From Polynucleobacter paludilacus (lineage in GTDB: Bacteria; Pseudomonadota; Gammaproteobacteria; Burkholderiales; Burkholderiaceae), in assembly GCF_018687595.1 (NCBI RefSeq), contig NZ_CP061298.1:310001-374000 (forward strand): a stretch of DNA of 64,000 nt, written 5' to 3'. Position 1 is the stretch's first letter; every line of letters begins with the position of its first letter. A program made the position numbers and the translations under genes. The notes beneath the pieces are model-generated. The model worked only from the letters and a program-made list of their open reading frames with translations. It made no database searches and was not told the DNA's origin. Shown piece by piece: positions 1 to 64,000 of the stretch.

Positions 1-1
1 T

Positions 2-325
2 TTTGGGCCATCTTCCGGTCAAAATAAGCCAGTGAAAGACATTGTTAACAAATTTACCAATTCTCTAGCTGGATTTTCTTGGGCTGACATATCCGAAAAT
101 TATGGTGGACCGCATGAAAGCGGGCTCTTAAATTTAAATTGTGATAAAGCTTTAAATTTGCTGAAATGGGAATCAGTATGGAATTTTGATACCACAGTTG
201 ACGAAACGGCAAGCTGGTACAGAAATTATCGCAACAAAGACGTTGACATACTTAGCTTTAGCTTGCAGCAAATTTCAAAATATATTTCAGACGCTAAGGA
301 GAGAAACGTTAAATGGGCTCTGTAG
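2..325 (+). CDS. rfbG: CDP-glucose 4,6-dehydratase, C-terminal part (5' end outside window)
   Basis: The reading frame is open from the window edge, so only about the last 107 residues are present. They begin with an FGP motif, as in the substrate-binding part of CDP-glucose 4,6-dehydratases, and end with the family's WKP-like region (LLKWE) and the WY-x-NYRN segment. The enzyme is an extended short-chain dehydrogenase that converts CDP-glucose to CDP-4-dehydro-6-deoxyglucose in the cytoplasm. The NAD-binding Rossmann motif must lie upstream of the window. The next but one gene is rfbF, which makes the CDP-glucose substrate, and this supports the call. The stop overlaps the following start by 13 bases. 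Internal GTG or ATG codons are not true starts. Confidence 0.85.
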   Translation, partial: FGPSSGQNKPVKDIVNKFTNSLAGFSWADISENYGGPHESGLLNLNCDKALNLLKWESVWNFDTTVDETASWYRNYRNKDVDILSFSLQQISKYISDAKERNVKWAL

Positions 326-750
326 TTTTGGTGGATAAAATAAAAGTAACCCCCTTAAGTACTATTTCTGTCAAGGGTGGGGATGTGCAGCATATTTTAA
401 AAAAAGATAGTGGAAATTTTCATGGCTTTGGGGAAGCATATTTTTCAAGCATTGAATTTAATTCAATAAAAGCGTGGAAAAAACACAGGCAGATGACATT
501 GAATTTGGTGGCCCCTGTCGGAAATATTTTATTTATTTTTATTGACCCATCCAATGGATATATTAGAAAGGAAATTATTGGAGAGGGCAATTATAAGTTG
601 CTAACAGTTCCGCCCGGCATATGGTTTGGTTTTAAGGGGTTAAAAGCTGGTAAAAATTTATTACTCAATTTGGCCAATATAGCGCACGATCCAGAGGAAA
701 TCGATCGTGTTGACATAGATGAGTTTAAGGTGGATTGGACTGAAAAATGA
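313..750 (+). CDS. RfbC/FdtA-like sugar-nucleotide epimerase or isomerase (cupin fold)
   Basis: This 145-residue protein resembles the dTDP-4-dehydrorhamnose 3,5-epimerase/WxcM-like cupin family: a G-F-G-E-A-Y-F-S start of the barrel, a KAWKKH segment where RmlC proteins carry their catalytic His, and a VPPGIWFGF strand near residues 95-105. It lies between rfbG and rfbF, so I infer that it acts on CDP-4-dehydro-6-deoxyglucose, by epimerisation or keto-isomerisation. It is shorter than classical RmlC (about 180 residues). The ATG at 313 follows an AAGGAGAG ribosome site at 297-304. Substrate and exact reaction cannot be read from the sequence. Confidence 0.75.
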   Translation: MGSVVLVDKIKVTPLSTISVKGGDVQHILKKDSGNFHGFGEAYFSSIEFNSIKAWKKHRQMTLNLVAPVGNILFIFIDPSNGYIRKEIIGEGNYKLLTVPPGIWFGFKGLKAGKNLLLNLANIAHDPEEIDRVDIDEFKVDWTEK

Positions 751-1520
751 AAGTTCTAATATTGGCTGGAGGGTTTGGAACTAGACTGGGAGAGTACACC
801 ACAATGATTCCGAAGCCGATGGTAAATATAGGTGATAGGCCTATTTTGTGGCACATTATGAAAACCTATGCTTATTATGGGCATTGTGACTTTAATATCG
901 CATTGGGGTATAAGGCTGAGGTAATCAAAAATTATTTTTTAAACTACTCCATTTTAAATTCAGATTTTAGTATTCACACCAAATCTCAGAAAATTGAAAC
1001 TCATAATAGAGTTGATGAGGATTGGAAAATCACTCTTGTTGATACTGGTTTGGACACTATGACTGGTGGCAGATTAAAAAGGATGAGAAACTTTATTGGC
1101 AACGAACCTTTTTTATTAACCTATGGAGACGGTGTTGCTGATGTCGATATTAATTCGTTAATAAGTTTCCATAAAAGCCATGGAAAGTTGGTTACTGTTA
1201 CCGCAGTGAGGCCTGCTGCAAGGTTTGGAGAGTTAGGTATTTCCAAATTTGGTCAGGTAACTTCCTTTCAAGAGAAGCCTCAGGTAGGCGAGGGATGGAT
1301 TAATGGTGGATATTTTGTTATTGAGCCAGCTTTCCTTGACTTTATCGATGGTGATAAAACAGTTTTAGAGAGAGATCCTCTTGAGGCTGTTGCCCAAAAT
1401 CGACAGTTAATGGCCTTTCCACATACGGGATTTTGGCAGTGCATGGATACCAAAAGAGATAGAGATTATCTGGAGGATTGTTGGGGGTCTGGAAAAGCCC
1501 AGTGGAAAATTTGGACTTGA
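747..1520 (+). CDS. rfbF: glucose-1-phosphate cytidylyltransferase
   Basis: The 257-residue protein has the usual RfbF length. It carries the nucleotidyltransferase signature LAGGFGTRL at residues 6-14 followed by PKPM at 22-25, and further on TYGDGVADVD, the metal and sugar-phosphate binding segment. It makes CDP-glucose from CTP and glucose 1-phosphate and so feeds RfbG. Its ATG overlaps the previous stop in an ATGA arrangement, so the two are probably translationally coupled. Family assignment is firm because the GGFGTRLGEYT pattern and the INGGYFV motif are typical of RfbF rather than RmlA. Confidence 0.93.
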   Translation: MKVLILAGGFGTRLGEYTTMIPKPMVNIGDRPILWHIMKTYAYYGHCDFNIALGYKAEVIKNYFLNYSILNSDFSIHTKSQKIETHNRVDEDWKITLVDTGLDTMTGGRLKRMRNFIGNEPFLLTYGDGVADVDINSLISFHKSHGKLVTVTAVRPAARFGELGISKFGQVTSFQEKPQVGEGWINGGYFVIEPAFLDFIDGDKTVLERDPLEAVAQNRQLMAFPHTGFWQCMDTKRDRDYLEDCWGSGKAQWKIWT

Positions 1521-2635
1521 AAAATAAATTAATTCGTTTATCTAAGTCATGTATCGGGCCCGCAGAGAAAGAGGCTGTCTTGCGGGTCTTGGATGATGAA
1601 CATTTGGGCATGGGGTCCTATGTGCAGCTCTTTGAGTCCAAATTAGAAACCTATTTTTCTAGACCAGTTTCCTGCGTATCAACGGGAACAGCTGCAATAC
1701 AGCTTGCACTTGAAGCTTTAGGAATTGGTATGGGTGATGAAGTTTTGGTGCCTAGCCTTACTTATGTTGCAACTTTTCAGGCAATTTCGGCTACAGGGGC
1801 ACAGCCGGTTCCATGCGACGTTGATCCCAGCAATCTACTTGTTAATTTGAATGATGCGAAATTTAAAATTACAAACAAGACAAAAGCCATAGTGCCTATG
1901 TTTTATGGGGGTAATGCTGATATTGCTATGGAAGTTCTAGATTTCGCTAACAAATTTTCATTGAGGATAGTCGAAGATGCTGCTCATGCTTTTGGTAGTA
2001 GGTGTTCAGGGCGGCTTATAGGTTCATTTGGGGATATTAGTTGTTTTAGTTTTGATGGAATTAAAAATATCACTTCTGGTGAGGGTGGCTGTGTGGTATC
2101 AGATGATCCGAAGGTTATTGATTATGTTAATGATGCAAGATTGCTTGGGGTTAAAAGGGATACGGAAAAAAGATATTTGGGTACTAGAAGTTGGGAGTTT
2201 GATGTGCAGAATCAAGGGTGGCGATATCATATGAGTAATATTATGGCTGCTATTGGCATCGTTCAATTAGCTAGATCAGGCGAACTATCATCAAGTAGGC
2301 AGGGTATTGCTAAAAAATATGATGATGCTTTAAGGGGTGAAAAAGCAGTCACTATATTTAAAAAAAATTATGATGAAATAGTTCCTCACATATATCCCAT
2401 ATTGCTAAATGGTAAATTTGATAGGAGAGCCATTCAAGAAAAATTATTGGAGGCTGGCGTACAAACAGGCGTACATTATCAGCCCAACCACACTTTAAGC
2501 TACTATAAAAGTAATTATCCATTGCCAGTTACTGAACTCTTGTATCCAAAGTTGTTGACGCTACCATTGCATCCGGAGTTAGATGATGGGGATATTTATT
2601 ACGTAGTGGATCAGCTAAAAAAAATATTAGGGTAA
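1517..2635 (+). CDS. DegT/DnrJ/EryC1/StrS-family PLP aminotransferase
   Basis: A sugar aminotransferase of about 372 residues. Visible family features are STGTAAIQLAL near residue 55, PSLTYVAT, the EDAAHAFG motif that contacts PLP, and FDGIKNITSGEGG with the Schiff-base lysine at about residue 183. The lysine argues against an RfbH-type 3-dehydrase, which has histidine there. I chose the TTG at 1517, which overlaps the rfbF stop as TTGA and has GTGGAAAA upstream at 1502-1509. A longer TTG start in frame at 1478 is possible but lacks a ribosome site. In context it probably transaminates a CDP-4-keto or 3-keto-6-deoxyhexose. Confidence 0.88.
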   Translation: MKNKLIRLSKSCIGPAEKEAVLRVLDDEHLGMGSYVQLFESKLETYFSRPVSCVSTGTAAIQLALEALGIGMGDEVLVPSLTYVATFQAISATGAQPVPCDVDPSNLLVNLNDAKFKITNKTKAIVPMFYGGNADIAMEVLDFANKFSLRIVEDAAHAFGSRCSGRLIGSFGDISCFSFDGIKNITSGEGGCVVSDDPKVIDYVNDARLLGVKRDTEKRYLGTRSWEFDVQNQGWRYHMSNIMAAIGIVQLARSGELSSSRQGIAKKYDDALRGEKAVTIFKKNYDEIVPHIYPILLNGKFDRRAIQEKLLEAGVQTGVHYQPNHTLSYYKSNYPLPVTELLYPKLLTLPLHPELDDGDIYYVVDQLKKILG

Positions 2636-2638
2636 AAA

Positions 2639-3415
2639 ATGCAAGTATCGAAAGATGATGTTAAGAGAGAGAATATTAAAGCCCATGATTACTGGGCTCA
2701 GTACCATGACAATTTGGTCTCTTATAGTAGATTTGGTGCGAACAAAAAATACTATGAGAGATTGCTTACTAATGCTATAAATAAATATTCAGATATTAAG
2801 CCCAAAAAAGTTTTGGAATTGGCAGTGGGCACCTGCATCTTTCATGATTACATTAAAAAGAATTTTGATCAGTTTACTGGAATAGATATTTCCCAGGAAA
2901 TGATCAATAGATGTTTGGAAAAGAAAGAAGGGTATGGGCTAAAAAATTTCAATTTTGAATGTGTTGATTTTGATGAATTTATGGAAAAGAATAATAAGAA
3001 ATATGATTTAATTTTTTCTTTTTCATTTATTCATCATTTATTCGATATATCTAAATTTAAAGATAAAATTTTAGATAAGTTAACGCCAGGCGGTATATAC
3101 ATTGCGCTGCATGAGCCAAATCCGCATTACAGGGCAAGCCTATTTCAGAGTATTGATTCCTTCTTCTACAAAAGAATGTGCCAGATAAATTCTGCATTTA
3201 GGGTGTTGGCAGGGGGAAGTCGCAACAAGATCTTACCACCAAACTTTAATGATGAAATAGTGGACTATCAGCTTATAAATGCGGATTATTTCCATAATTT
3301 TATATTATCAAGTAAGCATGAAACATATAAATATTATGATTTTATTCTTTTTAACAGATTCTTTCCAAAAAATTATTCATTTATCGTTATAAAAAATGAA
3401 AATAATTGCTCATAG
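2639..3415 (+). CDS. class I SAM-dependent methyltransferase
   Basis: A 258-residue protein with a Rossmann-type SAM site: VLELAVGT near residues 60-67 (motif I, with Cys where Gly is more usual), TGIDIS (the acidic residue that binds SAM ribose) and FSFSFIHHL followed by LTPGG. It lies three bases after the aminotransferase and overlaps the next gene by 20 bases. In this setting it most likely N- or O-methylates the sugar or amino sugar built by the preceding genes. The methyl acceptor is unknown. Confidence 0.8.
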   Translation: MQVSKDDVKRENIKAHDYWAQYHDNLVSYSRFGANKKYYERLLTNAINKYSDIKPKKVLELAVGTCIFHDYIKKNFDQFTGIDISQEMINRCLEKKEGYGLKNFNFECVDFDEFMEKNNKKYDLIFSFSFIHHLFDISKFKDKILDKLTPGGIYIALHEPNPHYRASLFQSIDSFFYKRMCQINSAFRVLAGGSRNKILPPNFNDEIVDYQLINADYFHNFILSSKHETYKYYDFILFNRFFPKNYSFIVIKNENNCS

Positions 3416-4025
3416 AGGTTATTGGCTGGAAGAGTCGGAGAAAAATACTTTGATAGCTTTTAGCCGAGCTCTTGAGCATGGTTTTGGCATTGAGACGGAT
3501 TTTCGTGATTTGAATGGCTCGTTAGTGGTTTCTCATGATGTGCCCGTTGATGGTGCAATGAAGGTTGCTGAATTTATTGATCTTTATAAAAGAACCCCAG
3601 TTCTAGCCCCTATGGCACTTAATATTAAATCTGATGGTCTTTACTCTTTAGTGAAAAGGTTAATTACTGAGTCAGGCATGACTAATTGTTTTGTGTTTGA
3701 TATGTCTGTGCCTGATACAACAGGTTATCTGGCTGAAAAAATACCAGTATTTACACGTTTAAGTGAGTATGAAGCTGCACCAGCTTTTCTTGACCAAAGT
3801 CGAGGTATTTGGATAGATGCTTTTGAATCAGAGTGGTATGACGCAACTGTTATAAGAAATTTATTGGATAGTCATAAGGAGGTAGCCATTGTTTCTCCAG
3901 AGCTTCATTATAGGTCTCATTTGAAATTGTGGCACTTTTTAAAAGAGAACAACTTTCATCAAAACGATCTGGTTTCATTGTGCACAGACTTTCCACTAGA
4001 GGCTAAGGAATATTTCAATGCCTAA
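3396..4025 (+). CDS. glycerophosphodiester phosphodiesterase-like protein with incomplete metal site
   Basis: The 209-residue protein has the start of the GDPD TIM-barrel family: AHRG with His6, then IETDFRD with Glu33 and Asp35, and SHD with His47. These match the two catalytic histidines and two metal ligands of GDPD enzymes. The third metal ligand, normally in an LNIEIK-type strand, is absent here: residues 74-79 read ALNIKS. The usual ENT motif is also changed to KNT. The gene overlaps its neighbours on both sides. It may act on a phosphodiester or phospho-sugar intermediate of the surface polymer rather than on glycerophosphodiesters. That role is inference. Confidence 0.65.
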   Translation: MKIIAHRGYWLEESEKNTLIAFSRALEHGFGIETDFRDLNGSLVVSHDVPVDGAMKVAEFIDLYKRTPVLAPMALNIKSDGLYSLVKRLITESGMTNCFVFDMSVPDTTGYLAEKIPVFTRLSEYEAAPAFLDQSRGIWIDAFESEWYDATVIRNLLDSHKEVAIVSPELHYRSHLKLWHFLKENNFHQNDLVSLCTDFPLEAKEYFNA

Positions 4026-4650
4026 AATTAAAGCGGTCTTATTTGATATGGATGGTGTTTTGATTGATGCCAAAGATTGGCACTATGAAGCACTTAATCA
4101 AGCCTTATCTTTATTCGGCATGGAAATTAGCCGTTATGATCATCTAGTTACTTACGATGGTTTGCCAACTAAGAAGAAGCTAGAAATGTTGACTCTTGAG
4201 CGTGGTCTGCCAAGAGCACTTCATAACTTTATTAACGATATGAAGCAAGAGTTCACATTTCAACTGGGGTATGCTAAATGTAAACCTACTTTTAACCATC
4301 AGTATGCTTTATCTAATTTGAAAGCTCGCGGTTATAAGATGGCTATATGTTCAAACTCAATTCGTAAAACAATGGAGGTTCTTATTGAAAGAGCTGCTAT
4401 TACAGATTACTTTGATTTTTATATCTCCAATGAAGATGTCAAAGAGGCTAAACCCAATCCTGAGATGTATGTGACGGCTATTAATCGTTTAGGATTTAGG
4501 CCTGAAGAGTGTTTAATTCTTGAGGACAATGAGAATGGCATTAAAGCTGCTAAAGCATCAGAGGCGCATCTATTGGTTGTTGGTGATGTCAATGATGTTA
4601 ATTTGGAAAATATCACTAATAGGATTGCAGAAATTGAGGGGCAAGCATGA
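4018..4650 (+). CDS. HAD-superfamily hydrolase, beta-phosphoglucomutase-like
   Basis: A 210-residue HAD protein: motif I FDMDGVLID near residues 8-16, a helical cap domain, motif II CSNS, a Lys-Pro-Asn-Pro motif III region (EAKPNPEMY) and motif IV LEDNENGI. This arrangement is typical of subclass IA phosphatases and phosphomutases acting on sugar phosphates. It overlaps the phosphodiesterase-like gene by 8 bases and the nucleotidyltransferase gene by 4, so the three are translated together. It probably dephosphorylates, or moves the phosphate of, the sugar or alditol phosphate made in this module. Substrate unknown. Confidence 0.82.
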   Translation: MPKIKAVLFDMDGVLIDAKDWHYEALNQALSLFGMEISRYDHLVTYDGLPTKKKLEMLTLERGLPRALHNFINDMKQEFTFQLGYAKCKPTFNHQYALSNLKARGYKMAICSNSIRKTMEVLIERAAITDYFDFYISNEDVKEAKPNPEMYVTAINRLGFRPEECLILEDNENGIKAAKASEAHLLVVGDVNDVNLENITNRIAEIEGQA

Positions 4651-5384
4651 ACCTAGTCATTCCAATTGCCTCTAACTCTAAATTCTTTAGTATTGAAGAA
4701 TATGGTTACCCAAAGCCATTGATTGAAATTATGGGTAAGCCCATGATCCAGCATGTAGTTGAAAACCTAACTCACGACACGCTATTTGAGAAAATCATCT
4801 TCATTGTTAGGCAAGATGAATGCGACAAATATCATTTGGATAATACGCTCACTTTATTGAGCCCAATTAAGCCACAGCTTATTAAGTTGCGCGCAGATAC
4901 AGAAGGCGCCTTGTGTAGCGTTCTATTGGCTGTTGAGCATATGAATGATGCCGAGCTACTTGTAATTGCTAATGCTGATCAGATATTTGATGGTGGTATT
5001 TCGGAGTGGCTGAAAAAATTTACAAGTAGCAATCTAGATGCAGCATGTTTGACATTTAGTTCAGTTCACCCTCGTTGGTCATATGTTCGTGTAGATCACC
5101 AGAGTCGGGTAGTTGAGACTGCTGAGAAACGGCCAATTAGCAAACATGCAGTTGCTGGACTTTATATGTATAAAAAAGGTTCAGACTTCGTGAGGTATGG
5201 TATGGACTCTATTAAGCATGGGTCTAGTGTCGATGGTAAATACTTTATATCCCCAGTCTTTAATGAATTTGTGTTGGCAAATAAAAAAGTAGGTCATTTT
5301 GAAATATCTAATGAGAGGTACCATACTTTCTATAGTCCACAAAAGATTGAAGAGTTTGAATCTCAATGTGGTCGAGGTGTCTAG
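4647..5384 (+). CDS. nucleotidyltransferase-like protein with degenerate signature loop
   Basis: The 245-residue protein aligns along its length with the gene at 5711-6442: PKPL at residues 22-25, TEGA, IANADQ at 107-112, and the central WSYVRVD and AVAGLYMY strands. The glycine-rich phosphate loop that should read A-G-x-G-S-R-F is A-S-N-S-K-F-F (residues 8-14). Loss of both glycines and the arginine suggests weak or absent NTP transfer, or a changed donor. It may be an inactive partner of its intact paralogue or an enzyme with another chemistry. The fold call is firm, activity is not. Confidence 0.7.
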   Translation: MNLVIPIASNSKFFSIEEYGYPKPLIEIMGKPMIQHVVENLTHDTLFEKIIFIVRQDECDKYHLDNTLTLLSPIKPQLIKLRADTEGALCSVLLAVEHMNDAELLVIANADQIFDGGISEWLKKFTSSNLDAACLTFSSVHPRWSYVRVDHQSRVVETAEKRPISKHAVAGLYMYKKGSDFVRYGMDSIKHGSSVDGKYFISPVFNEFVLANKKVGHFEISNERYHTFYSPQKIEEFESQCGRGV

Positions 5385-5714
5385 GTGAAAGTATTTCAAC
5401 TAAGTGACATGATCAAGGGTTGGTTTGTCGGCAATTTCAATCCAACAGTCTTATCTACGAATGACGTTGAGGTGGCAGTAAAGAAATACAAAGCTGGCGA
5501 CTATGAGTTTTCACACTACCATAAGGTAGCTACTGAGATTACAGTTATTACAGATGGTCAGGTCAAAATGAATGGCGTGATTTATTCATCTGGTGCAATT
5601 ATTGTGATTGAACCTAATCAGGCAACAGATTTTTTGGCGTTAACCGATGTGACAACGACGGTTGTCAAATATCCTGGTGCTAATGATGATAAGTATTTAG
5701 GAAGTCCGGAATGA
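5385..5714 (+). CDS. small cupin-type protein in sugar module
   Basis: A 109-residue protein that starts with GTG directly after the previous stop. It has a probable cupin barrel: KKYKAGDYEFSHYHKVATEI (with two histidines near residues 42-45 and a glutamate) followed by strands ending in IEPNQATDFLAL. The H-x-H plus E arrangement suggests one bound metal ion. It lies between two paralogous nucleotidyltransferase genes and overlaps the second by 4 bases. It could be an isomerase or epimerase of the activated intermediate, or a small sensor. I do not recognise a characterised homologue. Confidence 0.6.
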   Translation: MKVFQLSDMIKGWFVGNFNPTVLSTNDVEVAVKKYKAGDYEFSHYHKVATEITVITDGQVKMNGVIYSSGAIIVIEPNQATDFLALTDVTTTVVKYPGANDDKYLGSPE

Positions 5715-6442
5715 TTAATATAGTAATACCCATGGCTGGTCACGGCAGTCGTTTTTCGAAAGCGGGGTATAAAGATCCTAAGCCATTGATTCCAGTTAAT
5801 GGTAGAGCTATGATCGAGTTAGTGATTGATAACTTAAGGCCTTCCAAAGAACATCGTTTTATTTTTATTTGCCAATCTGAGCATATAAGAAATTACCCAC
5901 TTAGATCGCTGTTAGAAGAAAAGGCGCCAGGATGTAAGATTATTGAGGTTAGCCAAGTTACGGAAGGCGCAGCTTGCACAGTGCTTTTGGCTAAAGAATT
6001 GATTAATAATGCAGATCAGCTCATGATTGCTAATTGCGACCAATATATTGATGTGAATATCGATGAATATATTGCGGTATTAGACGATGCCTCTGTTGAT
6101 GGTTTAATCATGACAATGAAAGCTTATGATGATAAGTGGTCATTTATCAAACTAAACGAGAGAGGGGAAATTACTTTAGTTGTTGAAAAAAAAGTGGTGT
6201 CTGATGAGGCAACTGTTGGCATTTACAACTATCAGCATGGCTCAGGCTTCGTCGAGGCCGCTGAAAATATGATCGCAAAAAATCTAAGAGTGAACACTGA
6301 GTTCTATGTAGCACCGGCGTACAATGAGATGATTGAAGGTGGAGGGCGCATTAAATACTTCAATATCGGTAGTTTGGGTCAAGGTATGTTTGGTCTAGGA
6401 ACCCCAGAAGATTTGGCAATCTTTTTAAGAAAGTTTATATGA
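5711..6442 (+). CDS. sugar-phosphate nucleotidyltransferase
   Basis: A 243-residue GT-A fold nucleotidyltransferase with an intact signature: MAGHGSRF at residues 8-15, DPKPL at 22-26, TEGAACTVL and the metal-binding IANCDQ at 106-111. C-terminal VGIYNY and a conserved glycine-rich end (GLGTPEDL) match sugar nucleotidyltransferases. It should activate a phosphorylated sugar or related compound with NTP, most likely CTP or GTP, but the base cannot be judged. It overlaps the following gene by 4 bases. It is the apparently active member of a pair with 4647-5384. Confidence 0.8.
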   Translation: MINIVIPMAGHGSRFSKAGYKDPKPLIPVNGRAMIELVIDNLRPSKEHRFIFICQSEHIRNYPLRSLLEEKAPGCKIIEVSQVTEGAACTVLLAKELINNADQLMIANCDQYIDVNIDEYIAVLDDASVDGLIMTMKAYDDKWSFIKLNERGEITLVVEKKVVSDEATVGIYNYQHGSGFVEAAENMIAKNLRVNTEFYVAPAYNEMIEGGGRIKYFNIGSLGQGMFGLGTPEDLAIFLRKFI

Positions 6443-7194
6443 CCGGGGTGATTGGATTAATCCCAGCTAGATTGGAAAGCAGTAGATTGCCAAATAAGCC
6501 ATTGTTACCAATTCTTGAGATGCCCATGGTTATCCATGTGGCAATGAGGGCAAGAATGTCAAAAAAACTTGATGAAGTAATTGTTTGTACGGACTCCATT
6601 GAGATAGCTAGGGTATGTTTTGAGCATCATATTAAATGTTGTTTAACTGGCGCATTTCATGCCAACGGTACTGAGAGAATTGCTGAAGCGGCAAAGATAC
6701 TTAGGCTGACTGAGGGCGATGTAATAGTAGATATTCAAGGAGATGAACCGTTAATTAGGCCGGAATCAATTGATTTATTGGTAGACAAGTTTCAAAAAAA
6801 TAATTATGAAATTATGCTGCCTTATTTAAGATTTGGCGATGTGGGGAATAAAAATATAGTAAAAATATCTGAGTCAAAGGGAAAAATTTTATATATGAGT
6901 CGCTCAGATATTCCATACCCGTTTACAACAAGCACTTTTTTAAAGAAGCATTTGAGCATTATCGCTTTTACCTATAAAGCGCTTGAGAAGTATTCAAAAT
7001 TACCCAAGGGAGATTTAGAGAAAATTGAAAGCATCGAGTTGCTAAGAGGATTGGAGGCTGGTATGTCAATTGGCACATTTGAGGTTGAGAATGAAACCTT
7101 TTCAGTTGACATCAAGGACGATTATGAGAGGGCTATCAGAGCTATGAGAAATGATGATTTATATAGACAATATGCGATAGCCTATGTTAATTAA
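6439..7194 (+). CDS. KdsB-like 3-deoxy-manno-octulosonate cytidylyltransferase
   Basis: The 251-residue protein matches the KdsB family in length and motifs: IPARLESSRLP at residues 8-18 (canonical Gly replaced by Glu), KPL, a TGAFHANGTERIAEA segment equivalent to the TSxxHxSGTDR motif of KdsB, DIQGDEPLI, and a C-terminal IESIELLR. It would form CMP-Kdo or a related CMP-activated acid sugar from CTP. As it sits in an accessory cluster it may be a second copy devoted to this polymer and not the essential lipid A-Kdo enzyme. Tight spacing and overlap on both sides place it in the same transcript. Confidence 0.8.
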   Translation: MTGVIGLIPARLESSRLPNKPLLPILEMPMVIHVAMRARMSKKLDEVIVCTDSIEIARVCFEHHIKCCLTGAFHANGTERIAEAAKILRLTEGDVIVDIQGDEPLIRPESIDLLVDKFQKNNYEIMLPYLRFGDVGNKNIVKISESKGKILYMSRSDIPYPFTTSTFLKKHLSIIAFTYKALEKYSKLPKGDLEKIESIELLRGLEAGMSIGTFEVENETFSVDIKDDYERAIRAMRNDDLYRQYAIAYVN

Positions 7195-7837
7195 ACATAT
7201 TAGTTTTGATTTGGATGGCACATTAATTGATTCAGAGGGGTTGATGGAGTACAGCTGGAATAGGGCAACCAATCAGCTGGGAATTAATTGTGAGTTTAAA
7301 GAATATAAAAAATACGTAGGACTACCATTTGGCAAGATAGCAGATAAACTAGGCTTGAGTAAAGTATACGAAGAATTATCCAACCTTTATTTCAAATCCA
7401 ATTCAGAAAATATAAATCTGATAAAAATTAACCCTAATGCCTTAGATCTTTTAGAATATTTAGAAGAGAAAAAAATAGATTATTCTTTAATAACATCTAA
7501 GCCTAGAAAAAATACGATTGAAATTATTGAATATTTTAAACTTCCAATTAATGTTATTATTTGTGGTGATGATGTAAAGCGAGGAAAACCATACAGTGAT
7601 AGCTTTGAACTTTTGGCGAGTGCCTCCAATTTAAATAGTAATGAAACTCTGTACATTGGAGATATGCTTTCGGATTTATTATTTTCTATAAATAGTAAAA
7701 TTAAATACGTTCATTATGCAGGCGGAATTGAAAATTTTTTTAATGAATATTTGGTGGCTGATTATTTGACAATTCAAAGTTTAAGTGACGTAAAGGGAAT
7801 CATTGAAAATAGTTCATCATTTGATACCAATGCCTAA
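7184..7837 (+). CDS. HAD-superfamily hydrolase
   Basis: The 217-residue HAD IA hydrolase shows motif I FDLDGTLIDS near residues 8-17, motif II ITSKPR, a Lys in KRGKPYSD and motif IV IGDMLSDL. It overlaps the KdsB-like gene by 11 bases and probably cleaves a phosphate ester just before or after nucleotide activation, as in Kdo 8-phosphate or heptose bisphosphate metabolism. It may also fill the GmhB role, since no separate GmhB gene is seen in the cluster. This is inference from position. Confidence 0.8.
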   Translation: MLIKHISFDLDGTLIDSEGLMEYSWNRATNQLGINCEFKEYKKYVGLPFGKIADKLGLSKVYEELSNLYFKSNSENINLIKINPNALDLLEYLEEKKIDYSLITSKPRKNTIEIIEYFKLPINVIICGDDVKRGKPYSDSFELLASASNLNSNETLYIGDMLSDLLFSINSKIKYVHYAGGIENFFNEYLVADYLTIQSLSDVKGIIENSSSFDTNA

Positions 7838-8990
7838 AAAACTTGTTTTAGTTACCACCACATTTCCCCTGCCCTTAACGGGGGGGTTTGCTAACAAAAA
7901 TTATTGGTTGATAAAAGGCCTGTCAGATGAATTTGACATTCACTTACATGTGATTCAAAGGAAGTCGATATCGAATGAAGAATATTTGGGTGTCCGAAAA
8001 TATTGCAAAGTTGTCGAGCTTCACTCCCCCAATTTATTTGATTATTTTTTCGGTCTGCTTTTCAGTGCTCTGGATGATTTGCCTATTCAAATGGGATTAT
8101 TTTTTTCTTTTAAAGCCAAAAAATCAATTTCTGAAGATTTAAAAACTGCTTCTGTGGCGGTTTGCTCTGTAATCCGAGGGGCTCAATATTTATTGAAAAA
8201 TTCTACCCCCTTAGTCTGCGATCTTGCAGATAGTCTAGGCCAAGTATATCTAAACGATGCCGATAGATTTTCTGGCCTAAAAAGACTTGTTTATAGGGAA
8301 GAAGGCAGGCGAATGAAAAAGTACGAAAGAGAGGTTGTTGAAAAATCTAAGAAAGTTTTTTTATTTAATAATTTAGAAGCCTCTTTTTATAATAAAAGTA
8401 ATATTTGTGTAGTTCCCCATGGAGTCAATCCCCGGTTATTTCAGGTTAATGAAATTAGTCCTGATTACGGAGATGGAATAGTTTTCTTTGGAAAAATGGA
8501 TTATGAGCCTAATGTTGACGCGGCACTATGGTTTATCAAAAATGTATTAGTTAGGCTGCCGCCAGAAATTAAAATGTATATCGTAGGCGCCAACCCAGAT
8601 AAACGTATTATTAACATCGCATCTTATAGCTCGAGAGTCATTGTGACGGGGTTTGTTGAGGATCCATATCCCTCAATTCGTGGGGCAATAGCCAGTTTGT
8701 GTCCCATCCAAATGGGAGGGGGTATTCAAAATAAGGTAATAGAGACTTTGGCCGTTGGTGCTCTAGGTGTAGTATCAACAAAAGCTGCAAGTCCTTTGGT
8801 TGATTTTCAAAAGACAGGTCTTTTTTTGTGTGACACTCCGGACGAATGGGTGCAAAGAATAACTGAAATTGCCAGTAATAAAAATTCATACGACATCAAC
8901 AGGCAGATGGGGCGCAATTATGCTAAAAATCATTTTTCTTGGTTGGCGTACATTAAAGAAATTAAAGTTCACATTAACCAAGTAATTTAA
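7830..8990 (+). CDS. glycosyltransferase, GT4-like family
   Basis: A GT-B fold glycosyltransferase of about 386 residues. The N-terminal half starts with PLPLTGGFANKNYW, the usual acceptor-site glycine-rich loop. The C-terminal half has FFGKMDYEPNVDAALWF, VGANPDKRI, VTGFVEDP and the donor-binding segment PIQMGGGIQNKVIE, a pattern typical of retaining family 4 enzymes. It probably adds a sugar to the lipid-linked repeat at the inner face of the inner membrane. I prefer the ATG at 7830, which overlaps the upstream stop by 8 bases. A TTG nine codons earlier is the alternative. Confidence 0.85.
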   Translation: MPKKLVLVTTTFPLPLTGGFANKNYWLIKGLSDEFDIHLHVIQRKSISNEEYLGVRKYCKVVELHSPNLFDYFFGLLFSALDDLPIQMGLFFSFKAKKSISEDLKTASVAVCSVIRGAQYLLKNSTPLVCDLADSLGQVYLNDADRFSGLKRLVYREEGRRMKKYEREVVEKSKKVFLFNNLEASFYNKSNICVVPHGVNPRLFQVNEISPDYGDGIVFFGKMDYEPNVDAALWFIKNVLVRLPPEIKMYIVGANPDKRIINIASYSSRVIVTGFVEDPYPSIRGAIASLCPIQMGGGIQNKVIETLAVGALGVVSTKAASPLVDFQKTGLFLCDTPDEWVQRITEIASNKNSYDINRQMGRNYAKNHFSWLAYIKEIKVHINQVI

Positions 8991-8992
8991 TA

Positions 8993-9616
8993 ATGAAGAA
9001 ATTTTTATTACATGATAGCGTAGCGAATATTAAATTTGCTATTCAAGACTCCATTCGAGTTAAACAAGAGGTACTCAATAATTTAGAGCTATTATCAACA
9101 GTAGATTTAGTTATTGATGGAATCATCAATACTTATAATCGAGGCAATAAGCTAATAATTGCTGGGAATGGAGGTAGTGCTGCCGATGCACAACATTTAG
9201 CGGCCGAATTTGTCAGTAGATTCAAATTCGATCGCCCAGGTCTGCCTGCAATTTCCCTTGCAACTGATACTTCAATGATTACCGCTATCGGAAATGATTA
9301 TGGTTTTGAGCGTTTGTTTTTGCGCCAATTGCAGGCACAATCAAGGCCAGGCGATTTTTTTGTCGGTATCACCACATCTGGTCGGTCGCCAAATGTAATT
9401 TTGGCATTAGATGCTTGCAAAGAGTTGGGGGTAAGCTCGGCAGTTTTATGTGGGTTAAATGGCGACCTTGAGGGGCGGGCAGAATACCTTCTGAGAGTAC
9501 CCAGTAAAGATACTCCAAGAATTCAAGAGTGCCACATCTTAATTGGCCATATTATATGCGAAGCAGTTGAGCAAAAAATTTTTGGCCACTTAACACCGAG
9601 TGGAAATGTTATCTAA
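8993..9616 (+). CDS. gmhA: sedoheptulose 7-phosphate isomerase
   Basis: The 207-residue protein carries the SIS-fold signature AGNGGSAADAQHLAAEF near residues 57-73, TDTSMITAIGNDYGF, TTSGRSPNV and an ending with HILIGHIICEAVE, all typical of GmhA. It converts sedoheptulose 7-phosphate to D-glycero-D-manno-heptose 7-phosphate in the cytoplasm. With the next two genes it gives the route to GDP-D-glycero-alpha-D-manno-heptose, or the isomerase may also serve the ADP-heptose route. It lies 2 bases after the glycosyltransferase gene. Confidence 0.92.
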   Translation: MKKFLLHDSVANIKFAIQDSIRVKQEVLNNLELLSTVDLVIDGIINTYNRGNKLIIAGNGGSAADAQHLAAEFVSRFKFDRPGLPAISLATDTSMITAIGNDYGFERLFLRQLQAQSRPGDFFVGITTSGRSPNVILALDACKELGVSSAVLCGLNGDLEGRAEYLLRVPSKDTPRIQECHILIGHIICEAVEQKIFGHLTPSGNVI

Positions 9617-10316
9617 AACATGCATAGTTTTAGCGGGAGGGCTTGGTACGCGGTTACGTAGTGCGGTCCCTTCAGTGCCAAAATGTTTGGCGCCAATTGC
9701 GGGCAAGCCATTCATGCGTTGGCAGTTAGAGTCTCTAGCCCAACGAGGTATAGAGAACTTTATCCTTTCGTTGGGTTATGGCTCTGAGCAAATTTTGGAC
9801 GCTATAAGATCCTCTTGGGCTAAGAAGTTAAATATCGAATACGTGGTAGAAAATCAAAGTCTGGGCACTGGTGGCGCAACACAATTTGTGATGTTGGAAG
9901 CTGGCTTAAGTGAGGCTTTAGTTGCGAATGGAGATACGTTTTTAGGCGGCCCTCTTGATTCTATGTTTGTGCCTTTGGATCTTCGGGGTGGTGAATTAAT
10001 GCGTATTGCTAGTGTATTAGTACAAAATCGCAATCGCTTTGGCGGCATTGAGCTTGATCAAGAAAATCATGTGGTTAATTTCTTGGACAGAGGCCAGACT
10101 GGTCCTGGACAAATTAATGCGGGTTTATACCGAATTAGTAATCAAGCATTTGCCGATCAGCCGAGCGACGTATTTTCGTTAGAAACTGCTGTGATGTCGC
10201 GGTTGGTATTGACCTGTAATTTGCAAGCTCGTCAGCTAGCTGGACCATTTATCGACATTGGCGTACCGGATGATTATTATCTTTTTAAAAATCTCTATCA
10301 AAACTATATAAACTAA
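9606..10316 (+). CDS. hddC: D-glycero-alpha-D-manno-heptose 1-phosphate guanylyltransferase (HddC-like)
   Basis: A protein of 236 residues with the nucleotidyltransferase signature VLAGGLGTRL near residue 8, VPKCLAPI in place of PKP, a long SLGTGG motif, VANGDTF and a terminal GPFIDIGVPDDY. These are the hallmarks of HddC/mannose-1-phosphate guanylyltransferase-like enzymes. Between gmhA and hddA it should make GDP-heptose. The ATG at 9606 overlaps the gmhA end by 11 bases; GTG at 9600 is an alternative. A 93-base gap with an unusual open frame follows. Confidence 0.82.
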   Translation: MLSKTCIVLAGGLGTRLRSAVPSVPKCLAPIAGKPFMRWQLESLAQRGIENFILSLGYGSEQILDAIRSSWAKKLNIEYVVENQSLGTGGATQFVMLEAGLSEALVANGDTFLGGPLDSMFVPLDLRGGELMRIASVLVQNRNRFGGIELDQENHVVNFLDRGQTGPGQINAGLYRISNQAFADQPSDVFSLETAVMSRLVLTCNLQARQLAGPFIDIGVPDDYYLFKNLYQNYIN

Positions 10317-10409
10317 AAACAGAGAGGAATGGATCTCAAGCGATATCTGGGGTGGAATACAAAATCCGATAGAGTTTGATTGCTATAAATTAATTGACTT
10401 GGATAAATA

Positions 10410-11453
10410 ATGAGTGTGATCTATCGTGCTAGAGCGCCCCTAAGACTTGGCCTGGCTGGAGGGGGTACTGATGTTAGTCCATTTAGCGATTCCGAAGGCG
10501 GCTTCGTTCTAAATGCGACAATTAATCTTTATGCTCATGCAATGCTAGAGCCTTGCTCTGACGGCAAAATAATATTTGCAGCAGAGGATAGAGAAGAATA
10601 TTTGGAGTTTAGTCTGATTTCAGCCATACCAGATGCAGAACCTCTGCGATTACATCGAGGAATTTACAATCATATTATTCGCGAATTCAACGGTGGAAAA
10701 CCACTTTCATTTAAATTAACCACATTTGCTGATGCGCCGGCAGGGTCGGGTTTAGGAACTTCATCTACTATGGTGGTTTGCATAGTGCAAGTCTTTTCTG
10801 AGTGGTTGGGACTGGGCCTCGGTGAATACGATATCGCGCATCTAGCTTTTAAAATTGAGCGCGAGGAACTCTCTTTGTCCGGTGGCAAGCAGGATCAATA
10901 TGCAGCTGCTTTTGGTGGTTTTAACTTTATTGAGTTTGGCCCGGGCTCAGACAGGGTCCTAGTTAATCCCTTGCGTATCAAAGATTGGGTTTGTAATGAA
11001 CTTGAGGCTTCCACAGTACTTTTTTACACCGGACAGTCTCGTGAATCTGCAAAAATCATAGAGCAGCAAATTGATAGCTCTAAGGAAAAATCTTCATCAT
11101 CGCTAGCCGCAATGTTTTCCCTTAAGAAGGATGCACTGCTAATGAAAGAGGCGATACTACGCGGTGATTTGTATGGATATGCTCAGATTATGCGCAAGTC
11201 TTGGGAGGCTAAGAAGCAGTTGGCTCCTTCCGTTAGTAATGAGGGGCTAGATCTTATTTATGAGGGCGCTATTGAGGCTGGAGCGCTTGCGGGTAAAATT
11301 TCTGGAGCTGGTGGAGGAGGATTCTTTATGTTTTTTGTGCCGCCGTATAAGCGATTGGCGCTAATACGTAGGTTGTCAAACAATTCTGGCCAGGTCATTA
11401 ATTTTAACTTTACGCCTGTTGGCGTACAGAGCTGGTCTTCAACGACAAAGTGA
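10410..11453 (+). CDS. hddA: D-glycero-alpha-D-manno-heptose 7-phosphate kinase
   Basis: The 347-residue GHMP kinase begins RAPLRLGLAGGGTD, has the ATP-binding loop PAGSGLGTSS at about residues 109-118 and the third motif KISGAGGGGFFMF near residue 296. Together with GmhA and an HddC-like enzyme, this sequence class is HddA, which phosphorylates heptose 7-phosphate at C-1. The ATG overlaps an upstream TAA as TAATG, implying coupling to a short frame between hddC and hddA. GDP-heptose is used in S-layer glycans, capsules and some O antigens. Confidence 0.9.
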   Translation: MSVIYRARAPLRLGLAGGGTDVSPFSDSEGGFVLNATINLYAHAMLEPCSDGKIIFAAEDREEYLEFSLISAIPDAEPLRLHRGIYNHIIREFNGGKPLSFKLTTFADAPAGSGLGTSSTMVVCIVQVFSEWLGLGLGEYDIAHLAFKIEREELSLSGGKQDQYAAAFGGFNFIEFGPGSDRVLVNPLRIKDWVCNELEASTVLFYTGQSRESAKIIEQQIDSSKEKSSSSLAAMFSLKKDALLMKEAILRGDLYGYAQIMRKSWEAKKQLAPSVSNEGLDLIYEGAIEAGALAGKISGAGGGGFFMFFVPPYKRLALIRRLSNNSGQVINFNFTPVGVQSWSSTTK

Positions 11454-11550
11454 CAGCCCGTATTGTTCGGCATTTACATTATGGCGAAAATTTACGCAGT
11501 TAGTAGTATTGGGCGAATTATTCTAGAGATAAGTTATTAGAGGGCAGTAT

Positions 11551-12543
11551 ATGTTAGTTGACTTAATTGGCGGAAGTGGGTTTATTGGGACCCGATTTGT
11601 TAAAAGGTTGAAATCTCGCCCTAAATTTGATGTAAAAATCATTGACAAGGCCCCTAGTAAATCTTTTCCAGATATAGCCTCCCTTGCTGACATAAGATCC
11701 CTTGATCAGCTGCGTCAATGTATGTCAAAAAATTCTGTAATTGTGCACTTGGCCGCTGAACATCGAGATGATGTTAGCGAGTTAAAACTTTATGAAGACG
11801 TTAATGTCGGTGGCGCAAAAAATATTTGTACGGTAGCAAAGGAAAAAGGGATAAATACAATCATATTTACTAGTTCGGTTGCGGTTTATGGCTTTGCTCC
11901 TATTGGCATCGATGAGTCTGGCGCGGTGGCACCTTTTAATGAATATGGTAGAACTAAATATGAAGCAGAGCTTGTTTTTAAAGCTTGGCAAGCTGAGCTT
12001 CCCAATGAGCGTGCATTAATCATCATTCGGCCAACGGTTGTATTCGGCGAAAGAAATAGGGGTAATGTCTTTAACTTACTCAGACAAATTGCTTCCGGTA
12101 AATTTGTAATGGTTGGTGATGGCTTAAACCGAAAGTCAATGGCCTACGTTGAGAATGTTGCGGCATTCTTGGAGTATTCATTGGACTTCAAACCAGGCGT
12201 ACACATCTATAACTATATTGATAAGCCTGATTTCACTATGAATACGCTTGTTGCCCATGTAAATAAATTATTAGGTAGGCCCGCTGCTATTAAATTAAGA
12301 CTTCCATTCTCTTTTGGTCTTTTAATTGGATCCAGTTTTGATGTGGTAGCAAAAATTACTGGTAAAAAATTTCCTATTAGCGCAATTAGAGTTAAAAAGT
12401 TTTGCGCAAATTCAGTATATGAGTCCGCTATAGAGTCAACTGGTTTCATTCCGCCCGTTCCTTTGATGGATGCAATTGAAAAGACGGTTCGCTTCGAGTT
12501 TATTGAAGACCATAAAAACGAACAGGTTTTTTATTCTGAATAG
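11551..12543 (+). CDS. NAD-dependent epimerase/dehydratase
   Basis: A 330-residue extended short-chain dehydrogenase. The N terminus has the nucleotide-binding GGSGFIG at residues 7-13, then HLAAEHRDD, the SSVAVYG strand and the catalytic YGRTKYEAE (Tyr-x3-Lys). The middle has RPTVVFGERNRGNVFNL. It resembles UDP-glucose/GlcNAc 4-epimerase-like enzymes of O-antigen clusters, and the QuiNAc-type WbpV/WbpK reductases that work next to WecA-like transferases. Exact substrate is not readable. It is preceded by 97 bases without a convincing gene and is the last gene before the recombinase. Confidence 0.82.
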   Translation: MLVDLIGGSGFIGTRFVKRLKSRPKFDVKIIDKAPSKSFPDIASLADIRSLDQLRQCMSKNSVIVHLAAEHRDDVSELKLYEDVNVGGAKNICTVAKEKGINTIIFTSSVAVYGFAPIGIDESGAVAPFNEYGRTKYEAELVFKAWQAELPNERALIIIRPTVVFGERNRGNVFNLLRQIASGKFVMVGDGLNRKSMAYVENVAAFLEYSLDFKPGVHIYNYIDKPDFTMNTLVAHVNKLLGRPAAIKLRLPFSFGLLIGSSFDVVAKITGKKFPISAIRVKKFCANSVYESAIESTGFIPPVPLMDAIEKTVRFEFIEDHKNEQVFYSE

Positions 12544-12550
12544 TGATTTT

Positions 12551-12570
12551 ATAAATTAGTTCTATTTAAT
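12551..12570. repeat. left copy of the TTAGTTCTAT direct repeat flanking the recombinase
   Basis: The bases 12551-12565 read ATAAATTAGTTCTAT, nearly the same as 13634-13650 on the other side of the recombinase gene. The two copies share TTAGTTCTAT and A/T-rich flanks. They lie just outside both ends of the gene and may be recombination sites or regulator half-sites. Confidence 0.45.
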
Positions 12571-12586
12571 TTTTATGCAGATAGGC

Positions 12587-13606
12587 TTATGCCATGGGAT
12601 TTCCATTCTCCACGTATCTCATAACCGTATCAGTCTTTGACCATCTCCCGCGCTGCATGATGATTGGCATGCTTGCTCCAGAATTGAGTAAATCTTGAGC
12701 TGCGCCTACTCGCATCGAGTGACCACTTATCCCCTTAATCTCCAACTCACTTAATCCAGCTTTTCTTGCAATTCTCTTATAGATTCGATTAATCTGACCA
12801 GCTCCAATATTGGCACTGAAATCTAGCGCTCGGTTTAGTCCGCAAAATAACATTTCCTGTCCTTCAGGAAGCTCTTTCACCCACTCCACCAATGCTAGAT
12901 GGGCTCTTTGACTTAGGTGTAGCCACTTCCCAGTAGAGTCTTGATCAGTCTTGCTTTTTCTCAGGAGAATGGATGATGTTTCAATACCATTCTTAATGTT
13001 GAATTTGACATCCTTGACTTGCAGCGAGACTAATTCACTACGTCTGCATAAGGTGTCATAGGCTACTAGCAATAAGGTGCGATCTCGAATACCTCTAATA
13101 GAATCATCGGTAGCTAATAATAATTTTTCCAAGGTGTTTGCATTGATGCTGCCCGCCTGGCTAGAGGAGCGCCCCAACTTGCGATGCATCCTGCGCATCT
13201 CTAAAGCCACATCTGGATCTTTGGTGGGATCATCAAAACGATTGAGTTTATGTATGGCAGATAGCCCACACAATGCCCTACGAATACTCGCTGAAGATCT
13301 GCTGCTTCCAGTTAATTGACTTATATATTGCACGACTAAATTGGGCTCTGCAGGTAAAGCGTTTGCATGTCTGGTATCACAAAAGCGAATGAAATCATTA
13401 AAGTCAGCGCGATAAGCGCGAATCGTAGCCGGTGCATAGGCGCCCTCAATTTTTATGATGGTTTCTTGAAGAAGCTTGGTCGCTCGATCTAAGTCTGAGA
13501 CTGCGATCTCTTTTCCCGAGACTTGGTTGAAATTGCCTACCAGTTCCAACCTTCTTTTGACTGGACTTTTGGGCTCGGATTGTGCAAAATCTTGGTTGAT
13601 AAGCAT
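12587..13606 (-). CDS. tyrosine recombinase / site-specific integrase
   Basis: The 339-residue protein has an N-terminal SAM-like DNA-binding domain (about residues 35-145) and a C-terminal catalytic domain. The catalytic set is visible: Arg in LCRRSELVSL (about 188-189), Lys in the RKSKTDQ hairpin, HSMR (His296, Arg299), Trp322 in RGRWSK and the nucleophile Tyr331. It should cut and rejoin DNA through a 3'-phosphotyrosine link. It sits between the polysaccharide cluster and a stretch of orphan and toxin-antitoxin genes. Its promoter region contains a 22-base palindrome. No tRNA is adjacent, so the target site is unknown. Confidence 0.9.
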   Translation of the reverse strand: MLINQDFAQSEPKSPVKRRLELVGNFNQVSGKEIAVSDLDRATKLLQETIIKIEGAYAPATIRAYRADFNDFIRFCDTRHANALPAEPNLVVQYISQLTGSSRSSASIRRALCGLSAIHKLNRFDDPTKDPDVALEMRRMHRKLGRSSSQAGSINANTLEKLLLATDDSIRGIRDRTLLLVAYDTLCRRSELVSLQVKDVKFNIKNGIETSSILLRKSKTDQDSTGKWLHLSQRAHLALVEWVKELPEGQEMLFCGLNRALDFSANIGAGQINRIYKRIARKAGLSELEIKGISGHSMRVGAAQDLLNSGASMPIIMQRGRWSKTDTVMRYVENGNPMA

Positions 13607-13633
13607 ATTTTGAACCTCTTTTGTTCAATATTA

Positions 13634-13661
13634 TAAATAATTAGTTCTATAAAGAACTAAT
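13634..13661. promoter_or_regulatory. palindrome between divergent recombinase and XRE-like genes
   Basis: Positions 13640-13661 form a perfect inverted repeat: ATTAGTTCT, spacer ATAA, AGAACTAAT. It lies in the 81-base divergent promoter region and is A/T rich. It is a good candidate operator for the adjacent XRE-like protein, or a recombinase site, because its left part recurs at 12551-12565. Confidence 0.6.
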
Positions 13662-13687
13662 ATAATTCATTATAGGATATAATTAAT

Positions 13688-13930
13688 TTGATTACAAGTG
13701 CTCAAATCCGCGGTGCAAGAGCCTTGCTGGATTGGTCGCGTCAGGTTCTTTCTGATCGTTCCGGTGTTGGAATTTCTGCGTTAATGAGACTAGAGGCTTC
13801 CGATGGCATTCCAAGCGGAAATATCAAAACATTTGAAGCTGTACAAAAAACCTTTGAGCAATCCGGCATCGAATTCGTTGGCACCCCCGATGATCGCCCT
13901 GGGGTACGACTTAAAAACCCTTCGCCATGA
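13688..13930 (+). CDS. small XRE-like helix-turn-helix regulator
   Basis: An 80-residue protein beginning with TTG. Residues 4-60 read as a Cro/C1-type domain: AQIRGARALLDWSRQVLS, then the turn and recognition-helix region SGVGISALMRLE, then a helix with FEAVQKTFE. The C terminus DGRP-like (FVGTPDDRPGVRL) is common in small prophage and island regulators, where it precedes RL-containing ends. It is divergent from the recombinase and overlaps the following gene by 4 bases (ATGA). It probably represses the divergent promoters through the palindrome at 13640-13661. Confidence 0.8.
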   Translation: MITSAQIRGARALLDWSRQVLSDRSGVGISALMRLEASDGIPSGNIKTFEAVQKTFEQSGIEFVGTPDDRPGVRLKNPSP

Positions 13931-14376
13931 AATCCCCCACAGCCCAAACTTACACGCAGTTAAGTAAGGCTGTTGCTGGTGCCAGGTTTCCTCAAAATAC
14001 CGCCAAGATTGAGACAATCTTGTCAGCAGCATTTCAGCAAATTGAAGAAAATCTAAAGCGCCCCTATTTTTTGCATAAAGGTTCACGCCCCACACGCGAT
14101 GGTTTTGGTACAGATTTGCCTAAAGGTCAGCGCGACGAAACCATGCTCCGCAATCTTTTAATTGCGGAGTTATTTCGCTCTTGGCATTTAGCTTTTGAAG
14201 AAGTGCCAGCTATTAATAACAAGGATTATCCTGCAACCAAGTTTGTGGCGTTTGCTGAGCAGATTTTTTATTTATTGGGCATTGGAAAAATTGAAGATCA
14301 CCTCGAAGAGTTCCAGTCTTTTCGGGCTAAAAGCCTGGCGTATTTTGATGTAAATGAGGGTGAAGTAAAAAAGTAG
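13927..14376 (+). CDS. hypothetical protein coupled to XRE-like regulator
   Basis: I do not recognise this 149-residue protein. It appears soluble and mostly helical, with no signal or membrane segment. A central stretch (about residues 55-70) is rich in Arg, Asp and Gly (GSRPTRDGFGTDLPKG), followed by helices with aromatic residues. Its ATG overlaps the stop of the XRE-like regulator (ATGA), so the two are made together. Such a pairing is seen in toxin-antitoxin and phage-regulator modules, but there is no catalytic motif to support either. It is probably an island-specific gene. Confidence 0.65.
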   Translation: MKSPTAQTYTQLSKAVAGARFPQNTAKIETILSAAFQQIEENLKRPYFLHKGSRPTRDGFGTDLPKGQRDETMLRNLLIAELFRSWHLAFEEVPAINNKDYPATKFVAFAEQIFYLLGIGKIEDHLEEFQSFRAKSLAYFDVNEGEVKK

Positions 14377-14446
14377 TAGGTTATTTCAAAATAATTCCAA
14401 AACATGCTCTATGCCGGGGGGTATGGCGCTCTATATAGGCTCGATT

Positions 14447-14485
14447 ATCTAATCTCCAATTAACTTCTTAAATAGGAGATTAGAT
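14447..14485 (+). promoter_or_regulatory. inverted repeat masking the ribosome binding site of the 309-residue gene
   Basis: A perfect 11-base inverted repeat, ATCTAATCTCC at 14447-14457 and GGAGATTAGAT at 14475-14485, separated by 17 bases. The right arm contains the Shine-Dalgarno GGAG and ends directly at the ATG at 14486. In RNA the hairpin would hide the ribosome site. It could also be a protein operator. Confidence 0.65.
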
Positions 14486-15415
14486 ATGAGTGATCATATA
14501 AAAGGTCAAGCCACAGGACCTAAAACAGTGGATGGTAAGGCAGTATCTTCACAAAATGCGCGCAAGGATTCGATCTTTGTCCAAGGCTATTTACACTGGG
14601 AAAATATCGATGAAAAGCAGCAGCAGTTTGGGGCCATGGCCAAGCAGTGGGGCGCAAAAGACCCCAGTCGCCAGATGCTCTTGCGTAGCATTGAGCAATG
14701 TCAACTCGGTATGGAGCGCATGATGTTCATTGAGCGCAAGAAAATCGAAGGCCTCATGCAATCGACGACGATTGCATACGAATTTTGTGAGCGCGCTGGC
14801 CTTTCTGAAAAAATCGCGCACGCACTACCCGATTGGTTTTTCCTGGAAGACGGTGAGTCAGAAAAGCAGCGTGCAGTAAAAGTGGCTCGCATTTATGATG
14901 AGACAGCCGACTTTAAAGCACGCTTTTCTGATCAGCTGGCGGCCAGGGTGAAGGACACCTATCCAGCATTATTTGGATATGTCATGCAAGGCCAAAAAGA
15001 GGGCGCCTCATTTTTAATGACTTTGGGCCAGCGCTATAAACAGTCGGCAGTAACGCTGAACCTCGCTACGCTTCTCAATGAGCTCAAAGAAAACTGGGAG
15101 TTTCATTTTATTTGGGCCCAAGCACCTGCTCGCTATCAGACAATTATTGATGGGCTACGGGTAGAGCAAATGGAGCAAGCGATTGATATGGATAAGTCGC
15201 AGCGTTATGCGACCAACCTGCAAAATCGGATGCTCAAGGGGTTTTCTGCATTGGCGGCGTTAGATCAACATGAGCTGCTGATGAAAAATCAACAGCAGAT
15301 AGCAGCCCAGTTAGAAAGTGCTGCTAATCCTGTATTGGAGGTGGTCCCTCAAGAGCGCGTGCCTCAAAAGACTGATTCTGGGCAGAAGTCAATGGAGGTA
15401 AAGAGAAGTCAGTAG
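14486..15415 (+). CDS. hypothetical protein with GPKTxxGKxxSSxNAxK N-terminal motif
   Basis: The 309-residue protein starts with a short motif, GPKTVDGKAVSSQNARK at residues 12-28, which recalls the TGPRTPEGKxxSSxNAxKHG motif at the start of a widespread but uncharacterised bacterial family, often in phage and island DNA. The remainder is soluble, helical and rich in Gln, Glu and Lys, without signal peptide or membrane helix; the last 40 residues look disordered. The start is fixed by the GGAG site at 14475-14478. It is followed by a strong terminator, so it is a single-gene transcript. Function unknown. Confidence 0.7.
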   Translation: MSDHIKGQATGPKTVDGKAVSSQNARKDSIFVQGYLHWENIDEKQQQFGAMAKQWGAKDPSRQMLLRSIEQCQLGMERMMFIERKKIEGLMQSTTIAYEFCERAGLSEKIAHALPDWFFLEDGESEKQRAVKVARIYDETADFKARFSDQLAARVKDTYPALFGYVMQGQKEGASFLMTLGQRYKQSAVTLNLATLLNELKENWEFHFIWAQAPARYQTIIDGLRVEQMEQAIDMDKSQRYATNLQNRMLKGFSALAALDQHELLMKNQQQIAAQLESAANPVLEVVPQERVPQKTDSGQKSMEVKRSQ

Positions 15416-15438
15416 CAAGTAGTAGTAAATCAGTCAGG

Positions 15439-15476
15439 ATGGGTGTTTGGTTGATGCTGACTAAACACCCATTTTG
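15439..15476 (+). terminator. Rho-independent terminator after the 309-residue gene
   Basis: The arms ATGGGTGTTT (15439-15448) and AAACACCCAT (15463-15472) form a 10-base stem followed by TTTG. It ends the transcript of the upstream unknown gene. Confidence 0.7.
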
Positions 15477-15551
15477 CAAAACGAACTACCCAGCTTTTTG
15501 ATGTCCTGGCAGGAAAAGAGCCCGCTAATGCCATGTCTATAACTTAAATAA

Positions 15552-15585
15552 ATACATGTATTTTTTGTATGACATGTGATACAAT
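15552..15585 (+). promoter_or_regulatory. probable relBE promoter/operator with two ACATGT palindromes
   Basis: Two palindromes with ACATGT cores, ATACATGTAT (15552-15561) and GTATGACATGTGATAC (15567-15582, imperfect), have centres 18 bases apart. A -10-like TACAAT lies at 15580-15585. Paired operators are usual for ribbon-helix-helix antitoxins, so this is probably the autoregulatory site of the following module. Confidence 0.6.
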
Positions 15586-15614
15586 GACAGAATTGGTACT
15601 TTAGGAGAAAAATC

Positions 15615-15842
15615 ATGGCTGTTTCAATTCGGCTTGATCCAGAGATTGAGCAAAGATTAGATCAACTAGCTGCACAAACTGGTAGGGCTAAATCGTATTA
15701 TTTGCGTGAGTTGATCGAGGGTGGGTTGGATGACCTTGAAGATTTCTATTTGGCAGATGCGGTAATGGAGCGGGTGCGCAGAGGCAGCGAAAAACTATTA
15801 GATGCTACCCAGGTAAGGAAAGATCTTGGCCTGGATCATTAA
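15615..15842 (+). CDS. relB: RelB/DinJ-type ribbon-helix-helix antitoxin
   Basis: The 75-residue protein has an N-terminal ribbon-helix-helix domain (VSIRLDPEIEQRLDQLAAQTGRAKSYY, residues 3-29 in pieces) and a charged C-terminal tail that should wrap around the toxin. An AGGAGAAAA ribosome site lies upstream. It overlaps the toxin gene by 17 bases, the standard antitoxin-first order. It neutralises the toxin and represses the shared promoter, where two ACATGT palindromes are visible. Confidence 0.88.
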   Translation: MAVSIRLDPEIEQRLDQLAAQTGRAKSYYLRELIEGGLDDLEDFYLADAVMERVRRGSEKLLDATQVRKDLGLDH

Positions 15843-16095
15843 GTACACAGAGTCTTCAAGTAAGCAGCTCAAAAAATTAGATAAGCAAACTGCATTACGC
15901 GTACTAGATTACATGGATGAGCGCGTTGCGGTATTGAATGACCCACGTTCTTTGGGTAAAAATTTAAAAGGCCCCAAGATAGGTGAATATTGGCGGTACA
16001 GAGTGGGCGATATTAGAGTGATCTGCAATATCGTAGACGGACAGATGATGGTCTTAGTGATCGAGATTGGAAATCGTCGTGAAGTTTATAGATGA
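15826..16095 (+). CDS. relE: RelE/ParE-family toxin
   Basis: An 89-residue RelE-fold protein that starts with TTG inside the antitoxin gene. It shows KYTESSSKQLKKLDK, then the central LKGPKIGEYWRYRVGDIRVICNI strand set with the conserved Tyr-Arg-x-Gly-x-x-Arg pattern, and ends with EIGNRREVYR. These are typical of RelE mRNA interferases, which cut mRNA in the ribosome, as opposed to ParE gyrase inhibitors. The C-terminal Arg-Arg-x-x-Tyr agrees with the RelE active site. The module looks intact. Confidence 0.88.
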   Translation: MAWIIKYTESSSKQLKKLDKQTALRVLDYMDERVAVLNDPRSLGKNLKGPKIGEYWRYRVGDIRVICNIVDGQMMVLVIEIGNRREVYR

Positions 16096-16334
16096 GTGAA
16101 CTTACTTAATGCATCACATCATGGAGTGCATCCAAAAATTCCAGGCACTCAAGCAATAGCTTAAAAATATAAAACAAGAAGTGGTAAAAACCGGCTTAGA
16201 CTATCCGTTCAGGTTGCAAGGTTAGCAGCCATTGACTCGATACAAATGAATAGGGCAGCTACAGCCAATTGGAACCGTTGACCTAATAGACTTAAGCTCG
16301 CTAACTCAATGTATCACCCTTTAAAAATTCAGGT

Positions 16335-16712
16335 ATGCAATTTCAGGACATATCTGATAAACTGTTCGTAATGATTAAAAAATCCAAGCCCAAGATCGAA
16401 TCCCAGTTGGAGAGGGAGACGTTTAAGTTAAAGGCAAATAAGGGCGGCGGAATTTTAAGCTTCGAAGTTTGGGGGTATGTTCAAGATGGTAAGACGATAG
16501 TAACAAGATACAACCTGGCTTATATCAATCCACTGATTTGTCAGAAAGATAACGGGCGGGTGTTGGGATTTGATAATGCACATGATTATCACCACAGGCA
16601 CTATATGGGCAAAGTAGCCCCTGTTGAATTTGAAAGTTATGAGCAAACTCTAGAACAGTTTCAAGAAGAGTGGCAGCACATCGTTAAAGGATTAAAAAAG
16701 GTGAAAAAATGA
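16335..16712 (+). CDS. TumE-like (DUF6516) putative toxin
   Basis: The 125-residue protein resembles the DUF6516/TumE-type toxin family in its alternating strand pattern: [26 protein letters not shown], followed by [19 protein letters not shown], with a conserved Asp-x2-His-x-x-His-His cluster at about residues 79-86 that could form an active or metal site, and a C-terminal helix with HIVKGLKK. It overlaps the next gene, a winged-helix protein, by 4 bases, the usual arrangement for this module. The family name is from memory and no search was run. I infer an RNase-like or nucleotidyl-modifying toxin at low confidence. Confidence 0.7.
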
Positions 16713-17083
16713 CTAAAGTAATTATTCGCACTGATAAGATTGAGAGCTTTTTCGATCGCGCGCGCAAAGCTGCGCAAAAAGCAGATCGTGGTGAATCATT
16801 TAAGAAGTCAGCCACTTTCTCATTTGAAGATCCTCAAGAGATGTTCATGGTCCTCTCAGAAGCGCGTAGGCGCCTGATGTTAGAGGTGATGGATGAGCCT
16901 AAAACGATTACCCAACTAACGGTCAAGTTGCATCGTGAACGCTCTGCCATTACTAAGGACATTGGACTCTTGGAGAAATTGGGATTGCTTGTTTCGCAAA
17001 AGAGATCGAATCCCGGGCATGGAGTTGAGAAACTGGTAAGAACAGTTGCGCCAAAAATAGAGATGATTGCGACTTTAGGCTAA
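16709..17083 (+). CDS. MarR-like winged-helix regulator (HVO_A0114-like), probable antitoxin
   Basis: A 124-residue protein with a winged-helix domain at about residues 45-110: [45 protein letters not shown] reads as helices 1 to 3, followed by the wing. The N-terminal region before it ([18 protein letters not shown]) is a charged helix. The pattern matches the HVO_A0114-like DNA-binding family that is often found next to DUF6516 proteins. Coupled to the gene upstream by ATGA, it probably represses the pair and neutralises the toxin-like partner. Confidence 0.75.
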
Positions 17084-17146
17084 TTTCTTCTGAAATGGCT
17101 TAGTAATTTGCACTCATGTTTTTATTGATAACTTTGAAAGAAAATT

Positions 17147-17524
17147 ATGGATTGGTTGCAAGTTATAGAGGGTCTAAAGTTAGCCTTAGATTTAACTGAT
17201 TTAGGAATTAAGGTGAGAGATTACTTCCTTACAAATCAAGTAGAATTTGAGAGTCCTGAGGTGCAGGAAGTCATTCGACATCTTCCTTTTAATGCATCTC
17301 CCGATGAGATCATCAGTGCACTAACACCTATATACGAGCAAAAATCTCATTTGCATTTTAAGGCTGGCGATAACAACGGAGGCGACTTGTATATTCATAA
17401 TGCTCAGGTTGAAGCTGGTACAGGACATGGCATTCGCGTTAGTGGGGGTGATGGTGGTCCATTAGGAAGAGGTGGGAATACAGTTGTATCCAACTCTACC
17501 TTTACTGGTGGTAAGAAAGAATAG
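17147..17524 (+). CDS. hypothetical protein with glycine-rich beta repeat tail
   Basis: This 125-residue protein is not recognised. Residues 1-65 look helical (DWLQVIEGLKLALDLTDLG). Residues 66-120 change to short beta strands broken by glycine and asparagine (GDNNGGDLYIHN, GTGHGIRVSGGDGG, NTVVSNSTFTGG), similar to the rungs of small right-handed beta helices or of bacterial pore and immunity proteins that end in -TFTGG-. There is no signal peptide. It stands alone between the TumE-like pair and wecA, and is convergent with the latter. It may belong to the island. Confidence 0.6.
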   Translation: MDWLQVIEGLKLALDLTDLGIKVRDYFLTNQVEFESPEVQEVIRHLPFNASPDEIISALTPIYEQKSHLHFKAGDNNGGDLYIHNAQVEAGTGHGIRVSGGDGGPLGRGGNTVVSNSTFTGGKKE

Positions 17525-17577
17525 TTAAGAAACTTATTTAGGCCCGCTATGCGTAACTATCGAGCACCAATTTCAGC

Positions 17578-18648
17578 TTACAGATGCATCCAGCTTGGGG
17601 TCTTAAATCGCACAATTTTGGAATAGAGCCAAACATAGCCAATGGCAAAAAACGCACACGCTCCTATCAAGATTGGGGTAGATTGCCACCACAATAATGC
17701 TGGTGCAATGGAGAGCCCAGCCAGAATCCATAAATAAGGCGCGGTTCTGGCATTGGCTGAGAGGGCGCTATCAAAATACCGGGCTTGCAAAATTCTGCGG
17801 AAGATCAGGGTGTGAAAGTGAATCCCATCGGGCTCTCCTGGATTTGAATTTTGATGAATTCTTCTTCGGTAGATCGTAAAGAGAGTCTCCATGATGGGAT
17901 AGCCATTAATGAGCAAAGCAAACCAGGGCGATACTTCTGGATGTGCAAAGCATAGCCAAATACTGAGCGCTCCGATCCAAAATCCAATTAAATAGGCGCC
18001 ACCATCACCGAGGAAGATGAGGCCTTGTGGATAATTCCAGATAAAAAATCCTAGAATGGCTCCAGCCATGATTAGGCTTAGAAAAATAATAGTGATATCA
18101 CCTAAGAGATAGGCAACATAGGCCAGGGCTAGAAGGGTGATGATGCCAACCATGCTCGATAGCCCGTTAAAACCATCAATGATGTTGTACGCATTTGCAA
18201 GCCCTGTGATGGCAAAAATCGTCAGCAGCGTTCCAAAAAATGGAATTGTAAAAAGCAAATCAAAAAATGGAATATCTAATAAAGTAATTTGTGGGCCTAA
18301 TGCATAAATAAAGCAGGCAGCAGATGCGGCAGTAAAAAATAAGCGCTGTCTTACACTAATTTTCTTGGTCAGATCTTCAGTCAAACCAATGGCAAAAGTC
18401 GGGATGGCACAAATCAAGAGGATGATTCCTTGATGACCAGAGCCAAGACTGATTGTCTTAGTAAAGACTGCGGCAAATAGTCCGCAAGCAATACTAATGC
18501 CGCCGATTCTGGGTACTGCTACTTTATGAAACTTCTGGGGACCTGAGAGATTCGAGTCAGCAGAAATGTGCTGGTGTAGATGCTTAAAGCGAATAATGAA
18601 TTGCGTTGCAAAAAATGAAGTGAGAAAGGCAGCTATTAATCCAAGCAT
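17578..18648 (-). CDS. wecA: WecA/MraY-family undecaprenyl-phosphate sugar-1-phosphate transferase
   Basis: The 356-residue inner-membrane protein has about ten transmembrane helices and the family motifs: TEDLTKKIS (the aspartate-rich motif, with Glu-Asp), NAYNIIDGFNGL, FLGDGGAYLIGF and the cytoplasmic GIHFHTLIFRR with the HxH motif of WecA-type enzymes. It transfers a HexNAc 1-phosphate from a UDP-sugar to undecaprenyl phosphate, the first step of repeat-unit assembly. It is separated from the polysaccharide cluster only by the accessory island, so the two probably work together. WbpL-like substrate range cannot be excluded. Confidence 0.86.
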   Translation of the reverse strand: MLGLIAAFLTSFFATQFIIRFKHLHQHISADSNLSGPQKFHKVAVPRIGGISIACGLFAAVFTKTISLGSGHQGIILLICAIPTFAIGLTEDLTKKISVRQRLFFTAASAACFIYALGPQITLLDIPFFDLLFTIPFFGTLLTIFAITGLANAYNIIDGFNGLSSMVGIITLLALAYVAYLLGDITIIFLSLIMAGAILGFFIWNYPQGLIFLGDGGAYLIGFWIGALSIWLCFAHPEVSPWFALLINGYPIMETLFTIYRRRIHQNSNPGEPDGIHFHTLIFRRILQARYFDSALSANARTAPYLWILAGLSIAPALLWWQSTPILIGACAFFAIGYVWLYSKIVRFKTPSWMHL

Positions 18649-18719
18649 GAGGTAATTATAGTATTTTAAAGTAGTGTTTTATGAATTTATGGCTACTTTG
18701 TTGATTTTGGGTCGCCAGA

Positions 18720-19739
18720 TTAAGGCACTAAACTTAAAAACAAGTACTCGCAGAAAATAATCAGGTGCACTACCCCTTGCAAAAGAGTCGTTCTGCCAAT
18801 GGCTAGGGTGAGCGCTCCAATAAAGAGGGACAGGTACATCAAGGTCATATTCAGGCCGCTAATCCCCAGACTTAAGGGCAGATCAAAGAAGATCGCAATA
18901 GCCGCTACCGCCGGAATGGTTAAGCCAATACTGGCTAGCGCTGACCCTAGCGCCAAATTCAAACTGCTTTGTAAGCGATTGGCTTTGGCTGCGCGCAGAG
19001 CCGCAAAACTCTCTGGCAATAAAACCAGCATTGCAATCGCGATACCGACAACTGCTTTAGGCGCTCCTGCGGCGCTGACAGCCGATTCAATAGTGGGACT
19101 GAGTAATTTGGCTAATGCGACCACAGCAATGAGTGAGAGAAATAAGAGTATCCCGCTGGCCGCAGTCTTAAGATTACCGGGCTTTTGCGCATGAATATTG
19201 CGATCGACTTTTCGATCTGGTATCTTTGGCAGATAGTAGTCACGGTGCGATACGGTTTGGAAAAATAAAAACGCGGTATACAGCGCTAGCGTAGCAATGC
19301 CTGCAAAGGCCAATTGGCTGGTAGTAAAAGTGGGGCCTGGCGCACTGACAGAGACTACGGGTATTACCAAGATAAAAGTAGCTAGAGCAGTCAGCACTGC
19401 CAGCATAGAGTTGGTGCCTTCATTGCGAAAGCTCAATTCATAATGGCTTAAGCCTCCGATAAATATACATAGGCCAATCACACCATTCATAATGATCATG
19501 ATGGTAGCAAACACTGCATCTCTGGCGATCACTTCTGAGCCATCGTGACCAGCAATCATTAAAGAAACAATTAATGAAGTCTCAATAACGGTGATACAGA
19601 GTGCGAGAATTAAGGTGCCAAAGGGTTCACCCGTTTTATGAGCCACTACCTCGGCATGATGCACGGCACCGAGTACTGCGCCAATTAAAGCAATGCCAAG
19701 AAAGAGGATGAACCAGGTTTGACTCAAAAGATTGGCCAT
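18720..19739 (-). CDS. chaA: Ca2+/H+ antiporter, ChaA-like
   Basis: A 339-residue membrane protein with about eleven helices. Both alpha repeats of the cation/Ca2+ exchanger family are visible: GEPFGTLILALCITVIETS near residues 37-55 and a second LVLLPESFAALRAAKANRLQSSLNLALGSALAS region near residues 235-270. Acidic residues in each repeat (Glu in VIETS and LLPES) are the cation ligands. It exports calcium, and possibly sodium or potassium, against protons across the inner membrane. It is a separate transcription unit. Confidence 0.87.
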   Translation of the reverse strand: MANLLSQTWFILFLGIALIGAVLGAVHHAEVVAHKTGEPFGTLILALCITVIETSLIVSLMIAGHDGSEVIARDAVFATIMIIMNGVIGLCIFIGGLSHYELSFRNEGTNSMLAVLTALATFILVIPVVSVSAPGPTFTTSQLAFAGIATLALYTAFLFFQTVSHRDYYLPKIPDRKVDRNIHAQKPGNLKTAASGILLFLSLIAVVALAKLLSPTIESAVSAAGAPKAVVGIAIAMLVLLPESFAALRAAKANRLQSSLNLALGSALASIGLTIPAVAAIAIFFDLPLSLGISGLNMTLMYLSLFIGALTLAIGRTTLLQGVVHLIIFCEYLFLSLVP

Positions 19740-19809
19740 GTGCGCGCTTTTTAGTGTTTAGGGTTAAGCTTGTGTCACTTTAGAGAATTATCTTGAAAAT
19801 ACAATATAT

Positions 19810-20172
19810 ATGAAAGCCATCATCCTCTTTGGCCACGGTGCCCGCGATATTCGGTGGCGTGAACCCTTTGATCGCCTAGCTAGCCTATGGAAGGGGCAGC
19901 ATCCTGCCACTCCAGTAGCGCTCGCATTTTTGGAGATGATGGAGCCATCCTTATCGCAAGCCATTGCAACATTAAGTGCTCGGGGAGCTACCCAAATTGT
20001 GGTGGTGCCAGTGTTCTTTGGGCAAGGTGGTCACCTGCGTAATGACTTTCCAGTCTTGCTAGAAGAATGTCGCAATCAATACCCGCAAGTATCTTTAAGC
20101 GCGACGCCTGCTGTTGGGGAAGATGAGGCTGTTTTGCAAGCCATCGTCGACTTTGGAGCTAGGGCTCTTTAG
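19810..20172 (+). CDS. cbiX: CbiX/SirB-type sirohydrochlorin chelatase
   Basis: A single-domain chelatase of 120 residues, equal to one half of the larger CbiK/HemH fold. It starts IILFGHGARDIRW with the metal-binding His at about residue 9, then AFLEMMEPSL, and VVPVFFGQGGHLRNDFP with the second conserved His. It inserts Fe2+ (or Co2+) into sirohydrochlorin to give siroheme. Its product is the cofactor of the sulfite reductase encoded nearby. Its 3' end overlaps the convergent cobA gene by 78 bases. Confidence 0.85.
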   Translation: MKAIILFGHGARDIRWREPFDRLASLWKGQHPATPVALAFLEMMEPSLSQAIATLSARGATQIVVVPVFFGQGGHLRNDFPVLLEECRNQYPQVSLSATPAVGEDEAVLQAIVDFGARAL

Positions 20173-20916
20173 ATCATTTTGATTTGTCTGCAGCGCTTGG
20201 CCAATCAAAATGAGTGCCGGCGAGCTGGGATCAAACCAGTGATCGGCTTTTCCTTGGGCTAGTGCAAGTAGATTACTTTCCCAATGGCGCTCTTTGCTGG
20301 TTGATACTGCTTCCAAAATATGGACTGGCGTATCCCGCTGGTGATTAGGGCTCGATTCAAGCAATTGCTGGGCAATTTGGGCGGCATCTTTGCGCCCCAT
20401 GTAATAGACCAAGGTATCAGCGCTTGGATTTTGAATCGGCTGCTCTTGATTGATCTTGCCATCTTCACTAGCTTGTGCCAGAGTCACAAAAGCCACGCTT
20501 CTGGCAACGCCCCTTAATGTGAGCGATTTTTGTAGGCTGGCTGCGCCTGCCAGAGCTGCGGTAATACCAGGCACGATCTCAAAGGGGATGCCCGCATGAG
20601 ATAGCGCAGTGATTTCTTCATCGGCCCTGCCAAAGAGCATGGGGTCGCCGCCTTTAAGGCGAACAATCGTTTGATACTTTTGTGCAGCGTCCACTAAGCG
20701 CTTGTTAATAAATTCTTGAGCGGATGATAATTTACCGCAGCGTTTACCAACAGCTACTTTAATAGCTTGAGGGCACAGTTCTAACATAGCCGGATCAATG
20801 AGCGCATCATGAAACACCATATCAGCCTTAGCTAAAAGCTTAGCCCCTCTGACAGTAATCAGATCAGCTGCGCCAGGACCAGCGCCAACCAGATAAACGG
20901 TTCCCAATGCAGACAT
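20095..20916 (-). CDS. cobA: uroporphyrinogen-III C-methyltransferase
   Basis: The 273-residue protein has the SUMT motifs VYLVGAGPGAADLITVRGAKLL at the N terminus (split motif 1), VRLKGGDPMLFGRADEE near residue 80 and VPGITAALAGAA. It uses SAM to methylate uroporphyrinogen III at C-2 and C-7, giving precorrin-2. It lies 2 bases after the DUF934 gene in the siroheme/sulfite reduction operon. The C-terminal 26 residues are encoded antisense to the end of cbiX and may be a species-specific extension. Confidence 0.93.
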   Translation of the reverse strand: MSALGTVYLVGAGPGAADLITVRGAKLLAKADMVFHDALIDPAMLELCPQAIKVAVGKRCGKLSSAQEFINKRLVDAAQKYQTIVRLKGGDPMLFGRADEEITALSHAGIPFEIVPGITAALAGAASLQKSLTLRGVARSVAFVTLAQASEDGKINQEQPIQNPSADTLVYYMGRKDAAQIAQQLLESSPNHQRDTPVHILEAVSTSKERHWESNLLALAQGKADHWFDPSSPALILIGQALQTNQNDLKSPSSKVDDGLQNSLIFPNSRRRA

Positions 20917-20918
20917 CC

Positions 20919-21509
20919 TTAAACAGCCTCAGTTAGCTGATTGCTAAGTTGACTCCTACAGTCACGCCAGCTGTTCTGAGTCCTTACGCTAAAGAGATCA
21001 AATTGCTTGAGCGCAACATCGGTATTTTGATCGGCGCGCAATGCAAAGCTATCAAAGCCAGAGCGTGCGCCTAAAATGAGTTGATCAATTAGCACATCCC
21101 CAATCGCGCGGATTTCTCCTGTCCAATGAAAACGTTCACGCAAGAGCGCAGCAGTACTAAAACTTCTGCCATCCCGAAAGACCGGAAAGTCTGCTCCAAC
21201 TAAAGGCCAGATAGATTTTCCAGCTTCAATCACGTCAAGGTGTTTGAGAATATCGTCATCTGCCGCAAACCATACCCCAATTGTTTTTTCTTGAATCCGT
21301 TTGGCTAATTCAGAGGTGGAATCTTTTACCTGAGCTTGACCATGCATTAGCCACCAGCTAAAAGGCACTAAAACTTTTTGCTTTGGATTCAGATTGCTTA
21401 GCTCTGTTTCATCGCCATGCCAAACTTGCCATTCATTGGTAATGATGGCAGGTTTCCCACCTTTGGGGTAGCTCAGCACACGATTGGTTTGGCTCACGTG
21501 TTCACTCAT
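20919..21509 (-). CDS. DUF934 family protein of sulfite reductase operon
   Basis: The 196-residue protein matches the DUF934 family, whose members lie almost always directly after a nitrite/sulfite reductase gene in proteobacteria. The conserved part is LVGADFPVFRDGRSFSTAALLRERF near residues 105-130 and GDVLIDQL. It is translationally coupled to the reductase (overlap 21506-21509). An accessory role in electron supply or assembly for sulfite reduction has been suggested by gene context only. No catalytic residue is apparent. Confidence 0.85.
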   Translation of the reverse strand: MSEHVSQTNRVLSYPKGGKPAIITNEWQVWHGDETELSNLNPKQKVLVPFSWWLMHGQAQVKDSTSELAKRIQEKTIGVWFAADDDILKHLDVIEAGKSIWPLVGADFPVFRDGRSFSTAALLRERFHWTGEIRAIGDVLIDQLILGARSGFDSFALRADQNTDVALKQFDLFSVRTQNSWRDCRSQLSNQLTEAV

Positions 21510-23206
21510 GCCGTTGCTCCTGCAGCAGAGCTCTCTTTAGACCGATTTAAATAAGCCGCTTCTTTAAATGGCGTTACGCCAAGCCGGCGATAGGTCTCAA
21601 TGAAGGGCTCATCGGCAGTACGGTGCTTCACAAAGGTATCAATGATGTCAGCCATCACATCAGGGATTTGCTCGGCACCAAAAGAAGGGCCAATCACTTT
21701 TCCGATAGCAGCATGATTACCCTGCTCGCCACCTAAAGTAATCTGATACCACTCCTGCCCATCTTTATCGACACCCAGTACGCCAATATTGCCAACGTGA
21801 TGGTGACCACACGAATTAATACAACCCGAGATATTGAGTGAGATTTCGCCTAGATCGTGCAAATAATCCAGATCATCAAAGCGCTCCTGTATCGCCTTAG
21901 CAATGGGCAGTGACTTGGCATTGGCTAGTGAGCAAAAGTCACCACCAGGGCAAGCAATGATGTCAGTCAGTAATCCAATATTGGGCAGCACTACATTTTG
22001 TGCTTTAGCCTTGTGCCACAGCTCAAGTAGCCTAGCTTGCTCAACATCAGCGAGCACCAAGTTTTGCTCGTGCGTGACGCGCAGTTCACTAAAACTGTAT
22101 TGATCGGCCAAATCAGCAATCGCGAGCATTTGTTCCGTGGTGGCATCTCCCGGTGCTACAGAGCCATGGGGCTTTAAAGAGAAAATCACACTGGCGTAAC
22201 CCGGCACCTGATGGGCTTTGACGTTGCGCTCTAACCATCTTGCAAAAGCGGCTCTTTCATTCTCAAGAGCACTTTGGACGAGATCTTCTGTACTAATTTG
22301 TTCTGCAGTTTTGTAAGCAGGCTTGGTAAAGTGCTTAGCAACCCGATCCCATTCCGATTGCTGGAAATTGTCATCCCCGTCTTTAATGCTTGCCCATTCA
22401 CCTTCAACTTGGCGAGCAAATTCTTCTGGGCCTAGGGCTTTAACCAAGATCTTGATACGGGCTTTGTAGATATTGTCCCGGCGTCCAAAACGGTTATAGA
22501 CGCGCAGTAGGGCCGTTAAATAACTCGGGAGGACATTCCAGGGCAAGCTCTCTTTAATGAGTGAGCCTAGGATCGGAGTGCGACCCATGCCACCGCCAGC
22601 ATAGATGTCTGCAATAAGTTCGCCGTTGGTATTTTTCTTGAGAGAAATACCCACATCGTGACACAAGAGGATCGTACGATCCTCTTTGGCACCACAAACA
22701 GCAAACTTAAACTTGCGCGGCAGAAAAGCAAATTCAGGATGCAGGGTTGACCATTGACGCAGTAATTCACAAACGGGGCGAGGATCGACGTATTCATCAG
22801 CAGCAACACCAGCAAAAGCATCGCTTGTAATGTTACGAATACAGTTACCCGACGTTTGAATCGCGTGCATTTGTACTTTGGCTAGGTCTGCCAAAATCGC
22901 TGGAGTCTCTTCTAGTTTGATCCAGTTAAATTGAATGTTCTGGCGGGTCGTGAAATGCCCATAGCCGCGGTCATATTTTTCAGAGATGTTGGCGAGGGTG
23001 CGCAACTGTTCGCTACTTAACAGCCCATAAGGGATGGCTACACGCAGCATATAGGCATGGCGCTGGTGATACAGACCGTTTTGTAGACGTAGCGGCCGAA
23101 ACTCTTCTTCGGGCAAAGAGCCATCGATACGACGCTGTACTTGGTCTTTAAATTGGGTAACCCGCTCATTGACCAAGGTCTGGTCGATATAGTCGTATTT
23201 ATACAT
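21506..23206 (-). CDS. cysI: ferredoxin-type nitrite/sulfite reductase
   Basis: A 566-residue siroheme reductase. The [4Fe-4S]-siroheme ligands are present as CPGGDFC (Cys-x5-Cys) near residue 428 and GCINSCG (Cys-x3-Cys) near residue 468. The N-terminal YGLLSSEQLRTLA and TTRQNIQFNWI region, and QTSGNCIRNITSD, are standard sulfite/nitrite reductase elements. With cobA and DUF934 it is most likely the assimilatory sulfite reductase that makes sulfide for cysteine synthesis. The short ferredoxin-like form lacks a flavoprotein partner here. Confidence 0.9.
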   Translation of the reverse strand: MYKYDYIDQTLVNERVTQFKDQVQRRIDGSLPEEEFRPLRLQNGLYHQRHAYMLRVAIPYGLLSSEQLRTLANISEKYDRGYGHFTTRQNIQFNWIKLEETPAILADLAKVQMHAIQTSGNCIRNITSDAFAGVAADEYVDPRPVCELLRQWSTLHPEFAFLPRKFKFAVCGAKEDRTILLCHDVGISLKKNTNGELIADIYAGGGMGRTPILGSLIKESLPWNVLPSYLTALLRVYNRFGRRDNIYKARIKILVKALGPEEFARQVEGEWASIKDGDDNFQQSEWDRVAKHFTKPAYKTAEQISTEDLVQSALENERAAFARWLERNVKAHQVPGYASVIFSLKPHGSVAPGDATTEQMLAIADLADQYSFSELRVTHEQNLVLADVEQARLLELWHKAKAQNVVLPNIGLLTDIIACPGGDFCSLANAKSLPIAKAIQERFDDLDYLHDLGEISLNISGCINSCGHHHVGNIGVLGVDKDGQEWYQITLGGEQGNHAAIGKVIGPSFGAEQIPDVMADIIDTFVKHRTADEPFIETYRRLGVTPFKEAAYLNRSKESSAAGATA

Positions 23207-23262
23207 AGGGACTGATTTTCAGGGATTTTTGATATTTCTTCAAATAATCATAAATTCAGGTG

Positions 23263-23317
23263 TTATACCTATATTGGTATAAAGCGACTTAGGCGCTAAA
23301 TTTCTTTTGGCGCTAAA
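23263..23317 (-). promoter_or_regulatory. palindrome and direct repeats upstream of sulfite reductase
   Basis: A perfect inverted repeat TTATACC-N6-GGTATAA lies at 23263-23282, 57 bases upstream of the reductase start. Beyond it GGCGCTAAA occurs twice (23292-23300 and 23309-23317), 17 bases apart. A CysB or other sulfur regulator could bind here. The regulator is inferred only. Confidence 0.4.
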
Positions 23318-23355
23318 AGGTAAAAAAATAACAAAAGTTCTATTTGACAGATTCT

Positions 23356-23375
23356 GTTATGCAGAATATCATAAC
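23356..23375 (+). promoter_or_regulatory. candidate higBA operator
   Basis: GTTATG-N8-CATAAC (23356-23361 and 23370-23375) is a perfect 6-base inverted repeat three bases before the higB start, and overlaps a second repeat ATTCTG-N5-CAGAAT (23351-23367). HigA-type antitoxins repress from such sites. Confidence 0.5.
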
Positions 23376-23377
23376 GC

Positions 23378-23656
23378 ATGATCCATTCATTCTTATGCGG
23401 CCTAACAAAGGACTTATTTGATAGCAAGCCAAGCAAGAAGTTCGGAAATATTGAGAGGGCGGCAAGACGCAAGTTATTGCAATTGCATGCTGCTACAGCC
23501 ATATCAGACTTACGAACTCCGCCGGGGAATATGTTGGAATTGTTGATTGGAAATCGAAGGGGGCAGTACAGCATTCGAATTAATCATCAATGGCGTATAT
23601 GTTTTGTATGGAGGGAAGATGGAGCACACAATGTAGAGATTGTGGATTACCACTGA
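23378..23656 (+). CDS. higB: HigB-type toxin
   Basis: A 92-residue RelE-fold protein of the HigB/plasmid-killer type. Its central ERAARRKLLQLHAA helix, the LRTPPGNMLELLIGNRRGQYSIRINHQWRICFVW core and the final VEIVDYH are typical of the family. It should be a ribosome-dependent mRNA endonuclease. The gene precedes its antitoxin, the inverted order characteristic of HigBA. The stop is 5 bases before the preferred higA start. Confidence 0.92.
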   Translation: MIHSFLCGLTKDLFDSKPSKKFGNIERAARRKLLQLHAATAISDLRTPPGNMLELLIGNRRGQYSIRINHQWRICFVWREDGAHNVEIVDYH

Positions 23657-23663
23657 GGATATG

Positions 23664-23969
23664 ATGACAACGAAATTACTTGATGAAATTCATCCTGGCG
23701 AAATTTTGCTAGAAGACTTTATGAAGCCAATGGGTATTACTTCCCGTCAGCTAGCGGCCGATATTGATGTCTCGCCAAGTCGAATTAGCGAAATCATCCA
23801 TGGCACTCGCCCCATTACTGCTGATACAGCATTGCGCTTAGGCTTATTTTTTTCAATGGAGCCCCGCTTTTGGTTGAACTTGCAGTCTGAGTACGACATG
23901 CGAATGGCTAAGAGAAATCTACAAGAAGAAATAGAACCCAGAATTCGGGTATTTCGAATTGCTGCTTAA
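23664..23969 (+). CDS. higA: HigA-type antitoxin
   Basis: A protein of about 101 residues with an XRE domain: HPGEILLEDFMKPMGITSRQLAADIDVSPSRISEIIHG in pieces, with the recognition helix at PSRISEIIHGTRPIT, followed by ALRLGLFFSMEPRFWLNLQSEYD. This HPGEIL...FWLNLQ pattern defines HigA/VapI antitoxins. ATG at 23664 fits best with GAGG at 23655-23658; ATG at 23661 and TTG at 23640 are also in frame. It neutralises HigB and represses the operon. Confidence 0.92.
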   Translation: MTTKLLDEIHPGEILLEDFMKPMGITSRQLAADIDVSPSRISEIIHGTRPITADTALRLGLFFSMEPRFWLNLQSEYDMRMAKRNLQEEIEPRIRVFRIAA

Positions 23970-24019
23970 TGAATCGACATACTTAATTTGATGCTATTAA
24001 ATGAATTAAAGGGTGATCC

Positions 24020-24268
24020 ATGGAATTTTTGCCAACTAAATTAACCGCCACTCTCGCAGAGCTAAGAGAGCCTGATAAGTTAATAGCTAAGGCAGGCAAT
24101 CAGCCCATAGCAATACTTGATCGCAACGTAATACTTGGCTATTTTGTCCCTAAAAGTGCTGTGGAGGACAAGACACTATTGACTGCTAGCGATGATCAGA
24201 TCAACGCCTTTCTTGAGAGCAAACTACCTCAGATTAGTCACGTGATAAATGACTTGAAAGATCGGTAA
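24020..24268 (+). CDS. orphan RelB/Phd-like antitoxin or StbD-like protein
   Basis: An 82-residue protein with the N-terminal layout of Phd/YefM/StbD antitoxins: LTATLAELREPDKLIAKAGNQPIAILDRNVILGYFVP (strands and helices that form the DNA-binding half). The pattern NQPIAILDRNxxxGYFVPK is typical of RelB/StbD members. No toxin gene follows: the downstream DNA has stops in all frames before the convergent gene. It may be an unpaired remnant, an antitoxin acting in trans, or a regulator of the nearby HigBA. Confidence 0.7.
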   Translation: MEFLPTKLTATLAELREPDKLIAKAGNQPIAILDRNVILGYFVPKSAVEDKTLLTASDDQINAFLESKLPQISHVINDLKDR

Positions 24269-24351
24269 TCGATGTCCCAATTTGCTACTTAGAATTTAGA
24301 GTGCTTCTGGAGGTGATTGGCGTCTGCAAGCTATCAAGTCAGTATTTTGAC

Positions 24352-24711
24352 TTATTGACCATGTTGGTATTGCCTATACAAATTGGCAATCGCTGCAAAG
24401 CCTAGGACCACAATCAACACGGCTACTAAATAGTCCTGAGTAAGGTATTGAAAAACCAGCCCTTGGTAAACCAAGATACTGGCCACTACGAAGGCAGTAA
24501 GGCAGCCCAAAACCACAATGGCAAAGTTCGCAATAAAGGCCCCAAGCGTGATGGCCACAAAGACCAAAATCAGATCAGAGACGAGTTGATCGGCGTTGAT
24601 AAAAACACTTTGCGTAAAAGCGGGGTAAGCGTTCTTACCCATCACGATGAATAAAAGGATGCTGGCTAGCACCGCAAAGTTCAATTTGGACTTGAGAAGA
24701 ACGGCTTTCAC
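24352..24711 (-). CDS. hypothetical four-helix membrane protein
   Basis: A 119-residue protein made almost entirely of four hydrophobic segments (about residues 10-28, 42-62, 66-86 and 92-110) with a short polar C terminus YRQYQHGQ. No signal cleavage site or catalytic motif is evident. It is 13 bases downstream of another small membrane protein on the same strand and probably co-transcribed with it. I do not recognise a family. Confidence 0.65.
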   Translation of the reverse strand: MKAVLLKSKLNFAVLASILLFIVMGKNAYPAFTQSVFINADQLVSDLILVFVAITLGAFIANFAIVVLGCLTAFVVASILVYQGLVFQYLTQDYLVAVLIVVLGFAAIANLYRQYQHGQ

Positions 24712-24724
24712 GTTTAGTTCTTAT

Positions 24725-24952
24725 TTAAGCTTGATTGCTAAATACCAAGCTCATACCTAGCCAAAGCACGATGAGCGCGACTAAAGCAGTCAACCCAATT
24801 TTTTTTAGAAAGTATTCCAAACTATCCATATAAGCTTCATCGTTTCCGCCAAAGTACTGATCAAAGCGCTTCCAAACCAGACGGCCTGCCAGGATGGGTA
24901 GCAAAATGGCCACAATGCCAAAGACGATGGTAAGGGTGTTATCCATATTCAA
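24725..24952 (-). CDS. hypothetical small membrane protein
   Basis: A 75-residue protein with two hydrophobic helices (about residues 6-25 and 52-71) separated by an acidic and aromatic loop (RFDQYFGGNDEAYMDSLEYF). The gene is first in a two-gene unit with 24352-24711. Function unknown. Confidence 0.6.
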   Translation of the reverse strand: MNMDNTLTIVFGIVAILLPILAGRLVWKRFDQYFGGNDEAYMDSLEYFLKKIGLTALVALIVLWLGMSLVFSNQA

Positions 24953-25128
24953 TAGTGCTTTCTCAACAATGAACGGTAAGCATACTGTTTTTCTTAGACA
25001 CTAAGTGGGAAGAGCCTTAAATACTCGTCAATAGCTAGCGCAAACCCAATTTCAGGGCAATGCCATCTTTTATTGATACAGTTGGGCATGGAAATACTTC
25101 ATATTAAAACTTTAAGGGGGAATTGAGC

Positions 25129-25722
25129 ATGAGTAATACAACAACCGGTTTATCAATGGATCAGATTGCAGCGATGCGCACACAGGTCCTAGGCGCTGTT
25201 GCTAAAGCACCTGGCATGCTAATTGCCTTAGGCATTTTGTTTATTGCGCTGGGCATGATTGGTGTGGCTGGTCAAGTGATGTTCTCTTTTGTCACGATTA
25301 ATGTATTGGGCGCCTTTTTAATTATTGGCGGCGTTTTGCAAGCCATTCATGCATTTCAATCGAGCGGTTGGAAAAGCGTTGGAATTCAGATCATATTTGC
25401 CATTTTGTATATCGTTGCGGGTCTTTACACTTGGCTCTTTCCAATCCCAGCGCTTGAAGTCATTACCTTGTGGCTAGCAGCGATTTTCTTTATCACCGGT
25501 TTTCTACGCTTGATCGCCGCCTTTCATCACCGTCCTTTTGGTCAGTGGTTCTGGTTGGTTCTGTCTGCCATCATTTCCATCTTGATGGGCGTATTGATCA
25601 TGAATAGCTTCCCCGCTTCGAGTTTCTGGTTGCCTGGTTTGCTGATCGCCATTGAATTGCTCTTGCAGGGCTGGACCTTACTCTTTATCGGTATTGCAGC
25701 CAAGTCCCACACAGCAAGCTAA
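25129..25722 (+). CDS. HdeD-family membrane protein
   Basis: A protein of 197 residues with six predicted membrane helices. It resembles the HdeD/DUF308 family: a soluble N-terminal stretch, then repeated helix pairs with GILFIALGMIGVAG, IIGGVLQAIHAF, GLYTWLFP and WLAAIFFITGFLRLIAAF. HdeD proteins are linked to acid resistance in enterobacteria, though the molecular role is unsettled. The ATG at 25129 has AAGGGGG at 25114-25120; the TTG two codons earlier is less likely. Confidence 0.85.
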   Translation: MSNTTTGLSMDQIAAMRTQVLGAVAKAPGMLIALGILFIALGMIGVAGQVMFSFVTINVLGAFLIIGGVLQAIHAFQSSGWKSVGIQIIFAILYIVAGLYTWLFPIPALEVITLWLAAIFFITGFLRLIAAFHHRPFGQWFWLVLSAIISILMGVLIMNSFPASSFWLPGLLIAIELLLQGWTLLFIGIAAKSHTAS

Positions 25723-25764
25723 TGTATTGCCGAGGAATTTCTTGCTTAGTATTACAGTATCGAT

Positions 25765-25935
25765 ATGAAGAAAACAGATCTATATAAGAATCTTGGTTTG
25801 GCGGTCTCCCATCGCATGAAAAATGCGAGCAAGGTTGCCAAACCTGCAGCAAATGAAAAAGCCAAGACCAAAAAAGAGCTCGCCAGCAGCAATCCACTGC
25901 TGAGCTCTTTGCTGGGCAAGGCCAAATCAAAGTAG
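25765..25935 (+). CDS. small basic hypothetical protein, 56 residues
   Basis: A short frame from ATG at 25765. The product is rich in Lys and Ala and begins MKKTDLYKNLGLAVSHRMKN, with a hydrophobic patch PLLSSLLGK near the C terminus. It has no signal peptide. No convincing ribosome site is seen, so expression is uncertain, yet the codon choice and placement after HdeD on the same strand are plausible for a gene. The opposite strand is also open over part of this stretch, and I regard that as the shadow. Confidence 0.45.
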   Translation: MKKTDLYKNLGLAVSHRMKNASKVAKPAANEKAKTKKELASSNPLLSSLLGKAKSK

Positions 25936-26026
25936 TTGTATCAAAGTAGTGCGGATTCGCCTCTTGGGCCTTACTAACTAGGCTATGATCTCGGTCTTCT
26001 GAGTTATTCATGAGACGGCACTTTTC

Positions 26027-27094
26027 TTGCAGACTAAAACCCACTTTCTGCTGGTTGATTTTTTAAAGACCTTTGCAGCCCTGACAATCATTCTTCACCA
26101 TCTGTCTAGTTACGGACAGATTGCAGAAGATGCGCGCACTGTTTTGCCCAATCTCATGGCATGGCTCTTTAACTATGGCCGTTATGCAGTGCAGATCTTT
26201 TTGGTGATAGGTGGCTATCTAGCAGCGCAATCACTGCTTAAGCAAGAGAAGTTGCGCACTGTTCACGCAGTTCTCAAAGTCATTATCAATCGCTATCTGC
26301 GTTTGTTTGCACCTTATGTCATTGCTTTATTACTGACGATTGCTTGCGCATGGGTGGCGCGCTTTTGGGTCAAGGATGAGTTTGTCGGTCAGTCAGAAAC
26401 ACTGGCTCAATTTTTATCGCACCTTTTCTTCTTGCAAGGCATTCTGGGCCTTGATTCAATTTCTGCTGGGGTTTGGTATGTCGCGATTGATTGGCAGCTT
26501 TATGCCATTCTCGCTTTGATGTTAGGTATGTTCCCCGGCTTTCGTTCGCTGATTTGGATGCTGGCGATTTTCTGCGTTGCATCCCTGTTGTACTTCAATC
26601 GTCTTGGCACCTATGAGAACTACTTTATTTATTTCATGGGCCCGTATGGTTTAGGCATATTGGCTCAGTTATCTAAAAACGATACCGATCCCAAGGTCAA
26701 CCGTTTAGCCAGAATCTTTTTAGGCATTGTGACGGCAGTGATTGTGCTTTCCAGTTTTCAGCAAATTTGGATGCGCAATATTCTGGCTTTAGTAGTGTCT
26801 TTAGCCTTGATTATTTGGGGTGATCGCGCCTACCAAGATCACAAGCATATGAAATACCATAAGCTCGTCAATGCGATTTTATGGAGTAGTCGCCGATCCT
26901 ACTGTGCCTTCTTGCTGCATTTCTCATTCATCTTATTGGCCAATACTCTCTATATTGCTTGGGGTATGGATCAGCGTCACGATGGAATGATGGCCATCGC
27001 CCTCATGTTGATTTCGGTATTTATGAGTTGGCTTGCTGCTAATTACTTGTATCGCTGGGTGGAAGTACCATCACGCACTTTGAAGCTGAGCTAG
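26027..27094 (+). CDS. acyltransferase family 3 membrane protein
   Basis: A 355-residue integral membrane protein with about ten helices, matching the acyltransferase-3/OafA family. The first helix contains VDFLKTFAALTIILHHLSSYG with the conserved His pair region, and QIFLVIGGYLAAQSLLKQ provides the usual F/V-x-x-G-Y/F motif. Such enzymes O-acetylate or succinylate sugars, glycans or lipids in the envelope. I take the TTG at 26027, because upstream in-frame sequence meets a stop at 26000 without another start. Substrate unknown. Confidence 0.83.
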   Translation: MQTKTHFLLVDFLKTFAALTIILHHLSSYGQIAEDARTVLPNLMAWLFNYGRYAVQIFLVIGGYLAAQSLLKQEKLRTVHAVLKVIINRYLRLFAPYVIALLLTIACAWVARFWVKDEFVGQSETLAQFLSHLFFLQGILGLDSISAGVWYVAIDWQLYAILALMLGMFPGFRSLIWMLAIFCVASLLYFNRLGTYENYFIYFMGPYGLGILAQLSKNDTDPKVNRLARIFLGIVTAVIVLSSFQQIWMRNILALVVSLALIIWGDRAYQDHKHMKYHKLVNAILWSSRRSYCAFLLHFSFILLANTLYIAWGMDQRHDGMMAIALMLISVFMSWLAANYLYRWVEVPSRTLKLS

Positions 27095-27098
27095 AAGA

Positions 27099-27626
27099 CT
27101 AAAGCCCTAAGTCTTTGAGAGCCTGAAAGATCTCGCGATAGGATTTCGGGGGTTTATTAGATTCACGCTCTTTTCTGGCATTACGAATCAGCGTGCGCAT
27201 ATTCTGAATATCCATGTCTGGAAACTGCTCAATCAATTTGGTGAGCGCATTGTCATCAGCGAGAAGTCGATCGCGATAGTTTTCGAGCAGATGCAGCTTT
27301 GCGGTCTCGGCTTTACTGACTCCTTGAATCGCATCTAAGCGTTTTTGAATCGCCTCGAGTTCAGCTTCATCCAAAAAGCGCATGAGTTTGCCAAGGTATT
27401 GCTTATGACGGCGAATCCCTTCAAAGCTCTTGATCTTGGGTGTCTCGGCAATGGCATCTTTGATAGCCTCATCCATCGGGATCGATTGCAAAGCATCGCT
27501 ACTGAGGGCTGCCAACACCTCGGCGAGCTTCTGACGCTCAGTCATTTGGCGCTTGAGCTCAGACTTACTAGGTCCGTCGTCAGGATCCTCTAGTTTGGGG
27601 GTGCGATTCTTTTCATTAACGTGCAT
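27099..27626 (-). CDS. darP: ribosome biogenesis factor DarP (YjgA, DUF615)
   Basis: The 175-residue protein fits the YjgA/DUF615 family in length and sequence: PSKSELKRQMTERQKLAEVL near the N terminus, LKDAIAEx-type IKDAIAETPKIKSFEGIRRHKQYLGKLMR in the middle, and LRTLIRNARKERESNKPPKSYREIFQAL at the end (motifs given in part). In E. coli it is a late 50S subunit assembly factor. It is on the strand opposite the acyltransferase and convergent with it by 4 bases. Confidence 0.88.
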   Translation of the reverse strand: MHVNEKNRTPKLEDPDDGPSKSELKRQMTERQKLAEVLAALSSDALQSIPMDEAIKDAIAETPKIKSFEGIRRHKQYLGKLMRFLDEAELEAIQKRLDAIQGVSKAETAKLHLLENYRDRLLADDNALTKLIEQFPDMDIQNMRTLIRNARKERESNKPPKSYREIFQALKDLGL

Positions 27627-27642
27627 GTGTGTATTTTAAGCC

Positions 27643-27954
27643 TTACTTCAGCCTCATTTTCAGCTTACGCAGATCAGGGCTTGCAAAAAGTTGACTTCGT
27701 CCAATAGTGCTTTTGGGCTTTAGCTTGCCAGACTGAACATATCGACGAAAGGTGGGCATTGATACTTCGAGATATTGCGCTGCTTCATCCGCCGTGAACG
27801 AAGTGCTTTTTAAGTGACCAAATACTTCTTCGTGTGAGAAGTCAGCTTTTTGGAAGGCATTGGTTGCAATGAGTGCAAAAAATTTAACGCGCTCCTTGGT
27901 AGGCATTTGCTGCACTTGGTCAAAAATATCCTCAGCGCTTAATAGCATGCTCAT
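27643..27954 (-). CDS. excisionase-type helix-turn-helix protein, probable antitoxin
   Basis: The 103-residue protein has a C-terminal winged DNA-binding domain of the excisionase/MerR type: SFTADEAAQYLEVSMPTFRRYVQSG, then KPKSTIGRSQLFASPDLR. The N-terminal half (AEDIFDQVQQMPTKERVKFFALI) is a helical partner-binding candidate. It lies 26 bases downstream of a RelE/ParE-like toxin on the same strand. I infer that it is the cognate antitoxin in toxin-first order. No other function is suggested by context. Confidence 0.72.
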   Translation of the reverse strand: MSMLLSAEDIFDQVQQMPTKERVKFFALIATNAFQKADFSHEEVFGHLKSTSFTADEAAQYLEVSMPTFRRYVQSGKLKPKSTIGRSQLFASPDLRKLKMRLK

Positions 27955-27980
27955 TTACATTCTCTTTTGTCATATGTGTA

Positions 27981-28298
27981 TTAATGATGCGAATCTTTTT
28001 CTTTGCGAATAAATCGCTTTAACTCAATGTAAAAATTTTCATGATTTCCCACCTTATAAAAATCAATCCAAACTATGTCGATGGCTTCTGTTTTTCTGCT
28101 ATGGCGATAGGCTATCAAATATTCCTGACGATTAAAGTAAAACTTATGTATTAAAAAATCTTTTAAATCCCCTGACTTTTGCACGCCAAGTGCTGGCGCC
28201 CTACAAATTTCATAAACCTGATCTTCTATGGCCAATTGAAGCGCTTTACTGGCTTTCTTTATAAATTGTGCAAAAGGCCGTTTGTAATGTATTTCCAT
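27981..28298 (-). CDS. RelE/ParE-type toxin
   Basis: A 105-residue protein of the RelE/ParE superfamily, recognisable by YKRPFAQFIKKASKALQLAIEDQV, CRAPALGVQKSGDLKDFLIHKFYFNRQEYLIAYRH (parts) and IDIVWIDFYKVGNHENFY, where the last pattern resembles the YkfI/YafO-like and Txe-like variants ending with a His-Glu-Asn-Phe-Tyr motif. It precedes an HTH gene. Its start codon lies inside a 20-base palindrome, so autoregulation is likely. Confidence 0.78.
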   Translation of the reverse strand: MEIHYKRPFAQFIKKASKALQLAIEDQVYEICRAPALGVQKSGDLKDFLIHKFYFNRQEYLIAYRHSRKTEAIDIVWIDFYKVGNHENFYIELKRFIRKEKDSHH

Positions 28299-28316
28299 GA
28301 TCTTATATTAGATCAT
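28297..28316 (-). promoter_or_regulatory. operator-like palindrome at the toxin start
   Basis: ATGATCT (28297-28303), spacer TATATT, AGATCAT (28310-28316) is a perfect 7-base inverted repeat. It overlaps the start codon of the toxin at 28296-28298 and is a good binding site candidate for the HTH antitoxin. Confidence 0.6.
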
Positions 28317-28406
28317 TAGTGATTGTATATCAAATCAACAAAAATACCAGGTCATACCCATATTTTCATGATGGTGAATAATAGAGAAATATAAAAAATC
28401 ATTTCT

Positions 28407-30038
28407 ATGAATCAAGCCAATTCCTACGACTACATCATCATCGGCGCCGGTAGCGCTGGCTGCATGCTGGCCAATCGCTTGAGCCAAGAGCCCCAAAAGC
28501 GGGTTCTTTTGATTGAGGCTGGCAAAAAAGACAACTATGTGTGGATTCATATTCCGGTGGGATATCTGTATTGCATAGATAACCCCAGGGCTGATTGGCG
28601 TTTTCGTACTAGCAAGGAAGCAGGGTTGAATGGCCGCTCGCTTTTATATCCTCGCGGCAAAGTTTTAGGGGGTTGCTCTTCCATTAACGGCATGATCTAT
28701 ATGCGTGGTCAAGCTGCAGACTATCAGTCTTGGGTTGAGGCTACTGGTGATGCATCATGGTCTTGGGATGAGGCACTGCGTCGCTATAAATCCTTTGAGG
28801 ACTATCACGGCCCAGCCAATCAATGGCATGGCAAAGGTGGTGAGTGGACGGTTTCGCGTCAGCGTTTACGTTGGCCCATTATGGATATTTTCAAAGCAGC
28901 CGCAGTTCAGGCCGGCATTCCGGCATCAGATGACTTTAATCGGGGTGACAACTTTGGCGTGGGCTACTTTGATGTCAGCCAGCGTAAAGGTTGGCGTCTG
29001 AATACTGCCAAGGCATTTTTAAAAGATGCGCAGCAACGTCCTAACCTGACCGTCGTCACTGAGGCGATAGTCAGTAAGCTGATCATTGACCCCATTACTA
29101 AAAATTGCCTTGGTGTTGAATATATTCAGGGCGGTCATACTCAACAGGCCCATTGTGCGATAGAGCGGGGTGGCGAAGTCTTGCTGTCTGCCGGTGCGAT
29201 TGGTAGCGTACAAATTTTAGAGCGCTCTGGCATTGGCAGCGCTGAGCGTTTAAGTCCATTGGGCGTTCCGGTAATGAGTGATCTGCCCGGCGTCGGTGAG
29301 AATCTACAAGATCACTTGCAGTTAAGAATGGTCTACAAAGTTAACGGGATTGCGACCCTGAATACCAAAGTGCACTCTTGGTTTGGCAAGATCATGATCG
29401 GTCTAGAGTATCTCTTCAAACGTTCAGGTCCGATGTCAATGGCGCCATCTCAGCTGGGCGCCTTTGCCTACAGCTCACCAGCACAAGAGCGGGCAAATGT
29501 GGAATATCACGTTCAACCTTTATCGCTGGAAAAGTTTGGCGATCAATTGCATCGCTTTAATGCGTTTACAGCGAGTGTCTGTAATTTACGTCCGACCTCA
29601 CGAGGCAGTGTGCATATCAACACATTAGACGTTAATGCGCCACCGGTGATTAGTCCTAACTACTTATCGACTGATGAAGATCGCCAAATTGCAGCAGAGT
29701 CTTTGCGTCTCACAAGAAAGATTGTACAAAGCCCCGCTTTAGCGCCTTACTCACCAGAAGAGTACAAGCCTGGTATGCAATATCAAACTGATGCTGATCT
29801 AGTGAAAGCCGCAGGAGATATTGGTACGACGATTTTTCATCCAGTGGGCACTTGTAAGATGGGGTGCACTGATGATTCGATGGCAGTCTTGGATTCAGAA
29901 TTGCGTGTTAGAGGAATTCATCACTTGCGGGTGGTTGATGCCTCTGCCATGCCGACCATTACCTCTGGAAATACTGCGGCGCCCACCATGATGATTGCGC
30001 AGCGTGCGGTCGAGTTGATTGCTGGTAAGCAAAGTTAA
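28407..30038 (+). CDS. GMC-family FAD-dependent oxidoreductase
   Basis: A 543-residue flavoprotein of the glucose-methanol-choline family. It has the Rossmann motif GAGSAGCMLANRL near residue 14, the GMC signature PRGKVLGGCSSINGMIYMRG near residue 82, the second signature GAIGSVQILERSGIG, and the C-terminal TIFHPVGTCKMG and DASAMPTITSGNTAAP with the catalytic His and Asn. Choline dehydrogenase or an alcohol dehydrogenase are the likely activities. The substrate cannot be fixed. It overlaps or abuts the EamA gene downstream. Confidence 0.9.
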   Translation: MNQANSYDYIIIGAGSAGCMLANRLSQEPQKRVLLIEAGKKDNYVWIHIPVGYLYCIDNPRADWRFRTSKEAGLNGRSLLYPRGKVLGGCSSINGMIYMRGQAADYQSWVEATGDASWSWDEALRRYKSFEDYHGPANQWHGKGGEWTVSRQRLRWPIMDIFKAAAVQAGIPASDDFNRGDNFGVGYFDVSQRKGWRLNTAKAFLKDAQQRPNLTVVTEAIVSKLIIDPITKNCLGVEYIQGGHTQQAHCAIERGGEVLLSAGAIGSVQILERSGIGSAERLSPLGVPVMSDLPGVGENLQDHLQLRMVYKVNGIATLNTKVHSWFGKIMIGLEYLFKRSGPMSMAPSQLGAFAYSSPAQERANVEYHVQPLSLEKFGDQLHRFNAFTASVCNLRPTSRGSVHINTLDVNAPPVISPNYLSTDEDRQIAAESLRLTRKIVQSPALAPYSPEEYKPGMQYQTDADLVKAAGDIGTTIFHPVGTCKMGCTDDSMAVLDSELRVRGIHHLRVVDASAMPTITSGNTAAPTMMIAQRAVELIAGKQS

Positions 30039-30057
30039 GAGCGGTTACTTAAAACTT

Positions 30058-30975
30058 TTGTCAAACACCAAAACAACTACCCTGCCATTTACCCACTTAT
30101 TGGTGGCCTTGGCGATCGTCGCGATTTGGGGTACCAATTTCGTGATCATGAAATATTGCTTGGCAGTTTTGCCACCATTTCTGTTTGCTGCGCTGCGCTA
30201 CACCTTTGCTTTCCTGCCGATGGCCTTATTCATTCCCAGGCCTAAAGTCCCGCTCTGGAATCTAGCGCTCTATGGATTATTCATTGGAGTAGGGCAGTTC
30301 GGGGTGGTGTATTACGCAGTCAATAGCCAAATCTCGCCAGGCTTAGCATCTCTGGTCATTCAGGTGCAAGTCTTCTTTACGATCGGCTTTGCGATGCTTC
30401 TGACAAAAGAACGTTTGCGTCGCTATCAAATGTTCGCACTATTGTTGGCCATTCTTGGCTTACTGCTGATTGCATTGCATACCGATGCGACCACCACCTT
30501 ACTGGGCTTAGCCCTCATGATATTCGCTGGTTTTTCTTGGGGTGCGGCCAATACCGTGGGTCGCTACGCAGGTATTAGCAATCCAGCTCAATTATTTGCT
30601 TATGTAGTGTGGGCCAGCGCATTTTCTGTTCCTCCCTTACTGCTGATATCGGCTGTCTTTGAGGGTGGAGTGGAGCACTTGACCCTCGTTCTAGAGCAAG
30701 CGCCACTCGGGGTCTGGTTAGGGGTCTTCTGGCAATCCTGGGCAAACACTCTATTTGGCTATGCAGCCTGGGCTTGGCTCCTCTCAAAACACCCAGCTGC
30801 AGTTGTAGCTCCGATGCCTCTCTTAGTACCCATCTTTGGAATGGGGGCTTCTGCGATCTATTTGGGGGAAGGCCTGCCAGCCTGGAAGTTATTTGCCGCT
30901 GGCTTGGTCATGGTGGGGCTTTTGATTAATGTGTCTTGGTCAAGACTAAAAGAACGCTTTGCTAGGGTGATTTAA
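30058..30975 (+). CDS. EamA-family (drug/metabolite) transporter
   Basis: A transporter with ten predicted helices in two EamA repeats. The first repeat starts HLLVALAIVAIWGTNFVIMKYCL and the second starts GLALMIFAGFSWGAANTVGRYAG (parts of each). The layout resembles the E. coli cysteine/O-acetylserine exporter EamA. I take TTG at 30058, giving about 305 residues. TTG at 30019, inside the GMC gene, would give 318. Neither has a clear ribosome site. It is probably co-transcribed with the GMC gene. Confidence 0.83.
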   Translation: MSNTKTTTLPFTHLLVALAIVAIWGTNFVIMKYCLAVLPPFLFAALRYTFAFLPMALFIPRPKVPLWNLALYGLFIGVGQFGVVYYAVNSQISPGLASLVIQVQVFFTIGFAMLLTKERLRRYQMFALLLAILGLLLIALHTDATTTLLGLALMIFAGFSWGAANTVGRYAGISNPAQLFAYVVWASAFSVPPLLLISAVFEGGVEHLTLVLEQAPLGVWLGVFWQSWANTLFGYAAWAWLLSKHPAAVVAPMPLLVPIFGMGASAIYLGEGLPAWKLFAAGLVMVGLLINVSWSRLKERFARVI

Positions 30976-31022
30976 ATACTTGTCAGAACCTGATGAAAAC
31001 CCCTATAGAAAGCCCTTTTTAT

Positions 31023-31036
31023 GGGTTTGCAAACCC
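31023..31036 (+). promoter_or_regulatory. 14-base palindrome upstream of livK
   Basis: GGGTTTGCAAACCC is a perfect palindrome 73 bases before the livK start. It could be a regulator site for the transporter operon or a structure in the 5' leader. No known regulator can be named. Confidence 0.4.
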
Positions 31037-31108
31037 TGTAAGATGAATATTCGATTCAGTTTCACTAAAAAAGATTTTTTAATTTAAAGCTTTATTCACG
31101 GAGACATC

Positions 31109-32293
31109 ATGAAAATTCGTCGTCACATTTTTGCAATTACTACCGCTGCAATGTTATCTGCCGGCGCACACGCTGCTGATATCAAAATTGCTGTGCAAGG
31201 CCCCTTTACTGGCGGCTCCTCTTCAATGGGCGTGAGCATGCGCGATGGGGTTCGCTTGGCTGCCAAAGAAATTAATGCCGCTGGCGGTATTAATGGCAAC
31301 AAGATCGTGCTGATTGAGCGTGATGATGAAGCGAAAAATGAGCGTGGTGTACAAATCGCTCAAGAGATGATTAATAACGAGAAAGTGGTTGTAGCCTTGG
31401 GTTACGCTAACACTGGCGTTGCTTTGGCATCCACCCGTTTTTACCAAGATGCCAAGATTCCAGTGATTGACAATATTGCCACTGGATCATTGGTTACTCG
31501 TCAGTTCCCTAATGCACCTGAGAACTATGTCTTCCGTATTGCGGCTCCCGATAACATCCAGGCTCCAATGATTGCTAAAGAAGCAGTTGAGAAGCGTGGC
31601 TTGAAAAAAGTGGCGATTTTGGCTGACTCCACCAACTATGGTCAATTGGGTCGTGAAGACTTAGAGAAGGCCCTGAAGGTTTACGGCGTTACACCCGTTG
31701 CTGAAGAGAAATTTAACTTGGGCGATGTCGATATGACTTCCCAGTTACTTAAAGCGAAAAATGCAGGCGCTGAAGTGGTATTGACTTATGCAATCGGGCC
31801 TGAGTTGGCGCAAATTGCCAACGGTATGGCTAAGCTGGGCTGGAAGAAGCCTATCATCGGAAGCTGGACTTTATCGATGGCTAGCTTTATTGATACCGCA
31901 GGCAAGAATGGTGACGGCGCAGTGATGCCTGAGACTTTTATTCAGCAACCAGCCAATACGCCAAAACGTAAAGCATTTGTGGATAACTATCTGAAGGATT
32001 TCAAACCTAAAAATGGCATCATCGCTTCTCCAGTATCTGCAGCCCAAGGTTACGACTCCGTTTACGTCTTAGCTGCTGCGATCAAGCAGGCTAACAGCAC
32101 AGAAGGGCCAAAGATCTTGGCAGCGCTGCAAGATTTGAAGACCCCAGTTGAGGGCGTTGTAATGACCTATAACAAGCCATTTAGCGCTACTGATCACGAG
32201 GCTATTAAGGCCAAGGATGTCGTGATGGGCGTGGTTGAAAGCGGCCGCGTTCAGTATTTGAATGCTGATGACGCTACAGCCAAGAAGAAGTAA
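31109..32293 (+). CDS. livK: branched-chain amino-acid ABC transporter, substrate-binding protein
   Basis: A 394-residue periplasmic binding protein with a signal peptide (positively charged start, hydrophobic stretch to residue 22, cleavage near AHA-AD). The mature part is a Leu/Ile/Val-binding (type I) fold: IKIAVQGPFTGGSSSMG, GVRLAAKEINAAGGINGNKI and a central VIDNIATG. It delivers amino acids to the LivHMGF complex encoded downstream. A GGAGAC ribosome site precedes the ATG. A terminator-like hairpin follows the gene, which would give more LivK than membrane components. Confidence 0.93.
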   Translation: MKIRRHIFAITTAAMLSAGAHAADIKIAVQGPFTGGSSSMGVSMRDGVRLAAKEINAAGGINGNKIVLIERDDEAKNERGVQIAQEMINNEKVVVALGYANTGVALASTRFYQDAKIPVIDNIATGSLVTRQFPNAPENYVFRIAAPDNIQAPMIAKEAVEKRGLKKVAILADSTNYGQLGREDLEKALKVYGVTPVAEEKFNLGDVDMTSQLLKAKNAGAEVVLTYAIGPELAQIANGMAKLGWKKPIIGSWTLSMASFIDTAGKNGDGAVMPETFIQQPANTPKRKAFVDNYLKDFKPKNGIIASPVSAAQGYDSVYVLAAAIKQANSTEGPKILAALQDLKTPVEGVVMTYNKPFSATDHEAIKAKDVVMGVVESGRVQYLNADDATAKKK

Positions 32294-32340
32294 GACAGTC
32301 CTGGGGCAGCGCTTTTTCTGCGCCGCACCATGAGCTTGAC

Positions 32341-32369
32341 CAAAACGCCGCCCTCCAGCGGCGTTTTGC
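32341..32369 (+). terminator. hairpin between livK and livH
   Basis: CAAAACGCCGC (32341-32351) and GCGGCGTTTTG (32358-32368) form a perfect 11-base stem with a 6-base loop. The GC-rich core plus flanking A and T runs looks like a bidirectional Rho-independent terminator. Partial read-through into livH is probable. Confidence 0.8.
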
Positions 32370-32424
32370 TTACAATGACGGATTCGACAATTAACCCTTT
32401 TTCGGTACTTTTAGGCTAATCACA

Positions 32425-33303
32425 ATGGACATGCTTGCTCAAATCCTCTCAAGCGGTATAGCAGTGGGGATGATTTACGCGGTTATCGCGTTCGGTTTCC
32501 AGCTTACCTTTGCCACTTCTGGCACCTTGAACTTCGGTCAAGGTGAGGCCTTAATGTTGGGTGCCTTAGTGGGTCTGACTTGCGTAGACACCTTAGGCAT
32601 GAACTACTGGGCCATGATTCCGGTGGTTTGTCTATTTGGTATGTTGCAGGGTAGCTTTGTGGAATTGATTGGTGTGCGTCCAGCCATCAAGATTAAGTCT
32701 GAGTTTGGTTGGATCATGTCCACGATTGCCCTTGGCATTATTTTTAAGAACGTTGCAGAAAACGTTTGGGGTCGTGATGCTTTGCCATTTCCACCGCCTT
32801 TGCCAATGGAGCCAATGACCTTCTTGGGCGCGAATATTTTGCCAATGGAAATCTTGGTGGTGGTAGGTGCTTTAGTGATGATGTTGTTGGTGGAGTTTTT
32901 CAACCGTAAAACGATTTACGGTAAAGCGGTGGTTGCAACCGCGAATGATCGCGATGCGGCTGGCCTGATGGGCATCAATACCAGCATGGTGATTACTTTT
33001 TCTTATGCACTCTCATCATTGACCGCTGCATTTGCAGGTGTATTGATTGCACCCTTGACTTTAACTGGCGCGACCATGGGCGGTGCCTTGGGTCTCAAAG
33101 CTTTTGCAGTCGCGATCATCGGCGGCCTCTCAAGCGGGATGGGGATTATCGTCGGTGGTTTGATTTTGGGAATCGTAGAAACCGCAACGGGTTTCTATTT
33201 CTCGACGGGTTACAAAGATGTACCAGGCTTAATCTTATTGTTGCTGGTACTCGCATACAAACCCTCTGGCCTCTTCGGCAAATCTGCGATTAAGAAAGTT
33301 TAA
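32425..33303 (+). CDS. livH: branched-chain amino-acid ABC transporter, permease LivH
   Basis: A 292-residue membrane protein with about eight helices, starting LAQILSSGIAVGMIYAVIAFGFQLTFATSG (in part) followed by LNFGQGEALMLGA, the LivH family signature. Near residue 215 ALGLKAFAVAIIGGLSSGMG is the coupling-helix region that touches the ATPase. Its stop overlaps the start of the LivM-LivG fusion gene (TAATG), so the two are coupled. Confidence 0.93.
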   Translation: MDMLAQILSSGIAVGMIYAVIAFGFQLTFATSGTLNFGQGEALMLGALVGLTCVDTLGMNYWAMIPVVCLFGMLQGSFVELIGVRPAIKIKSEFGWIMSTIALGIIFKNVAENVWGRDALPFPPPLPMEPMTFLGANILPMEILVVVGALVMMLLVEFFNRKTIYGKAVVATANDRDAAGLMGINTSMVITFSYALSSLTAAFAGVLIAPLTLTGATMGGALGLKAFAVAIIGGLSSGMGIIVGGLILGIVETATGFYFSTGYKDVPGLILLLLVLAYKPSGLFGKSAIKKV

Positions 33304-35237
33304 TGATGAAATTGAAGTCCCACCTTCCTCTATTAGCTGCCATAGTTGGCTTAATTGGTTTGCCGCTATTTGTTGAGAATCCGTACTACATTCACTTGGC
33401 TGAAACGATCCTGATCTACACCATTTTGTTATTCGGTTTAGACATCGTGGTTGGATATGTTGGCCAAGTTTCCCTGGGTCATGCTGGTCTCTTCGGTATT
33501 GGTTCATACACCGCAGGCATCTTGTTCTTTCATCTAGGCTGGCCAGTCTTGGCAACTATTCCCGCTTCGATTATTGTGACCGCGATCTTTGGCGGTATTC
33601 TGGCCTTGCCAGCGCTCAAAGTCATTGGGCCTTATTTGGCGATGGTGACCTTGGCATTTGGCACAATTGCCCAGATTTTGATTAATGAGATGAGCTGGTT
33701 AACAGAAGGTCCATTGGGTATCAAGTTAACGCTCCCAGAATTGATGGGCGCCCCCATGACTGCGGCTGAATATTTCTGGATGGTCGCAGCAATCATGATC
33801 GTGGCCTTGATTGTGGTCGATCGTTTTGTGAAGTCCCAAATGGGTCGCGCCTTTGAAGCCTTGCGTGATAGTCCTGTGGCCTGTGACTGTATGGGTGTCT
33901 CGGTATATCGCTTTAAGGTGATCGCCTTTGTGATTAGTGCTGGCTTTGCTGGCTTGGCAGGTTGCTTGTATGCCTATTCAGAGCAATATATTTCTCCAAA
34001 CACCTATAACAATGAATTAGCCGTTCTCTTCTTGTTGGCCATCATCATGGGCGGACGTAAATCCCGTCTTGGCGCAGCGATTGGTGCAGCCATCATTGTC
34101 TTGTTACCAAAATTACTCGACGACATTAACCTGTTCCGCATCGTTGCATCGATTATTGCGATTGTTGTTACGCTTGGTGCAGTGCTTGCATTGTCTAAAA
34201 AGATTACGACGCCTAAACGCGTTGCAATCCCTGTAGCGGGTGTAGTCGGTTTGGCAGCCTTCTCATTCTGGCTTAACAGCATCGCTGATTGGCGCTTGAG
34301 TATTTTTGGCTTCATGATTTTGTTGGTGGTGTATTACCTGCAAAACGGTATCGTTGGTTTTGCTAAGACCTTCTACTTAGCGATTACCGGTAAAACTAAA
34401 ACGACAGTTGGTGAAGCTACTGCTGAAAATACCGACTCTTCAGTCGACTTCATTAGCGCAGTCGGTAATAAAAATACTGGCGCTGAGTTATTAAAGGTCG
34501 AGTCTGTCTTGATGCAATTTGGTGGACTTAAGGCGCTGAACAACGTAGATCTCAGCATCAAGCGTGGCACCATTCATGGTCTGATTGGACCTAACGGCTC
34601 TGGTAAGAGCACGATGATGAACGTACTCACGGGTATTTATATCCCTACCGCCGGTAATGTGCTGTATGCCGATGAGAGCGTAGTGGGTAAAACCTCATCC
34701 GAGATTGCGCTTTCAGGTATTGCTCGAACTTTCCAAAACGTGCAGCTCTTTGGCGAGATGACCGCTCTACAGAATATTTTGGTTGGTCTGCACCACACCT
34801 TCAAATCCAATATGTTGGATATCGCTCTGCATTTACCTCGCTACTTAAGAGAAGAGCGTGATGCCCGTAATCGTGCGATGGCCTTGTTAAAGTTTGTGGG
34901 TCTCGAAGATTTGGCTAATGAAGAAGCCCGCAATTTGCCTTACGGTAAACAGCGCCTGCTCGAGATTGCCCGTGCCTTAGCGCTCGACCCAGAACTGCTC
35001 CTACTCGATGAGCCAGCCGCTGGATTGACTGCTCCTGATATTAAAGAGTTGTTGCGCATCATTCGCAAAATTCGGGATAACGGCATTACCTTTATCTTGA
35101 TTGAGCACCATATGGATGTGGTGATGTCTGTTTGCGATACGGTTTCAGTACTCGACTTTGGTCAGAAGATTGCGGAAGGTAAGCCGGCTGAAGTACAGGC
35201 CGATGAGAAAGTCATCCACGCTTACTTAGGTGCTTAA
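33303..35237 (+). CDS. livMG: LivM-LivG fusion: permease and ATP-binding protein
   Basis: One 644-residue polypeptide. Residues 1 to about 365 form the LivM permease (YVGQVSLGHAGLFGIGSYTAG near residue 52 in part), followed by additional hydrophobic helices up to about 360. Residues 395-644 form a LivG-type ATPase: Walker A GPNGSGKS, a Q-loop at FQNVQLF, signature LPYGKQRLLEIARALA and Walker B LLLLDEPAAGL, then a switch His in IEHHMD. Between them lies a short polar linker, about residues 366-390. In most species livM and livG are separate genes. The fusion fixes a 1:1 ratio. Confidence 0.93.
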   Translation: MMKLKSHLPLLAAIVGLIGLPLFVENPYYIHLAETILIYTILLFGLDIVVGYVGQVSLGHAGLFGIGSYTAGILFFHLGWPVLATIPASIIVTAIFGGILALPALKVIGPYLAMVTLAFGTIAQILINEMSWLTEGPLGIKLTLPELMGAPMTAAEYFWMVAAIMIVALIVVDRFVKSQMGRAFEALRDSPVACDCMGVSVYRFKVIAFVISAGFAGLAGCLYAYSEQYISPNTYNNELAVLFLLAIIMGGRKSRLGAAIGAAIIVLLPKLLDDINLFRIVASIIAIVVTLGAVLALSKKITTPKRVAIPVAGVVGLAAFSFWLNSIADWRLSIFGFMILLVVYYLQNGIVGFAKTFYLAITGKTKTTVGEATAENTDSSVDFISAVGNKNTGAELLKVESVLMQFGGLKALNNVDLSIKRGTIHGLIGPNGSGKSTMMNVLTGIYIPTAGNVLYADESVVGKTSSEIALSGIARTFQNVQLFGEMTALQNILVGLHHTFKSNMLDIALHLPRYLREERDARNRAMALLKFVGLEDLANEEARNLPYGKQRLLEIARALALDPELLLLDEPAAGLTAPDIKELLRIIRKIRDNGITFILIEHHMDVVMSVCDTVSVLDFGQKIAEGKPAEVQADEKVIHAYLGA

Positions 35238-35278
35238 TCAACATTCATTATTAAAAATTTATTAAATCGGTAAATACC

Positions 35279-36004
35279 ATGTTATCTATTCAGAATCTCG
35301 AAGCAGGCTACGGTAAGGTTAAAGTCCTTCATGGCATCAGCATCGATGTACCAAAAGGGCAAGTGATTACCTTGATCGGCTCTAATGGTGCAGGCAAGAC
35401 CACTACTATGCGTGCGATAACCGGCATGATTAAACCTACTGCTGGTGAAGTGCTTCTGAGTGGTCAACGAATCGATGGCTCTGAGTCACACAAAATCGCC
35501 CGCCTCGGTTTGGCTCATAGTCCTGAAGGCCGTCGTGTCTTCACGACGATGTCGGTTACTGATAACTTGCTCTTGGGGGCTTTTCCTCGCTTTACAGGCA
35601 GCCGTCCTAAAGGCGATATCCAAAAAGACCTGGAGCACGCCTTAGAAATGTTCCCCCGCCTCAAAGAGCGCCGCAATCAATTGGCAGGTACTTTATCTGG
35701 TGGCGAACAGCAGATGTTGGCTATGGCGCGCGCAGTCATGCTCAACCCTGAAATCATCTTGCTGGATGAGCCTTCAATGGGCTTAGCACCCATTTTGGTA
35801 GAAGAAGTTTTCAGAATTATTTCTAATCTGAAGTCACAAGGTGTGACCATGCTATTGGTTGAGCAATTCGCCGCCGCCGCTTTGAACGTAGCAGACTATG
35901 GCTACGTGCTTGAGAATGGCAAGATCGCTACTCATGGACCTGCTAGTAAACTCAAAGATGATCCTGCTGTGAAGGCTGCATATCTCGGTGGCAGCGGGCA
36001 CTAA
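35279..36004 (+). CDS. livF: branched-chain amino-acid ABC transporter, ATP-binding protein LivF
   Basis: A 241-residue ABC ATPase: Walker A GSNGAGKTT near residue 36, signature LSGGEQQMLAMARA, Walker B IILLDEPSMGLAP and the His-less LLVEQ switch found in LivF. It is the second ATPase of the transporter and follows the fusion gene by 41 bases. Transcription ends at the hairpin at 36041-36063. Confidence 0.94.
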   Translation: MLSIQNLEAGYGKVKVLHGISIDVPKGQVITLIGSNGAGKTTTMRAITGMIKPTAGEVLLSGQRIDGSESHKIARLGLAHSPEGRRVFTTMSVTDNLLLGAFPRFTGSRPKGDIQKDLEHALEMFPRLKERRNQLAGTLSGGEQQMLAMARAVMLNPEIILLDEPSMGLAPILVEEVFRIISNLKSQGVTMLLVEQFAAAALNVADYGYVLENGKIATHGPASKLKDDPAVKAAYLGGSGH

Positions 36005-36040
36005 TTCAGTCAGAAAATCTGCCTCTCTTGATTCAGCACA

Positions 36041-36065
36041 AAGCCCTCAACTGAGGGCTTTTTGT
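36041..36065. terminator. terminator between livF and the convergent FMN operon
   Basis: AAGCCCTC and GAGGGCTT (36041-36060) form a stem with a 4-base loop, followed by TTTTTG. The stop codon of the minus-strand gene falls inside it, and the A-run on the other side makes it work in both directions. Confidence 0.8.
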
Positions 36066-36475
36066 TTGCAACTGATATGCAACATATGACCCAAGAAAAA
36101 GCCTAAGAAAAGAATGCCAATCACCCAATGTGCTGTGATGGCGTGCTCTCGAAGCTCTGCTGGTCCGTAATAGAGTAGGGCGGCAGTCAAGATGAGCGCT
36201 AACAGACATACGAGTTGCCCAAGTCCGCTGACCATTTGCTGTTTTGCCTTCAATCCGGCCTTAAGGTGAACAGTCAAAACGGACCCCAAAGCCATTGAGG
36301 CTGCCATCGCAGTAAGGCCGTGCCAACTCAAAATGGTGTGCGGCCGAAATATCAATGGGGTCAAGTGGAAATCATTCACCAGTAAATACATCAAACCGGT
36401 AATTGAGCAGAGGAAAATACTGCCAATCACAAAGTATCTCTGCCATATTGGCATTTTTCCTAAGCGGGAAGCCAT
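36047..36475 (-). CDS. four-helix, histidine-rich membrane protein (b-type haem candidate)
   Basis: A 142-residue protein with four hydrophobic segments (about residues 14-29, 46-66, 80-100 and 115-133). Each helix carries or borders histidines: RPH and SWHG, TVHL, REHAITAHW and GHMLHIS. Paired histidines in a four-helix bundle suggest bis-His haem b ligation, as in cytochrome b561 or DUF4405-like proteins, so it may pass electrons across the inner membrane. It overlaps the ApbE gene by 16 bases and is last in the Fur-type operon. Haem binding is inferred. Confidence 0.65.
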   Translation of the reverse strand: MASRLGKMPIWQRYFVIGSIFLCSITGLMYLLVNDFHLTPLIFRPHTILSWHGLTAMAASMALGSVLTVHLKAGLKAKQQMVSGLGQLVCLLALILTAALLYYGPAELREHAITAHWVIGILFLGFFLGHMLHISCKQKALS

Positions 36476-37263
36476 AAAGATTCTGCCTGGTAGTTTTTGA
36501 AAATCGGGTGGTGGGCATCTTGCGACAAAGCCAGTACTTTAGTGAGTGCATCGGCATAGATGCATTCTTGAGCGATGATGGAATACGAACCTTGAATCGG
36601 AGTACTGCCTTTTTGGGGGTGGAAGATCGTGTGATTACTTGAGGTGGCAATCGCCCCCTCCCGTAAGCTGCCAATCTGAATCAGTTCATTGGCTTGTCTG
36701 GGGCTGCGCAGTAAGACAGTATGAGATTGTCTGCCAAAGACCCTGAGGTCGCCACCTGCATTGACAACACCATTTTGGATGCCGCAAAGCTTGAGCGCTC
36801 GCACTGCCTCATCTACAGCAAAACCCTTAGCGATACCTCCAAGATCAAGGCAAACCGCTTGGGTCAGGCGAATGATTTGATTACCCAAAAATTGGATACT
36901 GAGAATACTGCTTTCATTGGAGGGGACATGGTTTATCTGATGTAGTGGTAATAATTTTTTATTGACGAGCTGTCTCCCCACCCCACAATCAAATAAACCA
37001 CGCGACTCCTGACAAATGAATTGTGCAGTCTTTAATACTTTTTCCGTCCAAGGATGAATCTCTAGTGACTCATCGGCTCGATAACTATTAATCATCGAAA
37101 GCTCACTATGTCGATCATGAAAACCCATCAAGCTTTGGACTAAGGCAATTGAAGCAAAAGCTTCATCTATTGCAAGATGGGTTTGCCTTGAGGTGAGTCC
37201 CACCTGAGCTTCATCAATTTGAATCTCGACATAGGTGCCGAGCATCGGTTTGCAGCGGATCAT
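36460..37263 (-). CDS. apbE: ApbE-family FAD:protein FMN transferase
   Basis: A 267-residue protein with the ApbE pattern: MLGTYVEIQI near the start, FDCGVGRQLV, a LDLGGIAKGFAVDEAVRAL segment near residue 140, and VNAGGDLRVFG, the flavin and metal binding motif. It attaches FMN from FAD to a Thr of a partner protein. The partner is probably the FMN-binding protein encoded just upstream, which overlaps it by 4 bases (ATGA). No obvious lipoprotein signal is present, and the protein is shorter than typical periplasmic ApbE (about 350 residues). Confidence 0.88.
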   Translation of the reverse strand: MIRCKPMLGTYVEIQIDEAQVGLTSRQTHLAIDEAFASIALVQSLMGFHDRHSELSMINSYRADESLEIHPWTEKVLKTAQFICQESRGLFDCGVGRQLVNKKLLPLHQINHVPSNESSILSIQFLGNQIIRLTQAVCLDLGGIAKGFAVDEAVRALKLCGIQNGVVNAGGDLRVFGRQSHTVLLRSPRQANELIQIGSLREGAIATSSNHTIFHPQKGSTPIQGSYSIIAQECIYADALTKVLALSQDAHHPIFKNYQAESLWLPA

Positions 37264-37805
37264 TTGCTTACAGAACTCTTGAGTGCCAGCTCATGCAAGA
37301 CCAAGACACGTTTTACGCCATCAGTAAGATGCTTTGAAGATAAGGTAGCGCCACTAATATTTTGAATATCCTGATTAAGCTTGACCGGGTCACTTGCCGT
37401 TTTGCCAATAAATTGCTGACGCCATTTGCTATCAGCCACTTCATAGCCATAGGACTCGACGTATTCGAGGATTTCAAGGCCTTTGACGCTGCCATTGGGC
37501 GCAATACCAACTGCATAAGTAATCATTTCATGTTTACCCACAACCTCATCAATAATCAGCCAACTCCCATCACTCGTCTTCCAGATACGCTCTCCAGTAA
37601 AAGGATAGCGAATGCTAGAGGCTTGTCGCATTCGCTCTTGGAGTGCTTTGCTAATGATGATGGGCCGTTTGACGAGACCCTGATTGGGAAACAAAAGCTG
37701 TTGCGCTTGCTCAATCGAAACATAAATCTTGGCCTGCACTAGGATTGGGCTAGCAGTGATTGCAAGTCCAGCGATGCTCAGTAAAGTGGGTTTCCAATAC
37801 ATCAT
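37260..37805 (-). CDS. FMN-binding-domain protein, flavinylation substrate
   Basis: A 181-residue exported protein. Residues 1-25 form a signal peptide, followed by a short segment and then an FMN-binding domain with GLEILEYVESYGYEVADSKWRQQFIG (in parts) and the motif ISGATLSS near residue 150. The Thr in S-G-A-T is the usual attachment site of FMN by ApbE, and an ApbE gene overlaps it. It is thus likely to be a periplasmic flavoprotein that moves electrons between the membrane protein and an acceptor. The acceptor may be Fe3+, given the upstream Fur-like sites. Confidence 0.85.
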   Translation of the reverse strand: MMYWKPTLLSIAGLAITASPILVQAKIYVSIEQAQQLLFPNQGLVKRPIIISKALQERMRQASSIRYPFTGERIWKTSDGSWLIIDEVVGKHEMITYAVGIAPNGSVKGLEILEYVESYGYEVADSKWRQQFIGKTASDPVKLNQDIQNISGATLSSKHLTDGVKRVLVLHELALKSSVSK

Positions 37806-37808
37806 GAC

Positions 37809-38723
37809 TTAGTTCAGGGGAAAGCCAACTTTTACGATGTATTCATTCACGGTATGGCTGTCCCATACGCGGGCATTAGAGCATTCTGCCTCGCCACCGT
37901 TCATGCAGTTGCCACCCTTGAGTTGATAGCGCCAAGCCCCAGTAACCCACCAATCTTTGGTGGCGTAATGGAGATTAGGCCCCAGAAAGGTAGCGCGTTG
38001 CACTTGGTTGCGTAAGTTCAACTCAGAGTAATCATTATGAAGGCGTGCCTCAACACCAGCAGACCATTTCGGAGCAAAGCGATAACTTGCCCCCACTAAA
38101 AAGTCGAGCATCGATTCAGGGACATTACCGTTCTCAATAAACTTGAGTCGTTCATTGGCCGCTACGACGTTACCTGCCAAGATCAGGCGATCGTCAATGA
38201 AGTTAGATTGCAAGAGCAGTCGCGCTTCGAGCTCATCCTTGTTCCGACCCCAGGTAGGTTCTAAATACAGGCCAAGGCCCACGGGTGAGGTTACAGGATT
38301 CGTAATGCGATAAATCGCCTCTAAAGACGCGCCTTCTACTCCGCCCTTGACGTAAGCAGAGTCCGGATTGTGACTAGAGGGAACGCCATAGCCACCAGTG
38401 CAAGTTGGGCTCTCACCACAGGCTTCTGGATTGGTGTAGTTTTGATTGGCATTGGTGTAGCCTGAGTTGATGTATCCCGCAATTTGTAAATCATTCGTTA
38501 AGCCATACTCGAGCTCAGTGCGTGCAGTCCATTGTTCAAAAGTGCCTGCTGCTTGCTGTTGATTGAGTTGCAAGCGCTGTTCAAATTCCCATTTTTCCTT
38601 TGGCTGAAGATCGAGTGTATAGATCCACCCAAATACACCCTCACCAGCGTGGGCAAGAGAGAAGTGGAGCGCTGCAGCGATGACGAGAGAAAAAGCAATG
38701 AGTCGTTTGATATTGGATTTCAT
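37809..38723 (-). CDS. outer-membrane-type protein of the iron/flavin operon (DUF6662-like)
   Basis: A 304-residue protein with a signal peptide (residues 1-26, ending AHA-GE) followed by alternating hydrophobic and polar strands rich in Tyr, Asn and Leu: EFEQRLQLNQQQ, ARTELEYGLTNDLQIAGYI, LGLYLEPTWGRNKDE, and the end KVGFPLN with no aromatic terminal residue. It looks like an outer-membrane beta barrel or a surface beta protein, and I believe it fits the DUF6662 family, from memory. It is the first gene of the operon, three bases ahead of the FMN protein. It may be a porin-like route or ligand for iron. Confidence 0.7.
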   Translation of the reverse strand: MKSNIKRLIAFSLVIAAALHFSLAHAGEGVFGWIYTLDLQPKEKWEFEQRLQLNQQQAAGTFEQWTARTELEYGLTNDLQIAGYINSGYTNANQNYTNPEACGESPTCTGGYGVPSSHNPDSAYVKGGVEGASLEAIYRITNPVTSPVGLGLYLEPTWGRNKDELEARLLLQSNFIDDRLILAGNVVAANERLKFIENGNVPESMLDFLVGASYRFAPKWSAGVEARLHNDYSELNLRNQVQRATFLGPNLHYATKDWWVTGAWRYQLKGGNCMNGGEAECSNARVWDSHTVNEYIVKVGFPLN

Positions 38724-38755
38724 GATGTTGAGGGGGGTTGGTTGAAAATTTCTAA

Positions 38756-38809
38756 TTGAGAAAGGTTCTCAATATAAACTAACAAATAAGAATCATTCTC
38801 ATTTGAGAA
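38756..38809. promoter_or_regulatory. three overlapping Fur-box-like palindromes
   Basis: Three inverted repeats lie between the divergent genes: TTGAGAA-AGG-TTCTCAA (38756-38772), TAAGAAT-C-ATTCTCA (38787-38801, a 7-1-7 Fur layout) and TTCTCA-TT-TGAGAA (38796-38809). The second matches the TGATAAT-N-ATTATCA Fur consensus in its design, with TGAGAAT-type half-sites common in betaproteobacterial Fur sites. They should repress the minus-strand operon in iron-replete cells and may also affect the plus-strand gene. Confidence 0.72.
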
Positions 38810-38897
38810 AATGACCTTATACCCTTTAATGAAGTGTTGGAAAGTAAAAAATAGATACAAATACCGCTACAAATTACAAACTTGTAAGATGCAATGT

Positions 38898-39140
38898 ATG
38901 CATTCCGAATCTTTAGAAAAACTCGTTACGATGAAGATGCCGTTTGGTAAACATGCCGGCCGGCGGATTGCCGAGCTGCCAGGAAATTACTTGGCGTGGT
39001 TTGCGCGTGAAGGATTTCCCAAGGGGGAGATAGGCGAGCTACTCGAGTTGATGCACACTTTGGATCATAACGGCTTAAGTGGACTACTCAATCCCATTAA
39101 AGAAAGACTCGGTGTGCCTTTGAGAAACTCAGAGAACTAA
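38898..39140 (+). CDS. DUF3820 family protein
   Basis: An 80-residue protein, with start at 38898 preferred; ATG at 38889 and 38811 are also in frame. The DUF3820 pattern is clear: MPFGKHAGRRIAELPGNYLAWFAREGFP, then GEIGELLELMHTLDHNGL (quoted in parts). The family, also called a putative quorum-sensing-regulated virulence factor, is linked by structure to small nuclease-like or metal-binding proteins, with no proven function. It is divergent from the iron/flavin operon and its promoter overlaps the Fur-like sites. Confidence 0.8.
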   Translation: MHSESLEKLVTMKMPFGKHAGRRIAELPGNYLAWFAREGFPKGEIGELLELMHTLDHNGLSGLLNPIKERLGVPLRNSEN

Positions 39141-39154
39141 TCACTCACGAAATT

Positions 39155-39946
39155 TTATTCTGAGTAATTTCGAAAACCATGAAATGGTCGCGTTTGATTC
39201 CAGCGCTCAGGTCGAGCGTGGATCTGCTTGGTTGATGTTGCTACATTTGCCGGTAAATGAAAGTCAATTCCCGTTTTCAGAGCAAGATCTTGATACGAGA
39301 TCGGCGCCATCATCGGTGCATCATCGGTATTCTGAATCCAATATGCCCAAGCCAGATTGCGAGAGGGGTCGTAGACCAACTTGAAGAGATATTCGGGCAC
39401 CGTAACATGATTGCTGCCAATACTTCCGGCATTACCAGCTGAGCCGGTATAAACATAAATATCGCCGCGGATTCTTTTGGCGTACTGACGAGTAGGCCCC
39501 TCAATTTCTTTGGCCCAGATCCCCTGATTGTTTTGACGAGCCTGAGGCATCATATTGGCTAAAGAGAAAGATTGAGCCATCGAGCGCTCATCCCCCATAT
39601 CACCAGCAGGTGCGTTATGGCCTCGGTCATACCCGCTCCCTCGGTAGTCAGAGAGGGTGGCTCGCTCAGTAGCGGGCAAACGGGCTTCCTCATAAAAGAG
39701 ATTGGTTCGTGCTTGCTTAGGCTTAGTGAGCCTTTCCCGATTCAGCTTTTCGACCACGTAGATCGGTTTTTTGTCACTGGGGGAGTAATAGACAGCAAAA
39801 CCATCAAAACAGAGATCCCTGCCAGCCTGCGCCACACTCGGAATTTCCCTTCTGGGAAAATACTCAACGCAGTCATCAAAAATAGCCCATGCCGAGAGCG
39901 GGTAGGCAAGGCAAAGCAGGATCAAGGCTCGAGCAAAGGATGGCAT
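39155..39946 (-). CDS. DNA/RNA non-specific endonuclease, secreted
   Basis: A 263-residue protein with a signal peptide (residues 1-21, ending ASA-like at LSAWA). The beta-beta-alpha-Me nuclease domain shows the catalytic YDRGHNAPAGDM near residue 104, where the His is the general base, and the NMMPQARQNNQGIWAKEIE segment with the Asn that binds Mg2+. Serratia NucA-type enzymes cut DNA and RNA without sequence preference. Its location is likely periplasmic or extracellular. It could serve nutrient recovery or defence. Confidence 0.9.
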   Translation of the reverse strand: MPSFARALILLCLAYPLSAWAIFDDCVEYFPRREIPSVAQAGRDLCFDGFAVYYSPSDKKPIYVVEKLNRERLTKPKQARTNLFYEEARLPATERATLSDYRGSGYDRGHNAPAGDMGDERSMAQSFSLANMMPQARQNNQGIWAKEIEGPTRQYAKRIRGDIYVYTGSAGNAGSIGSNHVTVPEYLFKLVYDPSRNLAWAYWIQNTDDAPMMAPISYQDLALKTGIDFHLPANVATSTKQIHARPERWNQTRPFHGFRNYSE

Positions 39947-40413
39947 GGCTGTAAGTGTAGGGTGATGCCTACTGAATTGGGGTTTACCCAGGAACTTGGA
40001 GGATTATTTGCTTGGGCAATGCGTCCTCAGATACGAGTTACCAGCTTCCTCGGCGGCGCAGATGGGGACACTATCTGTAGGAATTTGAGGCAATTGAAAT
40101 ACTAAATGTACGGTCTAAACCAACATTTTTTCATTTCAAAATGTAAAAAAAGTGGTTTGATAGAAAATTTCTATTAAATCAAATTAGTGCGCCCTAACAT
40201 TTATAACCCATTGATTTAAATGATATTTTTATCAAAAAGCGAGCCCTAGGGTGAATATGACAGTATTGTCATACTTATAAGTTATTGAATCGATCACCCT
40301 TATTCTTGACTTGATATAAGAACCTTCATAGGATTGCCCATGTTCTACAAATATTGCACTGCAACATATCCTGAGCTTCAATTGATTAGGTTCTGTAGCG
40401 ATGCAAAAACTGA
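39947..40413. other. 467-base intergenic stretch without a credible gene, several palindromes
   Basis: No frame here has start, ribosome site and coding character. The stretch is A/T rich. It holds a long imperfect palindrome at about 40117-40159 (AAACCAACATTTTTT to AAAAAAGTGGTTT, with the centre CATTTCAAAATG), then TAGAAAATTTCTA (40161-40173), and TATGACA-GTAT-TGTCATA (40256-40273). These may be control sites of the transglycosylase gene that follows, or remains of a mobile element. Confidence 0.5.
40256..40273 (+). promoter_or_regulatory. TATGACA-N4-TGTCATA operator-like palindrome
   Basis: A perfect 7-base inverted repeat, 141 bases upstream of the transglycosylase start. The TGACA/TGTCA half-sites are typical of dimeric repressors such as TetR-type proteins. 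The factor is unknown. Confidence 0.45.
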
Positions 40414-41379
40414 ATGAGTAAATGCTTAACTAACAATTCGAATGCTTCACAGCTTGAGCAATCCTTTATTGGGTTAGCCCAGGCGACTCTGATCCGATTT
40501 ATGGATCCAGTGTATCGGGGCGTGCACGGTCTGCTGATCGTGGGAGTATTCCTCATCGTGGGTCTATGGCTATCTGGCAATGGTACAAACGCAGGCCCCT
40601 TTGATTTAGCCCGTATTCTGGTGCCCGATGAGGCGCGCCAAATGTTTTGGCAGGGCGCAACTGGTGGCAGCCAGTCTGGCTTGGCGGCCTTAGATTCTCA
40701 AACATCTGAGCAAGATATCGCCCATATTATTTATGGTCGCGCCTCTTTCCCAATGCTCAAGCAGGAAACAATTGCGCTGCTCAATCCTGAGGTTGCCCGG
40801 ATTCAGGTGAAATCGATCTCCCATTTAGCAGACCAAATCCCGACCTCAAAAATCGATCCTCAGGCTTTGGATAGCAACTTAATGGGCCCTGTGCAAAACC
40901 AAAGAGCGGTTGCAGAGTTCTTTGAGAAAAAGTATGGCCTAGATAAAGGCAAGATTGAAGAATATGTTTCGAATGCAGTATTGATCTCGCGCGAAGTCAA
41001 AATTGATCCAGTCTTATTGCTAGCAGTGATGTCGGTTGAATCCAATTTCAACCCAATGACTAAGAGTGAAGCTGGAGCCGAAGGCTTAATGCAAGTGATG
41101 ACCAATGTGCATAAGGAGAAATATGCGCCTTATGGTGGCGTTGCTGGCGCAGTCAAGCCTGAAGTCAATATTCGGATTGGTGCGTATATTCTGAAGTACT
41201 TGATCGCAACTTCTGGCTCACTGCGCAACGGCTTGAAGTTCTATGTTGGCGCAGGTAATGCTGATAATGATGGTGGCTACGCCGATAAAGTGATGGCAGA
41301 GCGTAATCGCATTATTGAGCTGTGCAAATCTATCCAGAATAATAAGTTCGCCTTGAACGGAAAAAAAGAGCACTCATAA
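40414..41379 (+). CDS. membrane-anchored lytic transglycosylase
   Basis: A 321-residue protein. One N-terminal membrane helix (about residues 34-52, LLIVGVFLIVGLWL) anchors a periplasmic region. The SLT domain begins near residue 180: ISREVKIDPVLLLAVMSVESNFNP contains the catalytic Glu (in SVES), followed by GAEGLMQVMTN and the final YVGAGNADNDGGYADKVM. It cuts the glycosidic bond in peptidoglycan, forming 1,6-anhydroMurNAc. The linker of about 120 residues after the membrane helix is not a known domain. A strong terminator follows. Confidence 0.88.
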   Translation: MSKCLTNNSNASQLEQSFIGLAQATLIRFMDPVYRGVHGLLIVGVFLIVGLWLSGNGTNAGPFDLARILVPDEARQMFWQGATGGSQSGLAALDSQTSEQDIAHIIYGRASFPMLKQETIALLNPEVARIQVKSISHLADQIPTSKIDPQALDSNLMGPVQNQRAVAEFFEKKYGLDKGKIEEYVSNAVLISREVKIDPVLLLAVMSVESNFNPMTKSEAGAEGLMQVMTNVHKEKYAPYGGVAGAVKPEVNIRIGAYILKYLIATSGSLRNGLKFYVGAGNADNDGGYADKVMAERNRIIELCKSIQNNKFALNGKKEHS

Positions 41380-41395
41380 TTCTCGTACGGTATTA

Positions 41396-41446
41396 AAAGA
41401 CTCAGGCCACTTCTGCATCGCTGTACAAGTGGCCTGAGTCTTTTTA
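41396..41446. terminator. strong terminator after the transglycosylase gene
   Basis: AAAGACTCAGGCCACT (41396-41411) and AGTGGCCTGAGTCTTTT (41428-41444) form a 16-base stem followed by T's. The convergent FKBP gene ends 13 bases further, so it probably serves both strands. Confidence 0.88.
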
Positions 41447-41458
41447 AAGCAAACCTGC

Positions 41459-41806
41459 TTAATGCACGCCGTGTAACTCGACCTCAAAGACCAAAGTCGC
41501 ATTGGGTGGAATGACTCCACCAGCACCGCGCGCACCATAACCCATTTCAGAAGGGATGATTAAGGTCCGTTTCCCACCTATTTTCATGCCCGCAACACCC
41601 TGGTCCCAGCCCTTAATTACATGACCAGCCCCCAAGGGGAAACTAAAGAGTTGGCCACGATCCAGCGAGCTATCAAACTTTTGCCCTTTGTGATCTGTCG
41701 CTTTCTCGTCATATAGCCAGCCGGTGTAATGCACATCAACCTGTTTGCCAGCAGTCGCTTCGACTCCGTCGCCTAGAACGGTATCAATTTTTTGGAGTTC
41801 GCTCAT
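41459..41806 (-). CDS. FKBP-type peptidyl-prolyl cis-trans isomerase
   Basis: A 115-residue single-domain FKBP. Residues with the family's pocket are visible: [67 protein letters not shown] (seen in this order), ending in [12 protein letters not shown]. There is no signal peptide in this version, so it acts in the cytoplasm in protein folding. I use ATG at 41806; the upstream in-frame extension of 54 codons has no domain and is probably untranslated. Confidence 0.92.
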
Positions 41807-41982
41807 CTTTCTATTCCTTTTAGCTTGATCAGCACGACAGTATATGCGTGGCTCTAGATGGATACATTGGCTCTGTTTGCTCTCGGTGAAATCCCTTACA
41901 AGGGGAGCTTTAGCATCTTTATTGGGCAAAAACGGCCTATTTTTCAATAGGCAATGATTTAAAATCAATGCTTCTGATTCAT

Positions 41983-44291
<2,309 letters not shown>

Positions 44292-44319
44292 TTTTCCAGG
44301 GAAGATGGATTCCTACATG

Positions 44320-44349
44320 AAAAAGGCAAGCCTCTGGTTTGCCTTTTTC
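44320..44349 (+). terminator. Rho-independent terminator after icd
   Basis: AAAAGGCAA (44321-44329) and TTGCCTTTT (44339-44347) form a 9-base stem followed by T's, 29 bases after the icd stop. Confidence 0.8.
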
Positions 44350-44427
44350 TTTATTGGAGAGCCATTCAATTCATAAAATTCAAAATGGGCGCAAAATAGA
44401 CCAAAGACTTTTTAAAAGGTGCCAGCC

Positions 44428-45390
44428 ATGTCTTACAAAGATCCGCAGATCCTGCAAAGCGATATCACACCCCAAGCCGTTTATGAAAAGCGTCGCCAAT
44501 TAATACAGGCTGCAGCGGCAGGTAGTTTTGGCTTGGCATTAGCGCCGTGGTTTTCTAGGGAGGCCTTAGCAGCGAATCCACAAAGCTTAGCTGCAACGCC
44601 GAATCCACTCTATGCTGGCAAGGATGGCTTAACGCCCCTTAAAGATGTGAAGGGCTATAACAACTTTTATGAGTTTGGAACGGACAAGAGGGACCCCGCT
44701 GAAAATGCTGGGAGCTTACAGACCAGGCCTTGGACTATTACGATTGATGGCTTAGTTAAAAAACCCATGACTTTTGATATTGATGCGCTCTTAAAGCTCG
44801 CACCTATGGAGCAGCGAGTGTATCGCTTGCGCTGTGTTGAGGGATGGTCGATGGTGATCCCTTGGGATGGCTACCCACTCTCCAGTCTGCTCAATAAGGT
44901 TGAGCCCTTAGGTTCTGCTAAGTATGTGGAGTTTGTTTCTTTAGCGGATCGCAAACAGATGCCTGGCGTCAATAGCCCCATTTTGGATTGGCCTTATCGA
45001 GAAGGTTTACGTCTAGATGAGGCTATGAATCCCTTAACCCTGCTTACTTTTGGTTTATATGGCGAAATATTACCTAAGCAGAATGGTGCACCGGTTAGGG
45101 TGGTAGTGCCTTGGAAGTATGGCTTTAAGAGTGCCAAGTCCATTGTCAAAATTCGTTTCACAGAAGAGATGCCAGTTACGAGTTGGTATAAATATGCACC
45201 GAATGAATATGGTTTTTACTCGAATGTAAATCCAGCTGTTGATCATCCCCGCTGGAGCCAGGCAAGCGAGAGACGTATTGGGGATCCCAAAGGGATTTTT
45301 GCGCCAAAGATCAAGACGCAAATGTTTAATGGCTATAGCGATCAAGTTGCCAGCATGTATGCCGGCATGGATTTGAAAAAGTTTTATTAA
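44428..45390 (+). CDS. msrP: protein-methionine-sulfoxide reductase, molybdopterin subunit
   Basis: A protein of 320 residues. It has a twin-arginine signal near residues 22-44 ([22 protein letters not shown]). The mature domain shows [19 protein letters not shown], where Cys binds the molybdenum cofactor, and [29 protein letters not shown]. It repairs methionine sulfoxide in periplasmic proteins. It is followed 10 bases later by the haem-containing MsrQ. I chose ATG at 44428 with AAAAGG at 44413-44418; GTG at 44419 is the alternative. Confidence 0.94.
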
Positions 45391-45400
45391 ATCGTCTGTA

Positions 45401-45988
45401 ATGAAGTTAGTCGTTTTCCTCTTAGCTTTATTGCCACTGGATCGTCTGATTTACTTAGGCTTTACGGATGGCTTGGGTGCCAATCCCATTGAGTTCATCA
45501 CCAGATCTACCGGTACTTGGGCGCTGGTGTTACTTTGTGTTACTTTGGCGATGACGCCCTTGCGCTTGATCACGGGATCCAGTCAGCCGATTCAATGCCG
45601 AAGGATGTTAGGACTCTTTTGTTTTTTCTATGCCTGCCTACATTTCATGATCTGGTTATGGCTTGATCAAAACTTTGATTTAGTCGCCATGCTCAAAGAT
45701 GTGGTGAAGCGCCCCTTTATTACGATGGGCTTCCTAAGTTTAGTTTTACTCATACCGCTTGCGCTGACCTCTAGCCATTGGGCGCAAAGAAAGTTAGGAC
45801 GGCGCTGGGCAGTTCTACACAAGCTGATTTATGTGATTTCGATCACGGTGATCTTGCATTACTGGTGGCACAAAGCTGGCAAGAATGATTTACAGACGGT
45901 ATGGATTTATGCAGGAGTAGTATTGATTTTGCTGAGCTGTCGGATTCCGATGATCAGAAATCAACTCACAAAACTTAAACCTCGTTAA
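45401..45988 (+). CDS. msrQ: protein-methionine-sulfoxide reductase, haem-binding membrane subunit
   Basis: A 195-residue membrane protein with about five to six helices of the ferric reductase-like family. The FCFFYACLHFMIWLWLDQ helix and HKLIYVISITVILHYWWHK supply histidines for haem b. It passes electrons from the quinone pool or flavin to MsrP. It is directly downstream of msrP, with matching strand. Confidence 0.93.
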   Translation: MKLVVFLLALLPLDRLIYLGFTDGLGANPIEFITRSTGTWALVLLCVTLAMTPLRLITGSSQPIQCRRMLGLFCFFYACLHFMIWLWLDQNFDLVAMLKDVVKRPFITMGFLSLVLLIPLALTSSHWAQRKLGRRWAVLHKLIYVISITVILHYWWHKAGKNDLQTVWIYAGVVLILLSCRIPMIRNQLTKLKPR

Positions 45989-45992
45989 TGAG

Positions 45993-46820
45993 TTAGAAAT
46001 TAAATGAGAGCTTGCTATAGACCATCCATTTATATTGTTGGTAGGTTTCGACTACTTGTTTGCTGGCGCCGACTGCAAATAAAAAATGGCGATCAAAGCG
46101 ATGTGTCACCATGGCATCTAAGGGGACAAACCATCCGCCAGCTGCCGCGTTGTAGTTAATGCCGTTTTCATCCCAAAAACGAATTTGGGTATTGGGCCCC
46201 AACTGAATACCAACAGTGGGATATAGCTCAAGTCGACGAACGGCTGGCGATGGGCTGGGATTGCCTGGTCCAGTATTGTTTTGCACGTCAAAACCATACA
46301 TATATCGAGTTAGAGGAGAAAAATCTGCTAACCAAGATTGCGTTCCGAGAGTGGGTTTATATGAGGCTCCGACTTGAGGGCCGGCTACCCACTGATTGCT
46401 TAGGGCAACAGGCAAAATGACTCGACCACCTGCGCTGCTACTCCAAGATTCATTAAAGTTGGCAATAGTTCCCCAGGCAGTTAAGAAAGTCGTTCCAGCA
46501 CCATGATGATCGACTCCGGTTTCGCTGGGGCTGTGCGAGTAAACCGACACATTGGAAGTATCTAGCCGGAGAGTACCTCGCCATTGATCAAACTCCAGAG
46601 GCTGGTAGTAGCGCAATAGCAGGGTGTCGGAATAGGTTTCTGTGCCCATATAGGCGTGATAGCCCCAAAACTCTAAAATATGCTGATTATCTGTGCTGTT
46701 CTCAGCAGAAGCGGTTGGGACGGTAGCGCTTGAGCTGGTATCACTTGCATAAATGGCGCCAGTCCATGCGATGCAAAACCATGCGAAAAGAAGTCGTAAT
46801 GTATTCAGGGGCTGTTTCAT
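45993..46820 (-). CDS. hypothetical exported, possibly outer-membrane, protein
   Basis: A protein of about 275 residues. The start at 46820 (or 46823) gives a signal peptide, MKQPLNTLRLLFAWFCIAWTGAIYA, quoted in two parts here as MKQPLNTLRLL and FAWFCIAW. The mature protein alternates strands with Tyr, Trp and Gly (LLLRYYQPLEFDQWRGTLRLDTS, RFWDENGINYN) and ends in KLSFNF with a terminal Phe, the classic signal for outer-membrane barrel insertion. I do not recognise a specific family. It is divergent from the SDR gene. Confidence 0.68.
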   Translation of the reverse strand: MKQPLNTLRLLFAWFCIAWTGAIYASDTSSSATVPTASAENSTDNQHILEFWGYHAYMGTETYSDTLLLRYYQPLEFDQWRGTLRLDTSNVSVYSHSPSETGVDHHGAGTTFLTAWGTIANFNESWSSSAGGRVILPVALSNQWVAGPQVGASYKPTLGTQSWLADFSPLTRYMYGFDVQNNTGPGNPSPSPAVRRLELYPTVGIQLGPNTQIRFWDENGINYNAAAGGWFVPLDAMVTHRFDRHFLFAVGASKQVVETYQQYKWMVYSKLSFNF

Positions 46821-46882
46821 CATTAAGCGTAAGAGTGCCGAAGGCTTTAATATTAGTGGAAGTAAATGACGAAGAGAAGAAT

Positions 46883-47653
46883 ATGGAACATACCGTACTA
46901 GTGACAGGGGCAACTGCGGGATTTGGTGAGGCGACTGCCAGACGCTTTTTGAAGCATGGCCATAAAGTGATTGCAGCTGGTCGGAGAATCGACCGTCTGG
47001 CGGCTCTCAAGAAGTCCTTACCAAGCGAGCAGCAAGACAAATTGCTGACCCTCGTTTTAGATGTCTGTGACAGCGATCAAGTAGATCAATTAGCAGCGAA
47101 TTTACCGGCTCCTTTTGCGCAAGTGAGTATTTTGGTGAATAACGCTGGCTTAGCGCTTGGACTTGAGCCTGCGCACAAGGCTGATTTATCCGACTGGGAT
47201 CGGATGATTGATACGAATATCAAGGGATTGGTACACATGACCCGCGCTCTTTTGCCTGGCATGGTTGAGCGCAAGTTAGGGCATGTGATTAATTTAGGTT
47301 CGGTAGCTGCAAACTATCCTTATCCTGGCGGCAATACCTATGGTGCAACCAAAGCCTTTGTTCAGCAATTTAGTTTGAACTTGCGGGCAGATTTGATTGG
47401 TACGCCTATCAGGGTCACCTGTATTGAGCCTGGGATGTGCTCTGGCACAGAATTCTCTAATGTGCGTTTCAAGGGTGACGATGCTAAAGCAGGTAATGTG
47501 TATGAGGGTGTGCATGCTTTAAGCGCTGATGAAATTGCTGAAACAATTTATTGGTCTGCAACTCTTCCATCGCATATGAATATCAATGTGCTTGAAGTGA
47601 TGCCTGTTCAGCAAAGCTTCAGTGCATTCCAGATTCATCGCGGCAAGCTGTAA
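46883..47653 (+). CDS. SDR-family oxidoreductase (YdfG-like)
   Basis: A 256-residue classical short-chain dehydrogenase: VTGATAGFGEATARRF (TGxxxGxG) at residues 7-22, VNNAGLALGLEP, the catalytic Ser in NLGSVAANYPYPG and YGATKAFV (Tyr-x3-Lys), then EPGMCSGTEFSNVRFKGD. The last segment is shared with E. coli YdfG, an NADP-dependent 3-hydroxy acid/serine dehydrogenase. GAAGAGAAG precedes the ATG. The longer in-frame extension upstream has no support. Confidence 0.9.
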   Translation: MEHTVLVTGATAGFGEATARRFLKHGHKVIAAGRRIDRLAALKKSLPSEQQDKLLTLVLDVCDSDQVDQLAANLPAPFAQVSILVNNAGLALGLEPAHKADLSDWDRMIDTNIKGLVHMTRALLPGMVERKLGHVINLGSVAANYPYPGGNTYGATKAFVQQFSLNLRADLIGTPIRVTCIEPGMCSGTEFSNVRFKGDDAKAGNVYEGVHALSADEIAETIYWSATLPSHMNINVLEVMPVQQSFSAFQIHRGKL

Positions 47654-47673
47654 GTTTCAGCAAGATCGTATTG

Positions 47674-48396
47674 ATGGCCAAACCCCTTAGCTTAGAAAAA
47701 ATTCTGTTTAGTCAGGGCTTTGGCACACGCCGTTACTGCAGTGATTTGGTTTATGCCGAACTAGTCAAGGTCAATGGTGTCTTGGCCGAGGATCCAGAAG
47801 AACGAATTGCGACTGAAGATCTTGTTCTGAATGTAGAGGGTCAAGATTGGGAATTTCATGAGAAGGCTTATATTGCATTTCATAAGCCCGCCAACTATGA
47901 GTGCTCGCATAAAACAACGCATCATCCCAGCGTCTATAGTTTGCTGCCCAGACCCTTCGTTGAGCGTGGCCTCCAATGCGTGGGGCGTTTAGATTTCGAT
48001 ACGACTGGGCTGTTGCTGATCTCGGATGACGGTCAATTCATTCACAAGATGACGACGCCAAAGAAGAATATTGGTAAGGTTTATAAAATCACTACAGCAG
48101 AGCCGATTCAGAGCAAACAGCTCGATCATTTGCTCGAGGGTGTAGTGTTAGATGACGATCCAAAGCCTTGCTTTGCCAAGGCCTGTGAACAGATAGATGA
48201 GCATCATCTTGCGATGACCATCGTTGAAGGGCGTTATCACCAAGTCAAGCGCATGATGGCGGCTGTCGGAAATCATGTAGCACAATTACATCGTACCCAA
48301 ATTGGCGCGTATTCAATGCCAAAAGATTTGGCTGAGGGCCAATGGCGTTGGCTCTATGAATCTGATTTACAGCAACTTGCAAAGAGCGTTGAATGA
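47674..48396 (+). CDS. rsuA: 16S rRNA pseudouridine(516) synthase, RsuA-like
   Basis: A protein of 240 residues with an N-terminal S4 RNA-binding domain (about 1-60: LEKILFSQGFGTRRYCSDLVYAELVKVNG) and the catalytic domain containing GRLDFDTTGLLLISDDGQFIHKM, where the Asp in RLDxDTTG is the nucleophile. This motif and C-terminal GRYHQVKRMMAAVGNHV are those of the RsuA subfamily. It modifies U516 of 16S rRNA. It overlaps the next gene by 4 bases. Confidence 0.92.
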   Translation: MAKPLSLEKILFSQGFGTRRYCSDLVYAELVKVNGVLAEDPEERIATEDLVLNVEGQDWEFHEKAYIAFHKPANYECSHKTTHHPSVYSLLPRPFVERGLQCVGRLDFDTTGLLLISDDGQFIHKMTTPKKNIGKVYKITTAEPIQSKQLDHLLEGVVLDDDPKPCFAKACEQIDEHHLAMTIVEGRYHQVKRMMAAVGNHVAQLHRTQIGAYSMPKDLAEGQWRWLYESDLQQLAKSVE

Positions 48397-48704
48397 AAAA
48401 TAATCTAGACCTTACCCAATTTGATTTCAAGAAAGATTTGCCAGATTGGCAGGTTGATCTCATTACCAAAACCTTGTCACGCAATTTTGTTTTTAAGGAT
48501 TTTGAAGCCGCATTTGCTTTCATGACACTCTGTGCAGCATATGCAGAAAAAATCGACCATCACCCCGATTGGTCTAATAGCTGGAATCAGGTGAAGGTGC
48601 AATTAAGGACGCATTCAAAGAACGACATAACGCCATTAGATATTGAGTTGGCAAAAGCAATGGATGCGTTTGCCAATCAAATCCAGAAACCTGCTGAGAT
48701 TTAG
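48393..48704 (+). CDS. phhB: pterin-4-alpha-carbinolamine dehydratase
   Basis: A 103-residue protein with the PCD motif: AAYAEKIDHHPDWSNSWNQVKVQLRTHS, with the His-His-Pro-x-Trp active-site triad, and DIELAKAMD at the end. It recycles the pterin cofactor after aromatic hydroxylation, or acts as a general PCD in folate metabolism. ATGA overlap with rsuA suggests co-translation. The 3' end overlaps the convergent small gene by 4 bases. Confidence 0.93.
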   Translation: MKNNLDLTQFDFKKDLPDWQVDLITKTLSRNFVFKDFEAAFAFMTLCAAYAEKIDHHPDWSNSWNQVKVQLRTHSKNDITPLDIELAKAMDAFANQIQKPAEI

Positions 48705-48916
48705 TGCTCTTCTTCGTCGTTATCTTCAGAGGTGATGCTCATCAAGATGGTAGCCAGTAGGCCGTACACAACTTCAGTAGAAATCATGCCATCTTCATCT
48801 AGCTCATCAATCAGATCATTGAGACAATCTTCAGTAGGCTCATTGAGTAAAGTCATGGCGCATTCGCAGCCATAATCAAAGTCTTCATCGCCAGGGTTTT
48901 GATTCTCGGTTGTCAT
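48701..48916 (-). CDS. small acidic hypothetical protein
   Basis: A 71-residue, strongly acidic protein: DEDFDYGCECAMTLLNEPTEDCLNDLIDELDED is followed by a hydrophobic helix VVYGLLATILMSI. Three cysteines in the N-terminal half could bind metal. No family is recognised. A weak GGGACC-type ribosome site precedes the start. It is a separate minus-strand unit. Confidence 0.6.
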   Translation of the reverse strand: MTTENQNPGDEDFDYGCECAMTLLNEPTEDCLNDLIDELDEDGMISTEVVYGLLATILMSITSEDNDEEEH

Positions 48917-49073
48917 GGGGGGTCCCTTATAGATTGTTGGATGAGGCTAATTCGTAACCCAGCATAGCAAAAAAAGATGTCTTTAGCGAAGGCTTTTAAG
49001 TAATATCTCGCGCTCGCTAGGTCTGGAGGCAAATTTGGGTGCAAAAAATGAACAAAATTGCTAAAATACTAGG

Positions 49074-49277
49074 GTGATTAAAAAAACCGATACCTCCAAT
49101 GTTGTAGATTTAGAAGCAGTGAAGTCGACGATCCAGTCTGCTAGTGCACCTGCGACAAAGTCTACCCCCGCCACTAAGAAGGCGCCCCAGCCGCCTGTTG
49201 TAGAGACCGAAGCTGAAGAGGCCTATCAGCCTAAGTCGGTATTTCAGGAACGTAACTGGAACAAGGGCCTGAAGTAA
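49074..49277 (+). CDS. small hypothetical protein, low complexity
   Basis: A 67-residue protein with a GTG start and no good ribosome site. The middle (about residues 18-45) is rich in Ala, Thr, Pro and Lys, and the C terminus EAYQPKSVFQERNWNKGLK has more regular composition. It appears disordered and soluble. The frame ends 68 bases before the CDF transporter gene, which may be downstream in the same transcript. Confidence 0.5.
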   Translation: MIKKTDTSNVVDLEAVKSTIQSASAPATKSTPATKKAPQPPVVETEAEEAYQPKSVFQERNWNKGLK

Positions 49278-49345
49278 GCTCTCTTAAACTCCTGATTCTG
49301 GCTAGTTGACACAAAATACTCCCACTGGGGTATTAAGATGCACTC

Positions 49346-50242
49346 ATGGATGACTTAATCGAAAACCCCGAAGACGCATCAGCCGAAAAACAAAGTGCTG
49401 GCAAAAAAAGCACGCTGGTTAGCGTAGCAGTCAATCTCACCCTAACGATCTGCCAAGTTTTTGCAGGCCTGCTCTCGGGTTCGCAAGGCTTGGTCGCGGA
49501 TGGTATTCATTCTCTGACTGACTTAGTTGCCGACTTTGTGGTCCTCTTTGCAAATCATCATAGCGCTAAAGATGCAGATGAAGACCATCATTACGGACAT
49601 CAGCGTTATGAAACTGCCGCTTCATTGTTTTTGGGGGTCTCATTACTAGTCGTAGGTCTAGGGATGCTCTGGAGTGCAGGGCATAAGATTGTCAATCCCA
49701 TTGGCGTCAGTCAAATCTCGCTCTTGGCTTTGTATGTTGCATTGGGTGCACTTGCGGCCAAAGAGCTCCTCTTTAGATATATGCTCGCCGTTGCAGAGCG
49801 CGTTCGGTCCAGTATGCTGGTGGCGAATGCTTGGCATGCACGATCTGACGCTGCTTCGTCATTGGTTGTTTCGGTTGGCATCGTGGGGGCCCTATTGGGT
49901 TACCCCATTCTGGATTCTGTAGGCGCATTAATTGTGGGCTTAATGATTGTGCGGACGGGCTGGTCCTTCAGTTGGGATGCCTTGAATGATTTGATGGATC
50001 GAGCAGTATCTGAAGAAGAGCATCAACAAATTGAGCGGATTGTTCTGGCAACCCCAGGTGTGCTGGGTTGTCATGACCTAAGAACCCGCAAGATGGGCGA
50101 TATGATTTTGGTCGATGTTCATATTGAAGTCGATGCCGATGCAACTGTCCAAGTCGGTCACGATATTGCACTGACTGCCGCAAATCAGGTAAAAGCGAAG
50201 TTACCTGTACTCAATGTCATGACGCACATTGATCCCGTATGA
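49346..50242 (+). CDS. cation diffusion facilitator transporter
   Basis: A 298-residue CDF protein with six predicted helices. Signature elements are SGSQGLVADGIHSLTDLVAD with the metal-binding His/Asp, the loop DEDHHYGHQRYE that is typical of bacterial FieF/ZitB-type exporters, WHARSDAASSLVVSVGIVGA with the second HxxxD pair, and a C-terminal regulatory domain DLRTRKMGDMILVDVHIEVD. It exports Zn2+, Fe2+ or related ions against protons. It overlaps selD by 4 bases. Confidence 0.9.
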   Translation: MDDLIENPEDASAEKQSAGKKSTLVSVAVNLTLTICQVFAGLLSGSQGLVADGIHSLTDLVADFVVLFANHHSAKDADEDHHYGHQRYETAASLFLGVSLLVVGLGMLWSAGHKIVNPIGVSQISLLALYVALGALAAKELLFRYMLAVAERVRSSMLVANAWHARSDAASSLVVSVGIVGALLGYPILDSVGALIVGLMIVRTGWSFSWDALNDLMDRAVSEEEHQQIERIVLATPGVLGCHDLRTRKMGDMILVDVHIEVDADATVQVGHDIALTAANQVKAKLPVLNVMTHIDPV

Positions 50243-51297
50243 CCACTTCTACTTATAACGGACGTCTAACTTCTTTATCTCACGGTGGTGGCTGTGGCTG
50301 CAAAATTGCGCCCGGCGTATTAAGTGAGATTCTGAAGAGTTCTCCATTGGCTAATCTCCGAAACATTCCAGCGGCTTTGTTAGCCGGATCTGACAATAAT
50401 GAAGATGCGGCCGTCTATCAAATCAATGAGCATCAAGCGATTGTGGCAACAACCGACTTTTTCATGCCGATTGTGGATGACCCTTTTCAGTTTGGACGAA
50501 TTGCTGCAACAAACGCAATTTCAGATATTTATGCAATGGGCGCGCAACCCCTTTTTGCGCTTGCATTGTTAGGCATGCCTATTAATGTGCTGCCCTTAGA
50601 GGTCATTCAAAAAATCACGGCTGGCGGTGAATCGGTTTGTGCAGAGGCAGGCATTATTGTTGCAGGTGGCCACTCGATTGATTCAGTTGAGCCGATCTAT
50701 GGCTTAGTAGTAATTGGAATCATCGATCCTAAAAATCTCAAGCGCAATACCGGATCTCAAGTTGGCGATAGTATTATTTTGAGTAAGCCCTTAGGCGTCG
50801 GAATTTTGTCTGCGGCACTCAAAAAAGAACTGCTATCAGAGCGGGGCTACCAAGAGATGCTTTCGCTGACCACCCAACTCAATCGTCCTGGGCAGGCTTT
50901 GGCACAAATGCCAACCATACATGCTTTAACCGATGTGACTGGCTTTGGATTAGCTGGCCACTTACTAGAAATGGCTCGTGGCGCAAACTTACGAGCCAGG
51001 ATCGATTGGAGCTCACTACCTATCGTTACCGAAGCGCTTAAGCTGGTGCAGCAGGATATCTTTACCGGAGCTTCGACTCGCAACTGGGCTAGCTATGGAA
51101 ATGAAGTGCAATCAGCCGGCCTGGAGCAATGGCAGCGTCATCTCTTGAGTGATCCTCAGACGAGTGGTGGATTATTAATTGCTTGTGCGCCAGATGCTGA
51201 AAGAGAAGTTTTAGATCTTCTGCACAAGTCTGGCTTTAATGCTGCCAAAACCATTGGGAGCTTCACTTCAGGAAGTGACTTGTTGGTCAATACCTAA
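50239..51297 (+). CDS. selD: selenide, water dikinase
   Basis: A 352-residue protein with LSHGGGCGCKIAPGVLSEIL at the start, containing the catalytic Cys in GCGCK, then the ATP-binding GSDNNEDAAVY loop and a C-terminal AIR synthase-like half with TDVTGFGLAGHLLEMARGA and DPQTSGGLLIACA. It makes selenophosphate from selenide and ATP. No selA or selB is visible in this window, so the product may serve selenocysteine elsewhere or tRNA 2-selenouridine formation. Confidence 0.94.
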   Translation: MTTSTYNGRLTSLSHGGGCGCKIAPGVLSEILKSSPLANLRNIPAALLAGSDNNEDAAVYQINEHQAIVATTDFFMPIVDDPFQFGRIAATNAISDIYAMGAQPLFALALLGMPINVLPLEVIQKITAGGESVCAEAGIIVAGGHSIDSVEPIYGLVVIGIIDPKNLKRNTGSQVGDSIILSKPLGVGILSAALKKELLSERGYQEMLSLTTQLNRPGQALAQMPTIHALTDVTGFGLAGHLLEMARGANLRARIDWSSLPIVTEALKLVQQDIFTGASTRNWASYGNEVQSAGLEQWQRHLLSDPQTSGGLLIACAPDAEREVLDLLHKSGFNAAKTIGSFTSGSDLLVNT

Positions 51298-51995
51298 CAA
51301 CCTAACTGATCCGCTAGATCTAAGAAGTTCTTGGCGTGATATGTTGTAAAGGCCTCTACAGCGAGATCATCGCGTTGCATCTGTTTCCCAAACTCCAGCG
51401 GTCTTTCAACAAAAGCGGTTTGTAAGCCACATTTGCCGGCAGATAGTAAATCATCTTTGTGCGCTGCTACCAACATGACTTCTTCTGGAGCAAGATCAAA
51501 AATAGTAGCGACACCAAGATAGGTTTCGGGATCGGGTTTGTAGTGGCGGAAAACCTCAGCAGACAAGATTAAATCCCAAGGCAGTCCTGCATTCTTTGCC
51601 ATATTGGCCAGTAAACCCAAGTTGCCGTTGGAGAGGGTTACTAAAGTGAATTGATTCTTTAGACGTAAGAGGCCGGCGATGGTGTCGTCCCAGGGTATCA
51701 GACGATGCCAAACCAGATTGAGATGTCGCTTTTCTGCTTCAGTCAGGTGGGTGATCTCAAACTCCTTTAAGACATCATCCAAGATCAGGCGATGCAAATC
51801 ATCAATCTTGGTCCAGGGCAGCTCACCTGATCGTACTCTAGCCATAGCAGGGCGGTAGCCATCTCTCCAGGCGGTAGCGAAAGCATCGGGGTCAGCATCA
51901 AGACCAATGCGTTTGACTTCAGCTGCAATTGAGCCATGCCAGTCAACAACAGTTCCGAAAACATCAAAAGCAAGGACTTTAGGGGTGGTATTCAT
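51294..51995 (-). CDS. HAD-superfamily haloacid dehalogenase type II
   Basis: A 233-residue HAD protein with FDVFGTVVDWHGSIAAEV, where Asp is the nucleophile, then TLSNGNLGLLANMAKNAGLPWDLILSAEVFRHYKPDPETYLG and VAAHKDDLLSAGKCGLQTAFVERP. These are motifs of L-2-haloacid dehalogenase-like enzymes, although many family members act on other substrates. It is convergent with selD, overlapping by 4 bases. Confidence 0.85.
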   Translation of the reverse strand: MNTTPKVLAFDVFGTVVDWHGSIAAEVKRIGLDADPDAFATAWRDGYRPAMARVRSGELPWTKIDDLHRLILDDVLKEFEITHLTEAEKRHLNLVWHRLIPWDDTIAGLLRLKNQFTLVTLSNGNLGLLANMAKNAGLPWDLILSAEVFRHYKPDPETYLGVATIFDLAPEEVMLVAAHKDDLLSAGKCGLQTAFVERPLEFGKQMQRDDLAVEAFTTYHAKNFLDLADQLGC

Positions 51996-52115
51996 CTTTG
52001 GGTCGGCTCTTCGTGCGTAATGATTTTATTAATATACTCTGTGGATAGCTGGACCGAGATTTAGTGGTTAAATGGTAGCAAGAAAATATGTGTCAGAACG
52101 TAATGGAGTTGATGA

Positions 52116-53453
52116 ATGGGTGAGATGCATCGGGTTGTCATCGTTGGCGGCGGCGCGGGGGGTTTAGAGCTGGCCACCAAGCTAGGTGATCGTTACGCCT
52201 CACGCAATAGCAGCGGCAAAAAAGTGAGTGTGACCCTGGTTGATCGCAACCGTACGCATATCTGGAAGCCCAAGCTGCACGAGATTGCTGCAGGCAGTAT
52301 GGACCTGGGTGATCAAGAGCTCGACTATATTGCCCAAGCCCATTGGCATCATTTTTCATTCCGACTAGGAGAGCTAGTCAATATCGATCGTAGTCAGCAG
52401 AAAATTCAGATTTCGGCATTCATTGATGAGTCAGGTGAGCTGGTTACTCCGGAGCAATGGATTCCATACGACACCCTCATCATTGCGATTGGTAGTCTCA
52501 CGAATGATTTTGGTACGCCGGGCGTTGAGCAATACACTATCCGTTTGGAGTCACAGACCGATGCTAAGCGCTTTCATTTAAAGATGATCAATGCCTGCTT
52601 GCGTGCTCAAACCCAGACTACACCTTTGCTACCAGGTCAGCTCCATGTGGCCATTATTGGTGCAGGTGCTACGGGGGTGGAGTTAGCCGCTGAATTGCAT
52701 CGTACAACTAGAGCAGTGATCTCGTACGGTTTAGATCGTGTGGATCCCAATAAAGACCTCAAAGTGATTTTGGTTGAAGCCGCCCCCAGAATTTTGCCAG
52801 CACTCTCAGACCGTATTTCTCATGCGGCAGAAAATCTATTGAGTGATCTTGGTGTAGAGGTAATGACCAATGCTAAGGTTGAAAAAATACTACCCCAGAA
52901 AATTTGTCTTACCAATGGCACAGAAATTCCTGCTGAATTAATTGTTTGGGCTGCAGGAGTCAAGGCGCCCGCATTCTTAAAAGATTTTGGTGGGCTTGAA
53001 ACTAATAATAGCAATCAACTCGTCGTACTACCTACTTTACAAACTACGCGCGATCCCCATATTTTTGCGATGGGTGACTGTGCAGCATGTCCTTGGCCAG
53101 AAGCTAAAACAGGTCTTGGCACGATCGTGCCGCCCAGAGCGCAAGCTGCTCATCAACAAGCCTCCCATATGTTTAAAGAGATGGAAGGCATCATTGCTGG
53201 TAAGCAGCTGAGAGCCTATCACTATCGTGATTTTGGCTCGCTCGTTTCTTTGGGGGAATATAGCAGTGTGGGTAGCATGATGGGAGGCTTGATCGGAGGC
53301 AGCTTGATGGTAGAGGGCCTTTTTGCCAAACTCATGTATTTAAGTCTCTATAAATTACATCAGCTGGCGCTCCATGGTTGGGTGAAGGTAACCCTCGATA
53401 CGATCAGTAGATTGATCCACCGTCGTACTGATTCGATTGTCAAATTACATTAG
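52116..53453 (+). CDS. ndh: type II NADH dehydrogenase (NDH-2)
   Basis: A 445-residue flavoprotein. The first Rossmann motif VVIVGGGAGGLELATKLG is near residue 8, the second IIGAGATGVELAAELHR near residue 180, and the FAD-contacting FAMGDCAACP near residue 310. The C-terminal region carries hydrophobic amphipathic helices for membrane contact (SLMVEGLFAKLMYLSLYKLHQLALHGWVKV). It transfers electrons from NADH to quinone without proton pumping. GGAG at 52104-52107 gives the start. Confidence 0.92.
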   Translation: MGEMHRVVIVGGGAGGLELATKLGDRYASRNSSGKKVSVTLVDRNRTHIWKPKLHEIAAGSMDLGDQELDYIAQAHWHHFSFRLGELVNIDRSQQKIQISAFIDESGELVTPEQWIPYDTLIIAIGSLTNDFGTPGVEQYTIRLESQTDAKRFHLKMINACLRAQTQTTPLLPGQLHVAIIGAGATGVELAAELHRTTRAVISYGLDRVDPNKDLKVILVEAAPRILPALSDRISHAAENLLSDLGVEVMTNAKVEKILPQKICLTNGTEIPAELIVWAAGVKAPAFLKDFGGLETNNSNQLVVLPTLQTTRDPHIFAMGDCAACPWPEAKTGLGTIVPPRAQAAHQQASHMFKEMEGIIAGKQLRAYHYRDFGSLVSLGEYSSVGSMMGGLIGGSLMVEGLFAKLMYLSLYKLHQLALHGWVKVTLDTISRLIHRRTDSIVKLH

Positions 53454-53466
53454 GTTTAAGGTCGGC

Positions 53467-54168
53467 ATGAAACTCAATTCAGCATATCTTCTTGCAACAA
53501 GTTTTTTAGTATTGGCTACGAATGCGTTTGCACAAACTCCAAAGTACGAGGTGAGTGTTAGCCATCTACGTAATGAGCGCTATTGTGAAGTTCTATATGG
53601 CAACCGAGATTGGCTGAGCCTGAAGATCAAGGTATTTAGTACCGAGGGTCTCAATGAATGTCCGGAGAATTTGTGGAAGGGCGTGACAGAAAAAACGATT
53701 ACTGATAGGCATTCAGCGTCATTTGTGAAACTCAATGGCCCGCGTTACTGGACTATCGACGGCATTATGGCTTCCGGTGCCGATACTATAAATCATAAGC
53801 GAGAAAATTTTGGTGGCGTTGAAATGAACTTGAGGGCAGTCATTGATATTAATCTCTGGCAGCTTTTCAGATCAGGCCATTACAAAGCAACACCTGTTTC
53901 ACGAGAGACCAAGTGGATCTATCAAGCCGGAAAAGAAGTGTATGAACTCGTTTCACCAGAGGGTCAAACCTATGTCATGCAGTCGTATTCTCAAATTGTG
54001 AATCCTACGTTGACCATGAAAGATCTTCCCACTCTGGGGGCGCAGTTGAAGCTACCAAAGGGGTGGACTTATCAAACCCGATTCCTAAAAGAGGATCTCA
54101 ATCTCGAGGCTAATGGAACGGCTTATGTTCTTCAGGACAACTTAGAGAATAGCTACCAAAGAAAATAG
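53467..54168 (+). CDS. hypothetical exported protein
   Basis: A 233-residue protein with a signal peptide (MKLNSAYLLATSFLVLATNA, with cleavage near AFA-QT). The mature region contains ERYCEVLYGNR, a Trp/Tyr-rich middle (WTIDGIMASGADT) and VYELVSPEGQTYVMQSYSQIV. It contains Cys residues at the N-terminal part of the mature protein. It is probably periplasmic or secreted, and follows ndh by 13 bases. No family is recognised. The ATG at 53467 is preferred to the in-frame TTG at 53437. Confidence 0.7.
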   Translation: MKLNSAYLLATSFLVLATNAFAQTPKYEVSVSHLRNERYCEVLYGNRDWLSLKIKVFSTEGLNECPENLWKGVTEKTITDRHSASFVKLNGPRYWTIDGIMASGADTINHKRENFGGVEMNLRAVIDINLWQLFRSGHYKATPVSRETKWIYQAGKEVYELVSPEGQTYVMQSYSQIVNPTLTMKDLPTLGAQLKLPKGWTYQTRFLKEDLNLEANGTAYVLQDNLENSYQRK

Positions 54169-54173
54169 GGGTC

Positions 54174-54998
54174 CTAGGGAAATGCCCATGTCACGTTCAG
54201 CAAGTTTTGGAAGGGGGTTGGCTGTATCGCCATTGGCCCTAAGAATGGATGAATGTACAGAACTAAAAAGTACAAGACGCCAACAATCGTGAGCCCCAAA
54301 AATAGAATGAGTACTGAATGAATTTCTCGAGACTTCATTTCAAATAAGCAGGAGAAAAACAGAAAGACAAGAGCGCTACTTACTAAGCCTACCCATGCTG
54401 GAGGATCTAATGCGAACTTGGCGTTGTACACACGGCTTCTCCGTAACTCAGCAGAATCGGTGATCAAGCGCAGCATCTGTTGGTGGGCATTAATTTCTCC
54501 AGCAGTCTTAGGCTGATAGCGAATAATATTGCCCTCAATTTTCAGGAACTTCTGATAACTATCAATGCTAAATTGATCTTTGCTTAAGAGGGGCCAATCT
54601 TCCTCTATGATTGAGTGTGTGTAGTCACGAATATTAGCTTTACCAGCCTTATCAATCTCAGGCGGAAATGCCGAGTACAGGCGATAAATATTATTTAAAT
54701 TACTTGCTTCTTTAGTGACGGCATCATTTACGCTGTTGTAGTTTTGCCAAACCAGCACAGTAATGAATGCAAAGACAAGACTAAACACTACGCCCATGGC
54801 GTTATAGATATAGCCAGCGTAGGCAGAGTGATCCCGATTAAATAAATATCTTTGGAAAATAACCTGAAATAGGTAATAAAACACAAAACAAACAGAAAGC
54901 ACCAGCACTACTAAAGCTAGCCTGAGGCCAAGGTCGGATAAGCCCAGCAAGAGGCGCAAGAGGGGCAAATTTAAGGGAAGATTGAGATCTAGGTTCAT
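54174..54998 (-). CDS. DUF4239-type bestrophin-like membrane protein
   Basis: A 274-residue protein with four predicted helices, at about residues 25-47, 66-86, 180-200 and 210-235. The middle cytoplasmic or periplasmic region includes VTKEASNLNNIYRLYSAFPPEIDKAGKANIRDYT. This layout is that of DUF4239 proteins, which resemble bestrophin channels. Ion transport is inferred from family resemblance only. Confidence 0.75.
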   Translation of the reverse strand: MNLDLNLPLNLPLLRLLLGLSDLGLRLALVVLVLSVCFVFYYLFQVIFQRYLFNRDHSAYAGYIYNAMGVVFSLVFAFITVLVWQNYNSVNDAVTKEASNLNNIYRLYSAFPPEIDKAGKANIRDYTHSIIEEDWPLLSKDQFSIDSYQKFLKIEGNIIRYQPKTAGEINAHQQMLRLITDSAELRRSRVYNAKFALDPPAWVGLVSSALVFLFFSCLFEMKSREIHSVLILFLGLTIVGVLYFLVLYIHPFLGPMAIQPTPFQNLLNVTWAFP

Positions 54999-55059
54999 TT
55001 ATGGGCGGGTATTCTATTTAATTAGTGTAATGAACATTGCCAACAGTAGCTAGAGCTAT

Positions 55060-56115
55060 TTAGGGATTGTCTTGGCTTGAGCCCACTCGCTTTTGCTCGG
55101 CTAACACATAGGCTTTGCAAGCTTCGCCTGCAGGTCTCGCGCAGACAATATCTTGGGTATCCATTCTGTAGTCGAGTAGCTTCTGTAAGCGCAGGATATC
55201 GCCATCAGCGCCAAAGTGGGGCAGCCACGCTCCCCAGAAGAACCCGAGGTCCTCAAGTCCTTCAATCAACTTCACTGAGTCTGGATGATGAATTGGGATG
55301 TCAATATAGATTACAGGCGCTTGAAGCGATTCGGACTGCTTAATCTGATCCCGAACATCATCAATGACATCGTAGCCATCAACCCGAATATGGAGATATT
55401 CAACTGCGCCAGCACGAGTGCTAGATGCCGCGATACTGCCTTTATTGCTTGGCGCATTCTTGGTACTAGAATCTCCTATTGTCCTTGGTAATCCCAAATT
55501 GGCATTGAGAGACTCAAAAAAAGCATGATGATGTTGGGGTAAGAAGACCTCAAGCGGTTTATTTTTGACCAAGGGTATAAAGAAGGGAATGAGTGAGTGC
55601 CTCACTTCGGCAATATTGTTCAAACCTTCCATATGAACACTACTGGGTTGCCCATTAATCAGTAAGCCTGTCTCATATCCGCCAGTCGCAATGATTTCAT
55701 CCTGACTAAAGGGGTGGTTGGTTACACAAGCAGACCAATACCCTGGGATCCCGAGTTTGATTGCTTCCTGATGTCTGACTTTGGATAGCCGGTCTGAGAT
55801 GTGGTGTCCGCGATAGCCAGGATCTACCAAGAGCTTGCCGGCTTCAGGAATGGGGTCACCGGGCTCGTCGAAGCTCAAAGCACAATGACCGATGAGTTCG
55901 CCCCCCTTAGGGTCAAGTGCAATCACCGAATGTAGTAGTCCTTCATTGAGGGCGGTACCCATTTTTTGGGGGTCATACAGAATTGGGTTGGGGTAGCTTG
56001 ACCCATAGCAGCGATAGACGCATTGCACGAGGCCTTCAGTATCCTTGGGCTCCATTTTGCGGATTTCAAGCTGAAGCGTCTCTGGGCTGGGGTTTGATGG
56101 GTCGTTTGCGCTCAT
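55060..56115 (-). CDS. GNAT-family N-acetyltransferase
   Basis: A 351-residue protein. Residues 10-170 form a GNAT domain with a recognisable acetyl-CoA core: LIGHCALSFDEPGDPIPEAGKLLVDPGYRGHHISDRLSKVRHQEA, where RGHHIS is the usual R/Q-x-x-G-x-G/A equivalent, slightly changed. The C-terminal half (170-351) resembles a second, degenerate domain, ending in GVEC-like AGEACKAYVLAEQKR. Substrate is unknown. No neighbour gives a hint. Confidence 0.8.
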   Translation of the reverse strand: MSANDPSNPSPETLQLEIRKMEPKDTEGLVQCVYRCYGSSYPNPILYDPQKMGTALNEGLLHSVIALDPKGGELIGHCALSFDEPGDPIPEAGKLLVDPGYRGHHISDRLSKVRHQEAIKLGIPGYWSACVTNHPFSQDEIIATGGYETGLLINGQPSSVHMEGLNNIAEVRHSLIPFFIPLVKNKPLEVFLPQHHHAFFESLNANLGLPRTIGDSSTKNAPSNKGSIAASSTRAGAVEYLHIRVDGYDVIDDVRDQIKQSESLQAPVIYIDIPIHHPDSVKLIEGLEDLGFFWGAWLPHFGADGDILRLQKLLDYRMDTQDIVCARPAGEACKAYVLAEQKRVGSSQDNP

Positions 56116-56203
56116 AGAAATATTCTAAGCGAATAAATTTGTTAGTATGGTCTCGATACCGAGTCGTTCCTTTAAGCGTAATTTAAATAGTCAATATATT
56201 GTT

Positions 56204-56305
56204 ATGTCAACCATCTCCCAAAAATTGATTCGCTTTAAGTATCGCCTCCTAGTTTTAGTGGGGGCTCTCTGCTTGGTTGCTTGCTCTGCCCCATCACCCA
56301 ATTAA
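56204..56305 (+). CDS. small lipoprotein, 33 residues
   Basis: A short frame that reads as a complete lipoprotein signal: basic N terminus (KLIRFKYR), hydrophobic helix LLVLVGALCL, then the lipobox LVAC with Cys27, followed by only seven residues. Its size and form are those of entericidin or LptM-like peptides. LptM-type proteins help LptD assembly and also occur next to lysA. No ribosome site is obvious before the ATG (GTT-ATG). It is a small gene that a length filter would miss. Confidence 0.55.
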   Translation: MSTISQKLIRFKYRLLVLVGALCLVACSAPSPN

Positions 56306-56424
56306 CGGCTACTCACCGATAGTGATTAACTTACTTTCACAGTTCTTAACCTTGTCTAAATCGCCTGGTGCTATACCGGCATCGCCAGCAGTCTTGATTC
56401 ATTGATGAAAACAGGGCCTCGGGT

Positions 56425-57108
56425 ATGACTTCCCAATTTTTGGGTTTCAAACCCGAAGCGCTTCAGCTTTTAGAGGCGCTAACTGAAAATCAAAATCGTG
56501 TCTGGTTCGCTGAGCATCGTGAAGAATATGAGCAGTATGTTCGTGAACCTATGAAAGCATTTACTGAAGCACTTTCTGAGGCACTCGCAAAAAGAGATAT
56601 TCCACTCTGGGGAGACCCCAAAAAATCCTTGTACCGGATTAACCGTGATGCCAGGTTCTCCAATGCTAAGCATCCCTACAATATGCACGCCAGCGGCTTA
56701 TTTACACGAACTGGTGATAAGCATTCATCAGGCGTTTTATATTTTCGTCTTGATCCTTTGGGTAGCAGAGTTGCGGCAGGATATCTACAGCCTGAAAGTC
56801 ATGTGCTCAAAAAATTACGTTTAGGAATTGTGAATCATCCGCAGGCTTGGCTAGCAATTGAGAAGACCTTGAAGAAAAAAGGCTACGCCTTAGATTATTC
56901 CCATAGCCTGGCTCGTATTCCTCGGGGTATCGAAGATATTCCAAGTGAAGTGGAAAGTGCTGTCAAGCTTAAAGGCTGGATTGTGCGCAAACAATTACCA
57001 CGCTCAAGTATTTGCTCCAAAGCGCTCTTAAAAGAGGTCGCCAGCTTTGCTTCAGATCTGTTACCCCTTCTGAGTTTTGGATGGCATGCCTTAGAGGCGG
57101 CGCCGTAA
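56425..57108 (+). CDS. DUF2461 family protein
   Basis: A 227-residue protein. It begins FLGFKPEALQLLEALTENQNRVWFAEHREEYEQYVREPMKAF (cited in part), then the family's RDARFSNAKHPYNMHASGLF. Both regions match the DUF2461/TIGR02453 family, thought to contain a zinc- or metal-binding or nucleic-acid-related fold with no proven role. It has no membrane segment. Confidence 0.85.
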   Translation: MTSQFLGFKPEALQLLEALTENQNRVWFAEHREEYEQYVREPMKAFTEALSEALAKRDIPLWGDPKKSLYRINRDARFSNAKHPYNMHASGLFTRTGDKHSSGVLYFRLDPLGSRVAAGYLQPESHVLKKLRLGIVNHPQAWLAIEKTLKKKGYALDYSHSLARIPRGIEDIPSEVESAVKLKGWIVRKQLPRSSICSKALLKEVASFASDLLPLLSFGWHALEAAP

Positions 57109-57142
57109 ATCATTTGCTCATTTATGGTCTATTATTTAGATC

Positions 57143-57997
57143 ATGCCTAAGCCTTTAAATCTCCATTTACCGATTCAGCCTGCTGGTTCTGCGACGGATA
57201 GTCAGGGGCAAATACTGGACGTGCCTAAGCAGTTAAGTGCATTGGTTTTGAATATTGCCAATCACATTGAGACTAAGAAGCTGAAGTCTCTACCAGTTAT
57301 TTCATTGGCGCCCTTGACGGTACGCCTACCTTCGGCGGGCGCGGCAGTCATTTTTCGCTTTGGCTGTGTTGTCTTATTCGCCGCCAGTGAGAGTGATCGG
57401 GAGTGGTTGCTTGAACTTCTAAGCCCATTTTGCTCTGGCATGATGGACAACTTCTTAGAAGACTCTGTCAGAATTTTGATTGATCCAGCGCATCCCGAAG
57501 GTCCCGATGGGGATGATATTTACTTAAAAACACCGGATTTGGACCGCATCAAAATTGTGGCAGAGATCTTAGCCAAATCCAATCAAATTGATTTTTTAGA
57601 GAGTCGACTCAGTAGTGAGTTCGATAAGATTGAGCCACTAGCCTTGGACTTAGTGGATGACGGTGCGTTCTCAGTCAATACCCGTAATCTCATGAAAACC
57701 GTTGGCACCATGTTGCTCGCTGAGCAGCGCATGGCGAATCGTGGGGATGTTACCGATCGCTTTAATTCTTTGCTGACGAATCCAGATCTGGTCTTATTGC
57801 ATGCCCGTCTCGAAGATGAATATGAGCTGACGGAGCGTTCTTTACTGATTGAGCATAAGTTATCTACGATTGGAAGAACTGCAACCACCTTATTAGAGAC
57901 GATGCGTTACTCGAGCTCTCATAAGGTGGAGATCTACATTTTGATATTGATCTTTATAGAGCTCTTACTTTCCGTATACGGTTATTTCTTTCACTAA
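57143..57997 (+). CDS. DUF155/RMD1-family membrane-tethered protein
   Basis: A 284-residue protein. The N-terminal and middle parts (VIFRFGCVVLFAASESDREWLLELL) match the YagE/RMD1 (DUF155) family, and the C terminus ends with a helix, HKVEIYILILIFIELLLSVYGYF, near residue 265-280. In eukaryotes members (RMND1) sit in mitochondria and affect translation. The bacterial role is unknown. It is 35 bases after the DUF2461 gene. Confidence 0.8.
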   Translation: MPKPLNLHLPIQPAGSATDSQGQILDVPKQLSALVLNIANHIETKKLKSLPVISLAPLTVRLPSAGAAVIFRFGCVVLFAASESDREWLLELLSPFCSGMMDNFLEDSVRILIDPAHPEGPDGDDIYLKTPDLDRIKIVAEILAKSNQIDFLESRLSSEFDKIEPLALDLVDDGAFSVNTRNLMKTVGTMLLAEQRMANRGDVTDRFNSLLTNPDLVLLHARLEDEYELTERSLLIEHKLSTIGRTATTLLETMRYSSSHKVEIYILILIFIELLLSVYGYFFH

Positions 57998-58021
57998 GAT
58001 TACTTTTTTAAGGAGCACTTT

Positions 58022-58420
58022 ATGCACGCTTATCTCTACACTGCATTCATTACTCTTTTAACTGTGGCTTTATTGTTTGGCGTTACTTTTAATGTGGGTC
58101 GAGCACGCGGTAAATACCAAATTAAAGCTCCCGCCACCACTGGTCATGAGATGTTTGAGCGAGCCTACCGTATTCAGCTCAACACCATTGAAAATGTGCT
58201 TATGTTTTTGCCTGCGCTATGGCTATACGCCATTTTCATTGGCGATAAGGGTGCAGGAGATTCTGGCATGATTTGGTTGGTGAGTCGCATTTGGTATGCA
58301 ATCGCCTATCAAACGAATCCTGCCAAGCGAGGCTATGGCTTTCTGATTTCGCTCTTGGTGATTGCCGGGCTATGGTTGGGTGCTGCTTATGGCATCTGCG
58401 GGGCATACTTCAAAGTCTAG
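58022..58420 (+). CDS. MAPEG-family membrane protein
   Basis: A 132-residue protein with four predicted helices. It has the MAPEG pattern FERAYRIQLNTIENVLMFLPALWLYA near residues 42-66 and the Arg/Tyr-rich loop SRIWYAIAYQTNP. Eukaryotic relatives are membrane glutathione transferases and eicosanoid enzymes. Bacterial members are poorly characterised. The ATG follows TAAGGAGC at 58009-58016, a strong ribosome site. Confidence 0.83.
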   Translation: MHAYLYTAFITLLTVALLFGVTFNVGRARGKYQIKAPATTGHEMFERAYRIQLNTIENVLMFLPALWLYAIFIGDKGAGDSGMIWLVSRIWYAIAYQTNPAKRGYGFLISLLVIAGLWLGAAYGICGAYFKV

Positions 58421-58434
58421 TTGCTAATCGTAAT

Positions 58435-58863
58435 ATGAAAACCTGGCGAATGCAGCGTAACTGCGCACTGACACCGAAACAGCTCTTTCAGTTTTATGCT
58501 GTGCTGGTATTTTTCTCACTACTAGTGGGGATAGGATTTTTGCTCGCAGGTGTCTGGGTGATCATGATCTTTACCTGTATTGAGTTGTGTGCACTGACAC
58601 TGGGTTTTTTAATCTACGCGCGCCATGCCCTCGACTATGAAGAGATTCAGATCAATGGTACGGTTCTGAAGATCACTAAATTCATTGGTAGCAAGACAAA
58701 GACATACGAACTCAATAGTCGTTGGACCCAAGTATTTCTACCTAGGGATAAGCCCAAAATCTTTGTACTAAGCTCTGAGAACCAAAATATTGAACTAGGA
58801 CAGTTTGTCAGACAGGATCAGATGCCTCAAATCATCGCAGAAATTAAATCCTGCCTAGGTTAA
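58435..58863 (+). CDS. DUF2244 membrane protein
   Basis: A 142-residue protein with two adjacent membrane helices (about residues 17-37 and 40-60) and a C-terminal cytoplasmic beta-rich domain: YEEIQINGTVLKITKFIG, WTQVFLPRDKPKIFVLSSENQNIELGQFV. The DUF2244 family is often near cytochrome oxidase genes in alphaproteobacteria. I use the ATG at 58435. The longer frame upstream reads through the MAPEG gene and is not credible. Confidence 0.75.
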   Translation: MKTWRMQRNCALTPKQLFQFYAVLVFFSLLVGIGFLLAGVWVIMIFTCIELCALTLGFLIYARHALDYEEIQINGTVLKITKFIGSKTKTYELNSRWTQVFLPRDKPKIFVLSSENQNIELGQFVRQDQMPQIIAEIKSCLG

Positions 58864-59214
58864 TTAGGTCAACTTTCTGATTCGGTCGCTTTTTGAGGTT
58901 CTTTGATAAAAGCCATCTGGCTTACTCTTAACCCACTTAATAAAATTCTGCATATCGGGATGTTCTCTGATAGCTTCAGCGGTATTAAGCGCTCTAGCCA
59001 ATTCTGTTTCACTAAAGAGGGCGTGTATTTGCCGATGGCAGATGCGATGCAGATACTCAGTTGCTTTACCTCCTTTGGATTTGGGAATGAGGTGATGGGC
59101 ATCCATCTGGGTCTTTGGGATTGCTCTTTCACAAACAGGGCAAACGAAGGTTTCGACCTTTTTAATAGGGCCAAGATCAACTGCGATCATTTTTTTACGA
59201 ATCTTGCCGAGCAT
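58864..59214 (-). CDS. HNH-family endonuclease
   Basis: A 116-residue protein with an HNH domain: CPVCERAIPKTQMDAHHLIPKSKGGKATEYLHRICHRQIHALFS (in parts), with Cys-x2-Cys for zinc, the His-His-x-x-x-Lys-x-x-Gly-Gly core and Cys-His-x-x-Ile-His. The start could be ATG at 59214 or 59190. It resembles the small HNH proteins that may act in DNA cleavage. Its stop is next to that of the DUF2244 gene. Confidence 0.83.
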   Translation of the reverse strand: MLGKIRKKMIAVDLGPIKKVETFVCPVCERAIPKTQMDAHHLIPKSKGGKATEYLHRICHRQIHALFSETELARALNTAEAIREHPDMQNFIKWVKSKPDGFYQRTSKSDRIRKLT

Positions 59215-59246
59215 ATTTTTCTATTGGAAAGTATTACCCAGCGCTT

Positions 59247-59621
59247 TCACTCACTTGCTTCAAATTGCTTTAAGGTATCTAGAGGCACAGTCTTTAGCGC
59301 ATTGATATGTGTGCTCTCGAGTTTAATTTGAGGGGCGCAGTTGGCTGCTAGAGCCTCCGACCAACGACTAATACACAAACACCATTGATCACCTGGAACT
59401 AGACCAGGAAACTGATATTCCGGTCTTGGGGTAATCAGATCATTGCCTTTTTCAAGACTAAATTGCAAGAATGCTTTGGTGACAACAGCGCAGACTAAAT
59501 GTCTACCAAGATCGTTTTCATCGGTCTTGCAGCAGCCATCCCGAAAGAACCCTGTTAAGGGGTCAAAAGAGCAGGGTACTAGAGGCTCTCCTAGAACATT
59601 GAGGGCAACTTCTTTGGTCAT
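59247..59621 (-). CDS. DUF2237 family protein
   Basis: A 124-residue protein with ALNVLGEPLVPCSFDPLTGFFRDGCC, GRHLVCAVVTKAFLQFSLEKGNDL and VPGDQWCLCISRWSEALAANCAPQIKLESTH, all matching DUF2237. Many members are annotated only by that. Conserved cysteines (DGCC, WCLC) may hold a redox or metal function. The ATG at 59621 is the first after the conserved start of the family. Confidence 0.85.
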   Translation of the reverse strand: MTKEVALNVLGEPLVPCSFDPLTGFFRDGCCKTDENDLGRHLVCAVVTKAFLQFSLEKGNDLITPRPEYQFPGLVPGDQWCLCISRWSEALAANCAPQIKLESTHINALKTVPLDTLKQFEASE

Positions 59622-59776
59622 GAGGACTTTCGGTGAATTAAAGGGTCGTTTGGAATGGTCTAAGTGTAAGAAAAAATGCCTAAATTTGCTTGAAGTAGGC
59701 ATTACTGCAAGAATTGTGGGTTCGCTTCATAATTGAGGTAGATATATAAAGCCTCGAGGCTTTCAGGAGAGACGGA

Positions 59777-59920
59777 ATGATTAAGACAATTCGGATTAAA
59801 TTAGCGCGCTGGATTTTGGGACATCACTGCCCTTGCTACCAAATGGGCTATCACTCGATGGTCGATTTCCAGCAAAGAAGTGCAGATAAGCTGCAAGAAT
59901 GCAAAAAGAATAGCCATTAA
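59777..59920 (+). CDS. small hypothetical protein, 47 residues
   Basis: A short frame with CAGGAGAG (59764-59771) before its ATG, an unusually good ribosome site. The product is basic and begins with an amphipathic IRIKLARWILG helix, followed by a CPC motif and a polar tail with a third cysteine. It may attach to the membrane or bind metal. It ends 17 bases before the DUF2452 gene and may be co-transcribed. Confidence 0.5.
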   Translation: MIKTIRIKLARWILGHHCPCYQMGYHSMVDFQQRSADKLQECKKNSH

Positions 59921-59937
59921 AGCTAGCTGACCTGCCA

Positions 59938-60363
59938 ATGAGAATAGAAGATACCGACCCAGCAAGACACGCTGCCATCGAATACCCCATGGAAGTGGGG
60001 GCACCTGTCTTTGCTCCGATCAAGGTAGTTGAGGAGAAAGATAAGGCAGTTAATGTCGCTCGGCAAAATGCCAAGCTCGAGTATGACCGCATCATGGAGC
60101 AGGCAGAGGTATTAATGAAGCAGGCGCGAGCCTTGCAAGCTAGGCTAGATGCCACTGAAATGGTTCACTGTGCCAAGTTTGGTTTTAATCCCATTCATGG
60201 CAAAACCTACTACCTTTATTACGATGGCCGTAACGCAGTCAATATGCTGATTCAGAATGCGCCCAATAATTGGAGTTGCGGTATTCCGGATAACTGGTCT
60301 TATTTGATGGCAGTCAAAAAGTTGGGTGACAGTACCTGGGCTATTGTTGAAGAAGAGCAATAA
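59938..60363 (+). CDS. DUF2452 family protein
   Basis: A 141-residue protein. The middle has a coiled-coil-like stretch KLEYDRIMEQAEVLMKQARALQARLDATEMV, then FGFNPIHGKTYYLYYDGRNAVNMLIQNAPNNWSCG, which matches DUF2452. The family is conserved in many proteobacteria and bacteroidetes with unknown function. It immediately precedes, and may be coupled to, the photolyase gene. Confidence 0.82.
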   Translation: MRIEDTDPARHAAIEYPMEVGAPVFAPIKVVEEKDKAVNVARQNAKLEYDRIMEQAEVLMKQARALQARLDATEMVHCAKFGFNPIHGKTYYLYYDGRNAVNMLIQNAPNNWSCGIPDNWSYLMAVKKLGDSTWAIVEEEQ

Positions 60364-61885
60364 GAAACTCGTTCTCATTCTTGGGGATCAACTCGATTTA
60401 AACGGAGCAGCCCTACAAGGATTTGATCCACAGCATGATCAAATCATCATGGTGGAGTCAGAGAATGAGGCCAGCTATGTTTGGTCCCATAAAGCCAAAA
60501 TCGCTTTATTTTTATCTGCGATGCGGCACTTTGCGCAAAATCTCAAAGATCAAAATTACCCCCTTACATATTATTCAGAATCTCCCCATACAATCACAGA
60601 GGTATTGCGAGAGCATCTGACCAAACACCAGATTCAACATTTGGTATGCGTTGAGCCTGGCGAATGGCGTCTCAAAGAAGCCATTCAAGATTTGGCAACG
60701 GAACTCAAGATCCAGTTAGAAATCCGAGAGGATACGCATTTCTTTTGTACTCATGCGGAGTTTCGTGAGTGGGTTTCGAATAAAAAAGAATTGCGTCTGG
60801 AATACTTCTATCGCTTGATGCGTAAAAAGTATTCCATCTTGGTAGATGCGGATGGTAATCCTGAGGGTGGGCAGTGGAATTTTGATCAGGATAACCGCAA
60901 GCCCTACCCCAAAAAGGGCCCAGGTATTACTGATGCCCCTGCTGAATTTAAACCCGATGCGATTACGCAAGAAGTCATCAAATACGTTAATCAAACTTAT
61001 CCGGAGCACCCTGGTTCATTGGAGCAATTCCATTGGCCTGTGAGTCGTGAGCAAGCATTAAAAGCGCTCGATTATTTTGTTGAGTATCGACTGCGCAACT
61101 TCGGTATTTTTCAGGATGCGATGTGGACGGATACACCTTTTGGTTGGCACTCCCTGCTATCCAGCGCATTAAATCTGAAGCTGCTTAATCCCCGTGAAGT
61201 TATTGAGGCTGTTCTGAAGGCCTGGAAAAAATACGCTCTGGATCTTTCGACTATTGAAGGCTTTATTCGTCAGATTTTGGGCTGGCGTGAATTTGTGAGG
61301 GGTATGTATTACCTTGATATGCCACAGATGGCCCAAGATAATTTTTATGATCACCAGCGCTCACTCCCCAAGTGGTATTGGACCGGCGACACCCAAATGC
61401 ACTGTATGAGGGATGCGATTGGTCAGACTATGGAGTATGGCTACGCTCATCATATTCAGCGCCTGATGGTTACCGGTAACTTTGGACTCTTAGCGGAGAT
61501 CTTGCCTGCTGCAGTATGCGATTGGTACTTAGCGGTGTATGTTGATGCGATCGAGTGGGTGGAATTGCCCAACACCGCTGGCATGGCATTATTTGCCAAT
61601 GGTGGGCGCTTTACGAGTAAGCCCTATATTGCTAGTGGCGCTTATATCAAGCGCATGAGCAATTACTGCGGCTCTTGCAAATACAAGCCGGATGTGCGCT
61701 TCGGTGAAACCGCATGCCCCGTGACCAATTTGTACTGGAATTTTTTGATTAAGCATCGCCAGCAATTTGATGGCAATCCGCGTACCCGATTGATGACTGC
61801 TAATCTAAACAAGATTAGCCCGGAGGATCAAAAACAAATTACCTTGCACGCAGATCACATTCTTAATCACTTGGATGATCTATAA
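60326..61885 (+). CDS. phrB: Fe-S bacterial cryptochrome/photolyase (FeS-BCP, PhrB-like)
   Basis: A 519-residue photolyase-family protein from the first GTG. The N-terminal alpha/beta domain begins LVLILGDQLDLNG. Four cysteines, at 360, 448, 451 and 464, have the spacing +88, +3, +13 that I recall for the [4Fe-4S] ligands of Agrobacterium PhrB, a (6-4) photolyase. The FAD-binding part holds GYAHHIQRLMVTGNFGLLA and WRMKEAI-like elements. It repairs UV photoproducts using light. TTG at 60344 or 60347 are alternative starts. Confidence 0.9.
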   Translation: MTVPGLLLKKSNKKLVLILGDQLDLNGAALQGFDPQHDQIIMVESENEASYVWSHKAKIALFLSAMRHFAQNLKDQNYPLTYYSESPHTITEVLREHLTKHQIQHLVCVEPGEWRLKEAIQDLATELKIQLEIREDTHFFCTHAEFREWVSNKKELRLEYFYRLMRKKYSILVDADGNPEGGQWNFDQDNRKPYPKKGPGITDAPAEFKPDAITQEVIKYVNQTYPEHPGSLEQFHWPVSREQALKALDYFVEYRLRNFGIFQDAMWTDTPFGWHSLLSSALNLKLLNPREVIEAVLKAWKKYALDLSTIEGFIRQILGWREFVRGMYYLDMPQMAQDNFYDHQRSLPKWYWTGDTQMHCMRDAIGQTMEYGYAHHIQRLMVTGNFGLLAEILPAAVCDWYLAVYVDAIEWVELPNTAGMALFANGGRFTSKPYIASGAYIKRMSNYCGSCKYKPDVRFGETACPVTNLYWNFLIKHRQQFDGNPRTRLMTANLNKISPEDQKQITLHADHILNHLDDL

Positions 61886-61893
61886 ACAATCCG

Positions 61894-62052
61894 ATGAGCA
61901 CATCTTTTAAAGGTAATAAATCCTTTCTACCCAGCAAGATCTGCGTGGTGTGCAAGAAAGAAATGACTTGGAGAAAATCCTGGGCTAAGAATTGGGAGGA
62001 GGTGAAGTATTGCTCTGAGGCGTGTAAAAAGAAAAAGCCCAGCAATCGCTAG
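61894..62052 (+). CDS. DUF2256 small zinc-binding protein
   Basis: A 52-residue protein, found by reading 8 bases beyond the photolyase stop. Four cysteines are arranged as ICVVC and YCSEAC (Cys-x2-Cys and Cys-x3-Cys), consistent with a zinc site, and there is KEMTWRKSW between them. This is the DUF2256 pattern, a small family commonly found beside photolyase/cryptochrome genes. The role is unknown. The gene's stop is at 62050-62052. Confidence 0.82.
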   Translation: MSTSFKGNKSFLPSKICVVCKKEMTWRKSWAKNWEEVKYCSEACKKKKPSNR

Positions 62053-62080
62053 GCTTCTTCTAATGGCTACAGCCTCAGAT

Positions 62081-63655
62081 TTAGTGGACAGCTAACTCAG
62101 GCTCTGGAACAGAAGAGCGAATCAGGTAATCAAATGCCCCTAAAGAAGCCTTGGCACCTTCACCCATCGAGATGATGATTTGTTTGTAAGGCACGGTAGT
62201 GCAATCACCCGCAGCAAAGACGCCTGCCATTGAGGTCTCGCCCTTATCGCTAATCAATATCTCACCGCGTGGTGATAAATCAATCGTGCCTTTGAGCCAA
62301 TCGGTATTGGGCAGCAAACCAATCTGAACAAAGATACCTTCCAGCTCAATCACATGTTCGCTCTCATTGGTGCGATCTTTATAGCGCAAGCCATTGATCT
62401 TCTTGCCATCACCTAACGCTTCGGTGGTGAGTGCGCTAGTCAAGACTGTGACATTGGGCAAGCTATTAAGCTTATTTTGTAGTACGGCATCTGCACGCAA
62501 TTTGCTATCAAACTCAATCAGGGTCACGTGGCTAACAATGCCTGCCAAGTCAATCGCAGCTTCTACGCCTGAGTTACCGCCGCCGATCACCGCGACACGC
62601 TTGCCTTTGTATAAAGGACCATCGCAGTGAGGGCAGTAGGCCACACCTTTATTGCGATACTCATCTTCGCCCGGGACATTCATCGATCTCCAGCGCGCGC
62701 CGGTACTAATGATCATGGATTTGCTTTTGAGGATCGCACCATTCTCAAGCTCGACTTCCAATCCTGCATCAGTCTTACGCAGCGCCTTTGCACGCTGTAA
62801 GTTCATGATGTCGACATCATAGCTTTTGACGTTCTGCTCAAGAGCTTGCGTGAGCTTGGGCCCTTCGGTTTCTTTAACCGAGATGAGGTTCTCGATGCCG
62901 AGGGTATCCATCAACTGGCCACCGAAGCGCTCAGCAATGATGCCCGTCCGAATACCCTTCCGTGCTGAATAGATTGCGGCAGCAGAGCCTGCAGGACCAC
63001 CGCCAACAATCAAGACATCAAATGCATCTTTAGCGCTCAACTTCTTCGCAACTTCCTTGGCATTGCCGGTATCCAGTTTGGCGACGATCTCTTCAACAGT
63101 CATACGACCCTGGCCATACACTTCACCATTGAGAGTTACGGTTGGAACAGCCATGATTTGGTATTGATCCACCAAGCCTTGATAAAGTGCACCGTCGATC
63201 ATTTCATGTTCGATATTTGGATTGAGCGCAGCCATCAAATTGAGGGCCTGCACTACGTCTGGGCAGTTGTGGCAAGACAGGGAGATAAAGGTCTGAAAGC
63301 GCATCTTCTCTGATAAACCGCGGATGCTATTTAATACCTCTTCTTCCACTTTAGGTGGATAGCCGCTTGCTTGCAGGATGGCCAAGATGAAAGAAGTCAT
63401 CTCATGGCCCATGGGCAAGCCGGCAAAGGTAATGCGTGCCGCATCTCCTGCCTTCGCTACGGTAAAGCTGGGCTTGTGCTCAGCATTGCCATCAGTATTG
63501 ACAGTAATTTTTTCTGACTGCTGCGCAACTTCATTTAAGAGCTCGATCATTTCAGCAGATTTAGGATCGTCATTCAGGCTCGCTGTCAAAACGATGGGAT
63601 CGACGATTCTCTCGAAATAGGTCTTTAACTGGGCTTGAATATTGCTATCTAACAT
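62081..63655 (-). CDS. ahpF: alkyl hydroperoxide reductase subunit F
   Basis: A 524-residue protein. Two N-terminal thioredoxin-like folds end with CHNC (active disulfide) near residue 128, followed by the thioredoxin reductase-like half with [18 protein letters not shown] near residue 215, [28 protein letters not shown] (CPHC redox centre and NADH site) and [11 protein letters not shown]. It reduces AhpC with NADH. It is downstream of ahpC on the same strand, after 127 bases that hold two hairpins. Confidence 0.95.
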
Positions 63656-63684
63656 GGTGCTTTCCTTACGGTATTGGTGCTGGT

Positions 63685-63739
63685 GAGTCTATTGGAGAGG
63701 ACTTTTGATCCTCTCCAATAGACTCTCCGAAGAGAGTCT
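63685..63739 (-). promoter_or_regulatory. tandem hairpins between ahpC and ahpF
   Basis: On the minus strand there is first a stem of 8 bases closed by a C-UUCG-G tetraloop (63739-63720) and then a perfect 17-base stem (arms 63709-63725 and 63685-63701, loop of 7). The two share bases 63720-63725, so they compete in part. No T-run follows, so this is not a simple terminator. It may stabilise or process the ahpC mRNA. Confidence 0.72.
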
Positions 63740-63782
63740 GACTGGGTAATACAAAGAACAACTAACTACAACACACTAAAAC

Positions 63783-64000
63783 TTAGATCTTGCCTACGAG
63801 ATCCAAAGATGGTGTCAAGGTTGCTGCGCCTTCTTTCCACTTCGCTGGGCAAACTTCGCCTGGGTGAGCAGCGGTGTACTGAGCAGCTTTCAGCTTACGT
63901 ACTGTCTCGGAAACATCACGAGCGATTTCGTTAGAGTGAATTTCTGCAGTCTTGATGATGCCTTCTGGATTGATAATGAAGGTGCCACGCAATGCCAGAC
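63783..64000 (-). CDS. ahpC: peroxiredoxin AhpC, C-terminal part (5' end outside window)
   Basis: The visible 72 residues start with [13 protein letters not shown] and include [41 protein letters not shown] (seen in part). The Cys in GEVCPAKW is the resolving cysteine of typical 2-Cys AhpC. The active-site peroxidatic Cys lies beyond the window. It reduces H2O2 and organic peroxides and is re-reduced by AhpF, encoded next. The frame is open through the window end. Confidence 0.93.

Follow-up and report, generated by a model that had tools for sequence, protein, structure and literature searches.

The four-gene operon described here, from the 1.67-Mb genome of Polynucleobacter paludilacus, is likely to pass electrons out of the cell, making iron usable, and we favor, with moderate confidence, the view that it encodes a Fur-repressed assimilatory ferric reductase that would feed Fe2+ to FeoB. 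The genes lie on the minus strand at positions 36047-38723 of the window, that is, the whole 64,000-nucleotide stretch of DNA analysed. In order from first to last, they encode an outer-membrane beta-barrel protein of the DUF6662 family (304 aa, 37809-38723), a Sec-exported FMN_bind protein with an SGAT acceptor motif (181 aa, 37260-37805), a protein assigned by sequence to the ApbE family of flavin transferases and belonging to a clade without signal peptides (267 aa, 36460-37263), and a four-helix membrane protein that is a probable two-haem b-type cytochrome (142 aa, 36047-36475). The original prediction of four tightly coupled genes is borne out by the coordinates of the reading frames, which give spacings of +3, -4, and -16. 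By eye, the operon ends at a terminator-like hairpin (36040-36061), an inverted repeat AGCCCTCA/TGAGGGCT with a T run, and this putative terminator is common to the operon and the convergent ABC-transporter genes.

The promoter suggests that the four genes are probably switched by iron. Its main putative Fur box, AATAAGAATCATTCTCATT (38785-38803), has 17 of the 18 consensus letters, a fit that is partly circular in that the consensus was composed after viewing these promoters. No site in the genome scored above it in a genome-wide scan, and the next two best matches are upstream of feoAB, where the fit is not circular. The same scan returned four distinct sites, versus one with a reversed control pattern. 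A weaker Fur-like palindrome lies at 38755-38773, a position at which a second box is common to most related promoters. A putative -10 element, TATATT (38771-38776, minus strand), was found by eye between the two boxes, and TATATT or a near variant appears, again by eye, at the same position in most promoters of the genus. The third palindrome, TTCTCATTTGAGAA (38796-38809), overlaps the main box. Thus, the three Fur-box-like palindromes that had been predicted are all present, but to count them as three Fur boxes is generous because the third overlaps the main box and the one at 38755-38773 is weaker, leaving one excellent box and one fair one. Within the genus, a box of at least 16 of 18 letters is found in 19 of 20 promoters, the operon's own included. 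Further afield, a Fur-like box of at least 13 letters precedes 34 of 77 cassettes from named genomes, versus 15 of 1390 random control windows, and 43 of the 77 have no box at this threshold; the 77 are those of 80 named loci in which the cassette start was not too close to a contig edge. The earlier proposal of Fur control is therefore backed by the genome scan, through the operon promoter and feoAB, and by the enrichment of boxes across phyla.

The porin-type, FMN_bind, ApbE, and cytochrome genes occur together in 74 of the 80 named loci, a count that is not one of independent, surely named genomes given that many records are metagenome bins, not all of them reliably titled, and that near-identical loci are among those counted (L150/L172, L129/L210, and L139/L218). 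By record title, the loci belong to Proteobacteria, Acidobacteria, Verrucomicrobia, and others, a distribution that rules out an oddity of this genus alone. The 20 loci of the genus were hand-picked from 73 genus genomes with a cytochrome match, and 36 further loci were chosen from cytochrome or FMN matches, three of them weak FMN matches included for contrast. FeoB is found in 54 of the 73 genus genomes with the cytochrome, weak matches being counted as present, versus 5 of 28 without it (Fisher p 6.5e-7, kinship ignored), and 19 of the 73 have no FeoB. Segments resembling FeoB, ferritin, and Fur occur at 8, 9, and 5 of the 80 loci, respectively, as raw counts without a chance control, and Pfam confirmed one segment of each kind. 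Among the three genes on either side of the cassette, the recurring Fur, FeoB, and ferritin families appear at 4 of 80 loci each, which does not exceed the frequency of housekeeping-looking families (4-5 loci each). When the neighbors were checked for another electron acceptor, most looked neutral, the informative ones were mainly iron genes, and a few loci hinted at copper.

The first and second gene products are readily assigned. The 304-aa protein matches DUF6662 (PF20367) at 43 bits against a cut-off of 27, and its AlphaFold2 model is a barrel of 12 strands with a mean pLDDT of 79.5, whose top Foldseek matches are FapF, a COG4313 channel, and NanC (best E 4.1e-10). It is a probable channel, and we infer that its substrate is iron or iron chelates. 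The 181-aa protein matches FMN_bind (PF04205) at 44.7 bits (cut-off 22) and has both features previously ascribed to it, a hydrophobic signal with a VQA end and an SGAT motif, here in the acceptor region SGATLS, which conforms to the [S/T]GA[S/T] pattern. All 33 aligned relatives keep the GAT and the serine two positions further. At the start of the pattern, 14 of the 20 FMN proteins of the genus have no S/T, and the 8 of these 14 that were aligned read GGAT. Genome searches returned this one FMN_bind match in total, so there is no Nqr or Rnf C/G subunit in the genome.

The 142-aa protein has no Pfam or NCBIfam match, and comparing its profile with PDB sequences turned up light-harvesting-type matches only, all weak (best E 0.15). 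All 49 aligned relatives keep H52, H70, H116, and H130, and the AlphaFold2 model has four helices at a pLDDT of 92.4. The paired histidines in four helices noted earlier are therefore real, but the conserved set is limited to these four, and the other histidines vary. Both results support the earlier idea of haem binding and suggest a four-helix bundle that is probably suited to two haems. Four conserved histidines in a helical bundle are also a mark of DUF4405 cytochromes, and 27 of the 49 relatives match DUF4405 weakly (E at most 0.1). Relatives also match Ni_hydr_CYTB weakly. The eight relatives scored with Pfam cut-offs all fell below them, as the 142-aa protein does for the DUF4405 gathering score. 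Foldseek returned nothing at E at most 0.001 for the model, the best match being FdnI (1kqf_C, E 0.039, TM 0.64). VIA-align gave Z of 10-12 for cytochrome b6, hydrogenase-1 cytochrome b, superoxide oxidase, and designed two-haem bundles, values that are consistent with a cytochrome but also arise for unrelated helical bundles, one of which is the top match; the 50 matches listed include no chain bearing a DUF4405 or FezC label. The predicted bundle is remotely like DUF4405 and cytochrome b561.

The third gene product is a member of the ApbE sequence family (PF02424, 113.2 bits against a cut-off of 25.6), as was predicted for the gene that follows the FMN gene, and it is the sole ApbE match in the genome. 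Enzymes with exported substrates usually carry an export signal. This one has none, and with a hydropathy threshold of at least 1.6 before the domain, a signal peptide is found in 0 of 125 cassette ApbEs versus 29-30 of 30 canonical ones; lowering the threshold to 1.3 admits 3 of the 125. The cassette set comprises the best segment per locus from 133 loci, 8 of which gave no ApbE segment, and the canonical set is a biased sample, the best-scoring match from each of 30 genomes. It thus appears that a cytoplasmic transferase is paired with an exported substrate. The active site is altered as well. The catalytic triad of ApbE is Asp285-Ser241-His257 in V. cholerae numbering (PMC12052999), and in the alignment the operon protein keeps the Asp and Ser positions and has Thr at that of His. 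The catalytic His is present in 12 of 125 cassette ApbEs versus 30 of 30 canonical ones, and all 125 have Lys at a position where canonical ApbEs carry Thr. Neither the missing signal nor the altered site had been remarked on in the original prediction. In a quick tree, one branch (SH-aLRT 99) divides the ApbEs so that all 23 cassette rows stand together on the same side. The possibility that signal-less ApbEs are commonplace was rejected: a second signal-poor group, of lower-ranked ApbEs, has a hydrophobic N-terminus in 6 of 20 members, keeps the His in 20 of 20, and is separate from the cassette rows.

We tentatively suggest, with rather less confidence than would make it our expectation, that the cassette ApbE is a separate, cytoplasmic flavin transferase, with an invariant Lys and usually no general-base His, that would load FMN before Sec export. 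If so, flavinylation would precede export and draw on cytoplasmic FAD, no FAD exporter would be needed, and a ferric-reductase cassette would be present in several phyla. According to a 2025 review, the route by which FAD reaches ApbE is still obscure (PMC12052999), and this clade makes the supply of FAD, as well as the site and timing of FMN loading on exported flavoproteins, open to test.

We propose the following scheme for an iron-regulated ferric reductase. Under iron limitation, Fur would leave the promoter, as the boxes suggest. The four-helix cytochrome would draw electrons from the quinol pool or from a donor in the cytoplasm and carry them over the inner membrane by way of two b haems, bound by H70/H130 and H52/H116, a pairing suggested by the invariant histidines and the model. 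Next in the chain, the periplasmic FMN protein, with FMN presumably linked covalently to T154 of the GAT motif, would accept them and reduce Fe3+ or Fe3+ chelates that may enter through the DUF6662 channel, and the resulting Fe2+ would be imported by FeoB, with feoAB lying behind the one other promoter of the genome that has strong Fur-box matches. ApbE would serve this cassette only, given that one ApbE and one FMN_bind protein were found in the genome. The electron chain toward Fe3+ that had been predicted is in this way supported by sequence and model, and the informative neighbors point mainly to iron, with hints of copper at a few loci. In Polynucleobacter asymbioticus, only ferrous uptake by FeoAB is known according to a published freshwater transcriptome (PMC6629928), which also describes an increase of about 4-fold in feoAB expression under presumed iron limitation, so that the cassette, if our reading is right, would supply the missing ferric reductase of a Feo-dependent bacterium. 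The same source, citing a genome comparison, states that P. asymbioticus is unable to use Fe3+, which counts against a ferric reductase. Also counted against it are the ApbE without an export signal despite its exported substrate and the copper-type neighbors at two loci. Furthermore, the missing signal of ApbE and the loss of the first S/T in 14 of the 20 FMN proteins of the genus mean that covalent FMN is not assured.

Three other readings have to be weighed against a ferric reductase that feeds FeoB. The cassette could release iron reductively in the periplasm from imported ferric siderophores, with TonB receptors in place of the cassette channel, by the same logic as has been proposed for PepSY clusters (PMC8238504). 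TonB-dependent uptake cannot be dismissed as absent, as we had considered, since a TonB-dependent receptor is encoded once in this genome and at least once in 99 of the 101 genus genomes. We nonetheless think this reading rather unlikely: the outer-membrane partner in the cassette is a small porin-like barrel, and no TonB-receptor-like family was seen, judging representatives by eye, among neighbor families present in at least 4 of the 80 loci. The same neighbor families, inspected in the same way, include none that resembles a respiratory enzyme, which argues against a general electron outlet, one that would balance the redox state or oxidize quinol with acceptors outside the cell rather than serve iron nutrition. 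The parts would suit any extracytosolic electron transfer, and several flavinylated systems are tied to respiration (PMC8238504), but the strong Fur-box sites of the genome, at the cassette promoter and feoAB, better fit assimilation, and we hold an electron outlet to be very unlikely.

Reduction of another metal such as Cu(II), with iron control secondary, would account for the multicopper oxidases that flank a plasmid copy of the cassette and for the metal P-type ATPase with an HMBD domain upstream of the cassette at locus L145. The plasmid copy also has a ferritin-like gene, however, and Fur boxes and segments resembling FeoB, ferritin, and Fur are commoner across the loci, in a scan that covered iron genes; a copper role is to our minds highly improbable. 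At L146, a locus of the same genus as L145, an ORF of equal length occupies the same upstream spot. The end genes of the cassette are named 'hypothetical protein' in two annotated plasmid records.

The ferric reductase that we propose resembles several known systems in part. The ferrosome- and flavinylation-associated DUF4405 and FezC cytochromes likewise comprise a four-His membrane protein beside apbE, and haem b is reported in one protein of each kind (PMC11334425). DUF4405, however, has six helices, versus four in the 142-aa protein, and the partners described for these cytochromes are a Flavodoxin_4 protein and a flavin transporter instead of an FMN_bind protein and a porin-like barrel; a term search of the main text of that paper found no use of the word porin. 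The PepSY-like/DUF2271 clusters, such as those of FoxB and VciB, share with the cassette an ApbE, a membrane haem-type protein, an inferred role in ferric reduction and, for some, reported Fur control (PMC8238504). The cassette differs in its cytochrome family, in having FMN_bind instead of DUF2271, and in its outer-membrane partner, and a Pfam search found no PepSY match, and hence no PepSY_TM protein, in any of the four operon genes. NqrC and RnfG have the FMN_bind domain and GAT acceptor in common with the 181-aa protein, whose best solved relative is RnfG (7zc6), but the operon protein has, beyond its signal peptide, no membrane anchor. A cytosolic ApbE of Klebsiella is also without a signal peptide but modifies a cytosolic enzyme, fumarate reductase (PMC12052999); compared by description only, the sole FMN_bind protein of the present genome is exported, and the operon ApbE departs from canonical ApbEs at the catalytic His and Thr positions. 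The original prediction named no described ferric reductase system with this gene set, and likewise no description of it was found in the literature searched, which included the main texts of PMC8238504 and PMC11334425 and few subscription journals. We regard the cassette as a variant of flavinylation-based extracytosolic electron transfer, in which the signal-less, Lys-bearing ApbE clade is new. One related locus, L158, joins Porin_O_P-like, FMN_bind, and PepSY_TM genes.

The genes, coordinates and tight spacing in the original prediction of an iron-controlled flavin electron-transfer operon were all borne out by the window sequence and the gene calls. Four minus-strand genes (36047-38723) encode, in order, a DUF6662 protein (37809-38723), an FMN_bind protein (37260-37805), an ApbE (36460-37263) and a four-helix membrane protein of 142 residues (36047-36475), which we regard as a putative cytochrome. 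The divergent neighbor with a QSregVF_b match (38811-39140, plus strand) and the next gene, encoding a DNA/RNA non-specific endonuclease (39155-39946, minus strand), seemingly lie outside the operon. Counterparts of all four genes are found in the same order in a named Polynucleobacter strain, L249, with 44-75% identity. The four genes share one order in 18 of 20 genus loci that were hand-picked among those with the cytochrome; one of the other two has no channel gene nearby and the last has the cytochrome alone. Among 36 further loci selected by cytochrome or FMN protein matches, 28 contain FMN_bind, ApbE and cytochrome genes, and 22 a porin-type gene as well. When named genomes were searched with the FMN protein of a cassette from outside Polynucleobacter, 565 loci were confirmed; the best 80 were analyzed and, given this choice of query, represent the closest relatives of the query cassette. 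In 74 of these 80, a stretch of no more than 4 kb carries the porin-type gene together with those for FMN_bind, ApbE and cytochrome, all in the same orientation, and FMN_bind and cytochrome are so paired in 79; by record title the 80, many of them metagenome bins, come from Proteobacteria (three classes), Acidobacteria, Verrucomicrobia and others. Profile matches place the entire set on three plasmid records, from Methylocystis heyeri (L303, NZ_CP046053.1), where it adjoins multicopper oxidase and ferritin-like genes, Bradyrhizobium sp. ISRA443 (L304, NZ_CP094524.1) and Novosphingobium resinovorum (L305, NZ_CP017076.1). Both end genes, those of the channel and the cytochrome, are labelled "hypothetical protein" in the two plasmid records that have gene tables.

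The putative cytochrome has no family match of its own in Pfam or NCBIfam. It was found in 73 of 101 genus genomes, and a profile search detected it in 47 of the 300 genomes sampled from the host's order. Eight columns are invariant in an alignment of 49 relatives, and four of them are histidines (H52, H70, H116 and H130). DUF4405 gives matches at E 0.1 or better to 27 of these relatives and Ni_hydr_CYTB to 20; each of the eight relatives scored individually falls below the family cut-offs. In the AlphaFold2 model (four helices, pLDDT 92.4), helix 2 carries H52 and H70 near its opposite ends, and H116 and H130 are placed likewise on helix 4; such an arrangement could accommodate two b haems across a membrane. 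The positive-inside rule suggests that the N-terminus is cytoplasmic and that H52 and H116 face the periplasm. At the other end of the operon, the DUF6662 protein (Pfam match), on which the literature searched yielded no paper, is probably a channel, because its AlphaFold2 model (17 sequences, mean pLDDT 79.5) has 12 strands, its Foldseek matches are outer-membrane channels (best FapF, E 4.1e-10, then a COG4313 channel and NanC), and the same slot in other genomes' loci is occupied by a DUF6662 or a Porin_O_P-like protein.

The second product, an FMN_bind match, has by sequence a clear Sec-type signal. The acceptor GAT and the serine two positions later are invariant in 33 aligned relatives. 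The residue preceding GAT is variable: 14 of 20 genus rows fall outside [S/T]GA[S/T], all eight aligned rows among these 14 read GGAT, and the window protein has SGAT. Searches of the host genome (1,670,875 bases, single contig) found neither a second FMN_bind domain nor a second ApbE, and therefore no competing Nqr, Rnf or NosR. In a quick tree, the 23 cassette ApbEs sampled fall into one separate group (support 99). A strongly hydrophobic N-terminus (at least 1.6) is found in 0 of 125 cassette ApbEs versus 29 of 30 canonical ones. The aspartate of the catalytic triad, as defined in PMC12052999, is kept in all cassette ApbEs compared, whereas the triad histidine position holds His in 12/125 versus 30/30 canonical enzymes, and the residue four positions past the aspartate is Lys in 125/125 and Thr in 30/30, respectively. 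A second ApbE set, lower-ranked and mostly signal-less (L282-L301), keeps the histidine in 20/20 and has the lysine in 1/20; in 16 of its 20 rows, Gly replaces the catalytic Asp.

Given the lack of a hydrophobic N-terminus and the changed active-site residues, the cassette ApbE is seemingly a cytoplasmic, altered enzyme paired with an exported substrate. According to a 2025 review, most ApbEs are apparently secreted, cytosolic ones exist, such as that of Klebsiella serving a cytosolic fumarate reductase, and the route of FAD to ApbE is obscure (PMC12052999). Three explanations would each account for the mismatch: FMN is attached before the protein leaves the cytoplasm, ApbE is exported by a hidden route, or transfer activity has been lost; we disfavor the last because GAT is fully conserved.

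A predicted Fur box of at least 16 of 18 letters is present in 19 of 20 genus promoters, including that of the window (main box 38785-38803, weaker palindrome 38755-38773), and most genus promoters have two predicted boxes flanking a TATATT-like element. The pattern AATGAGAATNATTCTCATT, which was composed after the promoters had been seen, gave four distinct sites in the host genome with up to three mismatches, compared with a single site for its reversal, used as a control. The closest fit (one mismatch) is the cassette promoter. Two sites that differ at two positions lie upstream of feoA, which is followed by feoB, their ends 51 and 22 bases away from feoA, and the fourth (three mismatches) has no nearby gene that can be linked to iron. 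Elsewhere, the box score is at least 14 in 13 of 34 other loci, and at least 13 in 34 of 77 named cassettes versus 15 of 1390 random windows from the same loci. In some cassettes of other groups (L195, L214, L237 and L240), the upstream region carries a related palindrome, for example ATTGCGACTTTGTCGCAAA or ATTGAGACTCTGTCTCAAT, which may be a form of the Fur box particular to a lineage. FeoB is found in 54 of 73 genus genomes with the cytochrome versus 5 of 28 without it, kinship being ignored. As raw counts, FeoB-, ferritin- and Fur-like segments occur in 8, 9 and 5 of the 80 named loci (one example of each confirmed with Pfam); when only the three nearest genes on each side of the cassette are counted, every one of them occurs in 4 of 80, no more commonly than housekeeping-looking families. 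A TonB-dependent receptor match was found once only in the host genome and two to five times in most listed genus genomes.

Building on the gene set, its conservation, the boxes and the co-occurrence, we consider ferric iron reduction followed by ferrous uptake to be the most likely mechanism. The cytochrome, through its putative haems, would deliver electrons taken from quinol or from a donor in the cytoplasm to the presumably covalent FMN of the periplasmic protein, which would reduce Fe3+ entering via the putative DUF6662 channel, and the resulting Fe2+ would be imported by FeoB. A transcriptome study of Polynucleobacter asymbioticus describes ferrous uptake as the only iron uptake known there, with feoAB up about 4-fold in the presence of a phototrophic competitor (PMC6629928). 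The former statement fits a missing reductase. The same paper cites a genome comparison according to which this species is unable to use Fe3+, which speaks against the reductase reading unless it was based on annotation alone.

The cassette itself, its Fur link and its ApbE clade all seem to be new. Ten flavinylation systems and a P19 set have been cataloged (PMC8238504), and DUF4405 proteins adjoin apbE in Proteobacteria and Firmicutes (PMC11334425); the word porin is absent from the main text of both papers. The window cytochrome family may overlap the latter clusters, which share the apbE adjacency but are described with flavodoxin partners, whereas FMN_bind and porin-type partners are found here.

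Some loci depart from the common arrangement. A solitary cytochrome gene in the genus locus L036 (3835-4251, plus strand) lies beside a gene that looks Kelch-like by eye, with a possible export signal; the other cassette genes were not found in this 5.7-kb locus. Of the 18 genus loci that are complete, 8 have a conserved 59-residue ORF between the channel and FMN genes (L019, 2203-2382, and L024, 2211-2390, both plus strand; also L023, L025, L029, L030, L032 and L033); the ORF starts with MEKQN, METQN or MEIQN, a pattern that has no match in the window. A related cluster from the same class (L158, 4210-6706, minus strand) combines Porin_O_P-like, FMN_bind and PepSY_TM genes with no ApbE match, as though the cytochrome were swapped out, and its Porin_O_P-like and FMN_bind pair recurs in L159 and L160.
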